Assembly (NCBI GenBank): GCA_016934825.1
Contig: JAFGSB010000060.1
Location: 1-64,000 of the forward strand
Source of the DNA: Candidatus Zhuqueibacterota bacterium
GTDB taxonomy: Bacteria > Zhuqueibacterota > Zhuqueibacteria > Residuimicrobiales > Krinioviventaceae
DNA: 64,000 nt
Direction: 5' to 3'
Shown here: positions 1 to 64,000 of the stretch, one piece after another
Layout: every line of letters starts with the position of its first letter
How positions within the stretch are numbered: position 1 is the first letter of the stretch
The notes under the pieces: model-generated
The model's input: the letters and a program-made list of their open reading frames with translations, nothing else
The model's database searches: none
Told to the model about the DNA's origin: nothing
Translations under genes and position numbers: made by a program

Positions 1-2
1 CG

Positions 3-800
3 TTTATTATGTATTCCATAGGCTGGTTATATATATTTTTTATTCTGCAAAAAGTATTCTGGAATCACTATCCCGGGATCGGATTTTATATGTTGATCGG
101 TACCATCTTTGCCAGCCTGAGTCTTTATTTTTTTTCCGGTAAATGGAAATTAAAAATCCTTTTTTTGTTAAATTTTGCTTCCCTAACGGTTGTGGGACTA
201 TTATATTTTAGTTTTATTGAATTGAAACTTGGTGAAGTTTTATCGACATTGATAACAATGTTGATACTCTATTTTGTTATAAAATATATGGGCATAAGGT
301 TGACGAGGACACTGGATGTCCGTATGGACGCTTTTGCACGGATTTTTATTGTTATTATTGCTTTCACCATTACCGGGGCGTTTTCCGGACGTTATATCGG
401 TCCAAAATACGACAGTATATGGTCTCCCGATACCGTGGAGCAGGTAAATCAAATTCTCCGGGAAAAAAGTGAACCGGGAAACCAGGTGTTAAGCGGAGCG
501 AGTGTCTGGACGCTTGAAAATAACCTCGTTCCTTTTTTGAATATATCACATCCGACCGAATTCGTTAAACGGGCATGGCCGGATTTTGAAACAAAATTCC
601 GGGAAAAGATGCCGAAATTTATAATCCTTGACGGTTACACACAAAAAAAATATGACAGGTTTTGGAATTTTATTGAAAAGGAAATCGAGCAAAATTATAC
701 AAGAATTACACGTATTGCGGATTCCAGGTATCCCGTTATCATATATATGTTGAACGATGAGACCACAGACGTTAAATCCTATTTTGCATTATACCGGTAA
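3..800 (+). CDS. C-terminal part of a polytopic GT39/ArnT-like glycosyltransferase (5' end outside the window)
   Basis: The frame is open to the left edge; the first ATG inside the window is at 9, but TTT ATT precede it without a stop, so this is very probably the tail of a longer gene. About the first 125 residues hold four or five hydrophobic segments. The remaining ~135 are soluble, with a conserved-looking stretch (SPDTVEQVNQIL, then VLSGASVWTLENN). This layout, membrane helices followed by a periplasmic C-terminal domain, is usual in GT39/ArnT-like enzymes that use polyprenyl-phosphate sugars. The catalytic N-terminal loop is not visible, so the family call rests on topology and on similar genes downstream (4177, 5836, 23674). 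The next gene starts 10 bases after the stop, consistent with one transcript. Confidence 0.55.
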   Translation, partial: FIMYSIGWLYIFFILQKVFWNHYPGIGFYMLIGTIFASLSLYFFSGKWKLKILFLLNFASLTVVGLLYFSFIELKLGEVLSTLITMLILYFVIKYMGIRLTRTLDVRMDAFARIFIVIIAFTITGAFSGRYIGPKYDSIWSPDTVEQVNQILREKSEPGNQVLSGASVWTLENNLVPFLNISHPTEFVKRAWPDFETKFREKMPKFIILDGYTQKKYDRFWNFIEKEIEQNYTRITRIADSRYPVIIYMLNDETTDVKSYFALYR

Positions 801-810
801 AAAAGATTAA

Positions 811-2310
811 ATGGCTACTTTAAAAGAAAAAACCGTATCCGGGGTGTTCTGGACCGGCCTGGCGAAAACAAGTATGCAATTCATGCTTGTTGCCGTATTG
901 TTCATCCTGGCGCGTTTATTGTCCGAGGAGGATTTTGGGCTGATCGCTATGGCCGGGATCATTACCGTTGCCATAGGTATGGTGAATGAACGCGGTTTGG
1001 GTACCGCCATCATTCAGAAAAAAAGTGTTCCGGCCAGCCAGCTTTCAACTATGTTCTGGGCAAGTCTTGTTTTTGGCGGAATATTATTCGGCATTGGTGT
1101 CGGAATATCGTTTCCATTTGCCAAATTTTATAATGAGCAACTGGTCAAACCGGTTATCATTGTCATGTCGACCGGTTTTTTTATCGGGGCTTTTGGCATC
1201 GTTCAAAAAGCTTTACTGACCAAAGAGATGGCTTTTAAAAAGTTGGCCATAATTGAAATGTGCGCGGTGTTGGTCAGCGGTATAACTGCAATTATTTTGG
1301 CAATGTCCAATTTCGGGGTATGGAGCCTGGTTGCCCTGTCGCTTTTGCGGGATTTAATTTCGGTAATCCTGTTATGGCTGTTCTGCCCGTGGCGTCCGGT
1401 ATTGCATTTTTCGAGGCGTGAATTAAATGAATTACTGGGATTCAGCGCCAGTGTGCTGGGCAATGATGTGGCGCTTTATCTTGTAACCAACGCAGATATT
1501 ACAATAATCGGAAAAGTGCTGGGTAAGGCCCTGCTGGGATATTACAGCCTGGCATTGAACCTGGTGAAAATGCCGGTCACCCGGCTTTCCGCGATTGTAG
1601 CCAGGGTTGTTTTTCCAGCCTTTTCGGAATTACAGGATGATCTGCTTTCTTTTAAAAAAAGTTATCTCCGTTCGGTTACTTTTATATCTCTTATCACATT
1701 CCCGCTGCTTGCCGGCCTGGCGGTTTTCTCCAGGGAATTTATTCAGGTTTTTTTGGGAGAAAATTGGCTGCCCATGTCAACGCCTTTGATGATATTGATC
1801 CCGATGGCCATGCTCAAGTCGGTGGGGTCAATCAAGGGTTCGGTACTGATGGCATGCGGTAAACCCGAAATTGAATTTAAATGGAATCTGGCATATTTAC
1901 TGCCGCTCATCGCGGCTGTTTTATTCGGAACCCGGTTCGGTCTTACCGGAGCCGCGGCGGCGTTTACAATATTGTATATTTTTACCTTTCCGGTCATTCA
2001 GCAGATCACCAATAAACAAATTAATGTGACCATGAAAGAATTCGGCAAATCCCTAAAAGTCAGTACTTTTTCGACTGCAATGATGGCCTTTGTCGGTATT
2101 GTTGTAAAATTGATTTTTAAGAACGTTTTTAGTATAAACGATTTATGGGTATTAATAACCGGTGTAATATTATCGGTGTTGACATATTATTTTGCGTTAA
2201 GATTGTTGAATAAAACGTTACTGAATGAATTTCTGAATTTATTCAAAAATTTAAAGAAAAAGCAACCCAAGGTTGAACTGCAATTATCCGAGGTGACATT
2301 AAATTCATGA
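811..2310 (+). CDS. Wzx-type oligosaccharide flippase (MOP superfamily)
   Basis: A 499-residue polytopic membrane protein with about 12-14 hydrophobic segments. Its N-terminus (KTVSGVFWTGLAKTSMQF, then LARLLSEEDFGLIAM) is typical of the WzxC/TuaB-like branch of polysaccharide transporters. The family moves undecaprenyl-linked repeat units across the inner membrane. It starts 10 bases after the preceding gene and overlaps the following glycosyltransferase by ATGA at 2307-2310, so translation is probably coupled. It is the first of two flippases in the locus; the other is at 16284. Confidence 0.88.
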   Translation: MATLKEKTVSGVFWTGLAKTSMQFMLVAVLFILARLLSEEDFGLIAMAGIITVAIGMVNERGLGTAIIQKKSVPASQLSTMFWASLVFGGILFGIGVGISFPFAKFYNEQLVKPVIIVMSTGFFIGAFGIVQKALLTKEMAFKKLAIIEMCAVLVSGITAIILAMSNFGVWSLVALSLLRDLISVILLWLFCPWRPVLHFSRRELNELLGFSASVLGNDVALYLVTNADITIIGKVLGKALLGYYSLALNLVKMPVTRLSAIVARVVFPAFSELQDDLLSFKKSYLRSVTFISLITFPLLAGLAVFSREFIQVFLGENWLPMSTPLMILIPMAMLKSVGSIKGSVLMACGKPEIEFKWNLAYLLPLIAAVLFGTRFGLTGAAAAFTILYIFTFPVIQQITNKQINVTMKEFGKSLKVSTFSTAMMAFVGIVVKLIFKNVFSINDLWVLITGVILSVLTYYFALRLLNKTLLNEFLNLFKNLKKKQPKVELQLSEVTLNS

Positions 2311-3416
2311 AAATAGCGATAATGGGTATACGTGGAATACCGGCTAATTACGGAGGATTTGAAACATTTATTGAAGAACTGGCCCCCAGACTGGCGAAGC
2401 GCGGCCATGAGGTGACGGTTTACGGACGGTCCAATATGATTGATTATCATACGGATTTTTATAAAGGAGTTCGAGTTAAGATTTTGCCGACAATCGGGCA
2501 CAAGTACCTGGATACGGTCATTCATACGTTAAATTGTACTCTATACAGCTTTTTCATTCAATATGATGTTGTCTTTATCTGTAACAGCGCCAATGCCGCT
2601 TTTGCCATATTACCCAGATTTTTGGGTAAACCGACCGTTTTAAACGTAGACGGACTTGAATGGAAACGGGAAAAATGGAATAAAGCCGGTCAAATATTTT
2701 ACAAGGTTTCTGAATTTTTGGCAACTTTTTTGCCTACCACTATTGTATCGGACGCGAAAGAAGTCCAAAATTATTATTTAAAGAAATTCAATAAAAGGTC
2801 CACTTTTATTCCATACGGTGCGCCAGAATCGCCCGTAACGACCATGGAGGTGCTGAAAAAGTTTGGACTGGGTTCCCGTGACTATATTTTATATGTCAGC
2901 CGGATGGAACCGGAAAATAATGCCCACCGTGTCGTGCGTGCTTTTGAAGAAGTCAAAACGGATAAAAAACTGGTCATGGTCGGCGATGCGCCGTACAGCA
3001 CTGAATATATTAAAAAATTGAAATCCACCCGGGACGATAGAATTATATTCACCGGTTATGTGTTCGGGCAGGGTTACCGGGAGTTGCAAAGCAACGCCTA
3101 TTTTTACGTTCAGGCAACCGAGGTCGGGGGAACGCATCCCGCCCTGGTTGAGGGCATGGGTTACGGAAATTGTGTTCTGGCGAATGATGTCCCCGAACAT
3201 CGTGAGGTTCTGGGTCAGGCGGGAGTATATTATAAAAAAAATAACATCAACGATATAACCCGGAATATGCAGATGCTATGTAATTCTCCGAATCTGGTCG
3301 AAAAGTACCGGAAGCAGGTCAGCGAATGGGTGCATAAAAGATACAGTTGGCACAAGGTAACAAGTGATTATGAAAATCTTTTTTACAGAGTAAGCCATAA
3401 TAAAAAGAGAGATTGA
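2307..3416 (+). CDS. GT4-type glycosyltransferase with DUF1972 N-terminal domain
   Basis: 369 residues. The N-terminus (MKIAIMGIRGIPANYGGFET) is the signature of the DUF1972/rhamnosyltransferase-like GT-B family, with a Rossmann glycine-rich loop. The C-terminal half has a GT4-like donor-binding region with VQATEVGGTHPALVEGMGYG, carrying the acidic residue of the E-x7-E type motif. It probably transfers a hexose or deoxyhexose to a lipid-linked glycan on the cytoplasmic face. The start overlaps the flippase stop (ATGA) and its stop overlaps the GT2 start (TGATG at 3414-3418). The sugar specificity cannot be read from sequence. Confidence 0.88.
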   Translation: MKIAIMGIRGIPANYGGFETFIEELAPRLAKRGHEVTVYGRSNMIDYHTDFYKGVRVKILPTIGHKYLDTVIHTLNCTLYSFFIQYDVVFICNSANAAFAILPRFLGKPTVLNVDGLEWKREKWNKAGQIFYKVSEFLATFLPTTIVSDAKEVQNYYLKKFNKRSTFIPYGAPESPVTTMEVLKKFGLGSRDYILYVSRMEPENNAHRVVRAFEEVKTDKKLVMVGDAPYSTEYIKKLKSTRDDRIIFTGYVFGQGYRELQSNAYFYVQATEVGGTHPALVEGMGYGNCVLANDVPEHREVLGQAGVYYKKNNINDITRNMQMLCNSPNLVEKYRKQVSEWVHKRYSWHKVTSDYENLFYRVSHNKKRD

Positions 3417-4177
3417 TGCCGATTACTGAAAAAAGATTGATGATTCTAATCCCTTCGTTTAATGAAGAAAAAAACTTACCCTGTGTGCTGGATAAATTGC
3501 TTCTGGAAAAATCCGGTTTGGAGAAAAACGGCTGGCACATAGATATTCTTATAATTGACGACGGTTCCAAAGACGGTACGGAAAAGATCGCCAGACAAAA
3601 AGGGGCACAGGTGGTTTCGTTACCGATCAACCTGGGCTATGGCGCGGCGTTGCAGACCGGTTTCCAGGTCGCACGGGAATTTAATTATGATGCGGTTTTT
3701 TGTATGGATGCCGACGGTCAGCACAGGCCTGAGGATTTATTATCTATGATGAATGTTTTTATCAATGAACCCTACCAGGTGATTTTAGGATCACGGTTTA
3801 TAACGAATACCGGCTATAAATCAAATTTGTTCCGCAAAATGGGGATCAAACTTTTTAGTTTTGTACTGCGGTTGCTGTGCGGTAAAAAAATAACGGATGT
3901 AACCACCGGGTTACAATTATTGGATAAAAAAGTTTATTGTTTATTGGCTGATGAATACCCGCATGACTTTCCGGACACACAGGTTTTACTGCTTTTGTCA
4001 CTTGTAGGTTATGAAATTAAAGAAGTGCCTGTTACCGTAAAACAGCGTGTTTTCGGCAAATCCATGCATTCTTCAATCAATTCGATTTTTTACCCTTTAA
4101 GAAATTCACTGGCGATTATTATTACATTGCTGCGTCTCGCGCAAATCCGGCGTGATTATAAAAAGACGGGTGAATAA
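3416..4177 (+). CDS. GT2 family glycosyltransferase (polyprenyl-phosphate sugar synthase-like)
   Basis: About 253 residues. The GT-A fold begins with MILIPSFNEEKNLP, followed by IIDDGSKDGT and the metal-binding region FCMDADGQHRPEDL, where DAD is the DxD-like motif. This matches dolichyl/undecaprenyl-phosphate mannose or glucose synthases. Its product would be a polyprenyl-phosphate sugar, which is what the GT39-like enzymes next door (4177 and 5836) consume. I chose the ATG at 3416 over the in-frame TTG at 3413 because it forms a TGATG overlap with the upstream stop and has a GAGAG element just upstream. It shares the last base of TAATG with the next gene. Confidence 0.88.
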   Translation: MPITEKRLMILIPSFNEEKNLPCVLDKLLLEKSGLEKNGWHIDILIIDDGSKDGTEKIARQKGAQVVSLPINLGYGAALQTGFQVAREFNYDAVFCMDADGQHRPEDLLSMMNVFINEPYQVILGSRFITNTGYKSNLFRKMGIKLFSFVLRLLCGKKITDVTTGLQLLDKKVYCLLADEYPHDFPDTQVLLLLSLVGYEIKEVPVTVKQRVFGKSMHSSINSIFYPLRNSLAIIITLLRLAQIRRDYKKTGE

Positions 4178-5829
4178 TGCTTGTTCCCGATTTTAAAAAA
4201 TTGAAACCGGAGACTATTTTTTTATTTGTTATTTTATCCGTTTCCGCATTATTAAGGTTTTATGGAATACAATTCGGTATGCCTTTCAAGTACCACCCGG
4301 ATGAAGTAAAACTTGTCACCCAGGCAGGCCTTTTGTTAAGTACAAAATTTATGGCAAAAGACGCCTTTTTTGCTTTTGGGATATACCCTTTGTTTTACAC
4401 GATACTTTTATCCGTCCTGATGGGAGGTTTTATATTCATCGCGGTTGTGACCGGATATTTTGAATCATTTGAATACGCCAAAGTATTTTATGAACAGCAA
4501 TCTTTTACTTTTATTCTTATAGGACGTTATTTTGTAGCTGTTCTGGGCATTATTTCCGTATACGTTTTATATAAAATATTAAGGGAACTTTACAGTAAAA
4601 AGATCGCTTATATAGGTTCGGTGCTGTTAGCCGTTAATTTTGTGCATGTGCGTAATTCACATTTCAGCACGGTGGATATACCGGCGACCTTTTGTGCGCT
4701 CGTCGCGATCTATTTCTCCGCAAAGATATTGACTGCTCCGAAAAGAAAGTATTACATACTTTCGGCGATATTTATCGCCTGCGCCGTTGCGGCAAAATAC
4801 AGCCTGTTCCTGGTCGTATTACCATTTTTATACGCGCATATCGTGCAGGCGGTTAAAAGTAAACCGGTTGTTAAGCGGCTGTTTGGTGCAAATATATTCA
4901 TATCCTTTTTTACCGGTTTCATCACATTTTTACTGTTTTGTCCTTTGTTTGTTTTGGATTTGAACCGTACCCTGCATGGGTTGGGGCGTATCCAGACATT
5001 TGAAAAAATAGGCAAAATCGGCAGCGGCGGCGGGTTGCTGTCTTACTGGACCGGCGATCAGTCTCCCGGTTTTGGCGTGTTTTATCCCAATTCCATACCC
5101 ACCACATTCGGCGTCATTCTGACCCTGTTTATTATTCTCGGATTGGCGCTGCAAATAATCCGGCACAGGAAGGCGGATATATTGTTATTGTTATTTGTTG
5201 TGCCGACATATATTTTTTTTGAGGAATTGTCCTACAAGGCAATGCGGCATATACTGCCGATCATCCCGCTGTTGATGGTTTCGGGTGCTATTGGTATAGT
5301 ATGGGTTTCGGAAAAATTATTTAAAAAAGAGATGCTGAGATACGCGGCATTGACCGGAATAGTGGCCGGCATCGTTATTTCGGGCTCCGCCGGGTCGTTT
5401 CATTACCTGAAAATGCTGAACCGGGTTGATCCGAGAACCCGGGCTCTCGAGTGGGTTACTGAAAATATAAATATGGGTACCGCCATCGCGGTTGAATCAT
5501 TCCCGCCTTATCTTCCGGGTTTGTTTTCGGAAGGGGGAAATGATAATGTTTATTTTATCACCAGAATGAATTTATGGGACAAAGTCTCTGCGGTATCCGA
5601 TTCTCTGTCGCAAATGCTGCGGGACAAAACCATTCAATATTATATCGCCGATGGATTTACAAGGCAAATTTTCGAGTGGAAATATACGCGTAGAAAATAT
5701 CCCGATATTGTAAGCGACCGGCAAAAACTTTTCACCTGGCTGGATAACAACGCGGAGATTGTTGAAAAAATAATTCCCAAAGATGAAAATATTCAGCCTT
5801 TTATTATTATTTATAAAATGAAATATTAG
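4177..5829 (+). CDS. GT39-like polytopic glycosyltransferase (ArnT/PMT superfamily)
   Basis: 550 residues with about 10-12 hydrophobic segments. The first extracytoplasmic loop has the acidic pair expected for the family (KYHPDEVKL, near residue 40), the site that binds the polyprenyl-phosphate sugar in ArnT/PMT enzymes. A soluble C-terminal part of about 130 residues follows the helices. Its predicted role is transfer of a sugar from a polyprenyl-phosphate carrier on the periplasmic face, supplied by the adjacent GT2 enzyme. The start overlaps the upstream stop (TAATG) and only six bases separate it from the next gene. The acceptor, glycan, lipid or protein, is unknown. Confidence 0.8.
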   Translation: MLVPDFKKLKPETIFLFVILSVSALLRFYGIQFGMPFKYHPDEVKLVTQAGLLLSTKFMAKDAFFAFGIYPLFYTILLSVLMGGFIFIAVVTGYFESFEYAKVFYEQQSFTFILIGRYFVAVLGIISVYVLYKILRELYSKKIAYIGSVLLAVNFVHVRNSHFSTVDIPATFCALVAIYFSAKILTAPKRKYYILSAIFIACAVAAKYSLFLVVLPFLYAHIVQAVKSKPVVKRLFGANIFISFFTGFITFLLFCPLFVLDLNRTLHGLGRIQTFEKIGKIGSGGGLLSYWTGDQSPGFGVFYPNSIPTTFGVILTLFIILGLALQIIRHRKADILLLLFVVPTYIFFEELSYKAMRHILPIIPLLMVSGAIGIVWVSEKLFKKEMLRYAALTGIVAGIVISGSAGSFHYLKMLNRVDPRTRALEWVTENINMGTAIAVESFPPYLPGLFSEGGNDNVYFITRMNLWDKVSAVSDSLSQMLRDKTIQYYIADGFTRQIFEWKYTRRKYPDIVSDRQKLFTWLDNNAEIVEKIIPKDENIQPFIIIYKMKY

Positions 5830-5835
5830 GAATTT

Positions 5836-7614
5836 ATGGTCCGTTTAATAAAAAAATTTTTTAACAGCCCGGAAAAAACATTCGTCAGTATCGTCATATT
5901 ATTGGCGCTATTAGTCAGGATCGGTTATGTATTAACGCTGGAAGAAAAATGGTATTATTACGATACCGTTCATTATGACACAGCCGCGCAGAATCTCGTT
6001 CAGGGGAACGGTTTTGGCCCGAGCCTGTATTTCGCCAATTTATATGCTCATTATTGCCTGGAGCCTCTATACCCGTTGTTTTTAGCCGGTGTATATGCCG
6101 TTTTCGGACATTCACTGCTGGCGGCCCGGATTGTTCAGGTTTTATTGAGTTTATTGGGCCTGCTTGTCTTATACGGCATAGGCAGGTCTCTCGTCCCGCA
6201 AAAAGTTGTCAGGGCAGCGCTTGTCTTTGCCGGAATTTATCCGTTTTTTATATATATCCCCGGTTTACTCTACATTACACAGTTATTCAGTTTGTTTATT
6301 TTATTATCCGTATATGGTTTTTTAAAATTTTATCAACAAAATAAAACAGGCTGGATAATTTTTGCCGGATTGTTCCTGGGTCTGGCCGTTCTGGCAAGGC
6401 CCATTTATCTGTTCGGTGTTCCGTTGTTCTTTTTATGGCTCTTATGGGCGCCGAAATTTTCTTTTGGCCGGAAATTGCTGTTCGCTGCGATCCTGGGATT
6501 GACCATCTTGGTCGTTTTTACGCCGTGGACGGTCCGGAATTATAAAGTATTCGGCAAAGCCAAATTTGCCAGGGCCTGTTTACCGCAAGACCAGATCTAC
6601 GGTAAAACATTCTGGACTATCGCGAGAGAAAAAGCGGCGGAAAAAGATTCGATCGATGTGAGTAAATTCTCCGTCTGGTATCATGAAGAAAACGACCAGA
6701 GCATTTTTGACTGCTATCTTGACGATGAATATTTTTTTACTTTACTGCCATATGAAAAAATAACAATCCCGGACAGTGGTTCCTATTTCGGCGTTGTGTT
6801 TTCGGGGCCGGAGAGTAATCGTATAGAGCGGCTTACCGCAAAGCAGCGTTCTGCCGGGCAGGATGAAATAAAAATCCTCAGGGAATGGGATTCTTTTGAT
6901 TCTTTAACGGTGGCATTTTCTTCAAAATCTGTAAAATATGATAAACCCGGCGTTTATTTTGAGGGCGGTACGATATACTGGCAATATCCGCTTGTCTTTG
7001 CGGAAAAAATAAACGCGAATTATTTTGAGATGCAATATCCTCAGCCTGTTACGCCCCAGGGTCTGCGGAAGGCGGCGTTACTGATTTTTCTGGATAAACC
7101 GGATACAACCGCGAACGGATTTATGATCTGGCTGCATCCCTGGGAACAACCGGATCTGTGGTGGTTCAAAGACGGCAAGCCCTGGGACGGTGTTCCGGTC
7201 AGGAAAACTTTTACAAGGGAAAACAGTGTCAATCTGTTTTATTTGTTTTATCATTATCCGTTCGAGTTTATTTTCAAGCATTTTATACCGGAATTTCTTA
7301 ACTTTTGGTCGCCCAAAATAACGCGCGTCATTTCCGAGGAACGGCAGCCCGGCACATTGATGCAGATTGTATCGATTTTATTTTTTTCGCCGTTATTGCT
7401 GTTGTTTCCTTTTGGGATATGGGCTTTACGCAAAAAGATAAAATTGCTGGCATTATTTTTAATACCGGTTATTACCTTATCAATCGGTTATTCAATTTAT
7501 TTTACACAAACACGTTACCGGATACCGGTAGACGGATTTATTATTTTATTCGCCATGCAGGGATGGTATTATATTATATCAAAAATGGTCAAACATCAAC
7601 ACGATAATCAATAA
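5836..7614 (+). CDS. GT39-like polytopic glycosyltransferase with a large soluble insertion
   Basis: 592 residues. Roughly the first 240 are membrane helices with the family-type loop WYYYDTVHYDTAAQNLVQGNGFG-like region near residues 38-60 (aspartate-rich, followed by NG-x-G). Residues of about 250 to 465 are hydrophilic, and three or four hydrophobic segments close the protein. A long soluble block between membrane parts is unusual; most relatives carry the soluble domain at the C-terminus. It lies in the same operon as 4177 and is followed 13 bases later by another GT2 gene, which could supply its carrier-linked donor. Confidence 0.75.
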   Translation: MVRLIKKFFNSPEKTFVSIVILLALLVRIGYVLTLEEKWYYYDTVHYDTAAQNLVQGNGFGPSLYFANLYAHYCLEPLYPLFLAGVYAVFGHSLLAARIVQVLLSLLGLLVLYGIGRSLVPQKVVRAALVFAGIYPFFIYIPGLLYITQLFSLFILLSVYGFLKFYQQNKTGWIIFAGLFLGLAVLARPIYLFGVPLFFLWLLWAPKFSFGRKLLFAAILGLTILVVFTPWTVRNYKVFGKAKFARACLPQDQIYGKTFWTIAREKAAEKDSIDVSKFSVWYHEENDQSIFDCYLDDEYFFTLLPYEKITIPDSGSYFGVVFSGPESNRIERLTAKQRSAGQDEIKILREWDSFDSLTVAFSSKSVKYDKPGVYFEGGTIYWQYPLVFAEKINANYFEMQYPQPVTPQGLRKAALLIFLDKPDTTANGFMIWLHPWEQPDLWWFKDGKPWDGVPVRKTFTRENSVNLFYLFYHYPFEFIFKHFIPEFLNFWSPKITRVISEERQPGTLMQIVSILFFSPLLLLFPFGIWALRKKIKLLALFLIPVITLSIGYSIYFTQTRYRIPVDGFIILFAMQGWYYIISKMVKHQHDNQ

Positions 7615-7627
7615 AACAGGAATGTGA

Positions 7628-8578
7628 ATGTATAAAGATAAAACAATTTGCGCGGTCGTTCCGGCTTATAATGAGGAAACACAAATCGCTATGGTCATAA
7701 ATACCATGCCGGCCTGGGTGGATAAAATCGTGATAATCGATGATTGCAGCAAGGACAATACCTCCGGGGTTGTTCAGGATCTGGGGCAAAAGCACAAAAG
7801 CGTTTTACTGATCCGGCATAAAGTGAACCAGGGCGTCGGCGCCGCAATCGCCACCGGATACAAGTGGGCGCGTGACAATAATATGGACGTGGCCGTCGTT
7901 ATGGCCGGTGACGGGCAGATGGACCCGGAAGACCTGCCGAATATTTTGGACCCGGTCGTTTCCGATGAGGCCGATTATTCTAAAGGCAACAGGCTTTTCA
8001 CCGGCGAGGCATATAAGAAAATCCCCAAAATCCGTTATTTCGGGAATTCCATGCTGTCATTTTTCACCAAAATTGCTTCGGGATACTGGAATATTGCCGA
8101 TTCGCAATCGGGTTACACCGCCATCAATGCCAAAGCTTTGAAAACAATTGACTGGGACGCCATGTACAAGGGTTACGGTCAACCCAATGACCTGCTGGTG
8201 CGTTTGAATATTGATAATTTCAGGGTTAAGGATGTACAGATCAAGCCGGTTTATAATATCGGTGAAAAGTCGGGTATCAAGATATATAAAGTTTTGTTTA
8301 CGATCAGCTGGATATTGTTTCGAATGTTTCTCAAACGGATGAAAGAAAAGTACGTTATCCGGGATTTTCATCCGCTGGTGTTTTTTTACGCGTCCGGATT
8401 CTTTTTCGGATTGTTGTCGGTGTTGCTGTTTATCCGGATTTTTTACTTTTGGTTCATACTTGGATTGGATATCCCCAAGATCAATGCAATGGCGGCTTTG
8501 TTCTCATTTATGAGTTCGACGCAATTTTCATTGTTTGCCATGTGGTTCGATATGGAAGCCAATAAGGACTTACGGTAA
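7628..8578 (+). CDS. GT2 family glycosyltransferase with C-terminal membrane helices
   Basis: 316 residues. The N-terminal GT-A domain has AVVPAYNEETQI, IIDDCSKDNTS and VVMAGDGQMDPEDL, the nucleotide- and metal-binding parts of dolichyl-phosphate mannose synthase-like GT2 enzymes. Two hydrophobic segments near residues 245-310 anchor it in the membrane, as in bacterial polyprenyl-phosphate glucosyltransferases. AGGAA lies six to eight bases before the ATG. It follows the GT39-like gene at 5836 and probably makes a carrier-linked donor. Confidence 0.86.
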   Translation: MYKDKTICAVVPAYNEETQIAMVINTMPAWVDKIVIIDDCSKDNTSGVVQDLGQKHKSVLLIRHKVNQGVGAAIATGYKWARDNNMDVAVVMAGDGQMDPEDLPNILDPVVSDEADYSKGNRLFTGEAYKKIPKIRYFGNSMLSFFTKIASGYWNIADSQSGYTAINAKALKTIDWDAMYKGYGQPNDLLVRLNIDNFRVKDVQIKPVYNIGEKSGIKIYKVLFTISWILFRMFLKRMKEKYVIRDFHPLVFFYASGFFFGLLSVLLFIRIFYFWFILGLDIPKINAMAALFSFMSSTQFSLFAMWFDMEANKDLR

Positions 8579-8602
8579 TTATCATTGAAGGGATAATGCT
8601 CT

Positions 8603-9595
8603 TTGTCAATTTTTACTGATAAATATATCAAACAGATAAAAAAGATCAGATTAAATTCAAAGTGGATAACCATACCCTTTCTGATTTTGATCTTTTATTT
8701 TATTTTCAACTATTTTCACAATAATATCAATGATCTGAAAGAGTACGAATTCAATTTCCGGGTTACACGATTAATTGTGCCGGGGCTGCTTATCTGGCTG
8801 GCTATGGTACTGAATGCTTATGTTTATCATAAAATAATTTCCGGTCTGGATTCAAAAGCCAAACTGGGGCAGAACATAAGAATCTGGTTTTATTCCTATT
8901 TAGGGCGATTTTTCCCCGGGAAAATCGGTCTGGTCGCGAGCCGGATATATCTGCACAAGCAGCAAAATATTTCCGGCAGAATAGCCCTGTTCGCGTTTTA
9001 TCTGGAAACGCTGGTGTCGGCCATTACAACGTTATTTATTTACCTGTTGTCCACGATTATTCATAATTATCCTTTTTTACAGGACTATAAAATATTTTCT
9101 TATATTCTTTTGGCCGCCTGTTTGGTCGCTTTGCACCCGCGGATTATACGCTATCAGCTCAAATTGTTGATGAAATTCAAAGGTGAAAACCAGCAGCCGG
9201 ATTTCAATCTGAATTATTCGACCCTGTTAATCATTTTTATTTTAAGGATAATTATCTGGTGCACACTCGGACTGAGTTTTTATTTTATTATCAATTCTTT
9301 CTATCCGGTTCCGTTTTCGTATTTTCCGTATTTAACCGGTATATTCGCCCTGGGAATGATTATCGGCTTGTTGGCCGTATTCGCGCCGACCGGCCTGGGT
9401 GTATTGGAGGGAATATTACTCCTGGGATTAAAATATATAGTGCCGGACGGGATTGCGGTGGTTATCAGTATTTCTGTTCGGATCGTCAAGGTCATCGCGG
9501 AATTGTCGATTATTTTTATCGTTTATGGAATTATCAAGTTGTTTAAATTGGGAAGCAGTGAATCAATAATGGATATAGGTAAATTAAATGAGTAA
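8603..9595 (+). CDS. Lysylphosphatidylglycerol synthase TM-region (UPF0104/AglD-like) membrane protein
   Basis: 330 residues with about seven or eight membrane segments. FYSYLGRFFPGKIGLVASRIYL and a later FAPTGLGVLEGILLLG are hallmarks of the LPG_synthase_TM (UPF0104) family. Members are found as the flippase part of MprF and as stand-alone proteins in glycan clusters. Here, with no catalytic lysyltransferase domain, a lipid- or carrier-handling role is likely. The start is a TTG at 8603 preceded by GAAGGGA; the ATG at 8596 is out of frame and soon stops. The 3' end overlaps the acyl carrier protein gene by eight bases. Confidence 0.8.
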   Translation: MSIFTDKYIKQIKKIRLNSKWITIPFLILIFYFIFNYFHNNINDLKEYEFNFRVTRLIVPGLLIWLAMVLNAYVYHKIISGLDSKAKLGQNIRIWFYSYLGRFFPGKIGLVASRIYLHKQQNISGRIALFAFYLETLVSAITTLFIYLLSTIIHNYPFLQDYKIFSYILLAACLVALHPRIIRYQLKLLMKFKGENQQPDFNLNYSTLLIIFILRIIIWCTLGLSFYFIINSFYPVPFSYFPYLTGIFALGMIIGLLAVFAPTGLGVLEGILLLGLKYIVPDGIAVVISISVRIVKVIAELSIIFIVYGIIKLFKLGSSESIMDIGKLNE

Positions 9596-9881
9596 TGAAA
9601 AATATTTGCATATCATATATGCGGTCATTGATGAAATAAATGAACAGTTGGATAAAAATCAACGGCTGGAGAAATCCCGGGACACCGTTTTGGTTGGTCA
9701 GTCCGGCAAACTGGACTCTCTGGGCATGGTCAACTTTATCGTCGGCCTGGAACAAAAGGTGGAGGAGGAAACAGGAAAAGAAATCTCACTGGCCGATCAA
9801 ATGCTGAATATGGGGAATGACAGTCCATTCCGGACCGTTGAGTGGCTCGCTCAATATCTCAGTTCAATTGTAGAGGAGTAA
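9588..9881 (+). CDS. Acyl carrier protein
   Basis: 97 residues. The helix-2 motif KLDSLGMVNF contains Ser44, the expected attachment site for 4'-phosphopantetheine (DSLG variant of DSL). The size and the acidic, helical composition fit a discrete carrier protein. It overlaps the upstream membrane gene (ATGAGTAA) and ends five bases before the FkbH-like gene, so it is almost certainly that enzyme's dedicated carrier and not the fatty-acid ACP. Confidence 0.88.
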   Translation: MSNEKYLHIIYAVIDEINEQLDKNQRLEKSRDTVLVGQSGKLDSLGMVNFIVGLEQKVEEETGKEISLADQMLNMGNDSPFRTVEWLAQYLSSIVEE

Positions 9882-9885
9882 TAAT

Positions 9886-11592
9886 ATGGCTTCTGATAAA
9901 CTCAGAGGGATATTATTATCTGATTTTAACATACAAAATCTTGCCGGTTATTTGAATAATAACCCGGATGAGCCGGGGGTTGAAGTAAAAGAGGCCCCTT
10001 TTGGCCAGGTAATCCCTTTATTGGTCGATCCGAACGCGGAAATCTGGCAAAAGAATTATGATTTTGCCGTTATCTGGACACAGCCGGAAAGTGTTGTTCC
10101 GTCATTTCAAAAGGCGCTGAATTTTGAATCGGTAAACATGACAACGATTTTGGGCCAAGTGGATGAATATACGTTATTGTTAAAGAACATCCGGGATAAA
10201 GTGAAAACACTTTTTGTGCCGTCATGGGTATTGCCCACCTATCACCGCGGATGGGGGTTGCTGGATTCCAAATCCGGGTTCGGGACTTGCGACATTCTGA
10301 TGCAGATGAATATACGGTTATCTCATAACCTTGACGACGTTGGTCATTATTATGTATTAAACACCCGTAAATGGACGGAGAACAGCGGCAAAGCGGCTTT
10401 TAATCCGAAAATGTATTATATGGGAAAAATCGCTTTTGCCAATCCCGTATTTGTCGAAGCGATGAATGACGTCAAGGCCGCCCTGCGGGCGGTTTCGGGA
10501 CTGTCGAAAAAATTGATTATACTCGATCTGGATGATACATTATGGGGCGGGATTGTCGGCGACCTGGGCTGGGAGAACATCCGGCTGGGTGGTCACGATC
10601 CGACAGGCGAGGCCTTTGTTGATTTTCAGAAAGCATTGAAATCATTTACCAATCGCGGCTTGTTATTGGGGATTGTTAGTAAAAATGAAGAGGATATTGC
10701 CTTTGACGCCATCAATAAACATCCCGAAATGGCGCTCCGGCAGGATGATTTTGCCGGCTGGCGGATTAACTGGCAGGACAAAGCGCAAAACATCGTTGAC
10801 CTGGTCCGGGACCTGAACCTGGGCCTGCAATCCGTGGTTTTTATCGACGATAATCCCGTAGAACGCGCCAGGGTGCGGGAGGCGCTGCCGGAGGTCCTGG
10901 TGCCGGAGTGGCCTGCGGATAAAATGCTTTATAAAAGCTCCCTGCTCAGTTTGAATTGTTTCGATACGCCCGGCGTGAGTCAGGAAGACCTGGCGCGAAG
11001 CAAAATGTATGTTTCGGAGCGTAAAAGAAAAGATCTTAAGGACGAGGTCAGCTCTTTGAACGACTGGCTGGCTACACTGGAGATGAAGGTGGAAGTCAAC
11101 GAGTTAAACGCCGTCGATTTGTCCCGGACGGCCCAGTTATTGAATAAGACCAACCAGATGAACCTTTCAACCAGAAGAATGACGGAGCAGGAACTTTTGG
11201 ACTGGGCCGGTCAGCCCGGCCGTAAATTGTGGACGTTCCGGGTATTCGATAAATTCGGGGATTCGGGCCTGACCGGCATTGCCAGCATCAACATAAAAAA
11301 TAAAGAGGCCCGCATTGTTGATTTTGTCCTCAGTTGCAGGGTCATGGGCCGTAAAGTGGAAGAAACCATGCTGTTTACTGTTTGTGATTTTGCCGCTTCA
11401 GCCGGCCTGGAAAAAGTGACCGCCAAATATTTACCCACGCATAAAAATAATCCCTGTTTGCAGTTTTTTAAAGATTCGGGATTAAAGGCCACAACCGGAG
11501 ACCTGTTTACGTGGGATGTAAAAAATCCATATCCGTTACCCCCGCATATAAACCTAATCAAAAATAACGGGAAGACCGATGATTTACCTTGA
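9886..11592 (+). CDS. FkbH-like HAD-IIIC protein with C-terminal acyltransferase domain
   Basis: 568 residues. An N-terminal SGNH-like region (about 1-200) precedes a HAD phosphatase core: IILDLDDTLWGG with the Asp214/Asp216 pair, GIVSKNEE, and VVFIDDNPVERARV. The last ~170 residues, including VMGRKVEETML, form the GNAT-like domain found in FkbH proteins. FkbH enzymes load the glyceryl group of 1,3-bisphosphoglycerate onto an ACP and remove phosphate. The ACP gene directly upstream and the VOC gene overlapping its 3' end by 14 bases support the same chemistry here. That the glyceryl unit decorates the surface glycan is inferred from location only. Confidence 0.87.
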   Translation: MASDKLRGILLSDFNIQNLAGYLNNNPDEPGVEVKEAPFGQVIPLLVDPNAEIWQKNYDFAVIWTQPESVVPSFQKALNFESVNMTTILGQVDEYTLLLKNIRDKVKTLFVPSWVLPTYHRGWGLLDSKSGFGTCDILMQMNIRLSHNLDDVGHYYVLNTRKWTENSGKAAFNPKMYYMGKIAFANPVFVEAMNDVKAALRAVSGLSKKLIILDLDDTLWGGIVGDLGWENIRLGGHDPTGEAFVDFQKALKSFTNRGLLLGIVSKNEEDIAFDAINKHPEMALRQDDFAGWRINWQDKAQNIVDLVRDLNLGLQSVVFIDDNPVERARVREALPEVLVPEWPADKMLYKSSLLSLNCFDTPGVSQEDLARSKMYVSERKRKDLKDEVSSLNDWLATLEMKVEVNELNAVDLSRTAQLLNKTNQMNLSTRRMTEQELLDWAGQPGRKLWTFRVFDKFGDSGLTGIASINIKNKEARIVDFVLSCRVMGRKVEETMLFTVCDFAASAGLEKVTAKYLPTHKNNPCLQFFKDSGLKATTGDLFTWDVKNPYPLPPHINLIKNNGKTDDLP

Positions 11593-11971
11593 CCTTTTTG
11601 GCCCCGGGGCGGAGTTTGAACATATCGGCTTGGTGGTCAAATCCATTCGTGACGTGACCGGAGACAGGGCCGAAATTTATTCCGACGATATCCAAAAAGT
11701 CTTTGTGGCTTTTATCGACATGCACGGAATGAGGGTGGAATTGATACAACCCAAAGGCGAAGACAGCCCGGTTGCCATGAATCTGAAAAAAGGACAAAAG
11801 CTGGTGCATTTGTGTTACAGCGTTCCGGATATCCGGGAAGCGATCCGTATCGGCCGTGAAAACGGATTTCATTGCATTGCCAAACCTGTGCCCGCCGCGG
11901 CATTCGGGGAGAAATCTATCGCCTGGCTCTTCAGCAAAACCTATGGCCTGGTTGAACTGGTGGAAAAATAA
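11579..11971 (+). CDS. VOC-family (glyoxalase/epimerase-like) protein
   Basis: 130 residues with two beta-alpha-beta-beta-beta halves. Metal-ligand candidates occur in the order of the family: His in FEHIGLVV, Glu in RVELIQP, His in LVHLCYSV and Glu in GLVELVEK. It resembles methylmalonyl-CoA epimerase-like VOC proteins. Its start lies inside the end of the FkbH-like gene, so it probably acts on the ACP-bound or released C3 product, for example by epimerisation; this is inference. The stop codon lies two bases from the stop of the convergent deacetylase gene, leaving no room for a terminator. Confidence 0.82.
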   Translation: MIYLDLFGPGAEFEHIGLVVKSIRDVTGDRAEIYSDDIQKVFVAFIDMHGMRVELIQPKGEDSPVAMNLKKGQKLVHLCYSVPDIREAIRIGRENGFHCIAKPVPAAAFGEKSIAWLFSKTYGLVELVEK

Positions 11972-11973
11972 AT

Positions 11974-12909
11974 TTACCGGCCAAAAAATTTTTTCAATTT
12001 TTCGATAAACGGGGTCCACACGCCAAGCATGTGGCATAAATTTTCGGCAAAACTGCCGTCATCCAAAACACAATTTCTGGGCACGAAAAAAGGATCGGTG
12101 TCTGCCGTAATGTAATTATTCTCTATTGTTGCGGCGATTTTATAACCGTGTTTTTGCAAAAAGAGCTTTTCACGCCCGTCATAATCCCCGTTCGGATAGG
12201 CAAAAGATATAATCTCCTTCCCCAGCCATTGTTCCAGTGTGGCTTTTGAATTCTTGATTTCCTGTTCCAGTTCCCCGGGTTCGCAGTTGACCGTGACAAC
12301 ATGATTTACAGTATGGCTGCCGATCGTCACCTGCGGCAGCGCGGCTATTTCCCGGATGTCCGCTATCGACATCGGGTCGCCGGAATCACCGGATTCGGGA
12401 TACAGGTCCTGAACGATTTTTAGCCTTTCGGTATTTTTTATTTCAAGTAATTTTTCAAAGGGCCTGGTCCTGAATTCGGGCGGCAGCCGTTTTTTGTGTT
12501 TTATTACCTGGTTAAACCAGAAAGCCCCTTTTTCGATTTCAGCCGTGGGTATAAAAAAAGTCAAAGGTACATCCATTTCTTTGATAACCGGGATGACCTG
12601 CGACAGGTTGCGGTTCCAGCCGTCGTCAAACGTAATCCAGACGGCTCCGGCGGGTAAGGATTTTTTCTGATATAAAAAGTCTAAAAGTTGTTCGGTTGAG
12701 ATGAATACAAATCCGTTCTTTTTAAGCCAGAGAATACAAGCTGTAAAAAGTTTTTCCGGGGGATCATGGAAAAAAGCGGACAGGACTTTGTCCTGTTCGA
12801 GGCACTGTTTTTTTGCTTTTTTTACGGCGCCGGAGAGGATTAAATAATAAGCAAGCAACGCCGCCAATATGTTTCTGATGAACCGTTTGAATTTATTTTC
12901 TTCCAGCAT
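11974..12909 (-). CDS. Polysaccharide deacetylase (NodB/CE4) family protein
   Basis: 311 residues. The CE4 motif 1 is WITFDDGW (TFDDG at 93-97), motif 2 is IGSHTVNH (His199 and His203, metal ligands), and a later SFAYPNGDYD matches motif 3. These enzymes remove N- or O-acetyl groups from glycans. A hydrophobic stretch at residues 11-27 may act as a membrane anchor. It is transcribed against the upstream operon, in tandem with the GNAT gene that ends 11 bases before its start on the same strand. Confidence 0.86.
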   Translation of the reverse strand: MLEENKFKRFIRNILAALLAYYLILSGAVKKAKKQCLEQDKVLSAFFHDPPEKLFTACILWLKKNGFVFISTEQLLDFLYQKKSLPAGAVWITFDDGWNRNLSQVIPVIKEMDVPLTFFIPTAEIEKGAFWFNQVIKHKKRLPPEFRTRPFEKLLEIKNTERLKIVQDLYPESGDSGDPMSIADIREIAALPQVTIGSHTVNHVVTVNCEPGELEQEIKNSKATLEQWLGKEIISFAYPNGDYDGREKLFLQKHGYKIAATIENNYITADTDPFFVPRNCVLDDGSFAENLCHMLGVWTPFIEKLKKFFGR

Positions 12910-12920
12910 AAAAAGACCCG

Positions 12921-13937
12921 TTATAAGTTCAGATCAATATCACAATCGGCCATGGTCGCGTAGACAATGTTTCTGTTTTCAATCTGTTCCGGTGATATGT
13001 CGACCGGCGCGTTCGTCAGGACAGGCTGCGGTCTGCCTGTCCCGATAAATCCGTTTTTTTTCAATATGCGGTCAAAAAACGAGAGAGAACTCATGGTCAT
13101 GATTCCGTCTAATCCGGTTAAGGTTGTCAATTTCCGGGCCGCTTTTAAAATCAGATCAAATTCCCGACTTTTTTTTAATGTCGTCCTGTAATCGACTATG
13201 GATAACAGGCTCAGACCGTGCCAGGTTAATACCCGGCAAACGAAAAAACAGCTCGTATTCTCCAGCCTGTAAAAAAAGTAAACGCCCGGTCTGCTGAAAA
13301 AACGCCATTGAATAAAACCGGCCGACCTGGAAAATTCGATATATTGCTTATCGGTATATTGATAATCCCATTCGGAAATTAAAGATACCAATTTAAAGCA
13401 AGATGATTTTACATTTATTGATCCGGGGAAATTTGTTGATTTCGAATCACCTTGGGTTTTTTGTCCGGTAATCTTTTTCAGTACGAATTTGACCGGCGTG
13501 AAAACGTTTTTTAATCTGATGAACTTGCACAGATCGCCGATATGCCTGGTTTTCAGGGAGAGGCTTATTTTTTTCGCGTCCTCGGAAGCGCCGATGGTAA
13601 AATAAGGTCTGTACCCGTTAATCGCTTTCATGGCCAGCAAAGCGCCGACACCGCTGCGGCGGTGTTCTTCGAGGACAAAATAGTCGCAGCCGAAAAAACA
13701 TATGGAGCGCCGGCCGTCAAAATAATATTCGGCCGGGGTTAACATGAATTGTCCGATCAGTTTCCGGTCTTCGTCAAAAGCGATCAGGCCGTTTGGATTG
13801 TTTTTATTTTCAATCAGGGGATTATCTACATACAAAAATTGAAAGTGATCCCGGACATCGGCCCGGTCCGGGAAAATTCTTTTGTTGAATTCCAAAAGAT
13901 CGTTTAAATACGCTGATGTGAGTTTTAATAAATTCAT
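12921..13937 (-). CDS. GNAT-family N-acyltransferase
   Basis: About 338 residues from the ATG at 13937 (an in-frame TTG at 14003 would add 22 residues; neither has a clear ribosome binding site). The acyl-CoA-binding motif A is visible as EEHRRSGVGALLAMKA near residues 87-102. The domain continues with a second half that could be a duplicated or FemAB-like fold. It likely acylates an amino sugar or another small acceptor. Pairing with the deacetylase immediately downstream suggests swapping one acyl group for another on a sugar, which is an inference from neighbourhood. Confidence 0.68.
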   Translation of the reverse strand: MNLLKLTSAYLNDLLEFNKRIFPDRADVRDHFQFLYVDNPLIENKNNPNGLIAFDEDRKLIGQFMLTPAEYYFDGRRSICFFGCDYFVLEEHRRSGVGALLAMKAINGYRPYFTIGASEDAKKISLSLKTRHIGDLCKFIRLKNVFTPVKFVLKKITGQKTQGDSKSTNFPGSINVKSSCFKLVSLISEWDYQYTDKQYIEFSRSAGFIQWRFFSRPGVYFFYRLENTSCFFVCRVLTWHGLSLLSIVDYRTTLKKSREFDLILKAARKLTTLTGLDGIMTMSSLSFFDRILKKNGFIGTGRPQPVLTNAPVDISPEQIENRNIVYATMADCDIDLNL

Positions 13938-14379
13938 GTTTGTTTTATCGGTATAACTTAGTCCGGTTAAACCGAAAATTCCTGAATAAATTGAAATATA
14001 CAATTAAATCTAAAAAAAAAAATTACAAAATAAAATGAATATCTTTTTAGGGCTGAAGGCCGAAAACGGTAATAATCCCTTCGGCCGGTGTTTCACCGGA
14101 CTTTTCAAAAACAAGCTGTAAATCTGGTTTGATTTTTCAGAGTGTAAAATTTGCATTCCAATTGGCCGAACAAATTATTATATTAAAATCTGTATGCCGG
14201 ACTAAACCGGGCGATTTTGTATTTTTCTGAAAAACACGGGTTATTGGTACAGATATTGCGTAATTCTATTTAATTTGGATTTTATTATATATAATTGAAT
14301 AAATATCCTGTTGTATTTATTGAATTAATGATTTTCTATAAATATGGTGAATGTCTCATAAACAAACAATGTATCACAA
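13938..14379. other. Intergenic region between divergent genes, with overlapping hairpins
   Basis: About 440 AT-rich bases with no supported gene. It must contain the promoters for the GNAT/deacetylase pair (minus) and the ligase operon (plus), but I see no convincing -35/-10 pair. Two hairpins lie at 14058-14086 (GGCCGAA with TTCGGCC, 15-base loop) and 14085-14099 (CCGGTG, TTT loop, CACCGG). They share bases 14085-14086, so they compete. Confidence 0.5.
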
Positions 14380-15780
14380 ATGGTTTTATTAATAAAGATT
14401 TTATATTTATCGTTCGGATTCTTTTTATCAATTAATCAGGGCATTTCCATAATTGTCGGGAATTTGCGTAACGGGCAGATTTTGGGTTCCGATATCTTTA
14501 TGCCCGTGGATATACCTATTTACCTGCTTTTGTTTTTAACGGTCGACAAAAGCAAACAGAGCAGGTACTGGTTTTTCGCGTTTTTTGTAAAATTATTGAT
14601 GATCGTTTTTTATCTTTTATCCATTACCGGTGAATTTATTTCATACGATTATGCCGAATTCCGATTTCAATTTGTTCATTTATCCCGGGCTATTTTAATT
14701 TTTTATACGATTGCGTCCCGGTTACAGGATAAAAAATTTTTAAAAAGTTTTGTATATGGATTATTATTGGGACTTGGTTTTCAAAGTTTTATCGGATTCT
14801 GGCAGTGGCAAATCGGGGATATTAGTTTACCATATCTGAAAACATCATCCGGTTACCGTGTAACAGGCACGATGGGAGTGCCGAATGCTTTTGGCGCTTA
14901 TTTGATAACATTGATCCCGCTGGCCATACGCATCGCTTTTTTTACAAATGTCAAACCTAAAATATTGTGGGTTATTATTTCGATCTGGGCGCTGGGTTCG
15001 TTATATGCCACTTATACACGTGGAGCCTGGCTCGCGTTTATCGGTGCAATGCTGCTCTTTACGTTAAATGATTTTAATACCAAAAAAATCAAAAGGCATC
15101 AAAAAGTAATTTTCGCTGTCGTGGGAGTTGTGTTTATTGTATTCATGGGATTTAAATATGGCAATAATATTATCGTCAGAATGAGGGGATCAACGGAAGC
15201 CATCTCAGGTAATGTAAAACACAGCCGGATGTCGCTGGCAAGAGATGCCATGCGTATTATCGATGAAAACAAGACATTTGGAGTTGGTTTAAATAACTAC
15301 CGGCATTTCGCCGACCAGCAAACACTCGGTTTAAGGATGGTTCATAACGCTTATTTATTGATCGGAGCGGAACAGGGACTTGTCGCATTTTCTATTTTTG
15401 TCATCGCGCATATTTTATTGCTTGTTTACGGTTTAAAATTGTTAAAATCGAAGGATAAATTGATATATAATGTTGGTACGGCAACCATGACGGGATATTT
15501 AGCCCTCCTTGTTTATCATATGGTCGCTCCAGATTACCGGATGGTGGGTGTATTGATGCAGCATTATCGCCTCATCGGTACGATCCTGGCATTGATTATA
15601 ATGGATGATCTCGTGGCAAAGACGCAGTTGATCTTTTTCAGGAAAAAAAGGTCTGAAAAAATAAAGCACATGCAAAAAAACGGTCACACCCACGACAGAA
15701 AGAGTGAAAATAATTCTGTGCCCGAAAACGCCGGACAGGAAAAATTTCTCAATATCCCGAATATAAGAACAAGTCATTAA
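14380..15780 (+). CDS. O-antigen ligase/polymerase-like membrane protein (Wzy/WaaL family)
   Basis: 466 residues with about 10-12 membrane segments. The region YRVTGTMGVPNAFGAYL followed by LGSLYATYTRGAWLAF, and the large periplasmic loop with FGVGLNNYRHF then MVHNAYLLIGAEQGL, is characteristic of the O-antigen ligase (PF04932) family. It could be the ligase that attaches finished glycan to lipid A-core or another acceptor, or the Wzy polymerase; sequence cannot separate the two. The C-terminal ~50 residues are charged and cytoplasmic. It heads a plus-strand run continuing to 20616. Confidence 0.85.
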   Translation: MVLLIKILYLSFGFFLSINQGISIIVGNLRNGQILGSDIFMPVDIPIYLLLFLTVDKSKQSRYWFFAFFVKLLMIVFYLLSITGEFISYDYAEFRFQFVHLSRAILIFYTIASRLQDKKFLKSFVYGLLLGLGFQSFIGFWQWQIGDISLPYLKTSSGYRVTGTMGVPNAFGAYLITLIPLAIRIAFFTNVKPKILWVIISIWALGSLYATYTRGAWLAFIGAMLLFTLNDFNTKKIKRHQKVIFAVVGVVFIVFMGFKYGNNIIVRMRGSTEAISGNVKHSRMSLARDAMRIIDENKTFGVGLNNYRHFADQQTLGLRMVHNAYLLIGAEQGLVAFSIFVIAHILLLVYGLKLLKSKDKLIYNVGTATMTGYLALLVYHMVAPDYRMVGVLMQHYRLIGTILALIIMDDLVAKTQLIFFRKKRSEKIKHMQKNGHTHDRKSENNSVPENAGQEKFLNIPNIRTSH

Positions 15781-15809
15781 TCAATCATTATGAAAATAGA
15801 GAGGTTGTT

Positions 15810-16211
15810 ATGAATACTGCTGACGCAGGCATTTCAACACAGGGGAAAATGATAATTATATTGTTAGGTATTATCTTTATCACCTTTTTATTTTATCTTT
15901 TGAAAAATCGTAAGATCAGCGAAACCCTGGGTTTGATATGGCTCACCGTTTCAATTGGAATGATATTGGTTGTTGTGAATAATTCAGTACTCATGTTTAC
16001 GACCCATTTGTTGGGCGCAAAATATCCCGCTTCAGCTTTGACAATGATCGGCTTGATGTTTATTATTTCGTTGTTGTTGTATTACACCTTTAAAATATCC
16101 GTATTAACCCAGGATTTACGTACGCTTGTTCAACAAATCGCCATAAAAAATATGCAGATGGAGAACCGGATAGAAGAACTTGAAAAAAAGTTAAATGAAT
16201 CACAAAAATAA
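15810..16211 (+). CDS. DUF2304 small membrane protein
   Basis: 133 residues: three hydrophobic segments (about 14-33, 40-60 and 72-92) followed by a charged helical tail (ENRIEELEKKLNESQK) likely to form a coiled coil. ISETLGLIWL in the first loop is a DUF2304 feature. Such proteins sit beside GT2 genes in glycan loci, and their function is not known. The ATG follows GAGAGG by about seven bases, 30 bases after the ligase-like gene. Confidence 0.75.
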   Translation: MNTADAGISTQGKMIIILLGIIFITFLFYLLKNRKISETLGLIWLTVSIGMILVVVNNSVLMFTTHLLGAKYPASALTMIGLMFIISLLLYYTFKISVLTQDLRTLVQQIAIKNMQMENRIEELEKKLNESQK

Positions 16212-16283
16212 AAATACATATATTTCTTCATTTTTAAACCATCCCTGCAGTAAAATTTTCAGGTAAAATGAAATACTATTCCT

Positions 16284-17717
16284 ATGGCACAAATACATAA
16301 AAATATCGGATTCGCCGGATTAGGGCAATTTGTGTATACACTGCTGGCGTTTGCTCTCATCCCCTTTGCGTCAAGATATCTCGGAGAGGCGGGGTTCGGC
16401 ATATATTCCCTGGCGACCGCCATTGGATTTTTTGTTTCTCTTTTGACCGATCTGGGCATGTCCACGTTATTAACCCGCGAAATTTCCAAAAGAAAACAAC
16501 TGGCCGCGCCCATCTTTTCCTGTTTTTTGGGAATAAAATCGGTCCTGGTTGTTATAACTGTCGGACTGTTATTGATCTACCTGAAAGTGGGCGGTATCGA
16601 GACCATTGCCTTTCATACCATTATCATATTTTCCATTTCTTCAATTTTAAGTTCGTATACCCAAAATGTTTTTTCGGTTTTTCGCGGATTCGAGAAAATT
16701 CAATATGAGACGATAGCTGTCTCCGTCGACAAATTGTTATCGGTTATTATCGGGATCGTTTTCCTGGTATCGGGATTAGAAATTCGGATTTTCGTTTCCT
16801 CTTTTTTGATCGCGAGTATTATCAAATTATTGATCTCCTTTGTTATTCTCAGAAAAAAATTCATTCAGGTCAAATTCAGACTGAATTATAAAAGATCTCT
16901 ACCGTTGCTTTTTGCGGCTATACCTTTTGGTATTTCAGTTTTGTTAGCGGTCTGTTACAATTATTTTGACATCCTGATGTTGTCGGTGATGACGAATTTC
17001 CAGGATGTCGGCTGGTATTCCGGAAGTTATAAATTTTTAAATCTGACCACGCTAATCCCGACTGTGCTGTCTACAGCTTTTTTACCGCAGTTATCGGTTA
17101 ATTTTAATCATTATGAAAAATTGACAGGGTTGTTTCTAAAGGGTTGTCAATACCTGTTTATTTTTTCCATACCCATGATCCCGGTTGTTTTATTATTGTC
17201 GAGATGGATTGTTTTGACATTTCTGGGATCAAAATTCGAGGGATCGATTATCTCATTGCGGTTATTGGTATTTGCGGCATTTGCCCAGATGCTCAATTCC
17301 TTTTTTGTTTCTTTATATGCCGCCGTGAACAAACAAAAAAGGATTCTGAATTTTCAAATTGTCGGATTACTGATCAACGTCGTTTTGAATTTTATATTGA
17401 TTCCATTGATATCTTATTCTGGCGCAGCAATTGCTACTATTGTAACGGAATGGAGTATATTGATTCTTATCATCCGCTGGGCGGTTAAAAATATTTTTGT
17501 ACCCACTGCGGAGTGGAATGAATTACTTCGTTTTGTGTTAAAATTAATACTGTCGACCCTGGTAACGGGTTGTGTTATGCTTGCGGCGAAATGGTTTGCG
17601 GTGCATGATTTATTCATACTGATCACCGCGTTTGTTACATATGTTCTTTGTTTACAGTTGTTTAAGTGTTTCGATTTTTGGGCTTTGTCACGCAGGGTTT
17701 TAACTTTTTTGCGTTAA
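16284..17717 (+). CDS. Wzx-type flippase (second copy)
   Basis: 477 residues with about 12-14 hydrophobic segments. The start GFAGLGQFVYTLLAF and RYLGEAGFGIYSLA match the polysaccharide biosynthesis/flippase Pfam (MOP superfamily). A second, divergent flippase in one locus suggests that two different lipid-linked glycans are exported, or that the locus fuses two gene clusters. The predicted ribosome binding site is weak. The last part overlaps the longest possible reading of the methyltransferase, but the preferred start of that gene lies after this stop. Confidence 0.87.
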   Translation: MAQIHKNIGFAGLGQFVYTLLAFALIPFASRYLGEAGFGIYSLATAIGFFVSLLTDLGMSTLLTREISKRKQLAAPIFSCFLGIKSVLVVITVGLLLIYLKVGGIETIAFHTIIIFSISSILSSYTQNVFSVFRGFEKIQYETIAVSVDKLLSVIIGIVFLVSGLEIRIFVSSFLIASIIKLLISFVILRKKFIQVKFRLNYKRSLPLLFAAIPFGISVLLAVCYNYFDILMLSVMTNFQDVGWYSGSYKFLNLTTLIPTVLSTAFLPQLSVNFNHYEKLTGLFLKGCQYLFIFSIPMIPVVLLLSRWIVLTFLGSKFEGSIISLRLLVFAAFAQMLNSFFVSLYAAVNKQKRILNFQIVGLLINVVLNFILIPLISYSGAAIATIVTEWSILILIIRWAVKNIFVPTAEWNELLRFVLKLILSTLVTGCVMLAAKWFAVHDLFILITAFVTYVLCLQLFKCFDFWALSRRVLTFLR

Positions 17718-17731
17718 GGAAAGGTAACTAT

Positions 17732-18508
17732 TTGGATAAAAAGATAAAACGAATTCAGAAATTTTATCAGACGGAAAAAGCGCTTGTGACATCCCCGTTT
17801 ATCGAACAGACCGGAAAATTGAACCGTGAATTAATGTCAACAGTTTTTGAAAAACTGTGTATTCAAACGGACAAAAAAGTAATTGCGGATATCGGATGTG
17901 GAACCGGATTATTGGTCCGTTATTTTTCGGATGTCCGCTTTTATGTCGGTCTTGACCTGGTATTGCACCCGACATTAGCGGAATTGAGGGATATGCATCA
18001 TCAATTTATTCAGGCGGACGCCCAGCGGAACCCGTTAGCCGACGCATCTGTTGAATTTTTGCTTTGTCTGGACAGCTTTGAACATTATCCGGATCAGATC
18101 AAAGCGGCAAAGGAATTTTACCGGATCCTCAAGCCCGGTGGTTCAATGTTTTTATCGATACCGACCTATGCGAATGTTGCCGGACTGGTCAAAAAGATCA
18201 TGGAACGTTCGGGACGATATAAAAAGAATACCTGGGCGCCTTTCGATTTTTGGAAACCGGAGGCCCTGGAGCATTTTGTAACGCCCAAATGTGTAAAAAA
18301 AGTATTTACAAGCGCCGGTTTCAAGGAATTTAAAATGATCGGATATGATAAAGAGGTGGTCGTCGGTTTATGTCCGTGGGTCTGGCATCCGAAAATGCCG
18401 GGTAAAGCGGCCGGACTGATGCAGCGCATTTTCAGGTTGTTCGCCCGGCCCCTGGTATCCGTATGGCCGCAATCCAGTTTGCATACTTTTTGGAAAATTT
18501 CAAAATAG
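17732..18508 (+). CDS. Class I SAM-dependent methyltransferase
   Basis: About 258 residues from a TTG at 17732, chosen because AAGGAAAGG sits seven bases upstream; the longer reading from 17666 would overlap the flippase by 52 bases. Motif I is DIGCGTG (residues 53-59), followed by the motif II region LLCLDSFEHYPD and motif III around LKPGGSMFLSIPTY. It belongs to the Methyltransf_11/23-like group that methylates sugars, lipids or small molecules. In this cluster it probably methylates a glycan residue or a carrier-linked intermediate; the substrate is unknown. Confidence 0.82.
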   Translation: MDKKIKRIQKFYQTEKALVTSPFIEQTGKLNRELMSTVFEKLCIQTDKKVIADIGCGTGLLVRYFSDVRFYVGLDLVLHPTLAELRDMHHQFIQADAQRNPLADASVEFLLCLDSFEHYPDQIKAAKEFYRILKPGGSMFLSIPTYANVAGLVKKIMERSGRYKKNTWAPFDFWKPEALEHFVTPKCVKKVFTSAGFKEFKMIGYDKEVVVGLCPWVWHPKMPGKAAGLMQRIFRLFARPLVSVWPQSSLHTFWKISK

Positions 18509-18543
18509 TGTTTCAATTCATATAAATATAAGGAGTGTTGGTT

Positions 18544-20616
18544 ATGCAAAAAGCGATGTTCATATTTCTATTATTAATACCAATACTTATCGTAGATAAT
18601 ATTCAGGCGCAAACATATGACAGGTTAAATCCGCCGTTCCCGAGAACGGGTATATTTAATATGGCAAGCGCAAAACCGGGGAATTCTCACGGAACCCGCG
18701 AAATCATGCTGAAAGATTATGATATGGTAATGATATACGGGATGACGGATTTTGGCGGTGATGATCTGGCGCGCTTGCTGCGTTCTATGAATTCCAATCA
18801 GATTATTTTAGCTTCGGGTATTAACAGCGTGAATGACCGGGACCCGGTTGATTATTTCCTGTACCGGAGTTACCGCGGCACGTTGTTGGAACCGGTAGAA
18901 CCCAACCAATCATTGATCAGAATAAACGATTTGACGGATATACATGCAGGCCAGTCTGATGCGAGATTATTATATATCCGTATCGATGATGATTTGATCA
19001 AAGCGATCCGCGTCGAGGATGACACAACGCTGCTTGTTGAAACCGGAACAAGCACGAGGCTGATTGCCGACGCCCACCACGATGCCGGGGCAACGGTTTA
19101 CAGCGTAATACGGGTTTCCGGTCCCGGAATTTATCCGAATTACAGCGAGTACGCTACGACGGTTGACGGAAAGTATGTCTGGGAATTTATTGCGGAGGAA
19201 AATTTTTTACGGGAAGTGGACTGGACATCCGGGCTTTTTGACGGCATGTTTCATGACTGGTTTACATATTATTTATATATCGGCGCTTATCAGCATGATT
19301 TTGATATGAACGGGGTCAATGATAAACTGGAACATTCCGATGAATGGATCGGCAGACAATGGCATTATGGCCTTGGCAGGTTTGTACAGAAAGAAGTTGA
19401 ATTGATGAACCAGTTAACCCCCGGGTTGCCCAATCTTTACGGCGTCAACGCCGGTGGTGTGCTGGATGTCTATTATGAATATATGAACGGTCACCAGTTC
19501 GAGGGATTTCAGCGTTTTACCTCCGTACCGAGTGTAATCGTCGACGCCCAGAAATGGGTGAATCAGGGACAAAAACCCACAATTATGCATTTGTTCGATT
19601 ATTTCCCGGAGAAACATTTTTATAACGGCAAGAACCGTTTCAATAAAGTACGGTTCGGACTCACGATGGCGATGATGTATGATATGTATTACTGTCACGC
19701 TGCCGGAGATACCTATTACCTGTTTTACTGGTACGATGAATTTGAGACCGATATGGGTTATCCGACCGGTCCCCCTTCCACATTATCGAACGGATTATTG
19801 GTCAGGTATTTTGACAAGGGGGTGGCGATCTGTAATCCGACAGGCGCGGACCAGTTACTGACGTCTGCCATGCTGACCGGCGGGCCATATTACCGGTTAC
19901 AAGGGGGGCAGGATCCCGCTTTTAATAATGGAGAATTATTCACGGAAATTAATTTGTACGGATATGATTACGGTCCCAAGAACCTTCGTGGCGATGGTAT
20001 ACTATTATTTAACGAACCGACTACTGTTGTTGCAGATATTATTGTTGACAATTTTTTTATGAACGCCACGTCGCCGGCCAGCGATCCGGTTGAACTGACC
20101 GGCACCTGGTCAAAAAAAGTATCCGCGGGTTTTGAAGATTTTACCCAAAATAATCCTTACTGGAGTATGACCGGCTCCACGAAAAGCTTTACCACGGATA
20201 AATATGATTACGATGACAGTTGGGGTTACCATGTCAGTTCCGCCGGTTCGGGTGAGAATATTGCCGTCTGGAAACCGACAATAGGATTGCCGGGATGGTA
20301 TGAAGTGTGCGAATGGCATGGCTGGCATGGCGATACACCAACCAGTTATGATGAAGCGACAGATATCCCGTTTGAGATCGGCGTCGGTTCCGAAGTCAGG
20401 ATTAGAGGGATGATAAATCAGCAGGTGAATATCGCTCAATGGAACCGGTTGGGATATATTAATTTACCCGCGGGTAAAGAAGGTTATGTAAAAATAACCA
20501 ATGACGCGAATGGTTATGTCATTGCCGATGCCATGCGATTCAGGTATATGGGAGGCGAAGATTTTATCCCGGATTCGGTTCCCCCGGCAAGCCCGACAAA
20601 TGTTAGAGTTTATTAG
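18544..20616 (+). CDS. Secreted glycoside hydrolase-like protein with Golvesin-type C-terminal domain
   Basis: 690 residues from the ATG at 18544, eight bases after AAGGAG; a GTG at 18535 overlaps that site and is rejected. A signal peptide (FIFLLLIPILIVDNIQAQ) ends near residue 21. Residues of about 30-440 look like a TIM barrel of the uncharacterised GHL15-like type: SGLFDGMFHDWF and FDMNGVNDKLEHSDEW place acidic residues at expected barrel ends. The last ~180 residues (WSMTGST..., GEVRI-like strands, QWNRLGYINLPAGKEGY, YVIADAMRFRY) match the Golvesin/Xly carbohydrate-binding-like fold. It probably cuts or binds exported polysaccharide, and a terminator follows directly. Confidence 0.65.
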   Translation: MQKAMFIFLLLIPILIVDNIQAQTYDRLNPPFPRTGIFNMASAKPGNSHGTREIMLKDYDMVMIYGMTDFGGDDLARLLRSMNSNQIILASGINSVNDRDPVDYFLYRSYRGTLLEPVEPNQSLIRINDLTDIHAGQSDARLLYIRIDDDLIKAIRVEDDTTLLVETGTSTRLIADAHHDAGATVYSVIRVSGPGIYPNYSEYATTVDGKYVWEFIAEENFLREVDWTSGLFDGMFHDWFTYYLYIGAYQHDFDMNGVNDKLEHSDEWIGRQWHYGLGRFVQKEVELMNQLTPGLPNLYGVNAGGVLDVYYEYMNGHQFEGFQRFTSVPSVIVDAQKWVNQGQKPTIMHLFDYFPEKHFYNGKNRFNKVRFGLTMAMMYDMYYCHAAGDTYYLFYWYDEFETDMGYPTGPPSTLSNGLLVRYFDKGVAICNPTGADQLLTSAMLTGGPYYRLQGGQDPAFNNGELFTEINLYGYDYGPKNLRGDGILLFNEPTTVVADIIVDNFFMNATSPASDPVELTGTWSKKVSAGFEDFTQNNPYWSMTGSTKSFTTDKYDYDDSWGYHVSSAGSGENIAVWKPTIGLPGWYEVCEWHGWHGDTPTSYDEATDIPFEIGVGSEVRIRGMINQQVNIAQWNRLGYINLPAGKEGYVKITNDANGYVIADAMRFRYMGGEDFIPDSVPPASPTNVRVY

Positions 20617-20642
20617 TTCATTTTATAAATATGATTATTATA

Positions 20643-20676
20643 ATACCCCGCAATTTTTTTCGCGGGGTATTTTTTT
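20643..20676 (+). terminator. Rho-independent terminator
   Basis: The stem ATACCCCGC (20643-20651) pairs with GCGGGGTAT (20662-20670) and is followed by a run of T. It lies 27 bases after the stop of the secreted hydrolase-like gene and closes the plus-strand run that starts at 14380. Confidence 0.9.
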
Positions 20677-20758
20677 ATACGAAAAAAGAATTTTTGATTT
20701 TGCATCTTGAAGTAAAAAAGATTACATTGTAAAAATGGTTTGATGTATCGGGCCGGTT

Positions 20759-22336
20759 TTGTTTTATTCTAAATTTATACGATTGAATTCTGTAAACAGG
20801 GTTTCAGTTTTGAAAAATTTTGATTCGGCGCTCGCATTTTTATTAAAGAAAAGATATTTATTATTATCCGTTTTTATAACCGTTTTAATGATTTCCAGTA
20901 CAATGAACGGTTTATGGGTTGGTGACTTTTGGGAACATAGCGCTGTTGTTCGCGAATTGTCAACCCACCCGTTTTCACCCGGTCATCCCTTACTCGCGAT
21001 CGATAAATCCCATGCTTTTTATTCACCGTACTCCCTGACTGTCGCGTTATTTGCCCGGTTATGTCATCTTGACCCGGTTGCGGCCCTTTCGATTGCGGGC
21101 ATGGTGAACCTTGTTCTGTTGCTAATTTCTCTGTGGCTTTTTGTCGGATTGATGTTTGAAAATAAAAATACCGGCTTTTACGCCCTGTTGTTTATGCTTT
21201 TGTTGTGGGGGCAGATACCATGGAGCTACAGCAGTTTTTTCCATCTGCGGGTGTTGAATTATGTTTTGCCTTACCCGTCCACATTTTCTACAGCGTTAAG
21301 CTTTATTGCTTTTTCAGGTTTTATTACGGCCGTTAAAAAAAACAAAAAAATGTGGTATATAGCTATTTTAGTTTTTCTTGTGATCGTTCTTCTGTCTCAT
21401 CCCTATACATTTATCTTTCTGACTGTCGGGCTGGGCGCTCTTTTAATCGGCTATGGGAAGAAATGGCAGGATTATGCCCGGTTTATAGGGATTTATATCG
21501 CGGCAATCATTTTAGCGCTGTTATGGCCTTATTATCCCTTTTTTGAATTTATCAAATCGGGTTCGTCCGCTTTTCACGGTGATGTTGGTTCAATGTATGT
21601 GAAATTTTTCTCCCGGACCTGGCCCGCCCTTTTACCGGGTGTTCCGCTTATTATCCGGCGATTCAAAAACAACTTTCGCGATCCGCTGGTACTGATGTTT
21701 TTGGGATTTTGTTTAATATACCTGTACGGACATTTTTTTAGCAAATCCGCATACGGTCGGGTCGTTGCCTATTTAATGTTTACACTGCATTTTACCATTG
21801 CCGCGGGTGCGGCCGAATTGGAAGAAAAATTTACGGTAAAAAATTTATCATCCCATTGCTCTCGTTTCATATATTTATGTCTTTTGCTTTTGATATTGGT
21901 TCCCCTGTCTTTTCGGGATGTTTTAAAAGTAGGATTGCGTAATGCCATACCCGGTAAACAAAATTCATTTGAACAATATAAAATATTTTCAAAATATGTA
22001 AATCAAAATGATGTCGTCCTGTCGGATATTTATACAAGCTGGTTTATACCGACATTTGCCGGAAAAGTGGTTGCGTCGAACAACGCACTCGCCTTTGTAG
22101 ATGATCAACTTTTACGCCGGAACGACGTAAACCGGTTTTTCAGTAAAGATACTCAGCTCCAGGAACGGCTTGAAATACTGAAAAAATATAATGTTGACGT
22201 TTTGATCATTAATAAAAACCAGGTGAAGGACTGGGAACCTGTGGCGGCTCAATTCAGACCACTGTCGGATATTGAATTGGCAAATGATAAATATGAAATT
22301 TTACGACTGCGTCGGCCGGTACAGGTTATGGATTGA
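20759..22336 (+). CDS. Polytopic membrane protein, GT39-like/hypothetical
   Basis: Up to 525 residues from a TTG at 20759; no strong ribosome binding site fixes the start and it could begin further in. About 11-12 hydrophobic segments are present. The first extracytoplasmic loop has GLWVGDFWEHSAVVRELS, an acidic D-x-x-E arrangement like that of GT39/GT-C enzymes, and the last ~130 residues are soluble. The pattern suggests a GT-C glycosyltransferase using a polyprenyl-phosphate sugar. It is the first gene after a terminator and overlaps or abuts the following GT4 gene. Confidence 0.6.
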   Translation: MFYSKFIRLNSVNRVSVLKNFDSALAFLLKKRYLLLSVFITVLMISSTMNGLWVGDFWEHSAVVRELSTHPFSPGHPLLAIDKSHAFYSPYSLTVALFARLCHLDPVAALSIAGMVNLVLLLISLWLFVGLMFENKNTGFYALLFMLLLWGQIPWSYSSFFHLRVLNYVLPYPSTFSTALSFIAFSGFITAVKKNKKMWYIAILVFLVIVLLSHPYTFIFLTVGLGALLIGYGKKWQDYARFIGIYIAAIILALLWPYYPFFEFIKSGSSAFHGDVGSMYVKFFSRTWPALLPGVPLIIRRFKNNFRDPLVLMFLGFCLIYLYGHFFSKSAYGRVVAYLMFTLHFTIAAGAAELEEKFTVKNLSSHCSRFIYLCLLLLILVPLSFRDVLKVGLRNAIPGKQNSFEQYKIFSKYVNQNDVVLSDIYTSWFIPTFAGKVVASNNALAFVDDQLLRRNDVNRFFSKDTQLQERLEILKKYNVDVLIINKNQVKDWEPVAAQFRPLSDIELANDKYEILRLRRPVQVMD

Positions 22337-22359
22337 ACATAGATTTAAATTTCCGGTTT

Positions 22360-23568
22360 ATGAAAAGAAAATTTAAAATTGCTTATTTCAATTATATGGA
22401 GGATCTGTACGGCAGTTCGATCGGTTCGACGATCAAGGCCGTTGAGTTATTATCCCATCTTGAGGAACAGGGCCACAAAATTTGTTATTACTGGCGCAAT
22501 AAAGAGAGAACGCCGGGCGCAGACGGGGAAAAAGCAAACAAAAAGAAGAGTTATTTTAAACGCCCCTTATTCAGGAAATTATTTTTTACTCCCAAAGAAG
22601 TTTTAAAAAATCTGTTTGAAATGCGGCTCGAATATCGGTTCATTAAACAAAATAAACCGGATATGATAATCGTCCGAATTGACGCCTACCGTTATTCGGC
22701 ATCCGTGCTGGCAAAGCTATTAAATATTCCGCTTTTGATCGAGGCGGACGGGGCCAATTCCTACGAATGGCTGTTTTATAACAATAAGGACGGCAATATA
22801 TGGAAAAGCTGGATCCTGTTTTTCGAGCGTTTTTGTTTCCGTTTGTCGGAATATATTTTTGTTCAGAGCAGGGTGGCCCGGGATTATTATGTCGATCTTT
22901 ATAATCCGGCTGAATCGAAAATCCATATCATAACAAACGGGGCCAATCCCCGGACGCTGCTTGAGGACCAATCAAGCTTAAAGGAAAAACTCGGTATTCA
23001 TGCCGGTTCCCAGGTTTGCGGATTCATGGGTTCCATGCATTACTGGCATAATACCGGATTGTTGTTCGAATTGATCAAAGATGTTTTAACAGATTATCCG
23101 GAGGTATATTTTTTAATTGTCGGCGGCGGCGGGCCAATGGCCGCAGAATTTAAAAAGCAATGTGAGCAATATGACTGGAATTCCAGGGTTTTATTTACCG
23201 GTTTTGTGGAGCATGACATAGCGTATCAATATGTCAACCTGTTTGACATTGCACTGGCGCCGTATGCCAGTACGGGTTTGTTTTACTATTCGCCGGTTAA
23301 AATATTTGAATATATGGCCCAGGGGAAAGCCATTATCACCACGAAAGTCGGGCAGATCACCGAATTGATTGAGGACAGTAACAGCGGCGTATTTTTTGAC
23401 CCTGATACGCCGGGCGATCTGACAAAGAAGGTCAAATACCTGCTGGACCAACCGGAAAAGCGTTCGGCTGTCGGCCGGAACGCCCGTGAGATTATCCTGC
23501 ATCATCATACATGGACGCACAAGGCATTACAACTGGAAAAATTATGTTATGCCGCATTAAAAGAATAG
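22360..23568 (+). CDS. GT4 family glycosyltransferase
   Basis: About 402 residues from the ATG at 22360 (an in-frame TTG at 22333 overlaps the upstream stop and would add nine residues). GT-B fold: an N-terminal acceptor domain starting KFKIAYFNYMEDLYGSSIGS, then a C-terminal donor domain with VCGFMGSMHYWHNTG, FLIVGGGGPMAAEF and the E-x7-E-like region YYSPVKIFEYMAQGKAI. It likely adds a sugar to a lipid-linked glycan. A terminator with T-tract follows 26 bases after the stop. Confidence 0.85.
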   Translation: MKRKFKIAYFNYMEDLYGSSIGSTIKAVELLSHLEEQGHKICYYWRNKERTPGADGEKANKKKSYFKRPLFRKLFFTPKEVLKNLFEMRLEYRFIKQNKPDMIIVRIDAYRYSASVLAKLLNIPLLIEADGANSYEWLFYNNKDGNIWKSWILFFERFCFRLSEYIFVQSRVARDYYVDLYNPAESKIHIITNGANPRTLLEDQSSLKEKLGIHAGSQVCGFMGSMHYWHNTGLLFELIKDVLTDYPEVYFLIVGGGGPMAAEFKKQCEQYDWNSRVLFTGFVEHDIAYQYVNLFDIALAPYASTGLFYYSPVKIFEYMAQGKAIITTKVGQITELIEDSNSGVFFDPDTPGDLTKKVKYLLDQPEKRSAVGRNAREIILHHHTWTHKALQLEKLCYAALKE

Positions 23569-23594
23569 GCAATAAATTGACCTGAAATCTTGTA

Positions 23595-23633
23595 ACGAGT
23601 ATGCTTTAACTGGCATATCTCGTTTTTTTTTTG
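23595..23633 (+). terminator. Rho-independent terminator
   Basis: The stem ACGAG-TATGC (23595 onward) pairs with GCATA-T-CTCGT with a one-base bulge, followed by about ten T residues to 23632. It separates the GT4 gene from the next glycosyltransferase gene. TATAAT at 23634-23639, just past it, could serve as the -10 of the next transcript. Confidence 0.8.
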
Positions 23634-23673
23634 TATAATTATAAAATTTCAGGAACAGCAAAGAGTTTGTTAT

Positions 23674-25281
23674 ATGAAAAAAAGTGTAAAAATTTTTTTA
23701 TTGTTCGCAGCCGGGTTATTCATAATATATTTACATCTTTACGGGATCGACAAGCTCGTTCTGGGAAGCGACGAACTACATCCGGCAAGGGCGTTGATCA
23801 GTGACGACTGGAGTCTCACCAATCACCCCTGGCCTGAAGAAGCGGTCCGGGAATATTACGACAACTGGCCGATCCAGTTTCCGCCCCTGTTCGGGCTGTT
23901 GTCCCGGGCGTCCGTGGTATTGTTCGGCGTCAATGCATTCGCGTTGAGAATTTTTCCGGCGATTTTTGCCTTGTTGGCGGTTCTGAGCGGTTATTTTTTG
24001 TTCAGATTATTCATGAAATCCGAACTCGCTCTGGCCGTTACACTGGCAATGGGAATGGCTTCCGATAAACTGCTGATTTACGCCAAGTCGTTAAAACATT
24101 ACACCGCCGATGTGCTGATGACAATACTTCTCATTTACTGGGGGAAACGGCTTGCCGAAGATAAAACAAACAAAACTTGGTTATTTTTCACGATTTCCGC
24201 TGCTGTCAGTATATGGCTGGCCTTTGCCTCGATTTATTCCATTGCCGCTATCTATTTATTATTATTTATTCAACAGGTGTTTTTAAAAAAGAACAGGCCG
24301 CCGCGTTTTTGGTTGCCTTATATTCTGTCGGGTTTCGTATTTTGTTTGTCGTTTGCGGGATTGTATATTGTCAGTATTTCCAGGGCGGTAACCAATCCGG
24401 TATTTATCCAGGAATGGCTGGTGCAGATATTTCACTGGGACAAGATAACCGATATTTCCTATATATTGCATTACTTTGCACATATGGGAAAACATATTTT
24501 ATTGCTGCCCGCATATTACTTTTTTGACTCTGTTGTTGTAGCAGCGCTGGGTAATCTTTTGATAATAATATGGATTATCGGTCAAATAAAACGGAAAAAT
24601 TATAACGACCTGTTATTGCTTACTTTACCGCTGATTTTTGTCCTGCTTGCGTCATTTGCCGGCAAATACCCGTTTTCCGCGGGCCGTTTGACCCTGTTTT
24701 TAATGCCGCTGTGGTTGATCATGATCGTTTTGGGCTTTAAAACCATTTATGAATCGCTGGCAGGGAAGAATAAAATTTTTGCCAATATTGTGTTGTTTTT
24801 TTCCGTGATTTTTATCCTGCAGGGAGTATATGTAAATTTTATCAAAGTAAAAAATATGAAATACAGCGGCGGCCGGCGTGTTGATCTGATGATGTACAAG
24901 TTAAAGGAACAGGCCCTGAACGATGATACGGTGTATTTGCATTGGGGTGCGATTTTACCGTTTTATTTTTATTTTACCGATCATCAGCCGGGCTATCAAA
25001 ATGTTTATCCAACCCGCTCCGGAGAGGAAAAATTGCATATTATCTGGGGAGAGGAGCATACGATTCATCCCGAACGTAACGAGCCCCTTTTCCAAAAAAT
25101 TGAAAGCGTTCCGGGCCGGTTGTGGATCGCTTTCGGGCACCAATGGCCCGCACAGGATATGCTCGAACTTGAAGAAAGGCTGGACAGCGGAAGGAGGAGA
25201 CTAAATGAATGGGAGTTTAAGGGTTGTAAATTATTGCTTTACGCAGCACTGAACGATAGCACGTATAGAATAAATAATTAA
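23674..25281 (+). CDS. GT39-like polytopic glycosyltransferase
   Basis: 535 residues with about 10-11 hydrophobic segments. The first loop contains LVLGSDELHPARAL (acidic pair D-E near residue 34) followed by a tryptophan-rich loop, the layout of PMT/ArnT-like enzymes. A soluble C-terminal portion of about 140 residues follows. Its predicted role is polyprenyl-phosphate-dependent sugar transfer in the periplasm. It starts a new transcript after a terminator and is followed 30 bases later by a GT4 gene. Confidence 0.75.
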   Translation: MKKSVKIFLLFAAGLFIIYLHLYGIDKLVLGSDELHPARALISDDWSLTNHPWPEEAVREYYDNWPIQFPPLFGLLSRASVVLFGVNAFALRIFPAIFALLAVLSGYFLFRLFMKSELALAVTLAMGMASDKLLIYAKSLKHYTADVLMTILLIYWGKRLAEDKTNKTWLFFTISAAVSIWLAFASIYSIAAIYLLLFIQQVFLKKNRPPRFWLPYILSGFVFCLSFAGLYIVSISRAVTNPVFIQEWLVQIFHWDKITDISYILHYFAHMGKHILLLPAYYFFDSVVVAALGNLLIIIWIIGQIKRKNYNDLLLLTLPLIFVLLASFAGKYPFSAGRLTLFLMPLWLIMIVLGFKTIYESLAGKNKIFANIVLFFSVIFILQGVYVNFIKVKNMKYSGGRRVDLMMYKLKEQALNDDTVYLHWGAILPFYFYFTDHQPGYQNVYPTRSGEEKLHIIWGEEHTIHPERNEPLFQKIESVPGRLWIAFGHQWPAQDMLELEERLDSGRRRLNEWEFKGCKLLLYAALNDSTYRINN

Positions 25282-25311
25282 AAGGAACAAATAAGGCGGA
25301 TAAAAACCCGT

Positions 25312-26436
25312 ATGAGCCGAAACAGAAAAATAAACGTTTTGCAGATAACGGAAAGCCTGGGCTGGGCCGGAGCGGAAAAAAAATTATGGGAACTGGTGCA
25401 CCGTATGGACACATCCCGTTTTAATACGCTGGTATGTAATTTCGGGATGGGCGATTATTACCCCGAACAGCTTGAAAATTTGGGACTTCGATATGTGACA
25501 TTGCGGCGTAAAAGCCAGTTTGATATATCCCTGATATGGCGATTGCGACAGTTGATCCGCCGTGAAAAGATCGATGTCATCATGTCGACCTTGTTTTACG
25601 CTGATTTTATGGCCGCGCTGGTCGGCAAATGGGGCGGGGCCAAGGCGGTTTTTTCCTGGGAGACAATTTCGTCGCCTTTATGGCTGGTTCCGAGGCGGCT
25701 GTATCCGTACCGGACGGTCATCAAACTGGCCGACAGGGTTATTTCGGTATCTCAGGCCACGGCAAAATGGCTGGCTGAGGAACGCGGTGTTTCTCCCCGC
25801 CAGATAGAAGTGATCCCTTACGGGGTCGATTTGGACCGGTTTAAAAGGTCGAAAAATCCGGCGCTAAGAAAGGAACTGGGCCTGCCGGAGGACGCCCCGG
25901 TCATCGGAATGGTGGCGCGACTGCAGCCGCAAAAAGGGCATATATACCTGTTTGACGCGGCGGAACTGATATTAAAGGAAGCGCCGAAAACAAGATTTGT
26001 GCTTGTGGGCGGCGGCCCGGACAGAGACAAACTGGAAAATCTGGTAAAGCATAAAGGACTGGATAAACATATTCATTTCCTGGGATATCGCGATGATGTG
26101 CCGCGACTGTTAGGTTTGTTTGATATATTTACCCTGCCTTCCTTATTCGAAGGACTGCCGAACGTCGTGCTGGAAGCCATGGCGAGCAGTCTTCCGGTTG
26201 TCGCGACCCCGGTCGACGGCACCAAAGAAGCTGTTGTTCCCGGCGAGACCGGTATCCTGGTTCCGACCAAAGACCCCGCGAAACTTGCCGACGCCTTGAT
26301 GGCTTTGCTGAAAGATCCGGTTCGTGCTAAAAAACTGGGAGATAACGGGCGTCGGCGTGTTGAAAATGAATTTTCACTGCAGCTTCAGGTCAGGCGGTTT
26401 GAGGATTTATATGAAAAATGGACTTTTCGGAATTAG
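25312..26436 (+). CDS. GT4 family glycosyltransferase
   Basis: 374 residues with a clear GT-B layout. The N-terminal loop is ITESLGWAGAEKKLWEL. The donor domain has VIGMVARLQPQKGHIYL, FVLVGGGPDRDKLE and LPSLFEGLPNVVLEAMAS, where the two glutamates form the E-x7-E motif of retaining GT4 enzymes. The donor is probably a nucleotide-diphosphate sugar. It is somewhat GC-richer than its neighbours. It lies 30 bases after the GT39-like gene and 74 bases before another GT4 gene. Confidence 0.9.
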   Translation: MSRNRKINVLQITESLGWAGAEKKLWELVHRMDTSRFNTLVCNFGMGDYYPEQLENLGLRYVTLRRKSQFDISLIWRLRQLIRREKIDVIMSTLFYADFMAALVGKWGGAKAVFSWETISSPLWLVPRRLYPYRTVIKLADRVISVSQATAKWLAEERGVSPRQIEVIPYGVDLDRFKRSKNPALRKELGLPEDAPVIGMVARLQPQKGHIYLFDAAELILKEAPKTRFVLVGGGPDRDKLENLVKHKGLDKHIHFLGYRDDVPRLLGLFDIFTLPSLFEGLPNVVLEAMASSLPVVATPVDGTKEAVVPGETGILVPTKDPAKLADALMALLKDPVRAKKLGDNGRRRVENEFSLQLQVRRFEDLYEKWTFRN

Positions 26437-26510
26437 CAGCATATGAACGGAAATTCGTCCGGTACCGGTAATTGCAGAACGATTGATACAACAATGGAAA
26501 TGATCAGGTT

Positions 26511-27758
26511 ATGAATGTCTTAATGATCCACAAATTTCACTATATTGAAGGCGGGGCCGAACGTTATGTGTTCAATCTAAGCCAGTTATTACAGAAAAAG
26601 GGTGATGTCGTTGCAACGTTTTCCATGCATCATCCCAGAAATTTTCCTTCTCCTTATGCTGATTATTTTGTCTCTTATTTTAATCCCGACCAGCTTCGCG
26701 ACAGCCGGGATCCAATCAAAACATTAAAAAAAGCGGCAAAGGTGATCTATAATCAGGAGGCGCAGCGAAAACTGGCCATGCTTATCGAGGAGACCCGTCC
26801 CGATATCGCCCATGTGCACAGCGTATATCACCATATTTCACCTTCAATTATGAAAACGCTGAAGGAATATCATATTCCGGTCATTTTGACGCTGCACGAT
26901 TTTAAACTGGTCTGCCCGAATATTGTATTTTTAGACGGGAAAAACAGGATCTGCGAAGCCTGCCGCGGTAAATATTTCTGGAAAGCGACGCTTAAAAAAT
27001 GTTTTCGGGAATCGTACGGCGCCAGTCTGCTGGTGACTCTGGAAGCGACCATTCATAATATGTTGCGATCCTATAAAAAGAATGTGGACCTGTTTCACTC
27101 GCCGAGCGCTTTTCTGGCGGGCAAAATTTCAGAATACGGTTATGGTCATAAACCCGTCAAAGTGCTGCCCTACACCCTGGATGTGGATTCTTTCGAACCA
27201 CGTTATAAAAAGTCCGACTATTTTGTTTATGCCGGCCGAATGTCGGTTGAAAAGGGTGTGCTGTTTTTAATCGATGCGATGAAACGCATCAAAGGGAAAG
27301 AATTATACCTCATCGGAACCGGTCCGCTTGATAATGTAATAAAACAGCGAATCGAAAAAGAAAAACTGGATAATATCAGGATGCTGGGTTACAAATCGGG
27401 CGATGAATTACGGGAAATGATCTCAAGCGCCGCTTTTACGGTCATGCCTTCATTGTGCCATGACAACTCGCCGCTGGCGATTTATGAATCTTTATCGCTC
27501 GGGAAAGCCGTACTTGGCGCGTCTTTTGGCGGTATCCCGGAGTTGGTCGAAGACGGCATTGACGGTTATATATTTAAAGCGGGTGATATGAATGATTTTG
27601 TAACAAAGGCCAACCTGCTGATCGATAATCCACAGGCAACAATAAATATGGGCAGGAGGGGAAGAAAGAAAGCACTGCAAATATTTGCGCCCGATGAACA
27701 TTACGAGAAAATTATGGAACTTTATGAACAAACTATAGAATTGGGACACAGCGTGTAG
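26511..27758 (+). CDS. GT4 family glycosyltransferase
   Basis: 415 residues. N-terminal IHKFHYIEGGAERYVFNL and HVHSVYHHISPS are typical of the GT4/GT1-like family found in exopolysaccharide loci. The donor domain has YFVYAGRMSVEKGV, LYLIGTGPLDN and the acidic motif in SPLAIYESLSLGKAV. An insertion with several cysteines (LVCPN, ICEACRGKYF, KKCFRE; residues about 125-165) recurs in this subgroup and may hold a metal or be structural. It is the last gene of the polysaccharide locus. Confidence 0.88.
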   Translation: MNVLMIHKFHYIEGGAERYVFNLSQLLQKKGDVVATFSMHHPRNFPSPYADYFVSYFNPDQLRDSRDPIKTLKKAAKVIYNQEAQRKLAMLIEETRPDIAHVHSVYHHISPSIMKTLKEYHIPVILTLHDFKLVCPNIVFLDGKNRICEACRGKYFWKATLKKCFRESYGASLLVTLEATIHNMLRSYKKNVDLFHSPSAFLAGKISEYGYGHKPVKVLPYTLDVDSFEPRYKKSDYFVYAGRMSVEKGVLFLIDAMKRIKGKELYLIGTGPLDNVIKQRIEKEKLDNIRMLGYKSGDELREMISSAAFTVMPSLCHDNSPLAIYESLSLGKAVLGASFGGIPELVEDGIDGYIFKAGDMNDFVTKANLLIDNPQATINMGRRGRKKALQIFAPDEHYEKIMELYEQTIELGHSV

Positions 27759-28024
27759 CTTGGTTTTACCTTTTCCCGGGTAAATACATCTAAACAACCT
27801 GTTTCATTTGTGATATCCAAATCCTGGATGCCATTAAAATTTTCATTTTGGATCATGTGGCATTGAGTTTGCTTTTTTATTATAAAATTTTTCAAAGTTG
27901 TTGAAAATTAAGGACTAATGAAGGGTTTTTTCTTACAAAGATGTATCAGCTTGATTATTTTTCGGGCAATTGTCTTGTTTTGAAACAATAAATCAATATA
28001 AATTGATCTGGAGGTTTTGGAACC
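27759..28024 (+). promoter_or_regulatory. Leader region of the giant gene with RBS and nearby palindromes
   Basis: There is no gene in these 266 AT-rich bases. A strong ribosome binding site (CTGGAGG, 28008-28014) lies ten bases before the ATG at 28025. Just upstream are two small palindromes: TTGTTT-TG-AAACAA (27976-27989 region) and ATCAAT-ATAA-ATTGAT (27992-28007). They could be regulator sites or leader hairpins. I see no confident promoter. Confidence 0.45.
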
Positions 28025-31000
28025 ATGAATAAAAAATTAAGATTTTTAATCCTGTTGGCCATTTTAATTCCCCTGATGGGTGTACCCCTGACGGTTTTTG
28101 CGCAGTCAACCAGCTCCGATAATTTTGAACGGTCCACTCTTGGAGCTAACTGGCAGGCGCATTCTGACCTGGGTATCAGTTCCGGAAATTTACATGCCAG
28201 CGGTGCAACGCCCGATGCGTGGGTACTTGGGGTTTACAATGGAACAGTTGGCGGGGTTTCAAATCCGGATGAAATTTCACTTACCTGGGCCAGCGCGAGT
28301 GACGGCTGCAGCGCGAGCGGAGTGGAACTGGGCGGCATTGCCATTGTCAACAGTTTATCTTCAACAGCTAACGGTTATATGATACAATACCGTTTGCCGG
28401 ATAAAATCCGCCTGTGGGGTGTGACAAACGGAACACTGGACGCCACGGTACTGAACAGTTATGTTCAAACTGTGGTAACTAATCCGCCTGCTCCGGCCCC
28501 CGGTTCCATAGTTAAAATTAAAGTTAATGCCGCAACGCATACGTTTCAGGTCTATGTGAATGATACACTGGTCGGAACGGTACAGGATAATTCTGCGCAT
28601 TATGATCTGACGACCCGTTACGGAGGTGTTGTCCTGTTAAGCGGATATGAAAATGACGTTGAGAGTTTCGCCGTTGCCAAGGAAGCGCCGGATACGACTC
28701 CACCGGCCGCGGTGGACGACCTGTTCGCGACCACGCTGGGCTCGACTTCCATAGAACTTGAATGGACCGCAACGGGCGATGACGGCACAACCGGACAGGC
28801 AACAGAGTATGATGTTCGTTACTCACAAAATCCCATAACCGATCTGAATTTTAACAGTGCCACGCAAGCATCGGGTGAACCCGCTCCTAAGACGTCCGGT
28901 TCAACTGAAAATTTTGCGGTATCCGGTCTGGTTTCGAACACGACCTATTATTTTGCTTTGAAAGTATCCGACGGGTCGAACTGGTCAAACATCTCCAATA
29001 TGACATCCGCGACGACTGATGAAGACGGCGGCGGCGGCGGTGGTGGCGGCGGTATAGTCATGGTTACGGATGATTTTGAACGTACGAACATCGGCACAAA
29101 CTGGGCGGTCTCACCGCGTCATGAGATATTGAACGGATCTTTCGGCATCATTTCAGGAACATCTTCCGACTGGAATAATCTGGCCGCATATAACGGCAGC
29201 CGGGCGGTCAGCCCCGTTGGAGTAGGGGTCAGGCTGGATGATTCTTATTGTGATGCCGCAGGCGCAACGACTGTCGCCCTCGGCATATTTCTGGATTCAC
29301 CAACTACCCAGGCTAACGGGTATTTTGTATTAAGAAGAAGCACCCTGATGTTGTATTCCATGACAGGCGGAGACGCTGAACATGCAACAAGGTTGTTTAA
29401 TATTACACCCGCTCTTGGAACCCCTGTTCCCGGCGACGTGCTTAAAGTTATGATATCTGATGACGAAACAACGGGCAAATTAAAGATTGAATTTTTTATC
29501 AATGAGCAAAAAGACGGCCAATTTTTGCTGGATATTCAGGAGCCATCCACGTGGTACTCCGGTGTTTTGCAGCATGGCGCTTTTAATAATAATATTGAAG
29601 ATTTTATGATTTATTCGGAAGGATCGTTGGCGGAAAATATTTCCGTCTATGCCGGCAACAATCAATCCGGCCCGATCTTAACCACATTGCCGGATTCTAT
29701 AGCCGTACAGGTCACCGACGCGCTTGGTTCCCCTGCGCCCGGAACGGTTGTTGATTTTGAACTGATCAGCGGCCAGGCCGATCTCAGTATTGACAGTTAT
29801 GATTACGGCGGCTTGATCTGGAAGGAAGTGGAAGCAGGTATTCTGCGCCCCTTTACGATTACGGCTTCCGATCCGAATGCTTCCAACGGGACCTATGTCG
29901 TGGCAACCGGACCAAACTGGGTTGGCGGTTCCGAATTGAATTTATATATACCGGAGTCCGGCAATTTTGATTTTTATATCCGGTTCATCGCACCGGACGG
30001 AAACCAGAACAGCATGTTTTATAAACTGGATGACGCCGACAGTGTACGGGTTGATTTCAGTTCGGGAACTTTAAGCTGGACCTGGAAAAAATTTACAAAT
30101 AAAACCTGGGACAAAGGATTTCATAAATTGATTATCATTAACCGGGAAACAGGTACGCAATTTGACAAGGTTGCGCTTGTGAGTACCCTTAAAAAGCCGG
30201 GTTATGTACCAACCGGCACAGGAGGAACCGGTCCGGACCTGCCGAATGTAACGGATGATAATGGCGTTGCCTATACTTTTGTTACGTTCAAAACAAATGC
30301 GGACAACAATGTTGTCATAAACGCAACCGGATTCAGGGACAATGGCGTTGATCCGTTAAACGGATCCCCTGTGGTTTTTACCCTTGATCCCACTCCCGGT
30401 ATCGCCGCGAGTTTACAACGCGATCCGACCCAGCCGGACACTCTGACGGGCGAACCCCTTAAAACAATGACCACGCCTTTACGTGCCATAGTAAGGGATT
30501 CATACGGCAACCGTGTATCGGGATTTCCGGTTAACTGGCAAATTACAGTCGGTTCGGGAACCCTGTCAGAGAGCCAGTCGACGACCAATGAACTGGGTGC
30601 CGCCGAAACATATATGACATTGTCCGCGCAAAGTACGCCGTATACTATACAGGCGTCCTCTGCGGGCCTGACCGGTTCACCGGTTTATTTTTACGTCAAA
30701 CCGGGTGATCCCCCGACAAAGATAGAACTGGTTTCGCCGACAACTGCGCAAACGGGCGACGCCGGGGTGGCGTTAACCGAGTTCCTTACAGTGCAGGTCA
30801 AAACCGAGGACAATGTACCTTTTGAAGGATTCCCGGTGGATTTTGTCGTTACCCAGGGCGGCGGTAATGTCAGTACACAACTCGGTGATGAAAGGCAATC
30901 GGAACTGACAGTAAATACAGATTCGCAGGGATTCTCCCGGGTTGAATGGGTTCTTGGGAATTTACCCGGCCCGAATACAGTTGAAGCGCGCGCCGAGGGT

Positions 31001-34000
31001 TTAAGCGGCAGCCCGATTGTATTTCAGGCGACCGGACAAATCGGAGCCCCGGATACATTAATCATCATTTCCGGTCAGGATCAAACCGGACCGCTCGGAT
31101 TACCTCTGCAGGAACCTTTTGTTGTCAAAGCGACGGACCAGGCCGGAAACGGCGTACCGAATAAAGATGTGGAATTCAGAATAATACAGGGTTCCGGAGC
31201 TTATTTCGACCAGTCCGGGATTACCGTAAAAGTGCTGAAAACCAACGCCGAAGGACTTGCAGGCGACACATTGACGATCGGAAACCAGGTCGGACAAACC
31301 CATCAGGTACAGGTGAAATTGGTGAATTATCCTGCCGTTGATCCTGTTACATTTTCAGCATCGGCAACGGAGGCCATTGCCAGCGAGATTTTGTATGTTT
31401 CAGGCAACGGGGTTAAGGTGGGCAGCTCTTGGCAATATCAGAGCGCGCAGGTGAATACCGCACTGGCCCAGGATTTTGTTGTCCAGGTGAACGGTCCGTT
31501 TGGCAATGATCCGATTTCCGGACATCCCGTTACATTTACGGTCATATCGGGCGGCGGTAAATTTTTTGGTTCAAACGAAACAACTGTCAGTACCGGTCCG
31601 GATGGACGGGCTGCCGCCAGACTTACAGTGGGATCAATTGCGGGTGATAGTGTGCATGTTGTGGAAGCGACAGCGTACAGGGTGGATTTCCCGACACAAC
31701 CCCTGCGAAATGCGCCTATTATCTTCAAGGCGTCTGCTACTCCGGCTGCCGCAAACAAACTGGTCAAAAACAATCCGAATAGCGATAATCAGAATGGTAT
31801 TGTCGGAAATCCGCTGCCAAAACAGATAGAAGCTATGGTCACAGATATTTACGGCAACCCGATAGCCGGGCATCAGGTAACATTTGAAATAAAAAATAAC
31901 GGCGGAACTCTGCAAGGGGCCACCGGATCACCCGACGTGATCAAACAGGTCACTACGGATTCCAAGGGTATCGCTTCCATTATCTGGATTATGCCGATCG
32001 CGCCCGGGCAGGTACAACTGGAAGCAAGAGCGACTACCGCCGGTGGAAATCCGTTGAACAACAGCCCGCAAATTTATACCGCGTTTGCCGGCGTTGACGC
32101 CGCAAACGAAATGATTCGGGTGACCGGCACGGACCTATCCGGAACGGTCGCAAAACCGCTCACGAATAAACTGATCGTGAAAATTGTGGATCGTTTCCAG
32201 AACCCGGTCGGGGGTTATCCGGTTACCTTTACGGTCACGGACGGTAACGGTCAGGTAAACGGTAATACCCAGGCTACCATACAGTCGGCAACTGACGGTA
32301 CCGCCCAGGTTGAGTGGATCCTCGGCAATGAAAGCGGGTTTGAAAACAATCAGGTCGAGGCAACGTCAAGTGTTACCATTAATTCAAAAATCGTGTTCAA
32401 GGCATCGGGTTTGGCGGATGTTGCTTATCGGCTGGTCCCGGATTCCACATTTGATACGTATGGCATCGTTGGTGAATTTTTATCAACACCCCTTGAAACC
32501 CGAATTGTCGATCAGTTTAGCAATCCCGTTTCCAATTATGATGTTTTGTATGAAACGGTCGAAGTGAACGGCAACGAAGGTTATATTGATACACTTGGCG
32601 TGACGACTAAAACCGTCAAGACCGATGAAGATGGATATGCCGAGATCCGTTGGGGACTTGGTCCGAATCCCGGATCGCAAAATAACAAATTAATCGTTAT
32701 TTCCAAACGCGGCGGAATCCATCTGCTCAACTCACCTTATGAAGATTATATTGTCTCGGCGCAGGCCGGGGCCGCCAGCAGGATTGTAAAAATAACAAAC
32801 GATACGACAAAGGAACTCAGTTCCGTACACGGCAGTACATTACCTGAATATTTAAAAGTCAAAGTGACGGACAGGTTCGGAACACCAATTGCGCGTCATA
32901 AAGTAACATTTAAAGTTATCAGCCGTGCGACAGCCAACGGCGGAAGCCTGGATGGAATGGTCGATACTGTAAAAGTAAAAGAAACAGATTCAAACGGTAT
33001 CGCTTCCGTTCAATTTACACTTGGTTTAAATGCCGGTGTAAGAATTAATAAGGTGCAATTTTCTTCCGAACAGGATGGCCTGCCGCTGCAGGGTTCTCCC
33101 GGGATATTTGAAATTACCGGACTGTCTTCAACAGCCACGAAAATTGTCAAGATAAATGGTGTGGACCAGAAGAATGGTATTGTTGGACAGTTCTGGCCGC
33201 AAGAATTACGCGTCGCAGCGAGGGACAAAAATGATAATAATGTTGCCGGTCAACCGATCAGTTTTAAAATATTGCCCAGAGACACCCTGACCGGCGCTGC
33301 ACTGGGCGCTCTTGGGCCGGGAACCGCAACCGATACCACAATCAATACTGCGGCGGATGGAATCGCGCGATTAAACTGGCGGGCCGGTTATAAAACAGGC
33401 GAATACACTGTTGAAGCGACATCTTATGCGGTCACCCAACTGCAGGGATCGCCGTTACAGTTTACATGGACAGCATACGCTGACTCGACCGATTCGGATC
33501 AGTCGATGATTGCCGTTTCTCCGGATACGTTAAATGTATCGGAAGGAACTATAAAGGCTACGATAACAGTAACCCTCAAAGACCGATTCGGAAATCCGGT
33601 ACAAAATAAAGGCGTAACCATAATGGCTTCGGGCAGCGGCAATGATATAACCCAGCCGACATCCGCTTCCGATGAAAACGGACAGGTTACAGGTTTTATT
33701 TCTTCGCAAAATTCGGGGTTGAAAGAGATCTCCGCCCGGGATATAAATAATGAGGTAGATATTGAGAATAAGGCTCAGGTATATTTTAGGGCCGCAGAGG
33801 CGGATAGGATTGTAAAACATGAAAACAGCGGCGATGCTCAGAAACGAAATATCGGTACTGTACTGCCGGAACCGCTCCGTGTTGTGGTTGTCGACCGTTT
33901 CGGCAACCCGATCCCGGATTTCCCGGTCACGTTTACGGTTAACGAGGATCAGAGCGGCGGCCGGATAGTTGATAATACCAATATCAGAACGGATATAAAT

Positions 34001-36241
34001 GGTGTTGCCGCAAAATATTACAGGCTGGGAACCCAAAAGGGTATTAACCTGATCGAAGCCAGTGCGCAGGGATTGAACAGCCCGTCCGTTAAATTCAGCG
34101 TCGAAGGCGATAATCCCGTTGACCTGCAAAAGCCGAAAATTGTCAGCGGCGACAGTTTAAAAGTGGGCCCGGGCAAGCCGTTACCGGAAGACCTTGTTGT
34201 GGTTGTTAATGATGAAAGGGGCTGGCCGGTATGGAATGAAGATGTTGAATTTAAAGCCCTTGGCGCCAATAACGGAGCGATTACCAGCGATAATCCGCAC
34301 AGCACGGACTGGTACGGTTACGCGCGCGCCAAGGCCCAGGTTGGGACCAAAGTCGGCATTAATCTGTATAACGCAACCCTGAAAGACCATCCCGAAAAAG
34401 GCTCGACCACATTCTATGCCTGGACGCTTTCCGCGACAACGGCAAAATATCTGTCATTTGTCAGCGGCCCTGAAAAAGGGACTGTCGGACAGTCTTTGGG
34501 ACAACCGTTCATTTTAAAGACATCTGATGAATACGGTAATCCCGTATCCGGTATTAGTGTCACTTTTTCAGTTATTGATGATGAAAGCGTCAACGGCGCG
34601 GGCACCCTGGAAGGCGGTGTTAAAGTATTAACCAAAACGACCAACCTGCAGGGTCATGTCAGCGTTTTTTATACGCTTGATATAGTCAGCGGAATTAATA
34701 AGATCAAGGCCACGGCTGTTAACCTGGAACCAAGCACCTATGAAATTACCATCATCGGCGAAGCGGATTCCCCGTACCGGATGGATATTTTCTCCGGAAA
34801 CGGTCAAAGAGGAGAAATGGGTAAGCCGTTATACGATCCCTTACTTGTTATGGTTCAGGACCGTCATGGCAACCCGGCGCCCGGTGGCGTGGTCACGTTT
34901 ACTGTTACCGAAGGTGACGGGTATATCGACGGTCAACAGTCGGTTCAATCCAACGCAAACGGACTGGCAAAAGCAAACTGGGTCCTCGGTCCGCGTCCTT
35001 ATGCGACGAGTAACAAACTTCAGGTCACCAGTTCTTATTTAATCGGCGGGCCGTTGAAATTTGAAGCTACCGGAGAAGATCAGCATTATCCGGAATTCAC
35101 AAATTTACCAAAGAAGGTGGAAGTTTTTGAAACTTCTCCGCTCACGATTCCAGTTTCCGCCACGGACGGCGACGGTGAACGTGTTTATTATCTCGCCCGC
35201 AACCTGCCGGCCGGAGCGACATTTGAAACCGACAGTTACGGGAATTATGAATTCAGATGGACCCCCGATCTGAATGTGGTCAAGAGCCCGGATTTGAGCA
35301 AAACGTTCTATCCGGTATTCATTGCCACGGATAATCATGATCCCGCGGGCAAGGTAAAGGATTCTGTTGAGGTCGTGGTCAAAAATTATAACAGGCCCCC
35401 TGAAATAACGGATTTCTGGCCAAAGACTTATCATTACAAATTTGACGGTTCACAAAATCAACCGATTCAGTTTGGCGTCGTGACAAAAGATCAGGACGGC
35501 GATCAGCTTACGGTTCTTTGGTATGTGGAAGACGAACCGGAAGGCGAGGGTCATACTTTTACTTTACAACCGGCATCCTATCCCCTCGATCATGCATATT
35601 CGGTTAAGGTTAAAGTCTGTGATGCCCTGTCCTGCACGGAAAAGAGCTGGTGGGCCGATCCAAGTTCTGTTGAACTGGTCAGTTTTAGCACTATGGTGAC
35701 GCCGTATAAGGGTATCGTTTTGAATTGGGAAACGTCCAATGAATCCGGTAACCTGGGATTTAATGTGCTGCGCAGCCAGACGGAAAATGGAATATATGAA
35801 AAGATCAATGAAAAACTTATACCCTCCGGTTCAGAACGAAAGTATCAATATAATGACACAGATGTTAAAGCGGGTAATACATATTATTATAAACTTGAAG
35901 ATATCAGTGTGGGCGGTATCAAAACACATCATGGGCCGGTCTCCGCGGAAGCGCCGGTGCCGAGTACGTTTGATCTGTCCCAGAACTTCCCGAATCCGTT
36001 CAATCCGACAACATCTATACGGTTTGAACTGCCCAGGAATTCGGACGTGACTCTGGAAGTATACAATATCATGGGTCAAATGGTCCGGCAACTGGTTGAC
36101 AGCAAGATCGAGGCCGGGTATCATACCGTCAATTGGGACGGCACAAATGAAAGCGGTGTACGTGTCGGTTCAGGTGTTTACTATTACAGATTGGTAGCCG
36201 GAGATTTTGTGAATATAAAGAAAATGGTGCTGTTGAAATAA
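28025..36241 (+). CDS. Giant secreted Ig-repeat protein (Big_1/invasin-like) with FlgD-like C-terminal domain
   Basis: 2738 residues. In order: signal peptide (1-26, ending VFAQ); a laminin-like domain (about 28-215); a fibronectin-III domain (222-333); a nine-glycine linker (about 335-344); a second laminin-like domain (347-535, opening DDFERTNIGTNW like the first DNFERS); about 15 Big_1-like Ig repeats (538-2345), the first interrupted by a CBM-like insert; two cadherin/Ig-like domains; a fibronectin-III-like domain; and a final ~90-residue FlgD/sorting domain (NFPNPFNPTTS to KMVLLK). Such proteins are surface adhesins or matrix proteins. It stands alone between its own leader and a strong terminator. 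The ligand is unknown. Confidence 0.88.
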   Translation: MNKKLRFLILLAILIPLMGVPLTVFAQSTSSDNFERSTLGANWQAHSDLGISSGNLHASGATPDAWVLGVYNGTVGGVSNPDEISLTWASASDGCSASGVELGGIAIVNSLSSTANGYMIQYRLPDKIRLWGVTNGTLDATVLNSYVQTVVTNPPAPAPGSIVKIKVNAATHTFQVYVNDTLVGTVQDNSAHYDLTTRYGGVVLLSGYENDVESFAVAKEAPDTTPPAAVDDLFATTLGSTSIELEWTATGDDGTTGQATEYDVRYSQNPITDLNFNSATQASGEPAPKTSGSTENFAVSGLVSNTTYYFALKVSDGSNWSNISNMTSATTDEDGGGGGGGGGIVMVTDDFERTNIGTNWAVSPRHEILNGSFGIISGTSSDWNNLAAYNGSRAVSPVGVGVRLDDSYCDAAGATTVALGIFLDSPTTQANGYFVLRRSTLMLYSMTGGDAEHATRLFNITPALGTPVPGDVLKVMISDDETTGKLKIEFFINEQKDGQFLLDIQEPSTWYSGVLQHGAFNNNIEDFMIYSEGSLAENISVYAGNNQSGPILTTLPDSIAVQVTDALGSPAPGTVVDFELISGQADLSIDSYDYGGLIWKEVEAGILRPFTITASDPNASNGTYVVATGPNWVGGSELNLYIPESGNFDFYIRFIAPDGNQNSMFYKLDDADSVRVDFSSGTLSWTWKKFTNKTWDKGFHKLIIINRETGTQFDKVALVSTLKKPGYVPTGTGGTGPDLPNVTDDNGVAYTFVTFKTNADNNVVINATGFRDNGVDPLNGSPVVFTLDPTPGIAASLQRDPTQPDTLTGEPLKTMTTPLRAIVRDSYGNRVSGFPVNWQITVGSGTLSESQSTTNELGAAETYMTLSAQSTPYTIQASSAGLTGSPVYFYVKPGDPPTKIELVSPTTAQTGDAGVALTEFLTVQVKTEDNVPFEGFPVDFVVTQGGGNVSTQLGDERQSELTVNTDSQGFSRVEWVLGNLPGPNTVEARAEGLSGSPIVFQATGQIGAPDTLIIISGQDQTGPLGLPLQEPFVVKATDQAGNGVPNKDVEFRIIQGSGAYFDQSGITVKVLKTNAEGLAGDTLTIGNQVGQTHQVQVKLVNYPAVDPVTFSASATEAIASEILYVSGNGVKVGSSWQYQSAQVNTALAQDFVVQVNGPFGNDPISGHPVTFTVISGGGKFFGSNETTVSTGPDGRAAARLTVGSIAGDSVHVVEATAYRVDFPTQPLRNAPIIFKASATPAAANKLVKNNPNSDNQNGIVGNPLPKQIEAMVTDIYGNPIAGHQVTFEIKNNGGTLQGATGSPDVIKQVTTDSKGIASIIWIMPIAPGQVQLEARATTAGGNPLNNSPQIYTAFAGVDAANEMIRVTGTDLSGTVAKPLTNKLIVKIVDRFQNPVGGYPVTFTVTDGNGQVNGNTQATIQSATDGTAQVEWILGNESGFENNQVEATSSVTINSKIVFKASGLADVAYRLVPDSTFDTYGIVGEFLSTPLETRIVDQFSNPVSNYDVLYETVEVNGNEGYIDTLGVTTKTVKTDEDGYAEIRWGLGPNPGSQNNKLIVISKRGGIHLLNSPYEDYIVSAQAGAASRIVKITNDTTKELSSVHGSTLPEYLKVKVTDRFGTPIARHKVTFKVISRATANGGSLDGMVDTVKVKETDSNGIASVQFTLGLNAGVRINKVQFSSEQDGLPLQGSPGIFEITGLSSTATKIVKINGVDQKNGIVGQFWPQELRVAARDKNDNNVAGQPISFKILPRDTLTGAALGALGPGTATDTTINTAADGIARLNWRAGYKTGEYTVEATSYAVTQLQGSPLQFTWTAYADSTDSDQSMIAVSPDTLNVSEGTIKATITVTLKDRFGNPVQNKGVTIMASGSGNDITQPTSASDENGQVTGFISSQNSGLKEISARDINNEVDIENKAQVYFRAAEADRIVKHENSGDAQKRNIGTVLPEPLRVVVVDRFGNPIPDFPVTFTVNEDQSGGRIVDNTNIRTDINGVAAKYYRLGTQKGINLIEASAQGLNSPSVKFSVEGDNPVDLQKPKIVSGDSLKVGPGKPLPEDLVVVVNDERGWPVWNEDVEFKALGANNGAITSDNPHSTDWYGYARAKAQVGTKVGINLYNATLKDHPEKGSTTFYAWTLSATTAKYLSFVSGPEKGTVGQSLGQPFILKTSDEYGNPVSGISVTFSVIDDESVNGAGTLEGGVKVLTKTTNLQGHVSVFYTLDIVSGINKIKATAVNLEPSTYEITIIGEADSPYRMDIFSGNGQRGEMGKPLYDPLLVMVQDRHGNPAPGGVVTFTVTEGDGYIDGQQSVQSNANGLAKANWVLGPRPYATSNKLQVTSSYLIGGPLKFEATGEDQHYPEFTNLPKKVEVFETSPLTIPVSATDGDGERVYYLARNLPAGATFETDSYGNYEFRWTPDLNVVKSPDLSKTFYPVFIATDNHDPAGKVKDSVEVVVKNYNRPPEITDFWPKTYHYKFDGSQNQPIQFGVVTKDQDGDQLTVLWYVEDEPEGEGHTFTLQPASYPLDHAYSVKVKVCDALSCTEKSWWADPSSVELVSFSTMVTPYKGIVLNWETSNESGNLGFNVLRSQTENGIYEKINEKLIPSGSERKYQYNDTDVKAGNTYYYKLEDISVGGIKTHHGPVSAEAPVPSTFDLSQNFPNPFNPTTSIRFELPRNSDVTLEVYNIMGQMVRQLVDSKIEAGYHTVNWDGTNESGVRVGSGVYYYRLVAGDFVNIKKMVLLK
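29640..35070 (+). repeat. Array of about 15 degenerate Big_1-like coding repeats
   Basis: Units of about 105-120 codons begin near 29640, 30400, 30716, 31050, 31380, 31750, 32100, 32420, 32770, 33135, 33500, 33800, 34135, 34440 and 34770. Each follows the plan (I/L)V..SG..Q.G.VG..L..PL.V.V.D..GNPV.G..VTF.V, then G.A...W.LG...G.N.V.A. The units are clearly diverged from each other, so the array is old and not a recent DNA expansion. Boundaries are approximate. Confidence 0.8.
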
Positions 36242-36263
36242 GGACATATGACCTCCAGATCAA

Positions 36264-36300
36264 AAAAAAGCCGGTGTTTCTTTGAAACACCGGCTTTTTT
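36264..36300 (+). terminator. Strong bidirectional Rho-independent terminator
   Basis: The 17-base arm AAAAAAGCCGGTGTTTC (36264-36280) pairs perfectly with 36284-36300 across a TTT loop, ending in a T run on the plus strand and flanked by an A run. It lies 22 bases after the stop of the giant gene. Confidence 0.95.
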
Positions 36301-36332
36301 AATGTTTGAGCCCAGAAATAAAACAATACGAG

Positions 36333-36378
36333 AACACCCCCATTAATTAGACTCTTTTGGAGTATTAAAGGGGGTGTT
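36333..36378. repeat. Imperfect palindrome (46 bases)
   Basis: The arms AACACCCCC (36333-36341) and GGGGGTGTT (36370-36378) enclose inner pairings (TTAAT with ATTAA, ACTC with GAGT). There is no strong T tract on either side, so it is a poor terminator. It could be a second 3' processing structure or a small element end. No other copy was noticed in the window. Confidence 0.5.
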
Positions 36379-36462
36379 AATGGATCTGCTCGCCCTGTTT
36401 ACCGGACAAATAAATAATTGAAATTTTTAGTTGTCAAAGTATAATTTTTTACCCGGTTAAAG

Positions 36463-37182
36463 TTATTCTTTAGCGGGCGGTTTTTTTGATGATGGCTTTG
36501 CCGCCGGCTTTGACGGTTGTTTTTTTGGTGTTGTTGCTGATTTTTCTTCTTTTACGGCTTTGGTTTCTTTCTTTTCGGGTTTTGTTTTGACCTGTTCATC
36601 TTTTTTCGGCGTCCCTTTTTTGACCGGAGTTGTGGTTTTACCGGTTTTCGGGGATTCCTCTTTGACCGCTACGGAAGGCGCCGATTCACCGGCCGGTTTC
36701 TCCGCAACCTTTGATTCGGATTTGGACTTTTCTTCCGCTTTTTCATCAGACTTTGTGTATGGCTTTTCCACAGGTTTTTCCTGCGCCGGCTTTTTGGGCT
36801 TTAATAGAATAAACAGTCCAAATATCAATAACACAATTCCAACAAACAGGACAAGATAAGCAGAAGAACGCATTTTTTTCAGCGTCGCTTGCTGTTGCTG
36901 CAGATCAACCTGAATGTTTTCAAGGGCTTGTTCCACTGAATCCAGTTTTGCTTCCCTTATAACAAGCATCAGTTCCTTCGCACGAAGCGAATCAAGCAAA
37001 TCCTGGGCTTCTGCGCGCAGTGTTTCAAGCTGTTGTTCTTTGAGACTGATCTGGTCATCAAGCGCGCTTTTTTGCAGTTCGGATTTGAGTGTTTTAACAT
37101 CCGGCTTTTCTTTTTCCACACTCGTACATGAGATAAGAAGCAACAGAATAACAAAAAAAACATTAATATATTTTGTCTGCAT
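36463..37182 (-). CDS. Coiled-coil lipoprotein with one membrane helix and a Lys/Pro/Ala-rich tail
   Basis: 239 residues, no family recognised. A lipoprotein signal ends in LLLLISC (Cys19 as acylation site). Residues of about 25-105 are a heptad-rich coiled coil (LKEQQLETLRAEAQDLLDSL). A single hydrophobic helix follows (about 107-128, YLVLFVGIVLLIFGLFIL). The last ~110 residues are low complexity, rich in K, P, A, E, T and S, like the tail of TonB or a histone-H1-like protein. Taken together this suggests a cell-envelope protein that reaches the periplasm or cell wall. It is divergent from the LacI-family gene. The ATG at 37182 is preceded by GGAGG. Confidence 0.7.
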   Translation of the reverse strand: MQTKYINVFFVILLLLISCTSVEKEKPDVKTLKSELQKSALDDQISLKEQQLETLRAEAQDLLDSLRAKELMLVIREAKLDSVEQALENIQVDLQQQQATLKKMRSSAYLVLFVGIVLLIFGLFILLKPKKPAQEKPVEKPYTKSDEKAEEKSKSESKVAEKPAGESAPSVAVKEESPKTGKTTTPVKKGTPKKDEQVKTKPEKKETKAVKEEKSATTPKKQPSKPAAKPSSKKPPAKE

Positions 37183-37758
37183 TTTTTCCCTCCGATAGAA
37201 TATTATAATAAAAATACATCACCTGATAATTTAACTTTGTGAAGTTAATAAAAATTCCATTAATTGTACAGTCATTTTTAGGATTTGGATTCATCTTGAA
37301 TATTAAAAAAGATAAAGCCGGGAAATTTTTCTGTCAAGCGGGGTAAAAGTTTTTTTTGTTCTGTCTATACCAGAGATTGGTTTTGATGTACAATTTCGAT
37401 TGAATATAATCCGGGCAAATTTGCTTGTGACCAACAGAACGTCCTTTTAACGGTTGACGTTGACCAAATCAGTTGGGGGAATTTTTTTTCGCTTGACATT
37501 TTCTTGCACATTCTCTACTTTTTTGAACTATCCGTACTCTGATTAATGGGCCCCTTTTTTATAAACAGATTTGATAAAAAGGCTGCAATTATTTTATACT
37601 ATTTTTTAATATATATATATTTAATTTGAACAAAAGGGAATTTGAATTTTCAGAAACATTTTAGTCGGCTACAGTTATTGACTGTACATGATATGTGATA
37701 ATTATATATAAAAGTTATTTTTTTCATTTACAGCGTGTGCGCTAACGCATTAAAGAAT
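37183..37758. promoter_or_regulatory. Divergent intergenic region with two palindromes and a LacI-gene promoter
   Basis: There is no gene in these 576 AT-rich bases. For the regulator gene, TTGACT (37678-37683), a 17-base spacer and ATTATATATA (37701-37710) form a plausible sigma-70 promoter. The palindrome TACAGT-TATTG-ACTGTA (37670-37686) overlaps its -35 box. For the lipoprotein gene, TTAACTT-TGTG-AAGTTAA (37231-37248) lies about 50-66 bases upstream of its ATG and may be an operator. TTGACA at 37493-37498 lacks a good -10. Confidence 0.5.
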
Positions 37759-38805
37759 ATGATTACCCTGCAAAAAATAGCTCAATTGGCCAATGTTTCT
37801 GTCGGAACTGTCGACCGGGTCATTCATAACCGGGGAAGAGTGTCACAGAAAACGGCTGACAGAATTAAAAGAATTATTAAAGAACTCGATTATAAACCCA
37901 ATATTCTGGCTCAAAGTTTGTCGTTATCAAGGACCCGGGAATACAATTTCGGTGTGTTGGTGCCGAAACCAACCCAGGACGGTAGATATTGGGAGTTGCC
38001 CGTCAAGGGTATTAATAAAGCAAGAGAAGAGTTAAATATTTATCGGGTTAATACTATATATTTTCTTTACGATAAATACTCGGAAATTTCATTCAAAAAA
38101 GCTTTTACAAAAATTTTCCAGTCTGAAAAAAAACTGGATGGTCTTATCATTACCCCGGTTTTATCACAGACAGCCCAGGATCTGATTAAAAAAATACCCC
38201 CCGATCTTCCCTATGTCTTTCTTGATTCCTACATCCCGCAATCCAATTGTTTAACATATATCGGAGAAGAATCTTATCAGAGCGGTAAATTGGCCGCCAC
38301 ATTAATGGATATTTTAATTAACAGCCGGGGAACAATTGCCGCGATTAAAGTTCGACCAAAGGACAACCATCTTGAAGACCGGGTAAAAGGATTTCGGGAT
38401 TATTTTAAAGATAAAACCAATGTTACATTCAAATCTTTTAAAGCAAACCGAAAAAAAGATGTCAGGGCATTTTATAATATTACCAGGGACATTATAAAAG
38501 ATATAGATAATTTAAAGGGAATATTTGTCCCGAATTCTACCACATATCAAATTGCCGAATGTGTAAAATCATATGCATTAGATAGTGGAATTAATATTAT
38601 AGGTTACGACCTGGTTGAAGAAAATATTTTTTATTTGAAAAAGGGGATAATCAAATTTTTAATCAGTCAACGTTCCGAGCTGCAGGGTTATATGTGTATC
38701 TATTCTTTATATAAGAATATCGCCCTGCATGAAAAACTCAAAAATAAAATTATGATGCCGATGGACATCATAACAAAGGACAACATTGACTATTATCATG
38801 TTTGA
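37759..38805 (+). CDS. LacI-family transcriptional regulator
   Basis: About 348 residues from the ATG at 37759 (a GTG at 37735 would add eight). The N-terminal helix-turn-helix ITLQKIAQLANVSVGTVDRV and the hinge RIIKELDYKPN are LacI hallmarks. The rest is a periplasmic-binding-protein-like domain (GVLVPKPTQDGRYWELPVKG, then LDGLIITPVLSQ), which binds a sugar or other small ligand. LacI proteins repress, or sometimes activate, carbohydrate genes. No transport or catabolic operon lies next to it, so the target is unclear; an autoregulatory palindrome overlaps its own promoter. Confidence 0.9.
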   Translation: MITLQKIAQLANVSVGTVDRVIHNRGRVSQKTADRIKRIIKELDYKPNILAQSLSLSRTREYNFGVLVPKPTQDGRYWELPVKGINKAREELNIYRVNTIYFLYDKYSEISFKKAFTKIFQSEKKLDGLIITPVLSQTAQDLIKKIPPDLPYVFLDSYIPQSNCLTYIGEESYQSGKLAATLMDILINSRGTIAAIKVRPKDNHLEDRVKGFRDYFKDKTNVTFKSFKANRKKDVRAFYNITRDIIKDIDNLKGIFVPNSTTYQIAECVKSYALDSGINIIGYDLVEENIFYLKKGIIKFLISQRSELQGYMCIYSLYKNIALHEKLKNKIMMPMDIITKDNIDYYHV

Positions 38806-38930
38806 CAACCAAAGCTGACCCGTAAGTAAATTCTTTTTTGTGACGCAGACACGAGCAATTCTCTTTTCAATTGTGTATCCCTTACCAGCGGTAGATATAA
38901 TTTCCCCGGTTAATATATTGAATGTGATAT

Positions 38931-41900
38931 TTACTTTTCATATTTCCAAAAGATATCAAAACCCGTGGTTTTGTCATCTCCTTTGGTCGCCTGAAGAAAT
39001 AAAAACCTGTTGATTTCATATTCCAGGGAAATTTCTTCCGGCACCATTTCATGTGAACGCCCGAGACGAAAATCCTTCTTGTAGCTCAGAAACAAATCGT
39101 TGGTAATGTATTTTCCCAGAACAATTGAAGCCTGCCGCAAATTGCCGTTACCTTTAAATTCGATAACGTCAAGGTTCAATTTTCTTAAAAGTTTGTTTTT
39201 TAATTCCCCTGTCATCCTGGACGTTAACAGTTGTTCGAGTCTTGCGGAACTGACAAGCCCTTCATTTTCGGCTAATTGTGATTTTTCTCCGAATGATAAT
39301 TCGTCCGAATTCCTTCCGAAAACCAGGTAAGCAATGGCATCTTTTTCTTCAACCGGACTGTTATCAAGATAGAAAGTAATAACGGGTTGAGTTGTTTTAC
39401 CGGTAATTTTCAGTTTTAACTGTCTTTTGGCCGAATACGCATCACGAAAATCGTACACTGCCTCAATATTTAAATTGGGTGCTGATTCTTTCCCGCCTTC
39501 AAATACTATTTGTCCCTCGGAGATCTTAAACTTTCTGCCGTAAAGGTCTAATGTCCCTCTGACGGTTTGAACTGTGCCGAATAATTCGAAAACCGGACTT
39601 TCTTTCAGGACGTCAATATGTCCGGATAATTCTATATTCATGTCATCATTTCGAATCCATGCATTTCGGGGGATGTTCACTTTGATCTTGCCGCGCAGTT
39701 TTTCCAGCAACTCCGAATCAGTTTTTTTTGTTTTGGCGATTGTCCTGTTGGAATCGATATTGGTTAATAAAGTCGGGCGTTTCACCGCGGCCGGTTTTTG
39801 TTGAGTTTGAAATGCCGGTAAATAAATCTTTGATCGTAAAATATCGATTGAACCGTCAAAAGCAGGGTTATTTATATTGCCGGTCAGGGAAATATTACTA
39901 TTAATTGTCAACTCGAGATTTTGATTTTTTGCCAAAGGGAAATTGTCTGCTTTAAAAAACAGGTTCATGTCCTGTAAAACAAACTGGTTTTTAGCTTTAA
40001 CGATATCCCCCTTTATATTAATAAAACCTTTTTCGTTTTGTGCACTGATGTTTGTGATATCAATTTTATTATCCTGCAGTTTTAATAAAGCCGCGACATT
40101 GTAAAAGTTCGAACCATATTGAGGAACGGATATGAAAACATTGTTGACCGCCAACGTGCCCGTAATGACGGGATTGTTCAGGGTTTCCGTTACTTTGATA
40201 TCTAACGCCAGTTTGCCTGAAGTTTTTGTCAGGTTATTTGATAATAAATCCAAAAATGATATGTTTATGTTTTCACTCAATATATGTAAATACAGAGGTG
40301 ATCCCTTTGATATCCATTCATTATTTTGTAATGGGAAATTGACGGGCAGTTCACCTGTCAGTTCGATTTTTTCATTTTGTTTACGGTTCAGGGCGGAAGA
40401 AATAAAACACAGATTGTTTTTATAGTTAACTTTTGTTGATAAATTTTCTATGCTAAATGTATTTAACATCGCGTTTGTTAAAGAAATTGTTCCCTGCAAT
40501 TGCGGTTCATTAAATGAACCTGATAATAAGGATTGAACATTTAATATCCCGTTAATAGTCATTTCCGGATTGAAAAATGGGGAAATTTTAGCAAGATCGA
40601 TGTCTTTCATTATCAGGGTTAATTGTTCTTCGCCCGTTTCCCCGAATCCCCCATCCAGAGAAACAGATTGTTCCCCGGAACGGAGCGTAAAGTGATTTAT
40701 GATATAATCTTTTTCTTTAATTTCAACTTGGATCGGATAGTTATCCCCGTACCATTGTTTTTTGCCAATATTGAATAGTATGTCGTGGATTGTTAGCTTT
40801 GGATGATCCGCCAGACATAAAACGGAATTCATTTTTCCGTTTATAGTATCGTTAACAGCGACATGGATCGAATTATCGATACAATTATCGGTAAAACCGA
40901 CCGATATGCCGACAGAATCGATCTTGAACCCTGAGACGTTATTGTTATGGAATTTTATGTCACTTGATCCGCTGATCTCTTTTTTTGAATAACGAACATT
41001 AGCGGAACCGCTTATTAACTCGGAGTGATAGTTTTCATATAATGCCTCAACGAGTGTATAATTCGTTTTTAACTGAAACGAATCTATTTTACCGGTAACA
41101 TTGCCGGTAATTTTACCGGTTGCCGCCAGTTTTGTGCTGTCCATTAAACCGCTCAAATCGCCAATATCATAGTTGAAATTCAGAGCAAACACCGAATCTG
41201 TCCCCGCGTGTCCGTTCACATTGATTTGACCGGGGCGGGTTTTCAGATATAATGAATCAATATTTAATAACTGACCGGCAAAATTCAGGTTTGTAAAAAG
41301 AGTATCAACAGGGATATTATTAAAAAATGACCGGGACAAATTTGCTGAAAATTTAACATCCGGTTTTTTTGGATCCAAAAGCCCGGATAAATTAAATTGC
41401 CCGGAGACAGCCGTTGTTAAATTCGGAAGAAATTTATTCAGATTTATATCGTGAAAACGGCATGTCGCGTCGGTATTCATGTTGTTATTAATATCCAGTT
41501 GTCCGCTGAAAATGGCTTTGCCGGCATTTGTAACGGTATTTATTTTTGTCTTAATTTTTCGGTTCAAAATTTCAGCGGCGGCCGTCAGGCTTCGAATTTG
41601 CAGATTGTTGATACCGGAAGGGGCCAGTTCAGTGATTAATCTGGCATTTGCTGTTTTTAAATCTTTTCCCGACCCTTCAAGATTTAACCGTCCCGTCAGA
41701 TTGGTCATGATATGCGTGTTTTCCAGCCATGTTGTCAGATTGAATTTGCTAAAGTCCATATCGATCAGGAAACCGGGGATGGCGGTCAAATTTGTAACCG
41801 AACCGTGTAACCCAAGCTGTTCATTGTTTTTGTTCAGCGAAGCATCAAAAAACAGAGAATCGTTTACTGTTTGTGCAGTTAAATGCGCGTTTAACGAACC

Positions 41901-42725
41901 AAAAACCGGAAGGGCGGGAACAAATTTTTTGATCTCCGATAGATCGAGTGGTGTGCAATTTAGTTGTAATGTGTTAATACCGGGGTTTTTCAGGTTAACG
42001 GACACATTACCGGCCAGAATGCTTGCGTCGGAACGCAGGTTAAATTGAGATATATTCAAATTGTTCCCAGTAAACGACAGGTTTACATATAGCTGGTTTA
42101 AACTTAACTGCGGCTCCCTGACCTGAAAACTCAGATTTTCCAAAAGTCCGGTAAAATTGTTATTTTCATAATTGAGTGAACAGACGGCAGTGATGTTTTT
42201 TATGCATAAAGACCGTAACGAATCGTCTAATGGAGTTAAAGTGACCGAACCGTTATTCAGGGACAGATTGTCCAGGCTAAGTTGCCAGCTAAAATCGCTA
42301 CCGACGGTTGGCTTGGGTTTGTTTTTATTTTCTGTTACAATAGATTCAAAATTCCAGGTGCTGTCGTGTAATTGGATAATTTTTAATTGCAGGGATTCTA
42401 TCCGCACAGCGCGGAATGATATTTTTTTGTATATCAATTGCAGCGGCCGAAATTGAATTTTTAGGGAAGGGATGTGTACAAGGGTATCAAGCCCTTTTGA
42501 AAAAGACAGATCCGTTATAGCAAGGTTGCTGACCAGATTAGCTTTAATTTCATCTAAATAAAGTGAACCGTCAAGCGCTTTCCCGGCGTTGCTGATTATC
42601 TGTTTTTTCAGCCAGTTTTTAAATATTCCGGTTTGGGTAAAAATCCCGATTCCGGTAAGGAATACCAATAATATGATAATAAAAATTAATACGGTTTTAT
42701 AAATTTTTTTTAACATTTTATTCAT
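38931..42725 (-). CDS. tamB: TamB/DUF490-family translocation and assembly module protein
   Basis: 1264 residues. One N-terminal signal-anchor helix (KTVLIFIIILLVFLTGIGIF) is followed by a very long beta-rich periplasmic body with repeated amphipathic strands and a C-terminal TamB domain (about 950-1264; GTVQTVRGTLDLYGRKFKI, ITGKTTQPVITFYLDNSP). TamB-type AsmA-like proteins form a groove across the periplasm for lipid transport or help insert outer-membrane proteins together with an Omp85 partner. That partner gene ends one base before this start (stop at 42727-42729, ATG at 42723-42725), so the two are one transcription unit. E. coli TamB has a similar length. Confidence 0.9.
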   Translation of the reverse strand: MNKMLKKIYKTVLIFIIILLVFLTGIGIFTQTGIFKNWLKKQIISNAGKALDGSLYLDEIKANLVSNLAITDLSFSKGLDTLVHIPSLKIQFRPLQLIYKKISFRAVRIESLQLKIIQLHDSTWNFESIVTENKNKPKPTVGSDFSWQLSLDNLSLNNGSVTLTPLDDSLRSLCIKNITAVCSLNYENNNFTGLLENLSFQVREPQLSLNQLYVNLSFTGNNLNISQFNLRSDASILAGNVSVNLKNPGINTLQLNCTPLDLSEIKKFVPALPVFGSLNAHLTAQTVNDSLFFDASLNKNNEQLGLHGSVTNLTAIPGFLIDMDFSKFNLTTWLENTHIMTNLTGRLNLEGSGKDLKTANARLITELAPSGINNLQIRSLTAAAEILNRKIKTKINTVTNAGKAIFSGQLDINNNMNTDATCRFHDINLNKFLPNLTTAVSGQFNLSGLLDPKKPDVKFSANLSRSFFNNIPVDTLFTNLNFAGQLLNIDSLYLKTRPGQINVNGHAGTDSVFALNFNYDIGDLSGLMDSTKLAATGKITGNVTGKIDSFQLKTNYTLVEALYENYHSELISGSANVRYSKKEISGSSDIKFHNNNVSGFKIDSVGISVGFTDNCIDNSIHVAVNDTINGKMNSVLCLADHPKLTIHDILFNIGKKQWYGDNYPIQVEIKEKDYIINHFTLRSGEQSVSLDGGFGETGEEQLTLIMKDIDLAKISPFFNPEMTINGILNVQSLLSGSFNEPQLQGTISLTNAMLNTFSIENLSTKVNYKNNLCFISSALNRKQNEKIELTGELPVNFPLQNNEWISKGSPLYLHILSENINISFLDLLSNNLTKTSGKLALDIKVTETLNNPVITGTLAVNNVFISVPQYGSNFYNVAALLKLQDNKIDITNISAQNEKGFINIKGDIVKAKNQFVLQDMNLFFKADNFPLAKNQNLELTINSNISLTGNINNPAFDGSIDILRSKIYLPAFQTQQKPAAVKRPTLLTNIDSNRTIAKTKKTDSELLEKLRGKIKVNIPRNAWIRNDDMNIELSGHIDVLKESPVFELFGTVQTVRGTLDLYGRKFKISEGQIVFEGGKESAPNLNIEAVYDFRDAYSAKRQLKLKITGKTTQPVITFYLDNSPVEEKDAIAYLVFGRNSDELSFGEKSQLAENEGLVSSARLEQLLTSRMTGELKNKLLRKLNLDVIEFKGNGNLRQASIVLGKYITNDLFLSYKKDFRLGRSHEMVPEEISLEYEINRFLFLQATKGDDKTTGFDIFWKYEK

Positions 42726-42726
42726 T

Positions 42727-44568
42727 TTAAAATGCCTGACCGGCGCTTATGTGAAATTGTAATTTATGTTTTCTCTCAAATACCGGCGCCGACACGTCGA
42801 ACCTGATAAGGCCGATGGGTGTGCTCAATCTCAGACCGGTACCCGCTGCATAATGCAGCTTGTATAAATTATAATCAAATTTTTTAGACCAAACATTCCC
42901 TAAATCCATAAATAAAACGCCGGATAATTTTTGCCAAATCGGATAACGCAATTCGAGGCTTGATTCCAGATAGCTGTTCCCGCCGATGGGTTCGCCGTTG
43001 CTGTTTTTAGGGCCGATATCGGAACGCCGCCAGCCGCGGATCGAATTGCTGCCTCCCGCGTAAAAGCGTTCTTCGATTGGTGTGACTTCATCCAAATGTG
43101 TCGGTTCGATCAGGCCTATTTTAAATTTCGTGGCCCAGACAAGCGAATTATTCAGCCGGTGATATTTTCTTGTTTCGAGTAAAATCCTGTAAAAATGATA
43201 ATCACTTTGAAAGCCCAAACCGGAAAGCGTAAGCGTGGCCGAAGTATACAGCCCCTTCACAGGAGTGAAAAGGGGTAATGAGGTGTCGCGTATCAGCCCC
43301 AGAGTAATACCTGACTTGTTATATAAACTAATGTCCCGTTTGTTGAGAGCTTCATCTATAGATTGTTTACTGACAAACAGATTATCCTGTTCGAGAGAGT
43401 AATTAATAAATCCGTCGGTATAGGTGGATATTTTTTTTTGAAAACTTACATTTCCGCCGATACGTCTTATCTTATATCCGGGTTCCCTCTCTTTTTTCAG
43501 GAACGGTTCAATGGTCATCGTCGTGTTTGGCCCCGGGAAGGCGGGGAAAATGTATTTAATACTGAAATTATATGGTTCCAGAAAAGAATGCCTGGCGTAA
43601 AAATTAATCCTCCTGGTGTTACCGAGGAATCCCAGCTTCAATATGTCGGCAGATATTCTGAATTTATCTTCTTTACCGTACCCGACGCCAATTTTTGTGC
43701 GAAAACGGGGAGATTCTTTTAACCTGATCTCGATTGGTATTATATGATGACTATTTGAGTCCAGCACGGCATTTACCGATACATACTGAAATACACCCAG
43801 TGCAAATATCCGGCGCTGTGTGTCCTGTAATAACTCCTGGTTAAAATAGTCGTTGTTAGTAAAAGCTAACTGTTTTTTTATTTTTTCTGACGGGATTTTT
43901 CGGTTCCCGCTAATATTTACAGGGCCAAAAGTACAATAGGGACCGGTTTTTATTTTGTAAAATATCTGGACATTGTTTTCCGAGACGTTTAAATCCGTAA
44001 CAAGTTCAATATGGGGATATCCGGAATTGGTAAAATGATTTATTATTATTTCCTTGTCGCGTGTGAAATAGTCGTCGCGGAACCTGCCGCCTGTTATCAG
44101 GTTTAATTTTGGTTTGATCTTTGTGATTAGCGAATTTGCCGGATTAACATCCCCGTCTTCGGGGAGCAATTGAAAGTTAACGGTATTCACTATTACTGGA
44201 TTGTTTTCGATAATTTCAAAGGTAATAACAATATTATTTTTTTGCTGATCAATATCTCTTAATGTTGAGATTCGTACATTTGTAAAGCCCTCTGTCTGAT
44301 AAAAATCGACAAGCCGATTAATATCATCCTGCAGGAAATTTTCGTTAAAATAATTATCCTCTTTCCAGAACAAAAATTGAGAGAAGAAGCTTCCTCCGTG
44401 ACTTTGAATTATTTTTTTTAAAGTTTTTGCCGGGAAGGTTTTATTGCCTGTAAAGTTGATTTTTTTAAGAATTAAATTATCGGAAGCCGCAAAAACCGTC
44501 GGGAAATCGCAGAGCAGAAATATTATCACTATTATCGGAACAATATTTTTTATTGATTTTTTAAACAT
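42727..44568 (-). CDS. tamA: Omp85-family outer-membrane protein (TamA/BamA-like)
   Basis: 613 residues from the ATG at 44568. Reading upstream to 44715 would run into the mscS gene, and the shorter start gives a signal peptide (SIKNIVPIIVIIFLLCDFPTVFA). Three POTRA-like repeats follow (LKKINFTGNKTF, VNTVNFQLLPED, FGPVNISGNRKIPSEKI). The C-terminal barrel has the conserved loop motif FYAGGSNSIRGWRR and ends in aromatic Phe (SAGQAF), the usual beta-signal. Three POTRAs plus a tamB partner favour TamA over BamA, which usually has five. It probably inserts outer-membrane proteins. Confidence 0.87.
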   Translation of the reverse strand: MFKKSIKNIVPIIVIIFLLCDFPTVFAASDNLILKKINFTGNKTFPAKTLKKIIQSHGGSFFSQFLFWKEDNYFNENFLQDDINRLVDFYQTEGFTNVRISTLRDIDQQKNNIVITFEIIENNPVIVNTVNFQLLPEDGDVNPANSLITKIKPKLNLITGGRFRDDYFTRDKEIIINHFTNSGYPHIELVTDLNVSENNVQIFYKIKTGPYCTFGPVNISGNRKIPSEKIKKQLAFTNNDYFNQELLQDTQRRIFALGVFQYVSVNAVLDSNSHHIIPIEIRLKESPRFRTKIGVGYGKEDKFRISADILKLGFLGNTRRINFYARHSFLEPYNFSIKYIFPAFPGPNTTMTIEPFLKKEREPGYKIRRIGGNVSFQKKISTYTDGFINYSLEQDNLFVSKQSIDEALNKRDISLYNKSGITLGLIRDTSLPLFTPVKGLYTSATLTLSGLGFQSDYHFYRILLETRKYHRLNNSLVWATKFKIGLIEPTHLDEVTPIEERFYAGGSNSIRGWRRSDIGPKNSNGEPIGGNSYLESSLELRYPIWQKLSGVLFMDLGNVWSKKFDYNLYKLHYAAGTGLRLSTPIGLIRFDVSAPVFERKHKLQFHISAGQAF

Positions 44569-44587
44569 TTTTATCGGGATATACTTT

Positions 44588-45487
44588 TTAATTATATTCC
44601 TTGTTCGGGCTAATATTACTGGAAAACGGTACTGGTAAAGGAGAACGAACATGTAAATCACGCTGTGGAAACGGGATTTCAATATTATTTTTACGGAATT
44701 TATGGACAATAGCACAATTTAAATCCGAGCGTACATAATAATGCCGTTTCGGATTAACGATCCACACTCGTAATCTAAGATTCCAACTCGAATCGCCAAA
44801 TTCCATAAATAAAACTTCCGGTTCGGGATGGTTAAGGACCTCTTTGTTTTCCAGGGCAACTTCGGTCAATGACCGGACAACCAAATCCAGATCCGAATTG
44901 TATGAAACGCCGACATCCAAATCAATCCGTACTTTTGGGTCTTCATGCGACCAGTTAACAACCTGCGAAGATATAAAATCGGTGTTGGGGACAATATAGG
45001 AAATGTTGTTAAGCGAGCGGATGGTGGTTGACCTGATGTTAATTTCCAGAACATCCCCTTCCGTATCCCCGACTGTTACCCTGTCGCCGACTTTAATCGG
45101 TTGTTCGAACAGCAGAATTAATCCCGAAATAAAGTTTGAGGTAATATTTTGTAATCCAAAACCGATGCCCACGGACAGCAGACCAAAAATGACAGTTAAT
45201 CCCCTCAAGTCAATACCTATACTATTAAACGCTATAATGACTCCAATAATAATAAGCGTGTATTCGCTAAATCGTTTGAGGACGTATTGTGTTCCTTCCT
45301 GCAAGGGAAGTTTGGATATGATTTTTTTGGCAGTCCAGTTGGATGCTTTTTTTGAAATATAAATAAATAAGATTAAAATGACAATAAATTTGAGAAAAGA
45401 GCCAAGTGATATTTTGGTTTCTCCCAATGAGAACAAAGCAGCGTTCATGATTTTATTGATTTGTTCATAAAGATTTGTTAAGGTCAT
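44588..45487 (-). CDS. mscS: Small-conductance mechanosensitive channel (MscS family)
   Basis: About 299 residues from the ATG at 45487, which has GGAG six bases upstream; the ATG at 45499 has none. There are three membrane helices. The pore helix and beta domain are recognisable in SVGIGFGLQNITSNFISG and FEQPIKVGDRVTVGDTEGDV, followed by the alpha/beta domain. It releases solutes under osmotic downshock from the inner membrane. It is the first gene of the minus-strand mscS-tamA-tamB unit, ending 19 bases before the tamA start. Confidence 0.9.
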   Translation of the reverse strand: MTLTNLYEQINKIMNAALFSLGETKISLGSFLKFIVILILFIYISKKASNWTAKKIISKLPLQEGTQYVLKRFSEYTLIIIGVIIAFNSIGIDLRGLTVIFGLLSVGIGFGLQNITSNFISGLILLFEQPIKVGDRVTVGDTEGDVLEINIRSTTIRSLNNISYIVPNTDFISSQVVNWSHEDPKVRIDLDVGVSYNSDLDLVVRSLTEVALENKEVLNHPEPEVLFMEFGDSSWNLRLRVWIVNPKRHYYVRSDLNCAIVHKFRKNNIEIPFPQRDLHVRSPLPVPFSSNISPNKEYN

Positions 45488-45547
45488 GCTATTCTCCATT
45501 TATGTTTAATAAAATTAATTTGTATTATCTATTTTACTAAAAAAATC

Positions 45548-45576
45548 TTGACTTTTCCAATAGAATTTGATAATAT
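45548..45576 (+). promoter_or_regulatory. Sigma-70-type promoter of tRNA-Gly
   Basis: TTGACT (45548-45553), a 17-base spacer and TAATAT (45571-45576). The spacing to the tRNA 5' end at 45587 (10 bases after the -10 box) is right for a transcription start just before the tRNA. Confidence 0.7.
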
Positions 45577-45586
45577 AGTAAAATTA

Positions 45587-45658
45587 GCGGGAGTAATTCA
45601 GCGGTAGAATGCAAGCTTCCCAAGCTTGACGTTGCGGGTTCGACCCCCGTCTCCCGCT
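45587..45658 (+). tRNA. tRNA-Gly (anticodon CCC)
   Basis: A 72-base cloverleaf. The acceptor arm GCGGGAG pairs with CTCCCGC perfectly; the D-arm is ATTC...GAAT. The anticodon stem CAAGC/GCTTG carries loop TTCCCAA, anticodon CCC reading GGG. The T-arm has GGTTCGACC. The discriminator base is T, usual for glycine, and CCA is not encoded. It is preceded by a good promoter and followed by a terminator, so it is a monocistronic gene. Confidence 0.95.
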
Positions 45659-45661
45659 CAT

Positions 45662-45708
45662 AAAAAAGCCTTTTGCAAAAGCAAATTACTTTTACAAAAG
45701 GTTTTTTT
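45662..45708 (+). terminator. Rho-independent terminator of tRNA-Gly
   Basis: CCTTTTG (45669-45675) pairs with CAAAAGG (45695-45701); the stem continues with AAAAG/CTTTT after one mismatch, loop CAAATTA, followed by seven T residues. A leading A run makes it potentially bidirectional, serving the convergent acetate kinase gene too. Confidence 0.9.
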
Positions 45709-45778
45709 ATTTTGAGGTATGTAAAAATATAAAGGTTTTATAATAATCCGATCATCTGTTATTTATAAAATATTTTAT

Positions 45779-46984
45779 TTATATCGTGACAGGTAATGAT
45801 TCCAGGATTTTTTTTGCATCCTGGGCAATGGCAAGCTCTTCGTTTGTTGGAATAACAAGTACTTTTGTGGGCCCCGTACCGATATCGTATTCATTACGTT
45901 CGTTTTTTTCGGGATCGAAACTAATTCCAAGATAACCCATTCCGGATAAAATAATATTTCTGCAATAGGACGATCTTTCGCCGATACCCGCCGTAAAAAC
46001 GAGTATATCCAATCCGTCAAGAATCGCTGCATATGCACCAATATATTTTTTCAGTCTGTGACAAAAAATATCAAGCGCCTGGATAAATTTTTCATTTCCG
46101 GCCATTGCTTCGTCTTCAATATCTCTGAAATCACTTTTCCCTTCCGTAAGACCGTACATACCGCTTTTTTTGTTCAATAACGCATCAACCTGTGGGAGAG
46201 GTAAATTTTTTAACCTGGCCAGGTGTATAATCAGAGCGGGATCAATATCACCGCTTCGGGTTCCCATTACAAGTCCTTCAAGAGGGGTGAATCCCATGCT
46301 TGTTTCAACTGATTTGCCGCCGTCAACTGCAGTTATACTTGAGCCATTACCCAGATGGCAGGTTATGATTTTTAGTTCTTCTATCGGCCGGTTTACATAT
46401 TTGGCGGCCATTCTTGCCACATAAGCATGCGAAGTCCCGTGAAAGCCGTAACGTCTGATACGGTCATAGTGGTAGAATTCCAATGGAATGGCATAAATAT
46501 GGGCTTTTGGCGGAAGAGTATGATGAAATGCGGTATCAAATACTCCAACCTGCGGTATACCGGGTAATTGTTCTTCACATACTTCAATCCCCTTAAGATT
46601 GTGTGGATTGTGCAGGGGAGCAAATTGTATACATCTTTTTACACCTTCTTTCACTTCTTCGGTAATTAAAACAGATTCAATGAATTCCTCACCCCCATGT
46701 ACAATACGGTGACCGATACCGTCAATGTCCGATTTGTCCTGAATAACCCCGTTTTTTTTGTCCAGTAATGTATTAATAACCAAGCTGATGGCCTCATTAT
46801 GATCCTGGATTGTACGTATTTCGGTAATATTTTTTTTCCCGTCCATAACCGGTTTGTATTTAAGTATAGCGTCGGTTGCACCGATCCGCTCAATCTGTCC
46901 CTTTGCGACGACACTTTCATCATCCATATTGATCAGTTGAAATTTTATCGATGAACTACCACAATTGAGTACAAGAATATTCAT
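45779..46984 (-). CDS. ackA: Acetate kinase
   Basis: About 401 residues from the ATG at 46984, eight or nine bases after GGAG; the upstream TTG/ATG (46999, 46993) would include that site. ASKHA-fold motifs are all present: LVLNCGSSSIKF at the N-terminus, HRIVHGG, FDTAFHHTLP, RYGFHGTSH, ITCHLGNGSS, and VFTAGIGERS near the C-terminus. It interconverts acetyl phosphate and acetate with ATP. No phosphotransacetylase gene lies adjacent, so pta must be elsewhere. The length matches the family (about 400). Confidence 0.97.
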   Translation of the reverse strand: MNILVLNCGSSSIKFQLINMDDESVVAKGQIERIGATDAILKYKPVMDGKKNITEIRTIQDHNEAISLVINTLLDKKNGVIQDKSDIDGIGHRIVHGGEEFIESVLITEEVKEGVKRCIQFAPLHNPHNLKGIEVCEEQLPGIPQVGVFDTAFHHTLPPKAHIYAIPLEFYHYDRIRRYGFHGTSHAYVARMAAKYVNRPIEELKIITCHLGNGSSITAVDGGKSVETSMGFTPLEGLVMGTRSGDIDPALIIHLARLKNLPLPQVDALLNKKSGMYGLTEGKSDFRDIEDEAMAGNEKFIQALDIFCHRLKKYIGAYAAILDGLDILVFTAGIGERSSYCRNIILSGMGYLGISFDPEKNERNEYDIGTGPTKVLVIPTNEELAIAQDAKKILESLPVTI

Positions 46985-47521
46985 CCTGGGCATCTCCAAT
47001 AATTAATTTTTATTCAGCGTGTACCTTAACATAAATAGTATTTTTTGGTTTTCCTAAGTTATAATTTATTGTCAAAATATCAAGTGTAAAGTTCAAATCG
47101 ATGTCTAAAATGGGTCTTAATTTTTTGTATTCGGATTATATCGCTATTGCCTGGCTTAAAGATAAGTACATCATCCGGTGTGTGTTGCAATCATATTGCC
47201 ATAGAACTCATTTTGTCTTCCGGCTATTCGGATATTTGGCATCCATTACCGAAACAGGCATAAAATTATAAAACAAATCGAAAATTTATTATTTCCCTGA
47301 TAATTTTACATTATGAATTCTGATAAAGCAATTTAATATTTATAATAAACAGGTTGTTATTTAGAATGTGGTTTTTTAAATTATAATACATTTATTTTTC
47401 TGTAAAAATTGCCGACAATAGAGAGTAGGTTCCATAAATTATTTGCTTCATTGATGTCAGCTACAGTCCTGCAATCAGTGGATTATTTGAAAAGTTAACC
47501 GGGAAAAACGGATATATTAAA
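46985..47521. other. Intergenic region, no gene seen
   Basis: About 540 AT-rich bases between the divergent acetate kinase and response regulator genes. It must carry both promoters. A TATAAT-like element occurs near 47390, but without a good -35. I see no RNA gene, repeat or conserved structure. Confidence 0.5.
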
Positions 47522-48154
47522 ATGAGAGTACTCATAGCGGAAGATGATGAAGTATCCAGGCGCATTTTGGAATATTGGCTAAAAAAATGGGGTTACGAAG
47601 TCATCATTGCCCATAACGGAAGACAGGCCTGGGAAGTTCTAAATAATCGAGACGCCCCCAGAATGGCCATTCTTGACTGGATGATGCCCGAAATGGATGG
47701 GCTTGAAGTATGTCGACTGGTGCGTGAAAAATGGGAAAACGAATATATATATATTATAATTTTAACTGCAAAAGATACCAAACCTGATATTATTAAAGCG
47801 CTTGACGCCGGAGCCGATGATTATATAAATAAACCTTATTACCAGGGAGAACTGCAAAGCCGTATTAAAGCCGGACGAAGAATAATCGAACTGGAAAAAG
47901 AGCTTTCCGGTAAAATCAAGAGTCTTGAAGAGGCTTTGTTACATGTCAAACAACTTCAGGGTTTACTGCCAATTTGCTCATATTGTAAAAAGGTTAGAGA
48001 TGATAACAATTACTGGCATCAGGTTGAGGAATATATAAGCGAGCACTCTGATGCCAAGTTCAGTCATGGCATTTGTCCGGATTGCTACGAGAAATATGCC
48101 AAGGCCGATCTCGAGAATTTTAAACGGTCCAGTGAAAAAAAAGCGGGTAAATAA
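47522..48154 (+). CDS. Response regulator receiver protein with C-terminal four-cysteine domain
   Basis: 210 residues. A standard receiver domain (about 1-120) has the acidic pocket Asp8/Asp9, phospho-acceptor Asp52 (ILDWMMPEMDG), Thr82 and Lys104. A coiled coil (about 121-148) links it to LPICSYCKKVRDD...YWHQVEEYI and FSHGICPDCYEKY: Cys152, Cys155, Cys185 and Cys188, likely metal-binding. This Cys module is known as a tail on PAS/kinase proteins in several phyla, of unknown function. There is no DNA-binding domain and no kinase gene nearby. Confidence 0.88.
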   Translation: MRVLIAEDDEVSRRILEYWLKKWGYEVIIAHNGRQAWEVLNNRDAPRMAILDWMMPEMDGLEVCRLVREKWENEYIYIIILTAKDTKPDIIKALDAGADDYINKPYYQGELQSRIKAGRRIIELEKELSGKIKSLEEALLHVKQLQGLLPICSYCKKVRDDNNYWHQVEEYISEHSDAKFSHGICPDCYEKYAKADLENFKRSSEKKAGK

Positions 48155-48255
48155 ATATCCTCCTGTGATGATTATTCAACAATTCCATAAGTTTAAATGT
48201 CGTCTGTTATGTAGATCAGTATGATTCAAACAGACCATATATTTGAGGAGATGAA

Positions 48256-49878
48256 ATGAATAACGGATATAGAAAAATGTTATGGTTATGTACAAGTATT
48301 ATATCCTTTAATATATTCTCAGGTGAATTATCTGCAGTTGAGAAAAATATAAAGCCGGACTGGGAAAACGGCAGACCGGATGGGTGCACGACAATTACTA
48401 TGGGGCGAAAAGCATCGGTTGGCGGCTGGGTGACAACATCGCATACATGTGACAGTCACAGGACAAGGTCCTGGCTGGACATTCAAATACAAAAGACCTA
48501 CACGGATCACCGGCAGGTCAAGATGTTGAAACGGATTGAAGATAATTCCCGGGCTATGCCCGCTTATAAGTATGTTGAAACCGGAGAAATTCCACAGACC
48601 GGGAAAACGTACGGTTATATTAACACGGCCTATCCCTGCATGAATCAACATCAACTGGCCATCGGGGAATCCACTTTTGGCGGCAGGGCAAGCCTCAAAT
48701 CCGATAATGGTAAAATCGACTGCCAGCAGTTGGTCCAATTACTGATGGAACGTTGTACGACCGCCCGCGAGGCCATCCAATTGGCCGGACATTTAACACA
48801 GACCCATGGATATATTGATGACGGTGAATGTTTAACCATAGCGGATAAAAAAGAAGTCTGGCATTTGGAGATACTCGGGTCCGGCAAAGGGGAAAAGGGA
48901 TCAATATGGGCTGCGCAGAGAGTCCCGGATGATCATGTGTCCGTGAACGCAAACGCAAGCCGTATTGCCCGGTTAGACCTGTCCAGGCCGGATTATTTTT
49001 TGGCCTCATCAAATGTATATCAGGTGGCGCAGGACAGCGGCTGGTGGAATCCCGCGAACGGGCCGTTCCGGTTTTGTTACGCGTATGATCCGGATGGCCG
49101 CACAACATTCTCCGCACGACGGCGTGTGTGGAGGGTCTTCAGCCTGATCGCACCATCCCTGAATATCGACGCGAACGACAAAGATTTCCCGTTTTCGGTT
49201 AAACCCGACACACTGGTGACGCTTGAAAAACTTGTCAGTATTTTCCGTGACTATTATCAAGGAACGGATTATAATTTTGTGAAAAATATAACCCAGGCCG
49301 ATTCAACGGGAAAAGAGGTCATTTCTCCGTTTGCCAATCCTTTTATGCCTTACGAGATGAACAGGTTGTTCAAGATCAACGGGGGCTGGGGCTGGCGGGG
49401 AGAACGAACGATTGCCCGGTGGTATACCATGTACGCCACCATAACCCAGTCACGTGACTGGATGCCGGATGAGATCGGAGGAGTGGTATGGCTGGCGTTT
49501 GATAATGTGGCGACATCCATCTATATACCGGTTTACTGCGGTGTTACGGATCTTCCGCGTTCTTTTAAAACCCCCGGGCGTGACAACGGTTTTACACGTG
49601 ATTCCGCCTGGTGGGCATTTAACCGTCTTGGCACTCTTGCGGCCCAGCGCTGGGGTGATATGCAAAGAGATGTCGTGGCCGTATGGGATCCTTTACAGGA
49701 TGAATTGTTCGGCGCCCAGAACCAGGTAGAGAACGAAGCGATTCAGAGGTATAGCCAATCGCGAGAAAAAGCAATTGAATTTTTAACGGAATATACGGTA
49801 AAATGGGGAGACCGGATTGTTGAACGCGCCTGGAAACTGGGTGATGAGTTGTGGACAAAGTATGATGAAAAGTTTTAA
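48256..49878 (+). CDS. Family C69 dipeptidase (secreted)
   Basis: 540 residues. An N-terminal signal-like segment is followed by DGCTTITMGRKAS: Cys44 is the expected N-terminal nucleophile exposed after processing, as in PepD/U34 (Ntn hydrolase) enzymes. Further family features are ESTFGGRASL and DDGECLTIADKKEVWHLE. The C-terminal half includes EIGGVVWLAFDNVATSIYIPVYCG, typical of the family. It hydrolyses dipeptides, probably in the periplasm or outside the cell. A terminator follows and faces the GH9 gene on the other strand. Confidence 0.9.
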   Translation: MNNGYRKMLWLCTSIISFNIFSGELSAVEKNIKPDWENGRPDGCTTITMGRKASVGGWVTTSHTCDSHRTRSWLDIQIQKTYTDHRQVKMLKRIEDNSRAMPAYKYVETGEIPQTGKTYGYINTAYPCMNQHQLAIGESTFGGRASLKSDNGKIDCQQLVQLLMERCTTAREAIQLAGHLTQTHGYIDDGECLTIADKKEVWHLEILGSGKGEKGSIWAAQRVPDDHVSVNANASRIARLDLSRPDYFLASSNVYQVAQDSGWWNPANGPFRFCYAYDPDGRTTFSARRRVWRVFSLIAPSLNIDANDKDFPFSVKPDTLVTLEKLVSIFRDYYQGTDYNFVKNITQADSTGKEVISPFANPFMPYEMNRLFKINGGWGWRGERTIARWYTMYATITQSRDWMPDEIGGVVWLAFDNVATSIYIPVYCGVTDLPRSFKTPGRDNGFTRDSAWWAFNRLGTLAAQRWGDMQRDVVAVWDPLQDELFGAQNQVENEAIQRYSQSREKAIEFLTEYTVKWGDRIVERAWKLGDELWTKYDEKF

Positions 49879-49913
49879 ATCGATAAAATTCATATTTTTA
49901 ATTTTGTTTAATA

Positions 49914-49943
49914 GAAACCCCGGTTTTACACCGGGGTTTCTTT
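49914..49943. terminator. Bidirectional terminator between convergent genes
   Basis: GAAACCCCGG (49914-49923) pairs with CCGGGGTTTC (49931-49940) around TTTTACA. It lies between the stops of the C69 dipeptidase (plus) and the GH9 cellulase (minus), with pyrimidine-rich flanks on the plus side. Confidence 0.8.
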
Positions 49944-49956
49944 ATAATATCCGATT

Positions 49957-52032
49957 TTACCTGAGCAATAACATTTTTTTGACAATTTGCCCTGAATCCG
50001 ACCGAAGCCTGTATAGATAAATACCGGAACCGACGGCTTGTCCGTTTGCATTCAATCCTTGCCAGACAATTTGATGATAACCGGCTGTTTTGTACCCGTC
50101 TTCAAGAGTGATAATTTTTTGCCCGATGCTGTTATAAATGTCGATGGATATGTAGGCAGCTTTGGGAAGCGTATAGCTGATCACTGTTTCAGGATTAAAC
50201 GGATTCGGGTAGTTCTGCATGAGCAGATAATCAGCCGGGGAATTATTGTTGTTCTGCTCCTCAATTGCGGTCAAATTCGGTATGCCGTCCTGTGACATAA
50301 CGGCTTCGATTACCCAGGTCAGGTAAACCAGCGGGGCGTTCCAGTTAATCGCGATTTCATTCGAAGCGTAACTGTTCTGGTTATCAACATAAGATTTGGC
50401 GGGCAGATCCGAAGGATAGCTGACATTGTCCTGCTGGTCCTTGTTCGGGCCGCCGGCTAAAAGACCGGGCACGGGTTCCCTGATACCGTCCGAACCGGAC
50501 TGACGGTGATGTATGCGCATGGGCGTTTTGTCGCCATAACCCGTCACAAATGAATACGAGGTCGCGTTACGGCCGAGCAGGTAATCCAGGTTGGACAGGG
50601 CCGCGAACAAATAAGTGCTGTCCGCCGTTAGTCTGAACGCCTGTAACAGTGCGACACCCTGGTTGGCGGTAATGGCGTTACTGCCCCACACAAAATCAGA
50701 TCCCGATACACCCATAACAACATCATAGGCGGAATTGTTCTTACTGGTTACCAGATCATCCGCAAGTCCGATGAGTCTGTTTTTGACTTCTGTCGTATCA
50801 ACTGCGGCGGACAGTTTGCCGGCATAAAAGGCGAGGGAGTAAAAACCAAGCGTTCTTACACTCGGCCAGGCGGGGACACTCGTATACGAATCGGAAAAAA
50901 TATTGCGGCAGGTCAGAAAACTGTCCTGTTTGGTGGTAATATATAATTCCATGGCCGCCCAGTCCATTTCATCCTCGGGATGGCTGTCGCCGTATTCGCC
51001 TGTATTAATAGTGGGGGAATATAAGCTGTTGATTTCACTTTGTCTGTAAAAAATATCAGGGTTTATTTGCGCCCAGTTCCATGCGGAAATAGCCGCCGTA
51101 AGACATGATTCGGCAAAACCGGGCATTTCCGTATCATATTCCCTGAAGATACGGGCGGTTTGCGCCATTACCGCCGCGAAATTGAGGGTCGCGGTTGTAC
51201 TTTTTTGTACGACATAACGTTTCGCGGTCAAACGGTGCGGCATGGTGAATCCCTGAAAATTTGTGCAGGTCAGTTTATGATAGACGCCGCCGTCTTCCGG
51301 GTCCTGCATGGTCAGCATCCAGCGTATATTCCATAAAGCCTCGGCAAGCAAATCCGGGATTGGGCCCTTGCTTTCAGGGATCGATGATTCGAGAATTTTA
51401 CAATATTCCGGGAAATGTTCGTAAAGCGCCAGTAAGGTATATGTTGTGATCCCGGAGTTGACAATATATTTATTGTAATCTCCGGCATCATACCAGCCTT
51501 TGGGACAGGAGATGATGGTGTTTTCCGGTCTGTATTCCGTTGCCGCCGAGGCGTGAACATATACCAGGGTGTCCGGATGTCCCAGGGGTCTTTTCCATAT
51601 ATAGGCGAATTCTTCCTCCAGTTCCATGCTGGCGCGCTGATAGTAAAAACCTTTTAAAACGGCCCTGGCAACCCTCTGAAAAACGAATGGTTTGATCTCA
51701 AATTTCCAGGAATATCCGAGTCCGGGGACCAGGACAATAAAAGTTCCGGTCTCTTTCAGGGCTGAAAAATCGGCTATTCTTACTGCTTCATCAGAGTATT
51801 CCCAGACTTTTTCTGCTCCCAAAGACCCGGTGTAGACCGTGTCACTAAAATCCGGTGATGTAATATAAAAAAGACCGCCGTGCGAATCGATAACAATCGC
51901 TTCTTTCGGTGCATTGGGATAGAAACCGAGCTGATTCAGGCGTATATTTTCAGTAAAGCTTTCAGCCCCGGAAATTGTTGTGAAAGCGGAGAATAAAACA
52001 ATAAAAAGCAATAGTATGATAATTTTTTTCAT
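49957..52032 (-). CDS. Glycoside hydrolase family 9 (cellulase-like) with FlgD-like sorting domain
   Basis: 691 residues. A signal peptide (about 1-23) precedes an N-terminal CelD-type Ig-like domain (IRLNQLGFYPNAPKEAIV), then the GH9 barrel: KGWYDAGDYNKYIV with DAGDY (182-186, catalytic base region), MRIHHRQSGSD (near 512) and ASNEIAINWNAPL (near 557, catalytic acid Glu). The last ~90 residues are the FlgD/sorting domain (NYPNPFNPETVIS to KMLLLR). It should cleave beta-1,4-glucan or a similar glycan outside the cell. The domain order and all catalytic residues are intact. It has its own terminator region and lies beside the M1 peptidase. Confidence 0.93.
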   Translation of the reverse strand: MKKIIILLLFIVLFSAFTTISGAESFTENIRLNQLGFYPNAPKEAIVIDSHGGLFYITSPDFSDTVYTGSLGAEKVWEYSDEAVRIADFSALKETGTFIVLVPGLGYSWKFEIKPFVFQRVARAVLKGFYYQRASMELEEEFAYIWKRPLGHPDTLVYVHASAATEYRPENTIISCPKGWYDAGDYNKYIVNSGITTYTLLALYEHFPEYCKILESSIPESKGPIPDLLAEALWNIRWMLTMQDPEDGGVYHKLTCTNFQGFTMPHRLTAKRYVVQKSTTATLNFAAVMAQTARIFREYDTEMPGFAESCLTAAISAWNWAQINPDIFYRQSEINSLYSPTINTGEYGDSHPEDEMDWAAMELYITTKQDSFLTCRNIFSDSYTSVPAWPSVRTLGFYSLAFYAGKLSAAVDTTEVKNRLIGLADDLVTSKNNSAYDVVMGVSGSDFVWGSNAITANQGVALLQAFRLTADSTYLFAALSNLDYLLGRNATSYSFVTGYGDKTPMRIHHRQSGSDGIREPVPGLLAGGPNKDQQDNVSYPSDLPAKSYVDNQNSYASNEIAINWNAPLVYLTWVIEAVMSQDGIPNLTAIEEQNNNNSPADYLLMQNYPNPFNPETVISYTLPKAAYISIDIYNSIGQKIITLEDGYKTAGYHQIVWQGLNANGQAVGSGIYLYRLRSDSGQIVKKMLLLR

Positions 52033-52164
52033 TTGACTACTCCTTTTTTTGTCCGGGATGATTATCTGATATCAATTTAATACAATGAATCAAAGTTCAA
52101 ATGAAAAAAATGAATATATTATTTTTACAGTGTAATTACATTACCGGTCTTTAACAATATAAAG

Positions 52165-52196
52165 AAAATACCCCTGTTTCCATTTTAACAGGGGCA
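52165..52196 (-). terminator. Rho-independent terminator of the M1 aminopeptidase gene
   Basis: On the minus strand the arm with CCCCTGTT pairs with AACAGGGG, loop AAAATGG, followed by TATTTTCTTT. It lies just past the stop of the M1 gene (52204). Confidence 0.8.
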
Positions 52197-52203
52197 TTTG
52201 ATA

Positions 52204-55026
52204 CTATCGCAACAACAGCATTTTTCTGACTAACTGCTGTGAATCCGTGGACAGCCTGTAAAAATAAATTCCGGAGGGAACTGATTGTCCGGCCGAATCG
52301 CGGCCGTTCCAGATGATTTTATGGGTACCCGCTGGTTTTTTACTGTCTATTAACGTTAACACTTTTTGCCCGAGACTGTTATAAATATCAATACGAACAG
52401 GGGTTGCTTCAGGCAGTTCGTACAATATTACCGTTTCCGGATTGAATGGATTGGGGTAGTTCTGCGCCAAATTCAAAGAATGCGGCAGTTGAACAGGACC
52501 ATTTTCATCTACACCGGTCAATACCGAATCCACGGTCAAAATCATATCATCAATATACCAGCCGTCATACACATCTGCGGCGTCCGATTTCAGGTCAAAG
52601 CGCAGCCTGATATCACTGTTTCCTTCGACACAAAACCGGCTGAGATCTGTCACACAACGCTGCCATTCGAACGGCATTGTTCCGGTAAAAGCGGCAACCG
52701 TCTGCCAGTTTTTTGTATTATCAAGAACCTGTACAAGACCGCTGTCACCCTGAGCAAAAAGGTAAATATGATAAAATTCGAGGAAAGCGTTTTCATGTTC
52801 TGCCAGATTAAAATTTTTGTTCAGGGTCAGGACGTTTTCCTGATCATTTTCGTAATAGCCATCGGGGCTGTCGGTCATACAATTCTGACCGCTTCGGGCC
52901 CAAAAATGCGGATGCCAGCTTTTCCCGGTATCCCAGTAACCCAATAAACCCTCAAAATCATCTATAAAGGCGACTTTGTTAGTATATGTATTTAGCTGAA
53001 AATCCTTTTTATAGGCCGGCAAATCATTAATAAAAAATTGAACGGCCATTTTAACCTGACGCAGTCCGGCGGTCGAATCCACTTTTAAAATAAAACTATT
53101 GAGCTGTGATTGTTTTGCTTCCAAATAGGCCATGTTTCCGTAATCTGCCGTACTGTCAATAACAGGAATAATGTTGTCGGACGAGGATAACACGGCCGAC
53201 ATATTGGACACGGCGCTGCCGGTGCTTTTGACTAACAGAGAGAAACCAACGGTCTCGCCCGCTTCAGGATTACCATTGCCGTTACCCGATTGCGTATCGT
53301 TAATGGTATAGTTGAGGATTTCAAAGGGCGCGTAATCTGTTTTGTTGTCTTTGTTCAGTAATTTATTGGCCGGATCGATCAAAACCGATTCTATGGAATC
53401 CGGCAAACGTAACTGAAAACTTTGTGCTTTTTCCCACATTTGTATCGTGAGAATCGAATCAATCGAACCGTAATGAAAACCAATTTCCAGCGGCATATCG
53501 AATAATACGGAATCTGCCCGGCCCTGTTGGATTGTGGCATTCAGCACATAATCGCCCTGACCGGTTGGCGAACAAGACCAGGCGTAATCATAAACGGGAT
53601 AGCCTGGGCCGTAGATCCACTGATCAAAGAACCAGTCCATGTCCCGGCCGGAGATGTCTTCTACGACATTTTGAAAATCCGGCGTGGTTACACTGCCGAA
53701 CGCGAAACGCCGGCCGTATTCCCGCAGAGTTTTAAAAAAGGCGCTGTCGCCGATGACATTTCGCAGCATGTGCATCACGCAGCCGCCTTTTTCGTAGGTG
53801 TGCACGCCCCACATGACCGGGTGGTCATAAATAGGCAGGGTACCTTCGGCAGCTTCGGCATTAAAATACGCCCTCATATCTTCCCTGATATTTTTATCAT
53901 AAGCTTCTTTATTTTTAAATTTTTCAAAAAAAAGCGGTTCCGAATAGGTCGCGAAACCCTCATTCAGCCAAATGTCCCGCCAATCGCCGACCGTGACCCA
54001 ATCTCCCCACCAGTGATGGGACAATTCATGCGCGATGAGATAATCATAGGTATGTGTAGGCGAAACAGCCCCGGCAGGATAACTGATACAGGTCTGGTGT
54101 TCCATAGCGCCTTTGGGCGTCAGAGCGTATCCGACTTTGTCAAAAGGGTAGGGCCCGAACAAATCGGAATAAATTTCAACCATGGCCGGAACATTTTCAA
54201 AATGGACGGCCGAATTTGCAGAGTCGTCTTTTGTGGTATAGATGAAAACCGGTAATGTATCGTTGACGCTATATTCGACAGTAGCGTAATCGTTCATCGC
54301 CAGGCACACCAGGTATGTAGCTGTTTGATGATCTTCAATCCAGTGAAAAACTGCGGTTGAATCAACCGGATTTTTTATGTGTTCAACCAGCACGCCGTTT
54401 GAGGCCAGATATTTATCATACGGTACGATAAAGGTCATATCAAAAGTTGCCTTGTCCCAGGGTTCGTCGTGGCAGGGCATCCAGTGCCGGCCCATGGAAA
54501 CGTAGGACGTATTCAAACCCACCCCAAGAGTATAAGCATTACGATCGCCATAAAAATAAAAACCGCCCCAACTGTCTGAACCCGGTTCCGCCAGCGGCCG
54601 GCCGTGATAATATACAGTGACCTGAAAGGAATCGTCCTTTGCGTAAACTGTATCCAGAAATATGTTGAGAGTACTCGTTTGATTGTCAACAACCAGCTCC
54701 GTTTCGTCGCTGAAAGCACTGTCCACCCTGAGAGAAACGAGGTCCAGGTCGATATTGTCCAACCCGTTTATCAGACTCCTGGCATCTATGGTCACTTTTC
54801 CGTAGACCTGCTCAATGTCTGGCCGGATATCAAGTTCCAACCGGTAGCGCAGAACATCATAAGTATCTGATTCGGGAGTAGTTAATTCAATATGTTTTTG
54901 CTGCGGTGAATGCTTTTCGAGCATATAAACCGGTTTGTGGGATTCAACTTCGTCTAATTCAAAATCATTGGCTAAAACAAGGGTGGTAAACAGCAGAAAA
55001 GGAACTAAATAAAATGTTTTCTTCAT
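52204..55026 (-). CDS. M1-family aminopeptidase with FlgD-like sorting domain
   Basis: 940 residues. A signal peptide (about 1-19, ending LVLA) is followed by the M1 N-terminal saddle domain and the catalytic domain: GAMEH (306-310, substrate anchor), HELSHHWWGDW (His333, Glu334, His337) and NEGFAT (Glu356, third zinc ligand). After about 500 it continues with beta-rich domains, including a CBM/MAM-like region (about 700-830), and ends with the NYPNPFNPETVILY to KMLLLR domain. It removes N-terminal residues from peptides outside the cell. The C-terminus is closely like that of the neighbouring GH9 protein. Confidence 0.93.
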   Translation of the reverse strand: MKKTFYLVPFLLFTTLVLANDFELDEVESHKPVYMLEKHSPQQKHIELTTPESDTYDVLRYRLELDIRPDIEQVYGKVTIDARSLINGLDNIDLDLVSLRVDSAFSDETELVVDNQTSTLNIFLDTVYAKDDSFQVTVYYHGRPLAEPGSDSWGGFYFYGDRNAYTLGVGLNTSYVSMGRHWMPCHDEPWDKATFDMTFIVPYDKYLASNGVLVEHIKNPVDSTAVFHWIEDHQTATYLVCLAMNDYATVEYSVNDTLPVFIYTTKDDSANSAVHFENVPAMVEIYSDLFGPYPFDKVGYALTPKGAMEHQTCISYPAGAVSPTHTYDYLIAHELSHHWWGDWVTVGDWRDIWLNEGFATYSEPLFFEKFKNKEAYDKNIREDMRAYFNAEAAEGTLPIYDHPVMWGVHTYEKGGCVMHMLRNVIGDSAFFKTLREYGRRFAFGSVTTPDFQNVVEDISGRDMDWFFDQWIYGPGYPVYDYAWSCSPTGQGDYVLNATIQQGRADSVLFDMPLEIGFHYGSIDSILTIQMWEKAQSFQLRLPDSIESVLIDPANKLLNKDNKTDYAPFEILNYTINDTQSGNGNGNPEAGETVGFSLLVKSTGSAVSNMSAVLSSSDNIIPVIDSTADYGNMAYLEAKQSQLNSFILKVDSTAGLRQVKMAVQFFINDLPAYKKDFQLNTYTNKVAFIDDFEGLLGYWDTGKSWHPHFWARSGQNCMTDSPDGYYENDQENVLTLNKNFNLAEHENAFLEFYHIYLFAQGDSGLVQVLDNTKNWQTVAAFTGTMPFEWQRCVTDLSRFCVEGNSDIRLRFDLKSDAADVYDGWYIDDMILTVDSVLTGVDENGPVQLPHSLNLAQNYPNPFNPETVILYELPEATPVRIDIYNSLGQKVLTLIDSKKPAGTHKIIWNGRDSAGQSVPSGIYFYRLSTDSQQLVRKMLLLR

Positions 55027-55161
55027 AATTTATCCATTCCTTTTAGTTTGACTTGGCTTGTAGTAAAAACTACAAAAATCTTATTTTTTGTCTATGATAA
55101 TTCTTGTGTTTTGGTTTGGGCATATATTCGTATTCAGGCCGGTTAAATATGAATATGCATT

Positions 55162-55185
55162 GCGCAGAGGCAACCGCCTCTACGC
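55162..55185. repeat. Isolated hairpin in the M1/beta-CASP intergenic region
   Basis: GCG-C-AGAGGC (55162-55171), loop AACC, GCCTCT-A-CGC (55176-55185): ten bases per arm with one mismatch. It resembles in style the short hairpins around the ceramidase gene (58.5-61 kb). It lies about 140 bases upstream of the M1 gene and downstream of the metallo-hydrolase, with no T tract. Confidence 0.6.
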
Positions 55186-55249
55186 TTTAGTGAATTTTCC
55201 TGGACTATTGGTTTTAAGTATTATTTTTTCATGAATTGTCTCGACTTTT

Positions 55250-56647
55250 TTATTCCATATCCAGATCAAAACTGTTCCCAAACTCCGGTATAACCACATC
55301 CCAGCCATATAATTTACGGATTTTGTCGGCCATTGACCGGGAAGCTTCGGGCTCACCGTGCACGATAAAAGTTTTTTCCGGCGGTTTGTTGAATCCCATG
55401 AGCCAGGCCAGAATTTCATTATAATCCGCGTGGCCGGAATAACCGGTAATACTTTCGATTTTGGCTTTGACCGGGACCTGCTGACCGTGGATTTTTACAT
55501 ACTCGTTTCCTTCCAGGATCGTACGTCCGCGCGTGCCTTCGGCCTGGTAACCGATAAGAAGCACGGTATTTTTCGGATCGGGCAGTCTTTCAAACATGTG
55601 GTGCAGAATACGGCCGCCGGTAATCATTCCGCTGGCCGAGATAATAATCGCGTCTTTTTCGACGCTGTTTATCTCTATCGACTGCTCGCGGGTCCTGCTG
55701 ATGCGTAACTTTTTGGGATGAAAAACATCCGCACCCTCGAGTGTGAGCATTCTGGTGGTTATATTAAAATCGGCCAGATGTTTTTCAAAAACATCGGTTG
55801 TTTTGATCGCCATGGGCGAATCAATATAAACCGGTAAGGATGGGATTTTTCCCTGTTCTTCCAGTTCCCGCAAAACAAACAAAAGTGTCTGGGTACGACC
55901 GACGGCGAAAGAGGGTATAACCAACACGCCGCCGCGTTCGACGCTTTCATTGATGATTCGCGCCAGATGGGGGGTTGGGTCTACGTCGTCATGCAGTCTG
56001 TCGCCGTAGGTGGATTCGAGAACGAGGTAATCGACATTAAAGACCTGAGTGGGATCGCGCAGCACCGGTCGGTCCGGTCTGCCGATATCTCCGCTAAACA
56101 ATATTTTCCTTATTTTATCGTTGTTCCTTGTCCTGAATTCGACAAAAGATGAACCTAAAATATGTCCGGCATCCTTGAACTTGACCCGGATATTGTCGTC
56201 AATAAAAAATTCTTCGCCGTAATATTTGGGTTGAAAAAGTTTGAGCGCATCTTCCGCATCCTGGGTTGTATACAATGGTAATGCGGGTTTATGTTTGGAA
56301 AAGCCTTTTTTGTTTGCCCATTTCGCGTCCTCTTCCTGCAGGTGCGCGCTGTCCCTGAGCATGATATTATTCAAATCGTGGGTCGCGCGGGTAGAGTGTA
56401 CCGGTCCCTGAAAGCCGTCTTTGACCACCCGCGGGAGAAAACCCGTATGGTCGATATGCGCATGTGTGAGAAACACCCTGTCGATCTCGTTGGGGGAAAC
56501 CGGAAACGGTTCCCAGTTTTTTAATCGGTTTTCTTTTTTACCCTGAAATAATCCACAATCAATGAGATATTTTTTATTTTTTAATTCAAGTAAATGACGT
56601 GATCCGGTAACCGTCCCTGTCGCGCCATAGAAAGAAAGTCGTGCCAT
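55250..56647 (-). CDS. MBL-fold/beta-CASP RNA-processing-type metallo-hydrolase
   Basis: 465 residues from the ATG at 56647, six bases after GGAGG; an upstream TTG at 56662 is rejected. The metallo-beta-lactamase motif is THAHIDHTGF (His62, His64, Asp66, His67). The beta-CASP part contains VLVIPSFAVGRTQTLLFVLRE and later a conserved ASGMITGGRILHH and SGHADYNEIL. This is the CPSF73/YSH1-like (COG1236) group; characterised members are RNA nucleases, so RNA cleavage is likely, but this bacterial clade is little studied. It is monocistronic, and the next gene is divergent. Confidence 0.9.
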   Translation of the reverse strand: MARLSFYGATGTVTGSRHLLELKNKKYLIDCGLFQGKKENRLKNWEPFPVSPNEIDRVFLTHAHIDHTGFLPRVVKDGFQGPVHSTRATHDLNNIMLRDSAHLQEEDAKWANKKGFSKHKPALPLYTTQDAEDALKLFQPKYYGEEFFIDDNIRVKFKDAGHILGSSFVEFRTRNNDKIRKILFSGDIGRPDRPVLRDPTQVFNVDYLVLESTYGDRLHDDVDPTPHLARIINESVERGGVLVIPSFAVGRTQTLLFVLRELEEQGKIPSLPVYIDSPMAIKTTDVFEKHLADFNITTRMLTLEGADVFHPKKLRISRTREQSIEINSVEKDAIIISASGMITGGRILHHMFERLPDPKNTVLLIGYQAEGTRGRTILEGNEYVKIHGQQVPVKAKIESITGYSGHADYNEILAWLMGFNKPPEKTFIVHGEPEASRSMADKIRKLYGWDVVIPEFGNSFDLDME

Positions 56648-56778
56648 ATTAATCCTCCGCATTATAATCCTTCTATTATAAGGTTTTTATCTGACTTTTT
56701 CCATAAAAAAAACATGTTAAATGATCTAAAATCTGTCTATATTTATTATAGATAAAAGAATACAGCAACAGAATAAAC

Positions 56779-57555
56779 ATGAAAAGCATTTCAATTATTG
56801 AACAGGCAAACAAAGTCATGACAGATAAATCCAAACAGGACAATATCTATTCAAAGCCGCAGTCCAACATCGCCGGATTTACATTCGATGAAAACGTCGC
56901 CCGGGTTTTCCCGGATATGATCAAACGTTCGGCGCCGGGGTACGAGCCCATCATTGATATGATCTGCATGCTGACCCGTCACTATGTCCGACCAAACAGC
57001 AACTGTTACGACCTGGGCTGTTCGCTTGGTGCGGCGACGCTGGCCATCCGTCACGGTATACATGTACCCGGCTGCCGGATTATCGCCGTGGACAACTCGG
57101 CCTCAATGCTGGATAAATGCCGGACGATTATCGACAGGGACAAAGCGGAAACGCCGGTTGAACTGATGTGCGCGGACATCAGGGATATAGAAATCCGCAA
57201 CGCGTCCGTTATTGTACTAAATTTCACTCTGCAATTCATCGATCCGTCCGACCGGCTCAGTTTACTGCAAAAGATATACGATGGCATGATGCCCGGCGGA
57301 GCGCTGATTTTATCGGAAAAGATTGTGTTTGAAAATCCGCAAAAGCAGTCCCTGTTGACCGAACTGCACCTTGCTTTTAAAAAGTTTTACGGTTACAGCG
57401 ATCTGGAGATCAGCCAGAAACGCACCGCGCTGGAGAACGTACTGATCCCGGAAACAGTGAATACGCATATAAATCGTCTCAAAAAAGCCGGGTTCTCGCG
57501 CGCCGAACACTGGTTTTTATGTCTGAATTTCGCATCATTCATCGCGGTCAAATGA
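56779..57555 (+). CDS. cmoA: Carboxy-SAM synthase CmoA
   Basis: 258 residues. It has the family-specific opening DNIYSKPQSNIAGFTFDENV followed by ARVFPDMIKRSAPGYEPII, and the SAM loop YDLGCSLGAAT (77-87). CmoA makes carboxy-S-adenosylmethionine from SAM and prephenate, the donor for CmoB. Length is close to the E. coli protein (about 247); a second possible start is the ATG at 56818, but neither has a clear ribosome binding site. The stop overlaps the cmoB start (ATGA at 57552-57555). It is notably GC-richer than the preceding tam genes. Confidence 0.92.
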   Translation: MKSISIIEQANKVMTDKSKQDNIYSKPQSNIAGFTFDENVARVFPDMIKRSAPGYEPIIDMICMLTRHYVRPNSNCYDLGCSLGAATLAIRHGIHVPGCRIIAVDNSASMLDKCRTIIDRDKAETPVELMCADIRDIEIRNASVIVLNFTLQFIDPSDRLSLLQKIYDGMMPGGALILSEKIVFENPQKQSLLTELHLAFKKFYGYSDLEISQKRTALENVLIPETVNTHINRLKKAGFSRAEHWFLCLNFASFIAVK

Positions 57556-58526
57556 TAGACAAATACACATCCTTATATAACCGTCTCGAAAACACGCCGC
57601 TGGGAAACTGGCTGGTCCGGCTGCCGGAGCAAGTGAAGGAGGCGCTGTCCGATGAAAAACACGGCGACCTGGAAAAGTGGAAATCGCTGCTGGAGGAACT
57701 GCCCTGCGCCAAACCGACCAGCACGGATTTTAATGCCGGGACTGTCCGTATCGGCGATCCGGATGATACCCCGCCGGTCAAGGTGCAAAAGATCAAAGAG
57801 CAACTGTTCAAATTCCATCCCTGGCGCAAGGGGCCGTATTCCGTGTTCGGCATCCACATCAATACGGAATGGCGGTCGGACTGGAAATGGGATCGGCTGA
57901 AGGATTTTATTACCCCGCTGGACAACCGGCTGGTGCTGGATGTCGGCTGCGGCAACGGCTATCACTGCTGGCGAATGCTGGGAGCTGGCGCGCGGCTGGT
58001 TGTTGGCATCGATCCTTATTTGTTGAGCGTGGTTCAGTTTCACGCCCTGAAGCATTATACCGGCGACGAACCGGTTTACGTGCTGCCTCTGGGTATTGAG
58101 GATATGCCGGACAACCTGAACGGTTTTGACACGGTGTTTTCCATGGGTGTGTTTTATCACCGCCGTTCGCCGTTTGATCATCTGTACGAGTTAAAATCCT
58201 TTTTGCGGGGCGGTGGAGAGCTGGTGCTGGAAACGCTGCTGATAGACGGCGGCAAAAACGAGGTTCTGGTGCCCGAGGGACGTTACGCCAATATGCGTAA
58301 TGTATGGTTTATCCCGTCGTGTTTGACGTTAGAGTCGTGGCTGGTCCGGGCGGGATTCAAGAATGTGAGAATGGTCAACGTATGCAGAACAACCGCGGAG
58401 GAACAGCGTCCCACGGAATGGATGACGTGGGAATCGCTGCCGGATTTTCTCGATCCGGACAACCCGGATCTGACCATAGAGGGGCATCCCGCGCCCAAAC
58501 GGACGATTTTTGTTGCGGATAAATAG
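57552..58526 (+). CDS. cmoB: tRNA U34 carboxymethyltransferase CmoB
   Basis: 324 residues from the ATG at 57552, which forms an ATGA overlap with cmoA; a longer reading from 57519 is possible. Motifs match CmoB: KFHPWRKGPYSVFGIHINTE with TEWRSDWKWDR, the SAM loop VLDVGCGNGYHCWRM, and FDTVFSMGVFYHRRSPFDHL. CmoB transfers the carboxymethyl group of carboxy-SAM onto 5-hydroxyuridine 34 in tRNAs, giving uridine-5-oxyacetic acid, which widens wobble decoding. The same gene order is known in E. coli. No gene for 5-hydroxylation or CmoM is seen in the window. Confidence 0.94.
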   Translation: MIDKYTSLYNRLENTPLGNWLVRLPEQVKEALSDEKHGDLEKWKSLLEELPCAKPTSTDFNAGTVRIGDPDDTPPVKVQKIKEQLFKFHPWRKGPYSVFGIHINTEWRSDWKWDRLKDFITPLDNRLVLDVGCGNGYHCWRMLGAGARLVVGIDPYLLSVVQFHALKHYTGDEPVYVLPLGIEDMPDNLNGFDTVFSMGVFYHRRSPFDHLYELKSFLRGGGELVLETLLIDGGKNEVLVPEGRYANMRNVWFIPSCLTLESWLVRAGFKNVRMVNVCRTTAEEQRPTEWMTWESLPDFLDPDNPDLTIEGHPAPKRTIFVADK

Positions 58527-58546
58527 AGTTTCATGTGCGATGTTTG

Positions 58547-58573
58547 TGCGACGCACCCCGAGGGTGTGTCGCA
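58547..58573. repeat. Hairpin of 12 base pairs downstream of cmoB
   Basis: TGCGACGCACCC (58547-58558), loop CGA, GGGTGTGTCGCA (58562-58573), all paired with one G-T wobble. There is no T tract, so it is unlikely to be a plain terminator. It is the first of a run of hairpins up to 58671. Confidence 0.7.
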
Positions 58574-58592
58574 TGTAAAATTAATTATTCAT

Positions 58593-58638
58593 GCGAGTCT
58601 GTCGACTCGCGGCTGTCCATAAAGGGACAGCACTCCGG
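58593..58638. repeat. 46-base repeat, copy 1 (two hairpins)
   Basis: Contains GCGAGTC-TGTC-GACTCGC (58593-58610) and CTGTCC-ATAAAG-GGACAG (58613-58630), ending CACTCCGG. It is identical over all 46 bases to 60751-60796, in the same orientation. A related shorter form, CGATC-TGTA-GATCGCGGC, follows at 58658-58675, preceded like copy 2 by TTTTTGGAG. Confidence 0.85.
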
Positions 58639-58752
58639 TATATTCTTTTTGGAGTCACGATCTGTAGATCGCGGCAATGAAATTTAGATTCGGCAGCAGG
58701 ATGTGTCCCCAGTCGGGTCACGCTGTCCGAATATATTCACTTAACGCCACCT

Positions 58753-60105
58753 CTAATAAAGGTTTATTAACATTTTTGTTACTTCCTTAACGAGTATTTT
58801 CTCAGCGACAGGAGCAAATCGTGAACTACTGGGTTCATAACCACCTTCGCTGAAAGCTTTTTGAGTAGGGAGATAACCGACACTGCCGTTGCAATATCCA
58901 ACAAAAAAAGAATATTGGGTGTGTGTACTTTTCTTTATTTTTTTGCCAATCTCGTGAAAAAGTTCGCCGGGAAATGTCATCCATGTAAAATCATCAATTC
59001 TTACAGCGGTAACAGGTACAGTAATGGTCGTATTTTTAAAATCCGTATTCAGAGCTTCATATTTTCTTGGGCAAAGAATCTCCTGATGAACCAATCTTAT
59101 TCGGGGATTAAGAGGTGGAGTGGTTGTAATTGTATTGAAAACCCGAACAACTTCTTTCCCGATTTCATATCCTAATTCAGCGGTTTTTTCAAGGTTGTCT
59201 TTATAACCATCAAGACCACCCACAAATCTGGGATTTATATCTCCCGCTGCTCCCTGGGCAAATATTCCTATGACATCAGGGATATTCTTCTCGATATATT
59301 CCAACATATGACCGTTCCATTCCGGACTTATCTTGTTATTTCTGGCTCCCAGGGACGTTCCATGACAGGCATAATTGATAAAAACTGCTTTTGGCTCTCC
59401 ATGAATATTATCAATTCTGAGAATACCAATTTCATCATCAATCGAACCCCCGGGATTGGCGCCGAGGCGAATGACCCCTTCAATTTCCCGTATTTTTTGC
59501 GGATTATCTGTTTTATATTTTCCATACAATTGACTGGAATTGTTTTCATCAAATGTTGTGTATGAAAACGTATCTTGCATTTTTTTCCGTCTGTTCATAG
59601 CAATTTTAGAATGTCCCGTTCCCCCGCCGATCCTTACAGGTTCAAGATTTTGAATCGCTTCTTTTACCGTCAAAACAACCTTATTATTGAATTGTCTGTA
59701 CCATTCAGTACTTTTATTTTTACCGCCAGGAGAAGGCGCTGCGTGATTGTGAACGGCACCAAGCAAGATATTGTTTAACTGAATTCCTGTTTCATCGGAA
59801 ACCTGTTTTCTTATAGTATGATAATCCGCCTCCGGATATCCTACGATATCGCTTTCGATGAAAACAAGCCTGTTTTGATTGTCGTCAAAAACCAGCGCCC
59901 TAATATAAAGATTTCCATATACACCGTCCGATGGATTCATTCTGCATGTTTCAGAATAACCTCCCATATAAAGGCTTTCTGTTGGTGTAATATCAGTTTT
60001 TGCAATACCTGCCTTAAGAATGATTTCCTGAGGAAAGACTTTAATACTAAATATAGTTGTCTGAATGAGCAGTAAAATAAGAACTGCAAAAAAGGTTCTC
60101 TTCAT
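58753..60105 (-). CDS. Neutral/alkaline ceramidase-family hydrolase
   Basis: 450 residues. A signal peptide (about 1-26) precedes LKAGIAKTDITPTESLYMGGY, the usual start of the family. Zinc-ligand candidates are His119/His121 (LGAVHNHAAPSPGG) and a later ACHGTSLG. Further family marks are IFAQGAAGDINPR, TFPGELFHEIGK and GSVGYLPTQKAFSEGGYE. Relatives either cleave the amide bond of ceramide or act on unknown substrates; this one is shorter than classic ceramidases (about 650 or more), lacking the C-terminal Ig-like domain. GGAGAGG lies before the ATG. It sits alone between two copies of a 46-base repeat. Confidence 0.88.
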   Translation of the reverse strand: MKRTFFAVLILLLIQTTIFSIKVFPQEIILKAGIAKTDITPTESLYMGGYSETCRMNPSDGVYGNLYIRALVFDDNQNRLVFIESDIVGYPEADYHTIRKQVSDETGIQLNNILLGAVHNHAAPSPGGKNKSTEWYRQFNNKVVLTVKEAIQNLEPVRIGGGTGHSKIAMNRRKKMQDTFSYTTFDENNSSQLYGKYKTDNPQKIREIEGVIRLGANPGGSIDDEIGILRIDNIHGEPKAVFINYACHGTSLGARNNKISPEWNGHMLEYIEKNIPDVIGIFAQGAAGDINPRFVGGLDGYKDNLEKTAELGYEIGKEVVRVFNTITTTPPLNPRIRLVHQEILCPRKYEALNTDFKNTTITVPVTAVRIDDFTWMTFPGELFHEIGKKIKKSTHTQYSFFVGYCNGSVGYLPTQKAFSEGGYEPSSSRFAPVAEKILVKEVTKMLINLY

Positions 60106-60750
60106 TTTTTCCTCTCCTTATTCTTGATAAATTGTTTTAATCATTTTATTTGTTGAAAGGATTAAAATCGAGACTATCAGGTTTCTTTTTCAGATTTCTT
60201 GACAACAATTTTTTTGTTTATAGAACGAGAGAGCTCAAGAAAAAGTTTTGATGGATTAACAAACATCATTTTGCCCTTAAAGATATGATTGATGTTCCAT
60301 GAAAGCAAGGATAATTTGTAAATTTTAATTCGTCTTCTATATGAAGAACATGAGAACAAGATAAGCACAAGATTGTGACTCTGAGGTAAATACTCCCCCA
60401 ATTAGGGGAAAAAGATCAAAAAATCTTTTTAATATCACATGGCACAGATGCATGAGCCTCTTCGCGACGAGAGTGGAATGTATCATAGGGACATTTCGAT
60501 ATGTCCCATCCTTCCATTCCGTTTTCCGGAAGGAGCAGGGGACTACTCGATGACCGGGGAACAGAAGCCCGTTGCCCTCTCGAGGGGGGATAAAGAGGGT
60601 ATTGACAAATATATTAAAGCAAAAAACTATCCGCAAAGGCAGGAACCCTTACGAAACTGAAAAAGCAGAGGCATGAGCTTTTGCGCGGGGAGAATGCTTT
60701 TTTAGAGTGCGTCGCCTTTATGCAACGCGAGTATAAATGATATTTTTGGA

Positions 60751-60796
60751 GCGAGTCTGTCGACTCGCGGCTGTCCATAAAGGGACAGCACTCCGG
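60751..60796. repeat. 46-base repeat, copy 2 (two hairpins)
   Basis: Same 46 bases, same orientation, as 58593-58638. The two copies bracket the ceramidase-family gene and about 650 bases of its upstream DNA, and their flanks differ on both sides. Confidence 0.85.
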
Positions 60797-60815
60797 GGTA
60801 TAGAACGAGCATGTT

Positions 60816-60981
60816 GTAGCGGGGCAAACCTCGCTACTAAAAAACGTAAAAAGATCGTGCCGGATATTTATCCGGAATACAGTATAAAGCCGGACATTCG
60901 TCCGGTAAATCTATCAGATTTAAGGATTTCCCAAAACAGAGTTTTGGGTACAATTGCGTTGCCAATCAGAGATTGGCAACG
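60816..60981. repeat. Array of six further short hairpins
   Basis: In order: GTAGCGGGG-CAAA-CCTCGCTAC (60816-60837, one wobble); CCGGATA-TT-TATCCGG (60860-60875); CCGGAC-ATTC-GTCCGG (60890-60905); TAAATC-TATCA-GATTTA (60906-60922); CCCAAAAC-AGA-GTTTTGGG (60930-60948); CGTTGCCAATC-AGA-GATTGGCAACG (60957-60981). All arms pair perfectly apart from the one wobble. The last ends nine bases before the stop codon of gdh, whose 3' UTR would contain all of them. None has a T tract. Confidence 0.8.
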
Positions 60982-60990
60982 ATAAAATGT

Positions 60991-62238
60991 CTACACCCAA
61001 CCCCGTAACTCGCACGCTTCGGCGACGCGGGCCACGCCGACGATCGTCGCGGCAAGGCGCGGGTGCACTTTTTTCTCTTTCACTGCCTCCGCAACGGTGT
61101 GATACGCGGCGGTAATCTTCTGGTCCAGTCTTCTGTGGGCGGTGGGCTCATCCCAGAAATCGGAGGTGGCGTTTTGCACCATTTCAAAATGGGAGACCGT
61201 CACCCCGCCGGCGCTGGCCAGAATATCCGGGATAACGTGAATCCCTTTTTTGTTCAAAATAATATCGGCTTCCGGTGTTGTGGGACCGTTGGCCAGTTCG
61301 CATATTATTTTTGCTTTGATATTTCCGGCATTGAATTCTGTAATGGCATTTTCCAGGGCCGCGGGATAAAGAATATCCACGTTCATTTCCAGAATAGAGT
61401 CCCTGTCTACCGGTTTGCCGCCGGGGAACCCGGCAATGCTTCCTTTTTTCAGCTTGTATGTCACCAGTTCCTTAACATTCAACCCGTCCGGGTTGTATAA
61501 CCCGCCCCTGGAATCACATACCCCGACGAGTTTACCGCCTCCAAGCATTTCCTGATGCAGCAAAGCGGCCCTTTGACCCGCGTTGCCGAAACCCTGTATG
61601 GCAAAAGTGCCCGTAGGATCGATATTTAATATTTTGCAGGCTTCACGCACGGTAATTACTCCGCCGCGGGCGGTAGCGTCACGGCGTCCCTCGGTCCCGC
61701 CAAGCTGCATGGGTTTATCGGTTAAAACGCCGGGATGATGGTGCATGGTAATTGTTTCATATTCGTCCATCATCCAGGCCATGGTCTGGGGATTGGTATA
61801 AACATCCGGAGCAGGAACGTCCTTGTCGATGCCGAGATACGGAGCCGCGGCGCGAATATACGCCCGCGATACATTTTCCAGTTCCCGGTCGGACATACTG
61901 CGGGGATTGCATGCCACGCCGCCCTTACCGCCGCCTAACGGCAGGTCTACCACCGCCGTTTTCCAGGTCATCCAGGATGCGAGCGCGCGTATGGTATCCA
62001 CCGTTTCATCGGGATGAAAACGGATCCCGCCCTTGGCCGGACCGCGCGCGTAATTATATTGGATACGGTATGCGTGAAATATTTTTGTTTTACCGTTATC
62101 CATCTTGACAGGGAGTGTGAATTTAAATTCCCGCTGCGGCCAGCTAAGCAAGTCAAGAGTGGCCTGTTCAAGATTTAAAATTTTCGCTGCTTCCAAAACA
62201 TGTTTTTGAGCAACGTGAAATGAATTATATGATTCCAT
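60991..62238 (-). CDS. gdhA: Glutamate dehydrogenase (Glu/Leu/Phe/Val family)
   Basis: 415 residues. The active-site region YNYARGPAKGGIRFHP, then WKTAVVDLPLGGGKGGV (Lys93 and Lys105, substrate and catalytic lysines) is that of the hexameric enzymes. A Rossmann domain follows: GTFAIQGFGNAGQRAA. It interconverts glutamate and 2-oxoglutarate plus ammonia with NAD(P). Length is typical. Its ATG (62236-62238) overlaps the stop of the zinc-ribbon gene (TAATG), so it is co-translated with it. The region is GC-rich. Confidence 0.95.
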   Translation of the reverse strand: MESYNSFHVAQKHVLEAAKILNLEQATLDLLSWPQREFKFTLPVKMDNGKTKIFHAYRIQYNYARGPAKGGIRFHPDETVDTIRALASWMTWKTAVVDLPLGGGKGGVACNPRSMSDRELENVSRAYIRAAAPYLGIDKDVPAPDVYTNPQTMAWMMDEYETITMHHHPGVLTDKPMQLGGTEGRRDATARGGVITVREACKILNIDPTGTFAIQGFGNAGQRAALLHQEMLGGGKLVGVCDSRGGLYNPDGLNVKELVTYKLKKGSIAGFPGGKPVDRDSILEMNVDILYPAALENAITEFNAGNIKAKIICELANGPTTPEADIILNKKGIHVIPDILASAGGVTVSHFEMVQNATSDFWDEPTAHRRLDQKITAAYHTVAEAVKEKKVHPRLAATIVGVARVAEACELRGWV

Positions 62239-62432
62239 TATTCTTCCTTATCTGATCCGGGTTTTTTGACTTTAGGTTTTGGATTTTCAAAACTATCCAG
62301 GAAAATTCGATACCAGCATCCTTTACACATCAGGGCCCTGTCGACTCTTAAAAGTACCTGTTCCCACGGACTTAATTTCCGTCCGCAATGCGGACAGGTG
62401 TCCGGAATTAAATCCCGTTCATTCAATTTCAT
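62238..62432 (-). CDS. Small zinc-ribbon protein
   Basis: 64 residues: CPHC (Cys13, Cys16) and CKGC (Cys36, Cys39) form a likely treble-clef or ribbon zinc site, with a charged lysine-rich tail (KPKVKKPGSDKEE). No family is recognised. It overlaps the preceding PEP-binding gene by 14 bases and the following gdhA by one base, so it is translated as part of this operon. It may regulate or bridge one of its partners; that is speculation. Confidence 0.8.
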   Translation of the reverse strand: MKLNERDLIPDTCPHCGRKLSPWEQVLLRVDRALMCKGCWYRIFLDSFENPKPKVKKPGSDKEE

Positions 62433-64000
62433 TCTCCGGTTTTAGAATGATTCCACTGCTTTCATGTCCGTTCATTTTCACGATTAACGGCTTTTTAAAC
62501 CGAATAAGTTTTGTATATTTAAGTTTTTCAACAGAAGGATTTTGATTCAGCCAGTCCCAATCCACAAAACTGCCTTTATCTTCCGCCCTGATAGTAAAAT
62601 ATCCGACCATAAATGAATTCAGGTTCTGAAAAAAATGCGAACCCTGTGAAGGCATTACGCTAAAATCCTTAAAATTTGCTTCGATAATAACCCGTGCTCC
62701 GGAGATTTGGTCCCACCTTACCGGTATCCCCAGCCAGGGATCAAGGCTGCCCCAACGACCTACACCTATTAACATATAATGCCGGTTCTTGGATGTAAGT
62801 TTTGAATTGAAATAACTCACTTCCCTGGCGACTTCCCTGCTTCTGGATCGATCAAAATGATCTCTATCCACCAGAACAACATCATACAAATTTTCAATCA
62901 CGCCATTGCCCATAACCTGTATACTTTTACAAAAAAGCTGGTCGGGTTTAAATTGATTGATATTTAAAACTTCCAGTTCCCGGTTTAATACCATTGGTCT
63001 CATTTGTAAGATCGCAAATTCTTTCGGGTTGCCGTGTTGCGTGGACAGATTCACCGCAAACTCTATTTCCACCGGAGTTCCCATTCCCCAACTGCCCATA
63101 TCAAGAACGAGTTCAAGGATTTCCGAAAGCGGAAATGTTTTATATTTTAACAGAGGCGCCAGAGTAATCAGCCGCATACCATTTTTAGAGGTTCCGTCAT
63201 AGATCGTATCATTTTCAGGAGAATAGGTCGACGCCAGATAATTGAGAGTTCCGTCTTTTTCGGCTTCACTCAAAGGATATTTTTTAACGAAATAATCATA
63301 GCCCAAATTATATATATCCGGTTTGGCTTTCAGGTCCAGCGCATAAAATTCTATTTGTGAGTTTTTTAGAATATATTTCGGGGCGTTGAGAGGATCCGAA
63401 CGTGTCGGATACTTTGGGCAAAATCTTGCGGCCAAACCGCCTTCAACAACCATTTTACCCAGGCCGAGCGCGGCGGATACAATCCCGTCGGTGAATTTTT
63501 GCGGAGGAATAGGATAAAAATTGTAGGACCTGGCCACTCCGGAAAAGTCCGGGTAGAATTTGTTGTTATGAGTGGAACCGACCATACTTTGTATAATCAC
63601 GGCCATCTTTTCTTCTTTCAGACGATAAGAAGTGGCCTTGATGTAATTTTTGGCGGATTGCAGGTAGGTTGATGCAAACACTTTTTTTATTGTTCGCAAC
63701 AGATCACTTAGCCGAACAAGCGGATCGGGATTTTTATTTGGCAGCATGTACGTATTGTAAACACCGGCAAAAGGCTGGTTATGAGAATCTTCCAGCAAAC
63801 TTGAAGAACGGATAGCGAGAGGTGTTGTTATTAATTCCAGAAAGGCCATTAAATCGCCGAGGATATCTTCCGGGAATTTTTTCGCATCCAGAAACTTTTT
63901 TATGATAGCTCTGTCATCATCAGATTGCATAGCAAACTGGAACAAATTGTTTTCCAGCATAAATTCATCAAAAATATCGGTCCCGATTACTATTGCCGGT
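62419..64000 (-). CDS. PEP/pyruvate-binding (PPDK-like) protein, C-terminal part; 5' end outside the window
   Basis: The frame is open to the right edge: codons before the ATG at 63960 read through to 64000 (PAIVIGTDIFDEF) without a stop, so the N-terminus is missing. The visible ~527 residues start with the ATP-grasp-type PEP/pyruvate-binding domain: TPLAIRSSSLLEDS with FAGVYNTYM, then VIIQSMVG and SAALGLGKMVVEGG. It ends at PENEIE with no swivelling phosphohistidine domain (no GG-x-x-SH motif seen), so it is not a complete dikinase. It is the first gene seen of a unit with the zinc ribbon and gdhA. Confidence 0.85.
   Translation of the reverse strand, partial: PAIVIGTDIFDEFMLENNLFQFAMQSDDDRAIIKKFLDAKKFPEDILGDLMAFLELITTPLAIRSSSLLEDSHNQPFAGVYNTYMLPNKNPDPLVRLSDLLRTIKKVFASTYLQSAKNYIKATSYRLKEEKMAVIIQSMVGSTHNNKFYPDFSGVARSYNFYPIPPQKFTDGIVSAALGLGKMVVEGGLAARFCPKYPTRSDPLNAPKYILKNSQIEFYALDLKAKPDIYNLGYDYFVKKYPLSEAEKDGTLNYLASTYSPENDTIYDGTSKNGMRLITLAPLLKYKTFPLSEILELVLDMGSWGMGTPVEIEFAVNLSTQHGNPKEFAILQMRPMVLNRELEVLNINQFKPDQLFCKSIQVMGNGVIENLYDVVLVDRDHFDRSRSREVAREVSYFNSKLTSKNRHYMLIGVGRWGSLDPWLGIPVRWDQISGARVIIEANFKDFSVMPSQGSHFFQNLNSFMVGYFTIRAEDKGSFVDWDWLNQNPSVEKLKYTKLIRFKKPLIVKMNGHESSGIILKPENEIE

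What the first reader, a model, noticed from the sequence alone, without database searches (positions are those of the whole stretch)
60751..60981. Eight consecutive short hairpins in 231 non-coding bases
Each unit is a perfect or near-perfect inverted repeat of 6-11 bases per arm with a 2-6 base loop, placed head to tail with short gaps, and different in sequence. Several use the same AGA loop. There are no T tracts, so these are not terminators. Together with hairpins at 58547-58671, 60488-60507 and 55162-55185 they look like a family of tiny palindromic elements that accumulate in this genome, or a strongly structured 3' UTR for gdhA.
Basis: seen in the sequence. Interest (0 to 1): 0.65.

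Follow-up and report, generated by a model that had tools for sequence, protein, structure and literature searches.

The report
Stacked REP/RAYT mobile hairpin elements
The eight hairpins beside the glutamate dehydrogenase gene are a pile-up of tiny mobile DNA elements (REPs) from at least two families, each matched to its own transposase gene elsewhere in this Calditrichota/KSB1-type bacterium, and one family carries an unusual GGAG tag in place of the usual GTAG.

Summary
The hairpins are real and far beyond chance: 7 strict hairpins in 231 nt against a shuffle mean of 0.26 (max 3 of 2000). It is the densest of 317 intergenic pieces in 738 kb of this genome. They are not a conserved gdhA 3' UTR: three relatives with the same PPDK-gdhA gene pair have no array.

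They are dispersed REP elements. Family A (60700-60798) is an inverted pair of GGAG-tagged hairpins (GGAGTGC-stem-CTTTAT-stem) around a third hairpin: a REPIN, cut in half by the reported coordinates. Family B (60920-60989) is a two-hairpin unit with AGA loops. Stems of both covary.

The genome holds 35 A-like and 48 B-like copies. Seven A copies surround one REP-associated tyrosine transposase gene (RAYT_A), five B copies another (RAYT_B). Among relatives, all 6 close RAYT_A and all 8 close RAYT_B genes are flanked by the matching REP; no B unit lies at RAYT_A loci.

GTAG-contact residues known from E. coli TnpAREP are largely kept in this genome's GTAG-type RAYTs but changed in RAYT_A and RAYT_B. 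So: a known kind of system in a new variant. RAYT-driven mobility is inferred.

The parts
60700..60734 (+). REP A, degenerate left half of the REPIN (tag AGAG at 60704-60707, loop CTTTAT)
   Evidence: CM R1 hit E=0.003; same layout at C90:77-175
60751..60768 (.). GCGAGTC-TGTC-GACTCGC hairpin inside the REPIN A spacer
   Evidence: also at window 58593-58610, C23:20.7 kb and C2:24.3 kb
60764..60798 (-). REP A, right half of the REPIN (tag GGAG = - strand of 60791-60794; stem 60770-60789, loop CTTTAT)
   Evidence: CM R1 45.8 bits, E=1.8e-8; covariation
60700..60798 (.). REPIN A: inverted REP doublet with tags outward; folds as one long hairpin in ssDNA
   Evidence: DNA fold z=-5.1 and -5.4; outward pairs also at C90, C11, C143, C32
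58593..58640 (-). Second REP A copy with spacer hairpin, 3' of cmoB
   Evidence: 100% over 46 nt to 60751-60796; CM R1 E=2.5e-8
60816..60837 (.). Hairpin GTAGCGgGGcaaaCCtCGCTAC with GTAG at one end and CTAC at the other; no other copy found, RAYT unassigned
60859..60905 (.). Pair of CCGGAYA hairpins (60860-60875, 60890-60905)
   Evidence: travels with REP B at C170:52430-52560 (77% over 131 nt) and in part at C58:13465
60906..60922 (.). TAAATCT-ATC-AGATTTA hairpin, unassigned
60920..60989 (+). REP B: two-hairpin unit (60930-60948 and 60957-60981, both AGA loops, CAATTG in linker)
   Evidence: CM R2 80.1 bits, E=1.3e-11; covariation; ssDNA fold z=-7.3

Best explanation
The array is a stack of non-autonomous REP elements from at least two families, A and B, that landed independently next to gdhA. 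Shown: both are dispersed, structure-conserving, mostly intergenic repeats; each is concentrated around one RAYT (HuH/Y1) gene, in this genome and in relatives; copies of family A form outward-tagged inverted pairs (REPINs). Inferred from published work on E. coli, Stenotrophomonas and Marinomonas TnpAREP: when the DNA is single-stranded, for example on the lagging strand, each hairpin folds; RAYT_A reads the foot GGAG and RAYT_B reads the two-hairpin unit; the tyrosine cuts at a dinucleotide chosen by the foot and rejoins the element elsewhere. Intergenic sites downstream of genes tolerate insertions, so copies of different families pile up and decay. Because positions 3 and 4 of the foot (A, G) are unchanged, the expected cut site for A is still CT. 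The pile-up is most likely neutral for gdhA.
For: Dispersed repeats in the own genome: 35 R1 and 48 R2 hits, seven R1 around RAYT_A at C106:190636-191181 and five R2 beside RAYT_B at C153. Both proteins exceed the NCBIfam cut-off for REP-associated tyrosine transposase, with the HuH and Tyr motifs kept. In relatives R1 flanks 6 of 6 close RAYT_A genes and R2 flanks 8 of 8 close RAYT_B genes, with no R2 at 20 RAYT_A-type loci. R1 copy number is 27-85 in the six genomes with close RAYT_A, and 24 or more in only 5 of 54 others, Fisher p=9e-6. Covariation: A 98% of cells paired, score 0.70 against 0.23 shuffled and 0.20 or less slid; B 89%, 0.29 against 0.13. Intergenic 23/30 (A) and 26/30 (B) against 15/55 and 7/53 at control points. 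Turnover: at one REP B site the terminator of the upstream gene is conserved in the same-genus genome while the REP is absent; no array at gdhA in three relatives.
Against: No transposition, excision or cleavage was seen. No clean empty site with both flanks intact was found: flanking genes differ in relatives. Five genomes have 24 or more REP A copies without a close RAYT_A; one (G052) has 65 copies and no RAYT match at all, though it is 82% complete in 820 contigs. Two hairpins of the array (60816, 60906) could not be assigned to a family.
Confidence: 0.88

Rival explanations
1. A structured 3' UTR of gdhA: the hairpins are kept because they stabilise the gdhA mRNA or block exonucleases.
For: The array starts about 10 nt after the gdhA stop on the transcribed side and folds strongly as RNA; a weak terminator-like site lies beyond it at 60655-60630 on the - strand.
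Against: Absent after gdhA in three relatives with conserved PPDK-gdhA; the same units sit beside unrelated genes and around RAYT genes. A mild effect on mRNA in this strain is not excluded.
Confidence: 0.06
2. Rho-independent terminators or attenuators.
For: Intergenic and mostly downstream of or between genes.
Against: No T tract after the A and B units; terminator-like sites are no more frequent than in shuffles. At C170 a separate T-tailed terminator is conserved in the same-genus genome while the REP is not.
Confidence: 0.02
3. MITE-like remnants of another transposon, or recombination sites such as integron attC, unrelated to RAYTs.
For: Some copies lie in genomes without a detected close RAYT_A.
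Against: Family-specific flanking of two separate RAYT lineages across genera and a foot placed as in REPs. Target duplications and integrases were not tested for.
Confidence: 0.03

Closest known systems
GTAG-tagged REPs and REPINs with group 2/3 RAYTs (E. coli, Pseudomonas, Stenotrophomonas; PMC2817692, PMC3116915, PMC3733652, PMC8266576)
   Same: Short extragenic hairpins with a 5' tetranucleotide foot, inverted doublets, many dispersed copies, cognate RAYT flanked by its own REPs, several REP/RAYT pairs in one genome
   Different: Foot is GGAG(TGC), not GTAG or GTGG; loop CTTTAT is fixed while the stem varies; RAYT_A has changed GTAG-contact positions (Q95 to Y, E100 to D, H101 mostly R, one residue deleted)
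TnpAY1 subclass 2.6 with 'atypical secondary structures' (PMC6006769)
   Same: RAYT_B motifs NHFH / WQ / YIHNNP fit the table entry for 2.6, whose genes are flanked by atypical hairpins repeated in the genome
   Different: The published structures were not available to compare; here the unit is defined as two hairpins with AGA-type loops and a CAATTG linker in a Calditrichota/KSB1-type lineage
Caldithrix abyssi palindrome aAACCGTTgaAACGGTTt (PMC5317091)
   Same: REP-like intergenic palindromes in the same broad lineage
   Different: Different sequence, 18 nt, no tag and no RAYT link described in the passages read

Membership tests
REP/REPIN elements with cognate RAYT (general) | Short palindrome, many copies, mostly extragenic | tested here: met
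   35 and 48 copies; 77% and 87% intergenic against 27% and 13% at control points
REP/REPIN elements with cognate RAYT (general) | Copies flank a RAYT gene specific to the family | tested here: met
   RAYTs confirmed by NF047646
REP/REPIN elements with cognate RAYT (general) | Inverted doublets forming one hairpin (REPIN) | tested here: met
   Family A outward pairs, fold of 60700-60800; family B pairs are mostly -/+ and were not shown to fold jointly
REP/REPIN elements with cognate RAYT (general) | Cognate RAYT binds and cuts the single-stranded REP | not testable with these tools
   needs protein and DNA in vitro
GTAG superfamily of REPs | 5' foot GT[AG]G | tested here: not met
   A has GGAG (GGAA/GGAT in a few) in all 15 aligned copies; B has no such foot
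CGTC superfamily of REPs | CGTC foot | tested here: not met
   alignments of A and B
TnpAREP (RAYT) proteins | HuH motif, catalytic Tyr with Y---NP motif, similarity to 4er8 | tested here: met
   RAYT_A matches 4er8 E=1e-10; RAYT_B only E=0.06 to 4er8 but 2e-28 to NF047646; motifs
TnpAY1 subclass 2.6 | Motifs NH[LIV]H / WQ / YIH[QN]NP and atypical flanking hairpins | tested here: inconclusive
   RAYT_B has NHFH, WQ, YIHNNP and flanking two-hairpin units; the subclass HMMs were not available

The most novel reading that the evidence does not exclude
A RAYT lineage has switched its guide from GTAG to GGAG together with its reading pocket (Q95, E100, H101 positions and a one-residue deletion), and a second lineage has replaced the single tagged hairpin by a two-hairpin address read without the GTAG pocket, so that several REP/RAYT systems run in parallel in one cell without cross-talk.
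Probability: 0.45. Interest if true: 0.6.

Novelty: new variant of a known kind. Interest (0 to 1): 0.45.

Why it matters
How a RAYT recognises its own REP, and how several such systems coexist in one genome, is known from very few proteins. This lineage offers natural GTAG, GGAG and two-hairpin systems with matching changes in the transposase, which makes guide and protein co-evolution directly testable. It also shows that hairpin-rich intergenic DNA in uncultivated bacteria can be explained as layered mobile elements rather than as regulatory RNA.

Tried and rejected
Rfam over the window: only a tRNA. gdhA 3' UTR: rejected as a conserved feature by synteny. Terminators: rejected. Clean empty sites: two REP B neighbourhoods were traced into the same-genus genome; only one flank was conserved near the REP in each. 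Pattern searches for relatives of the GTAGCG hairpin at 60816 found no other copy in the sequence held. The named-genome scan returned only five close RAYT_A loci, all from Calditrichota/KSB1 or unnamed MAGs. Structure prediction was not used, as sequence comparison with 4er8 was enough.

Full report
Observation. Strictly counted there are seven; shuffles of the same 231 nt give 0.26 on average and never more than 3 in 2000. RNA folding is 7-9 standard deviations better than shuffles on either strand. In 738 kb of the same genome the intergenic hairpin density is 1.58/kb against 0.26 shuffled and 0.77 in coding DNA, and the site is the densest of 317 intergenic pieces. Intergenic calls rest on a simple ORF rule, not a gene finder.

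What the units are. BLASTN of the stretch against its own genome split it into dispersed repeats. Family A is CCGGAGTGC-stem-CTTTAT-stem. In 15 copies the foot, loop and loop-closing pair hardly vary while four inner stem pairs change on both sides together: 98% of cells paired, covariation score 0.70 against 0.23 shuffled and at most 0.20 slid. In the window two copies face each other, 60700-60734 (+, decayed) and 60764-60798 (-), with a GCGAGTC/GACTCGC hairpin between; the same layout occurs at C90. As single-stranded DNA the whole folds into one long hairpin (z about -5). This is the layout called REPIN in PMC3116915. Family B is a two-hairpin unit, xCCAAAAC-AGA-GTTTTGGx, CAATTG linker, then GTTGCCAATC-AG(G)A-GATTGGCAAC; its stems covary too (score 0.29 against 0.13). 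The CCGGAYA hairpin pair upstream travels with B at C170.

Copy number and place. Covariance models found 35 A-like and 48 B-like hits at E up to 1 in the own genome; the weakest of these may be chance. Among those with flanks to hand, 23/30 A and 26/30 B are intergenic, against 15/55 and 7/53 of points 700 nt away.

Partners. The genome has seven Pfam Y1_Tnp genes and 13 matches to the NCBIfam RAYT model. The well-preserved ones are surrounded by their own hairpins: RAYT_A (C106) by seven family A copies within about 450 nt of the gene, RAYT_B (C153) by five family B units, others by GTAG-footed hairpins (C23 GTAGGGTGCG.., C86 GTAGGTCGGG.., C100/C102 GTAGAGCGGATC..). The chance of seven of 35 A hits in such a stretch is about 1e-18. 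In 60 relatives, R1 flanks 6/6 close RAYT_A genes (the five in relatives are 64-70% identical to the query), and R2 flanks 8/8 close RAYT_B genes and none of 20 RAYT_A-type loci. A copy number follows close RAYT_A (27-85 copies in all six; 24 or more in 5 of 54 others; p=9e-6). These tests count related genomes as independent, so the p-values are optimistic; the family-specific flanking is the stronger evidence. Exceptions exist, notably G052 with 65 copies and no RAYT found in a fragmented 82% complete assembly.

Foot and pocket. The GTAG foot is read in E. coli TnpAREP by residues that include Q95, E100, H101 and R104 (W94 is conserved beside them; PMC6006769, PMC8266576). Aligned to 4er8, the two complete GTAG-type RAYTs of this genome keep W94, Q95, E100 and H101 (R104 is kept in one and is I in the other). 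The six close RAYT_A proteins have Y for Q95, a one-residue deletion, D for E100 and R, S or K for H101, keeping R104. RAYT_B has P, Q and Q at 100, 101 and 104. In a tree the A, B and GTAG proteins are three separate well-supported groups. Four more distant relatives that group with RAYT_A (L143, L144, L146, L149; branch support only 90/65) also have GGAGTGC at or near the gene, with other loops and stems. No RAYT paper in the library that I could search mentions GGAG; subscription papers were not available, so priority is open. The link between pocket and foot is a correlation within one lineage, not a demonstrated cause.

Turnover. gdhA in three relatives keeps its PPDK neighbour but has no hairpin array. 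At C170 the upstream gene's terminator is conserved in the same-genus genome while the REP B unit and CCGGAYA pair are absent. In both cases the far flank differs, so these are not clean empty sites.

Lineage. Close RAYT_A loci in named genomes are Calditrichota and candidate division KSB1 MAGs. REP-like palindromes of another sequence are known from Caldithrix abyssi (PMC5317091).

Mechanism. Published enzymology (PMC8266576) shows that TnpAREP proteins cut single-stranded REPs at CT (or CA) next to the hairpin and that the foot can select the cut site. For GGAG, positions 3 and 4 are unchanged, so CT is predicted. This step, and mobility itself, is inferred for the present elements.

Verdict. 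Stacked, family-specific REP/REPIN elements with their RAYTs: a known kind. The GGAG foot and the two-hairpin address are variants of it.

Noticed in passing
window 58547-58574: Hairpin TGCGACGCACCCCGAGGGTGTGTCGCA; a close relative lies at L045 (C106) and CGACGCCCCGGGG-type hairpins recur at C86, C23, C118: another candidate REP family without an assigned RAYT.
   Followed up: partly
window 60537-60560 (- strand): CCGGTCATCGAGTAG matches a recurrent motif CCGGTCGTCGAGTA(ACGAGTCCCGG) seen at 8 other places, one of them beside RAYT_B (L007:172).
   Followed up: partly
window 60445-60475 and 60666-60696: Two decayed copies of a GCAGAGGCATGAGCCTCTGC hairpin; an intact copy adjoins a REP B unit at C118:29.5 kb (L018).
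   Followed up: no
L001 (C117:75914-79204): RAYT-like gene next to a tandem array of about 50-nt units (GTAGG..GGTCCTTTTACAACAAGGGGCTGCAATCC..), a minisatellite-like REP array.
   Followed up: no
G026:C61 13626-19814: Several short ORFs matching only the first ~33 residues of RAYT_B at 66-70% identity, spaced 1-4 kb apart: repeated RAYT N-terminal fragments.
   Followed up: no
G042, G040, G045, G001, G000: 13-22 matches to the RAYT model per genome; 53 of 60 genomes searched have at least one. The lineage is unusually rich in RAYTs.
   Followed up: no
G052: 65 REP A copies but no RAYT match of any kind: either a missing contig or orphan REPs that outlived their transposase.
   Followed up: no
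window 52204-55026: M1-type aminopeptidase-like ORF with a C-terminal YPNPFNPET.. sorting-type tail.
   Followed up: no
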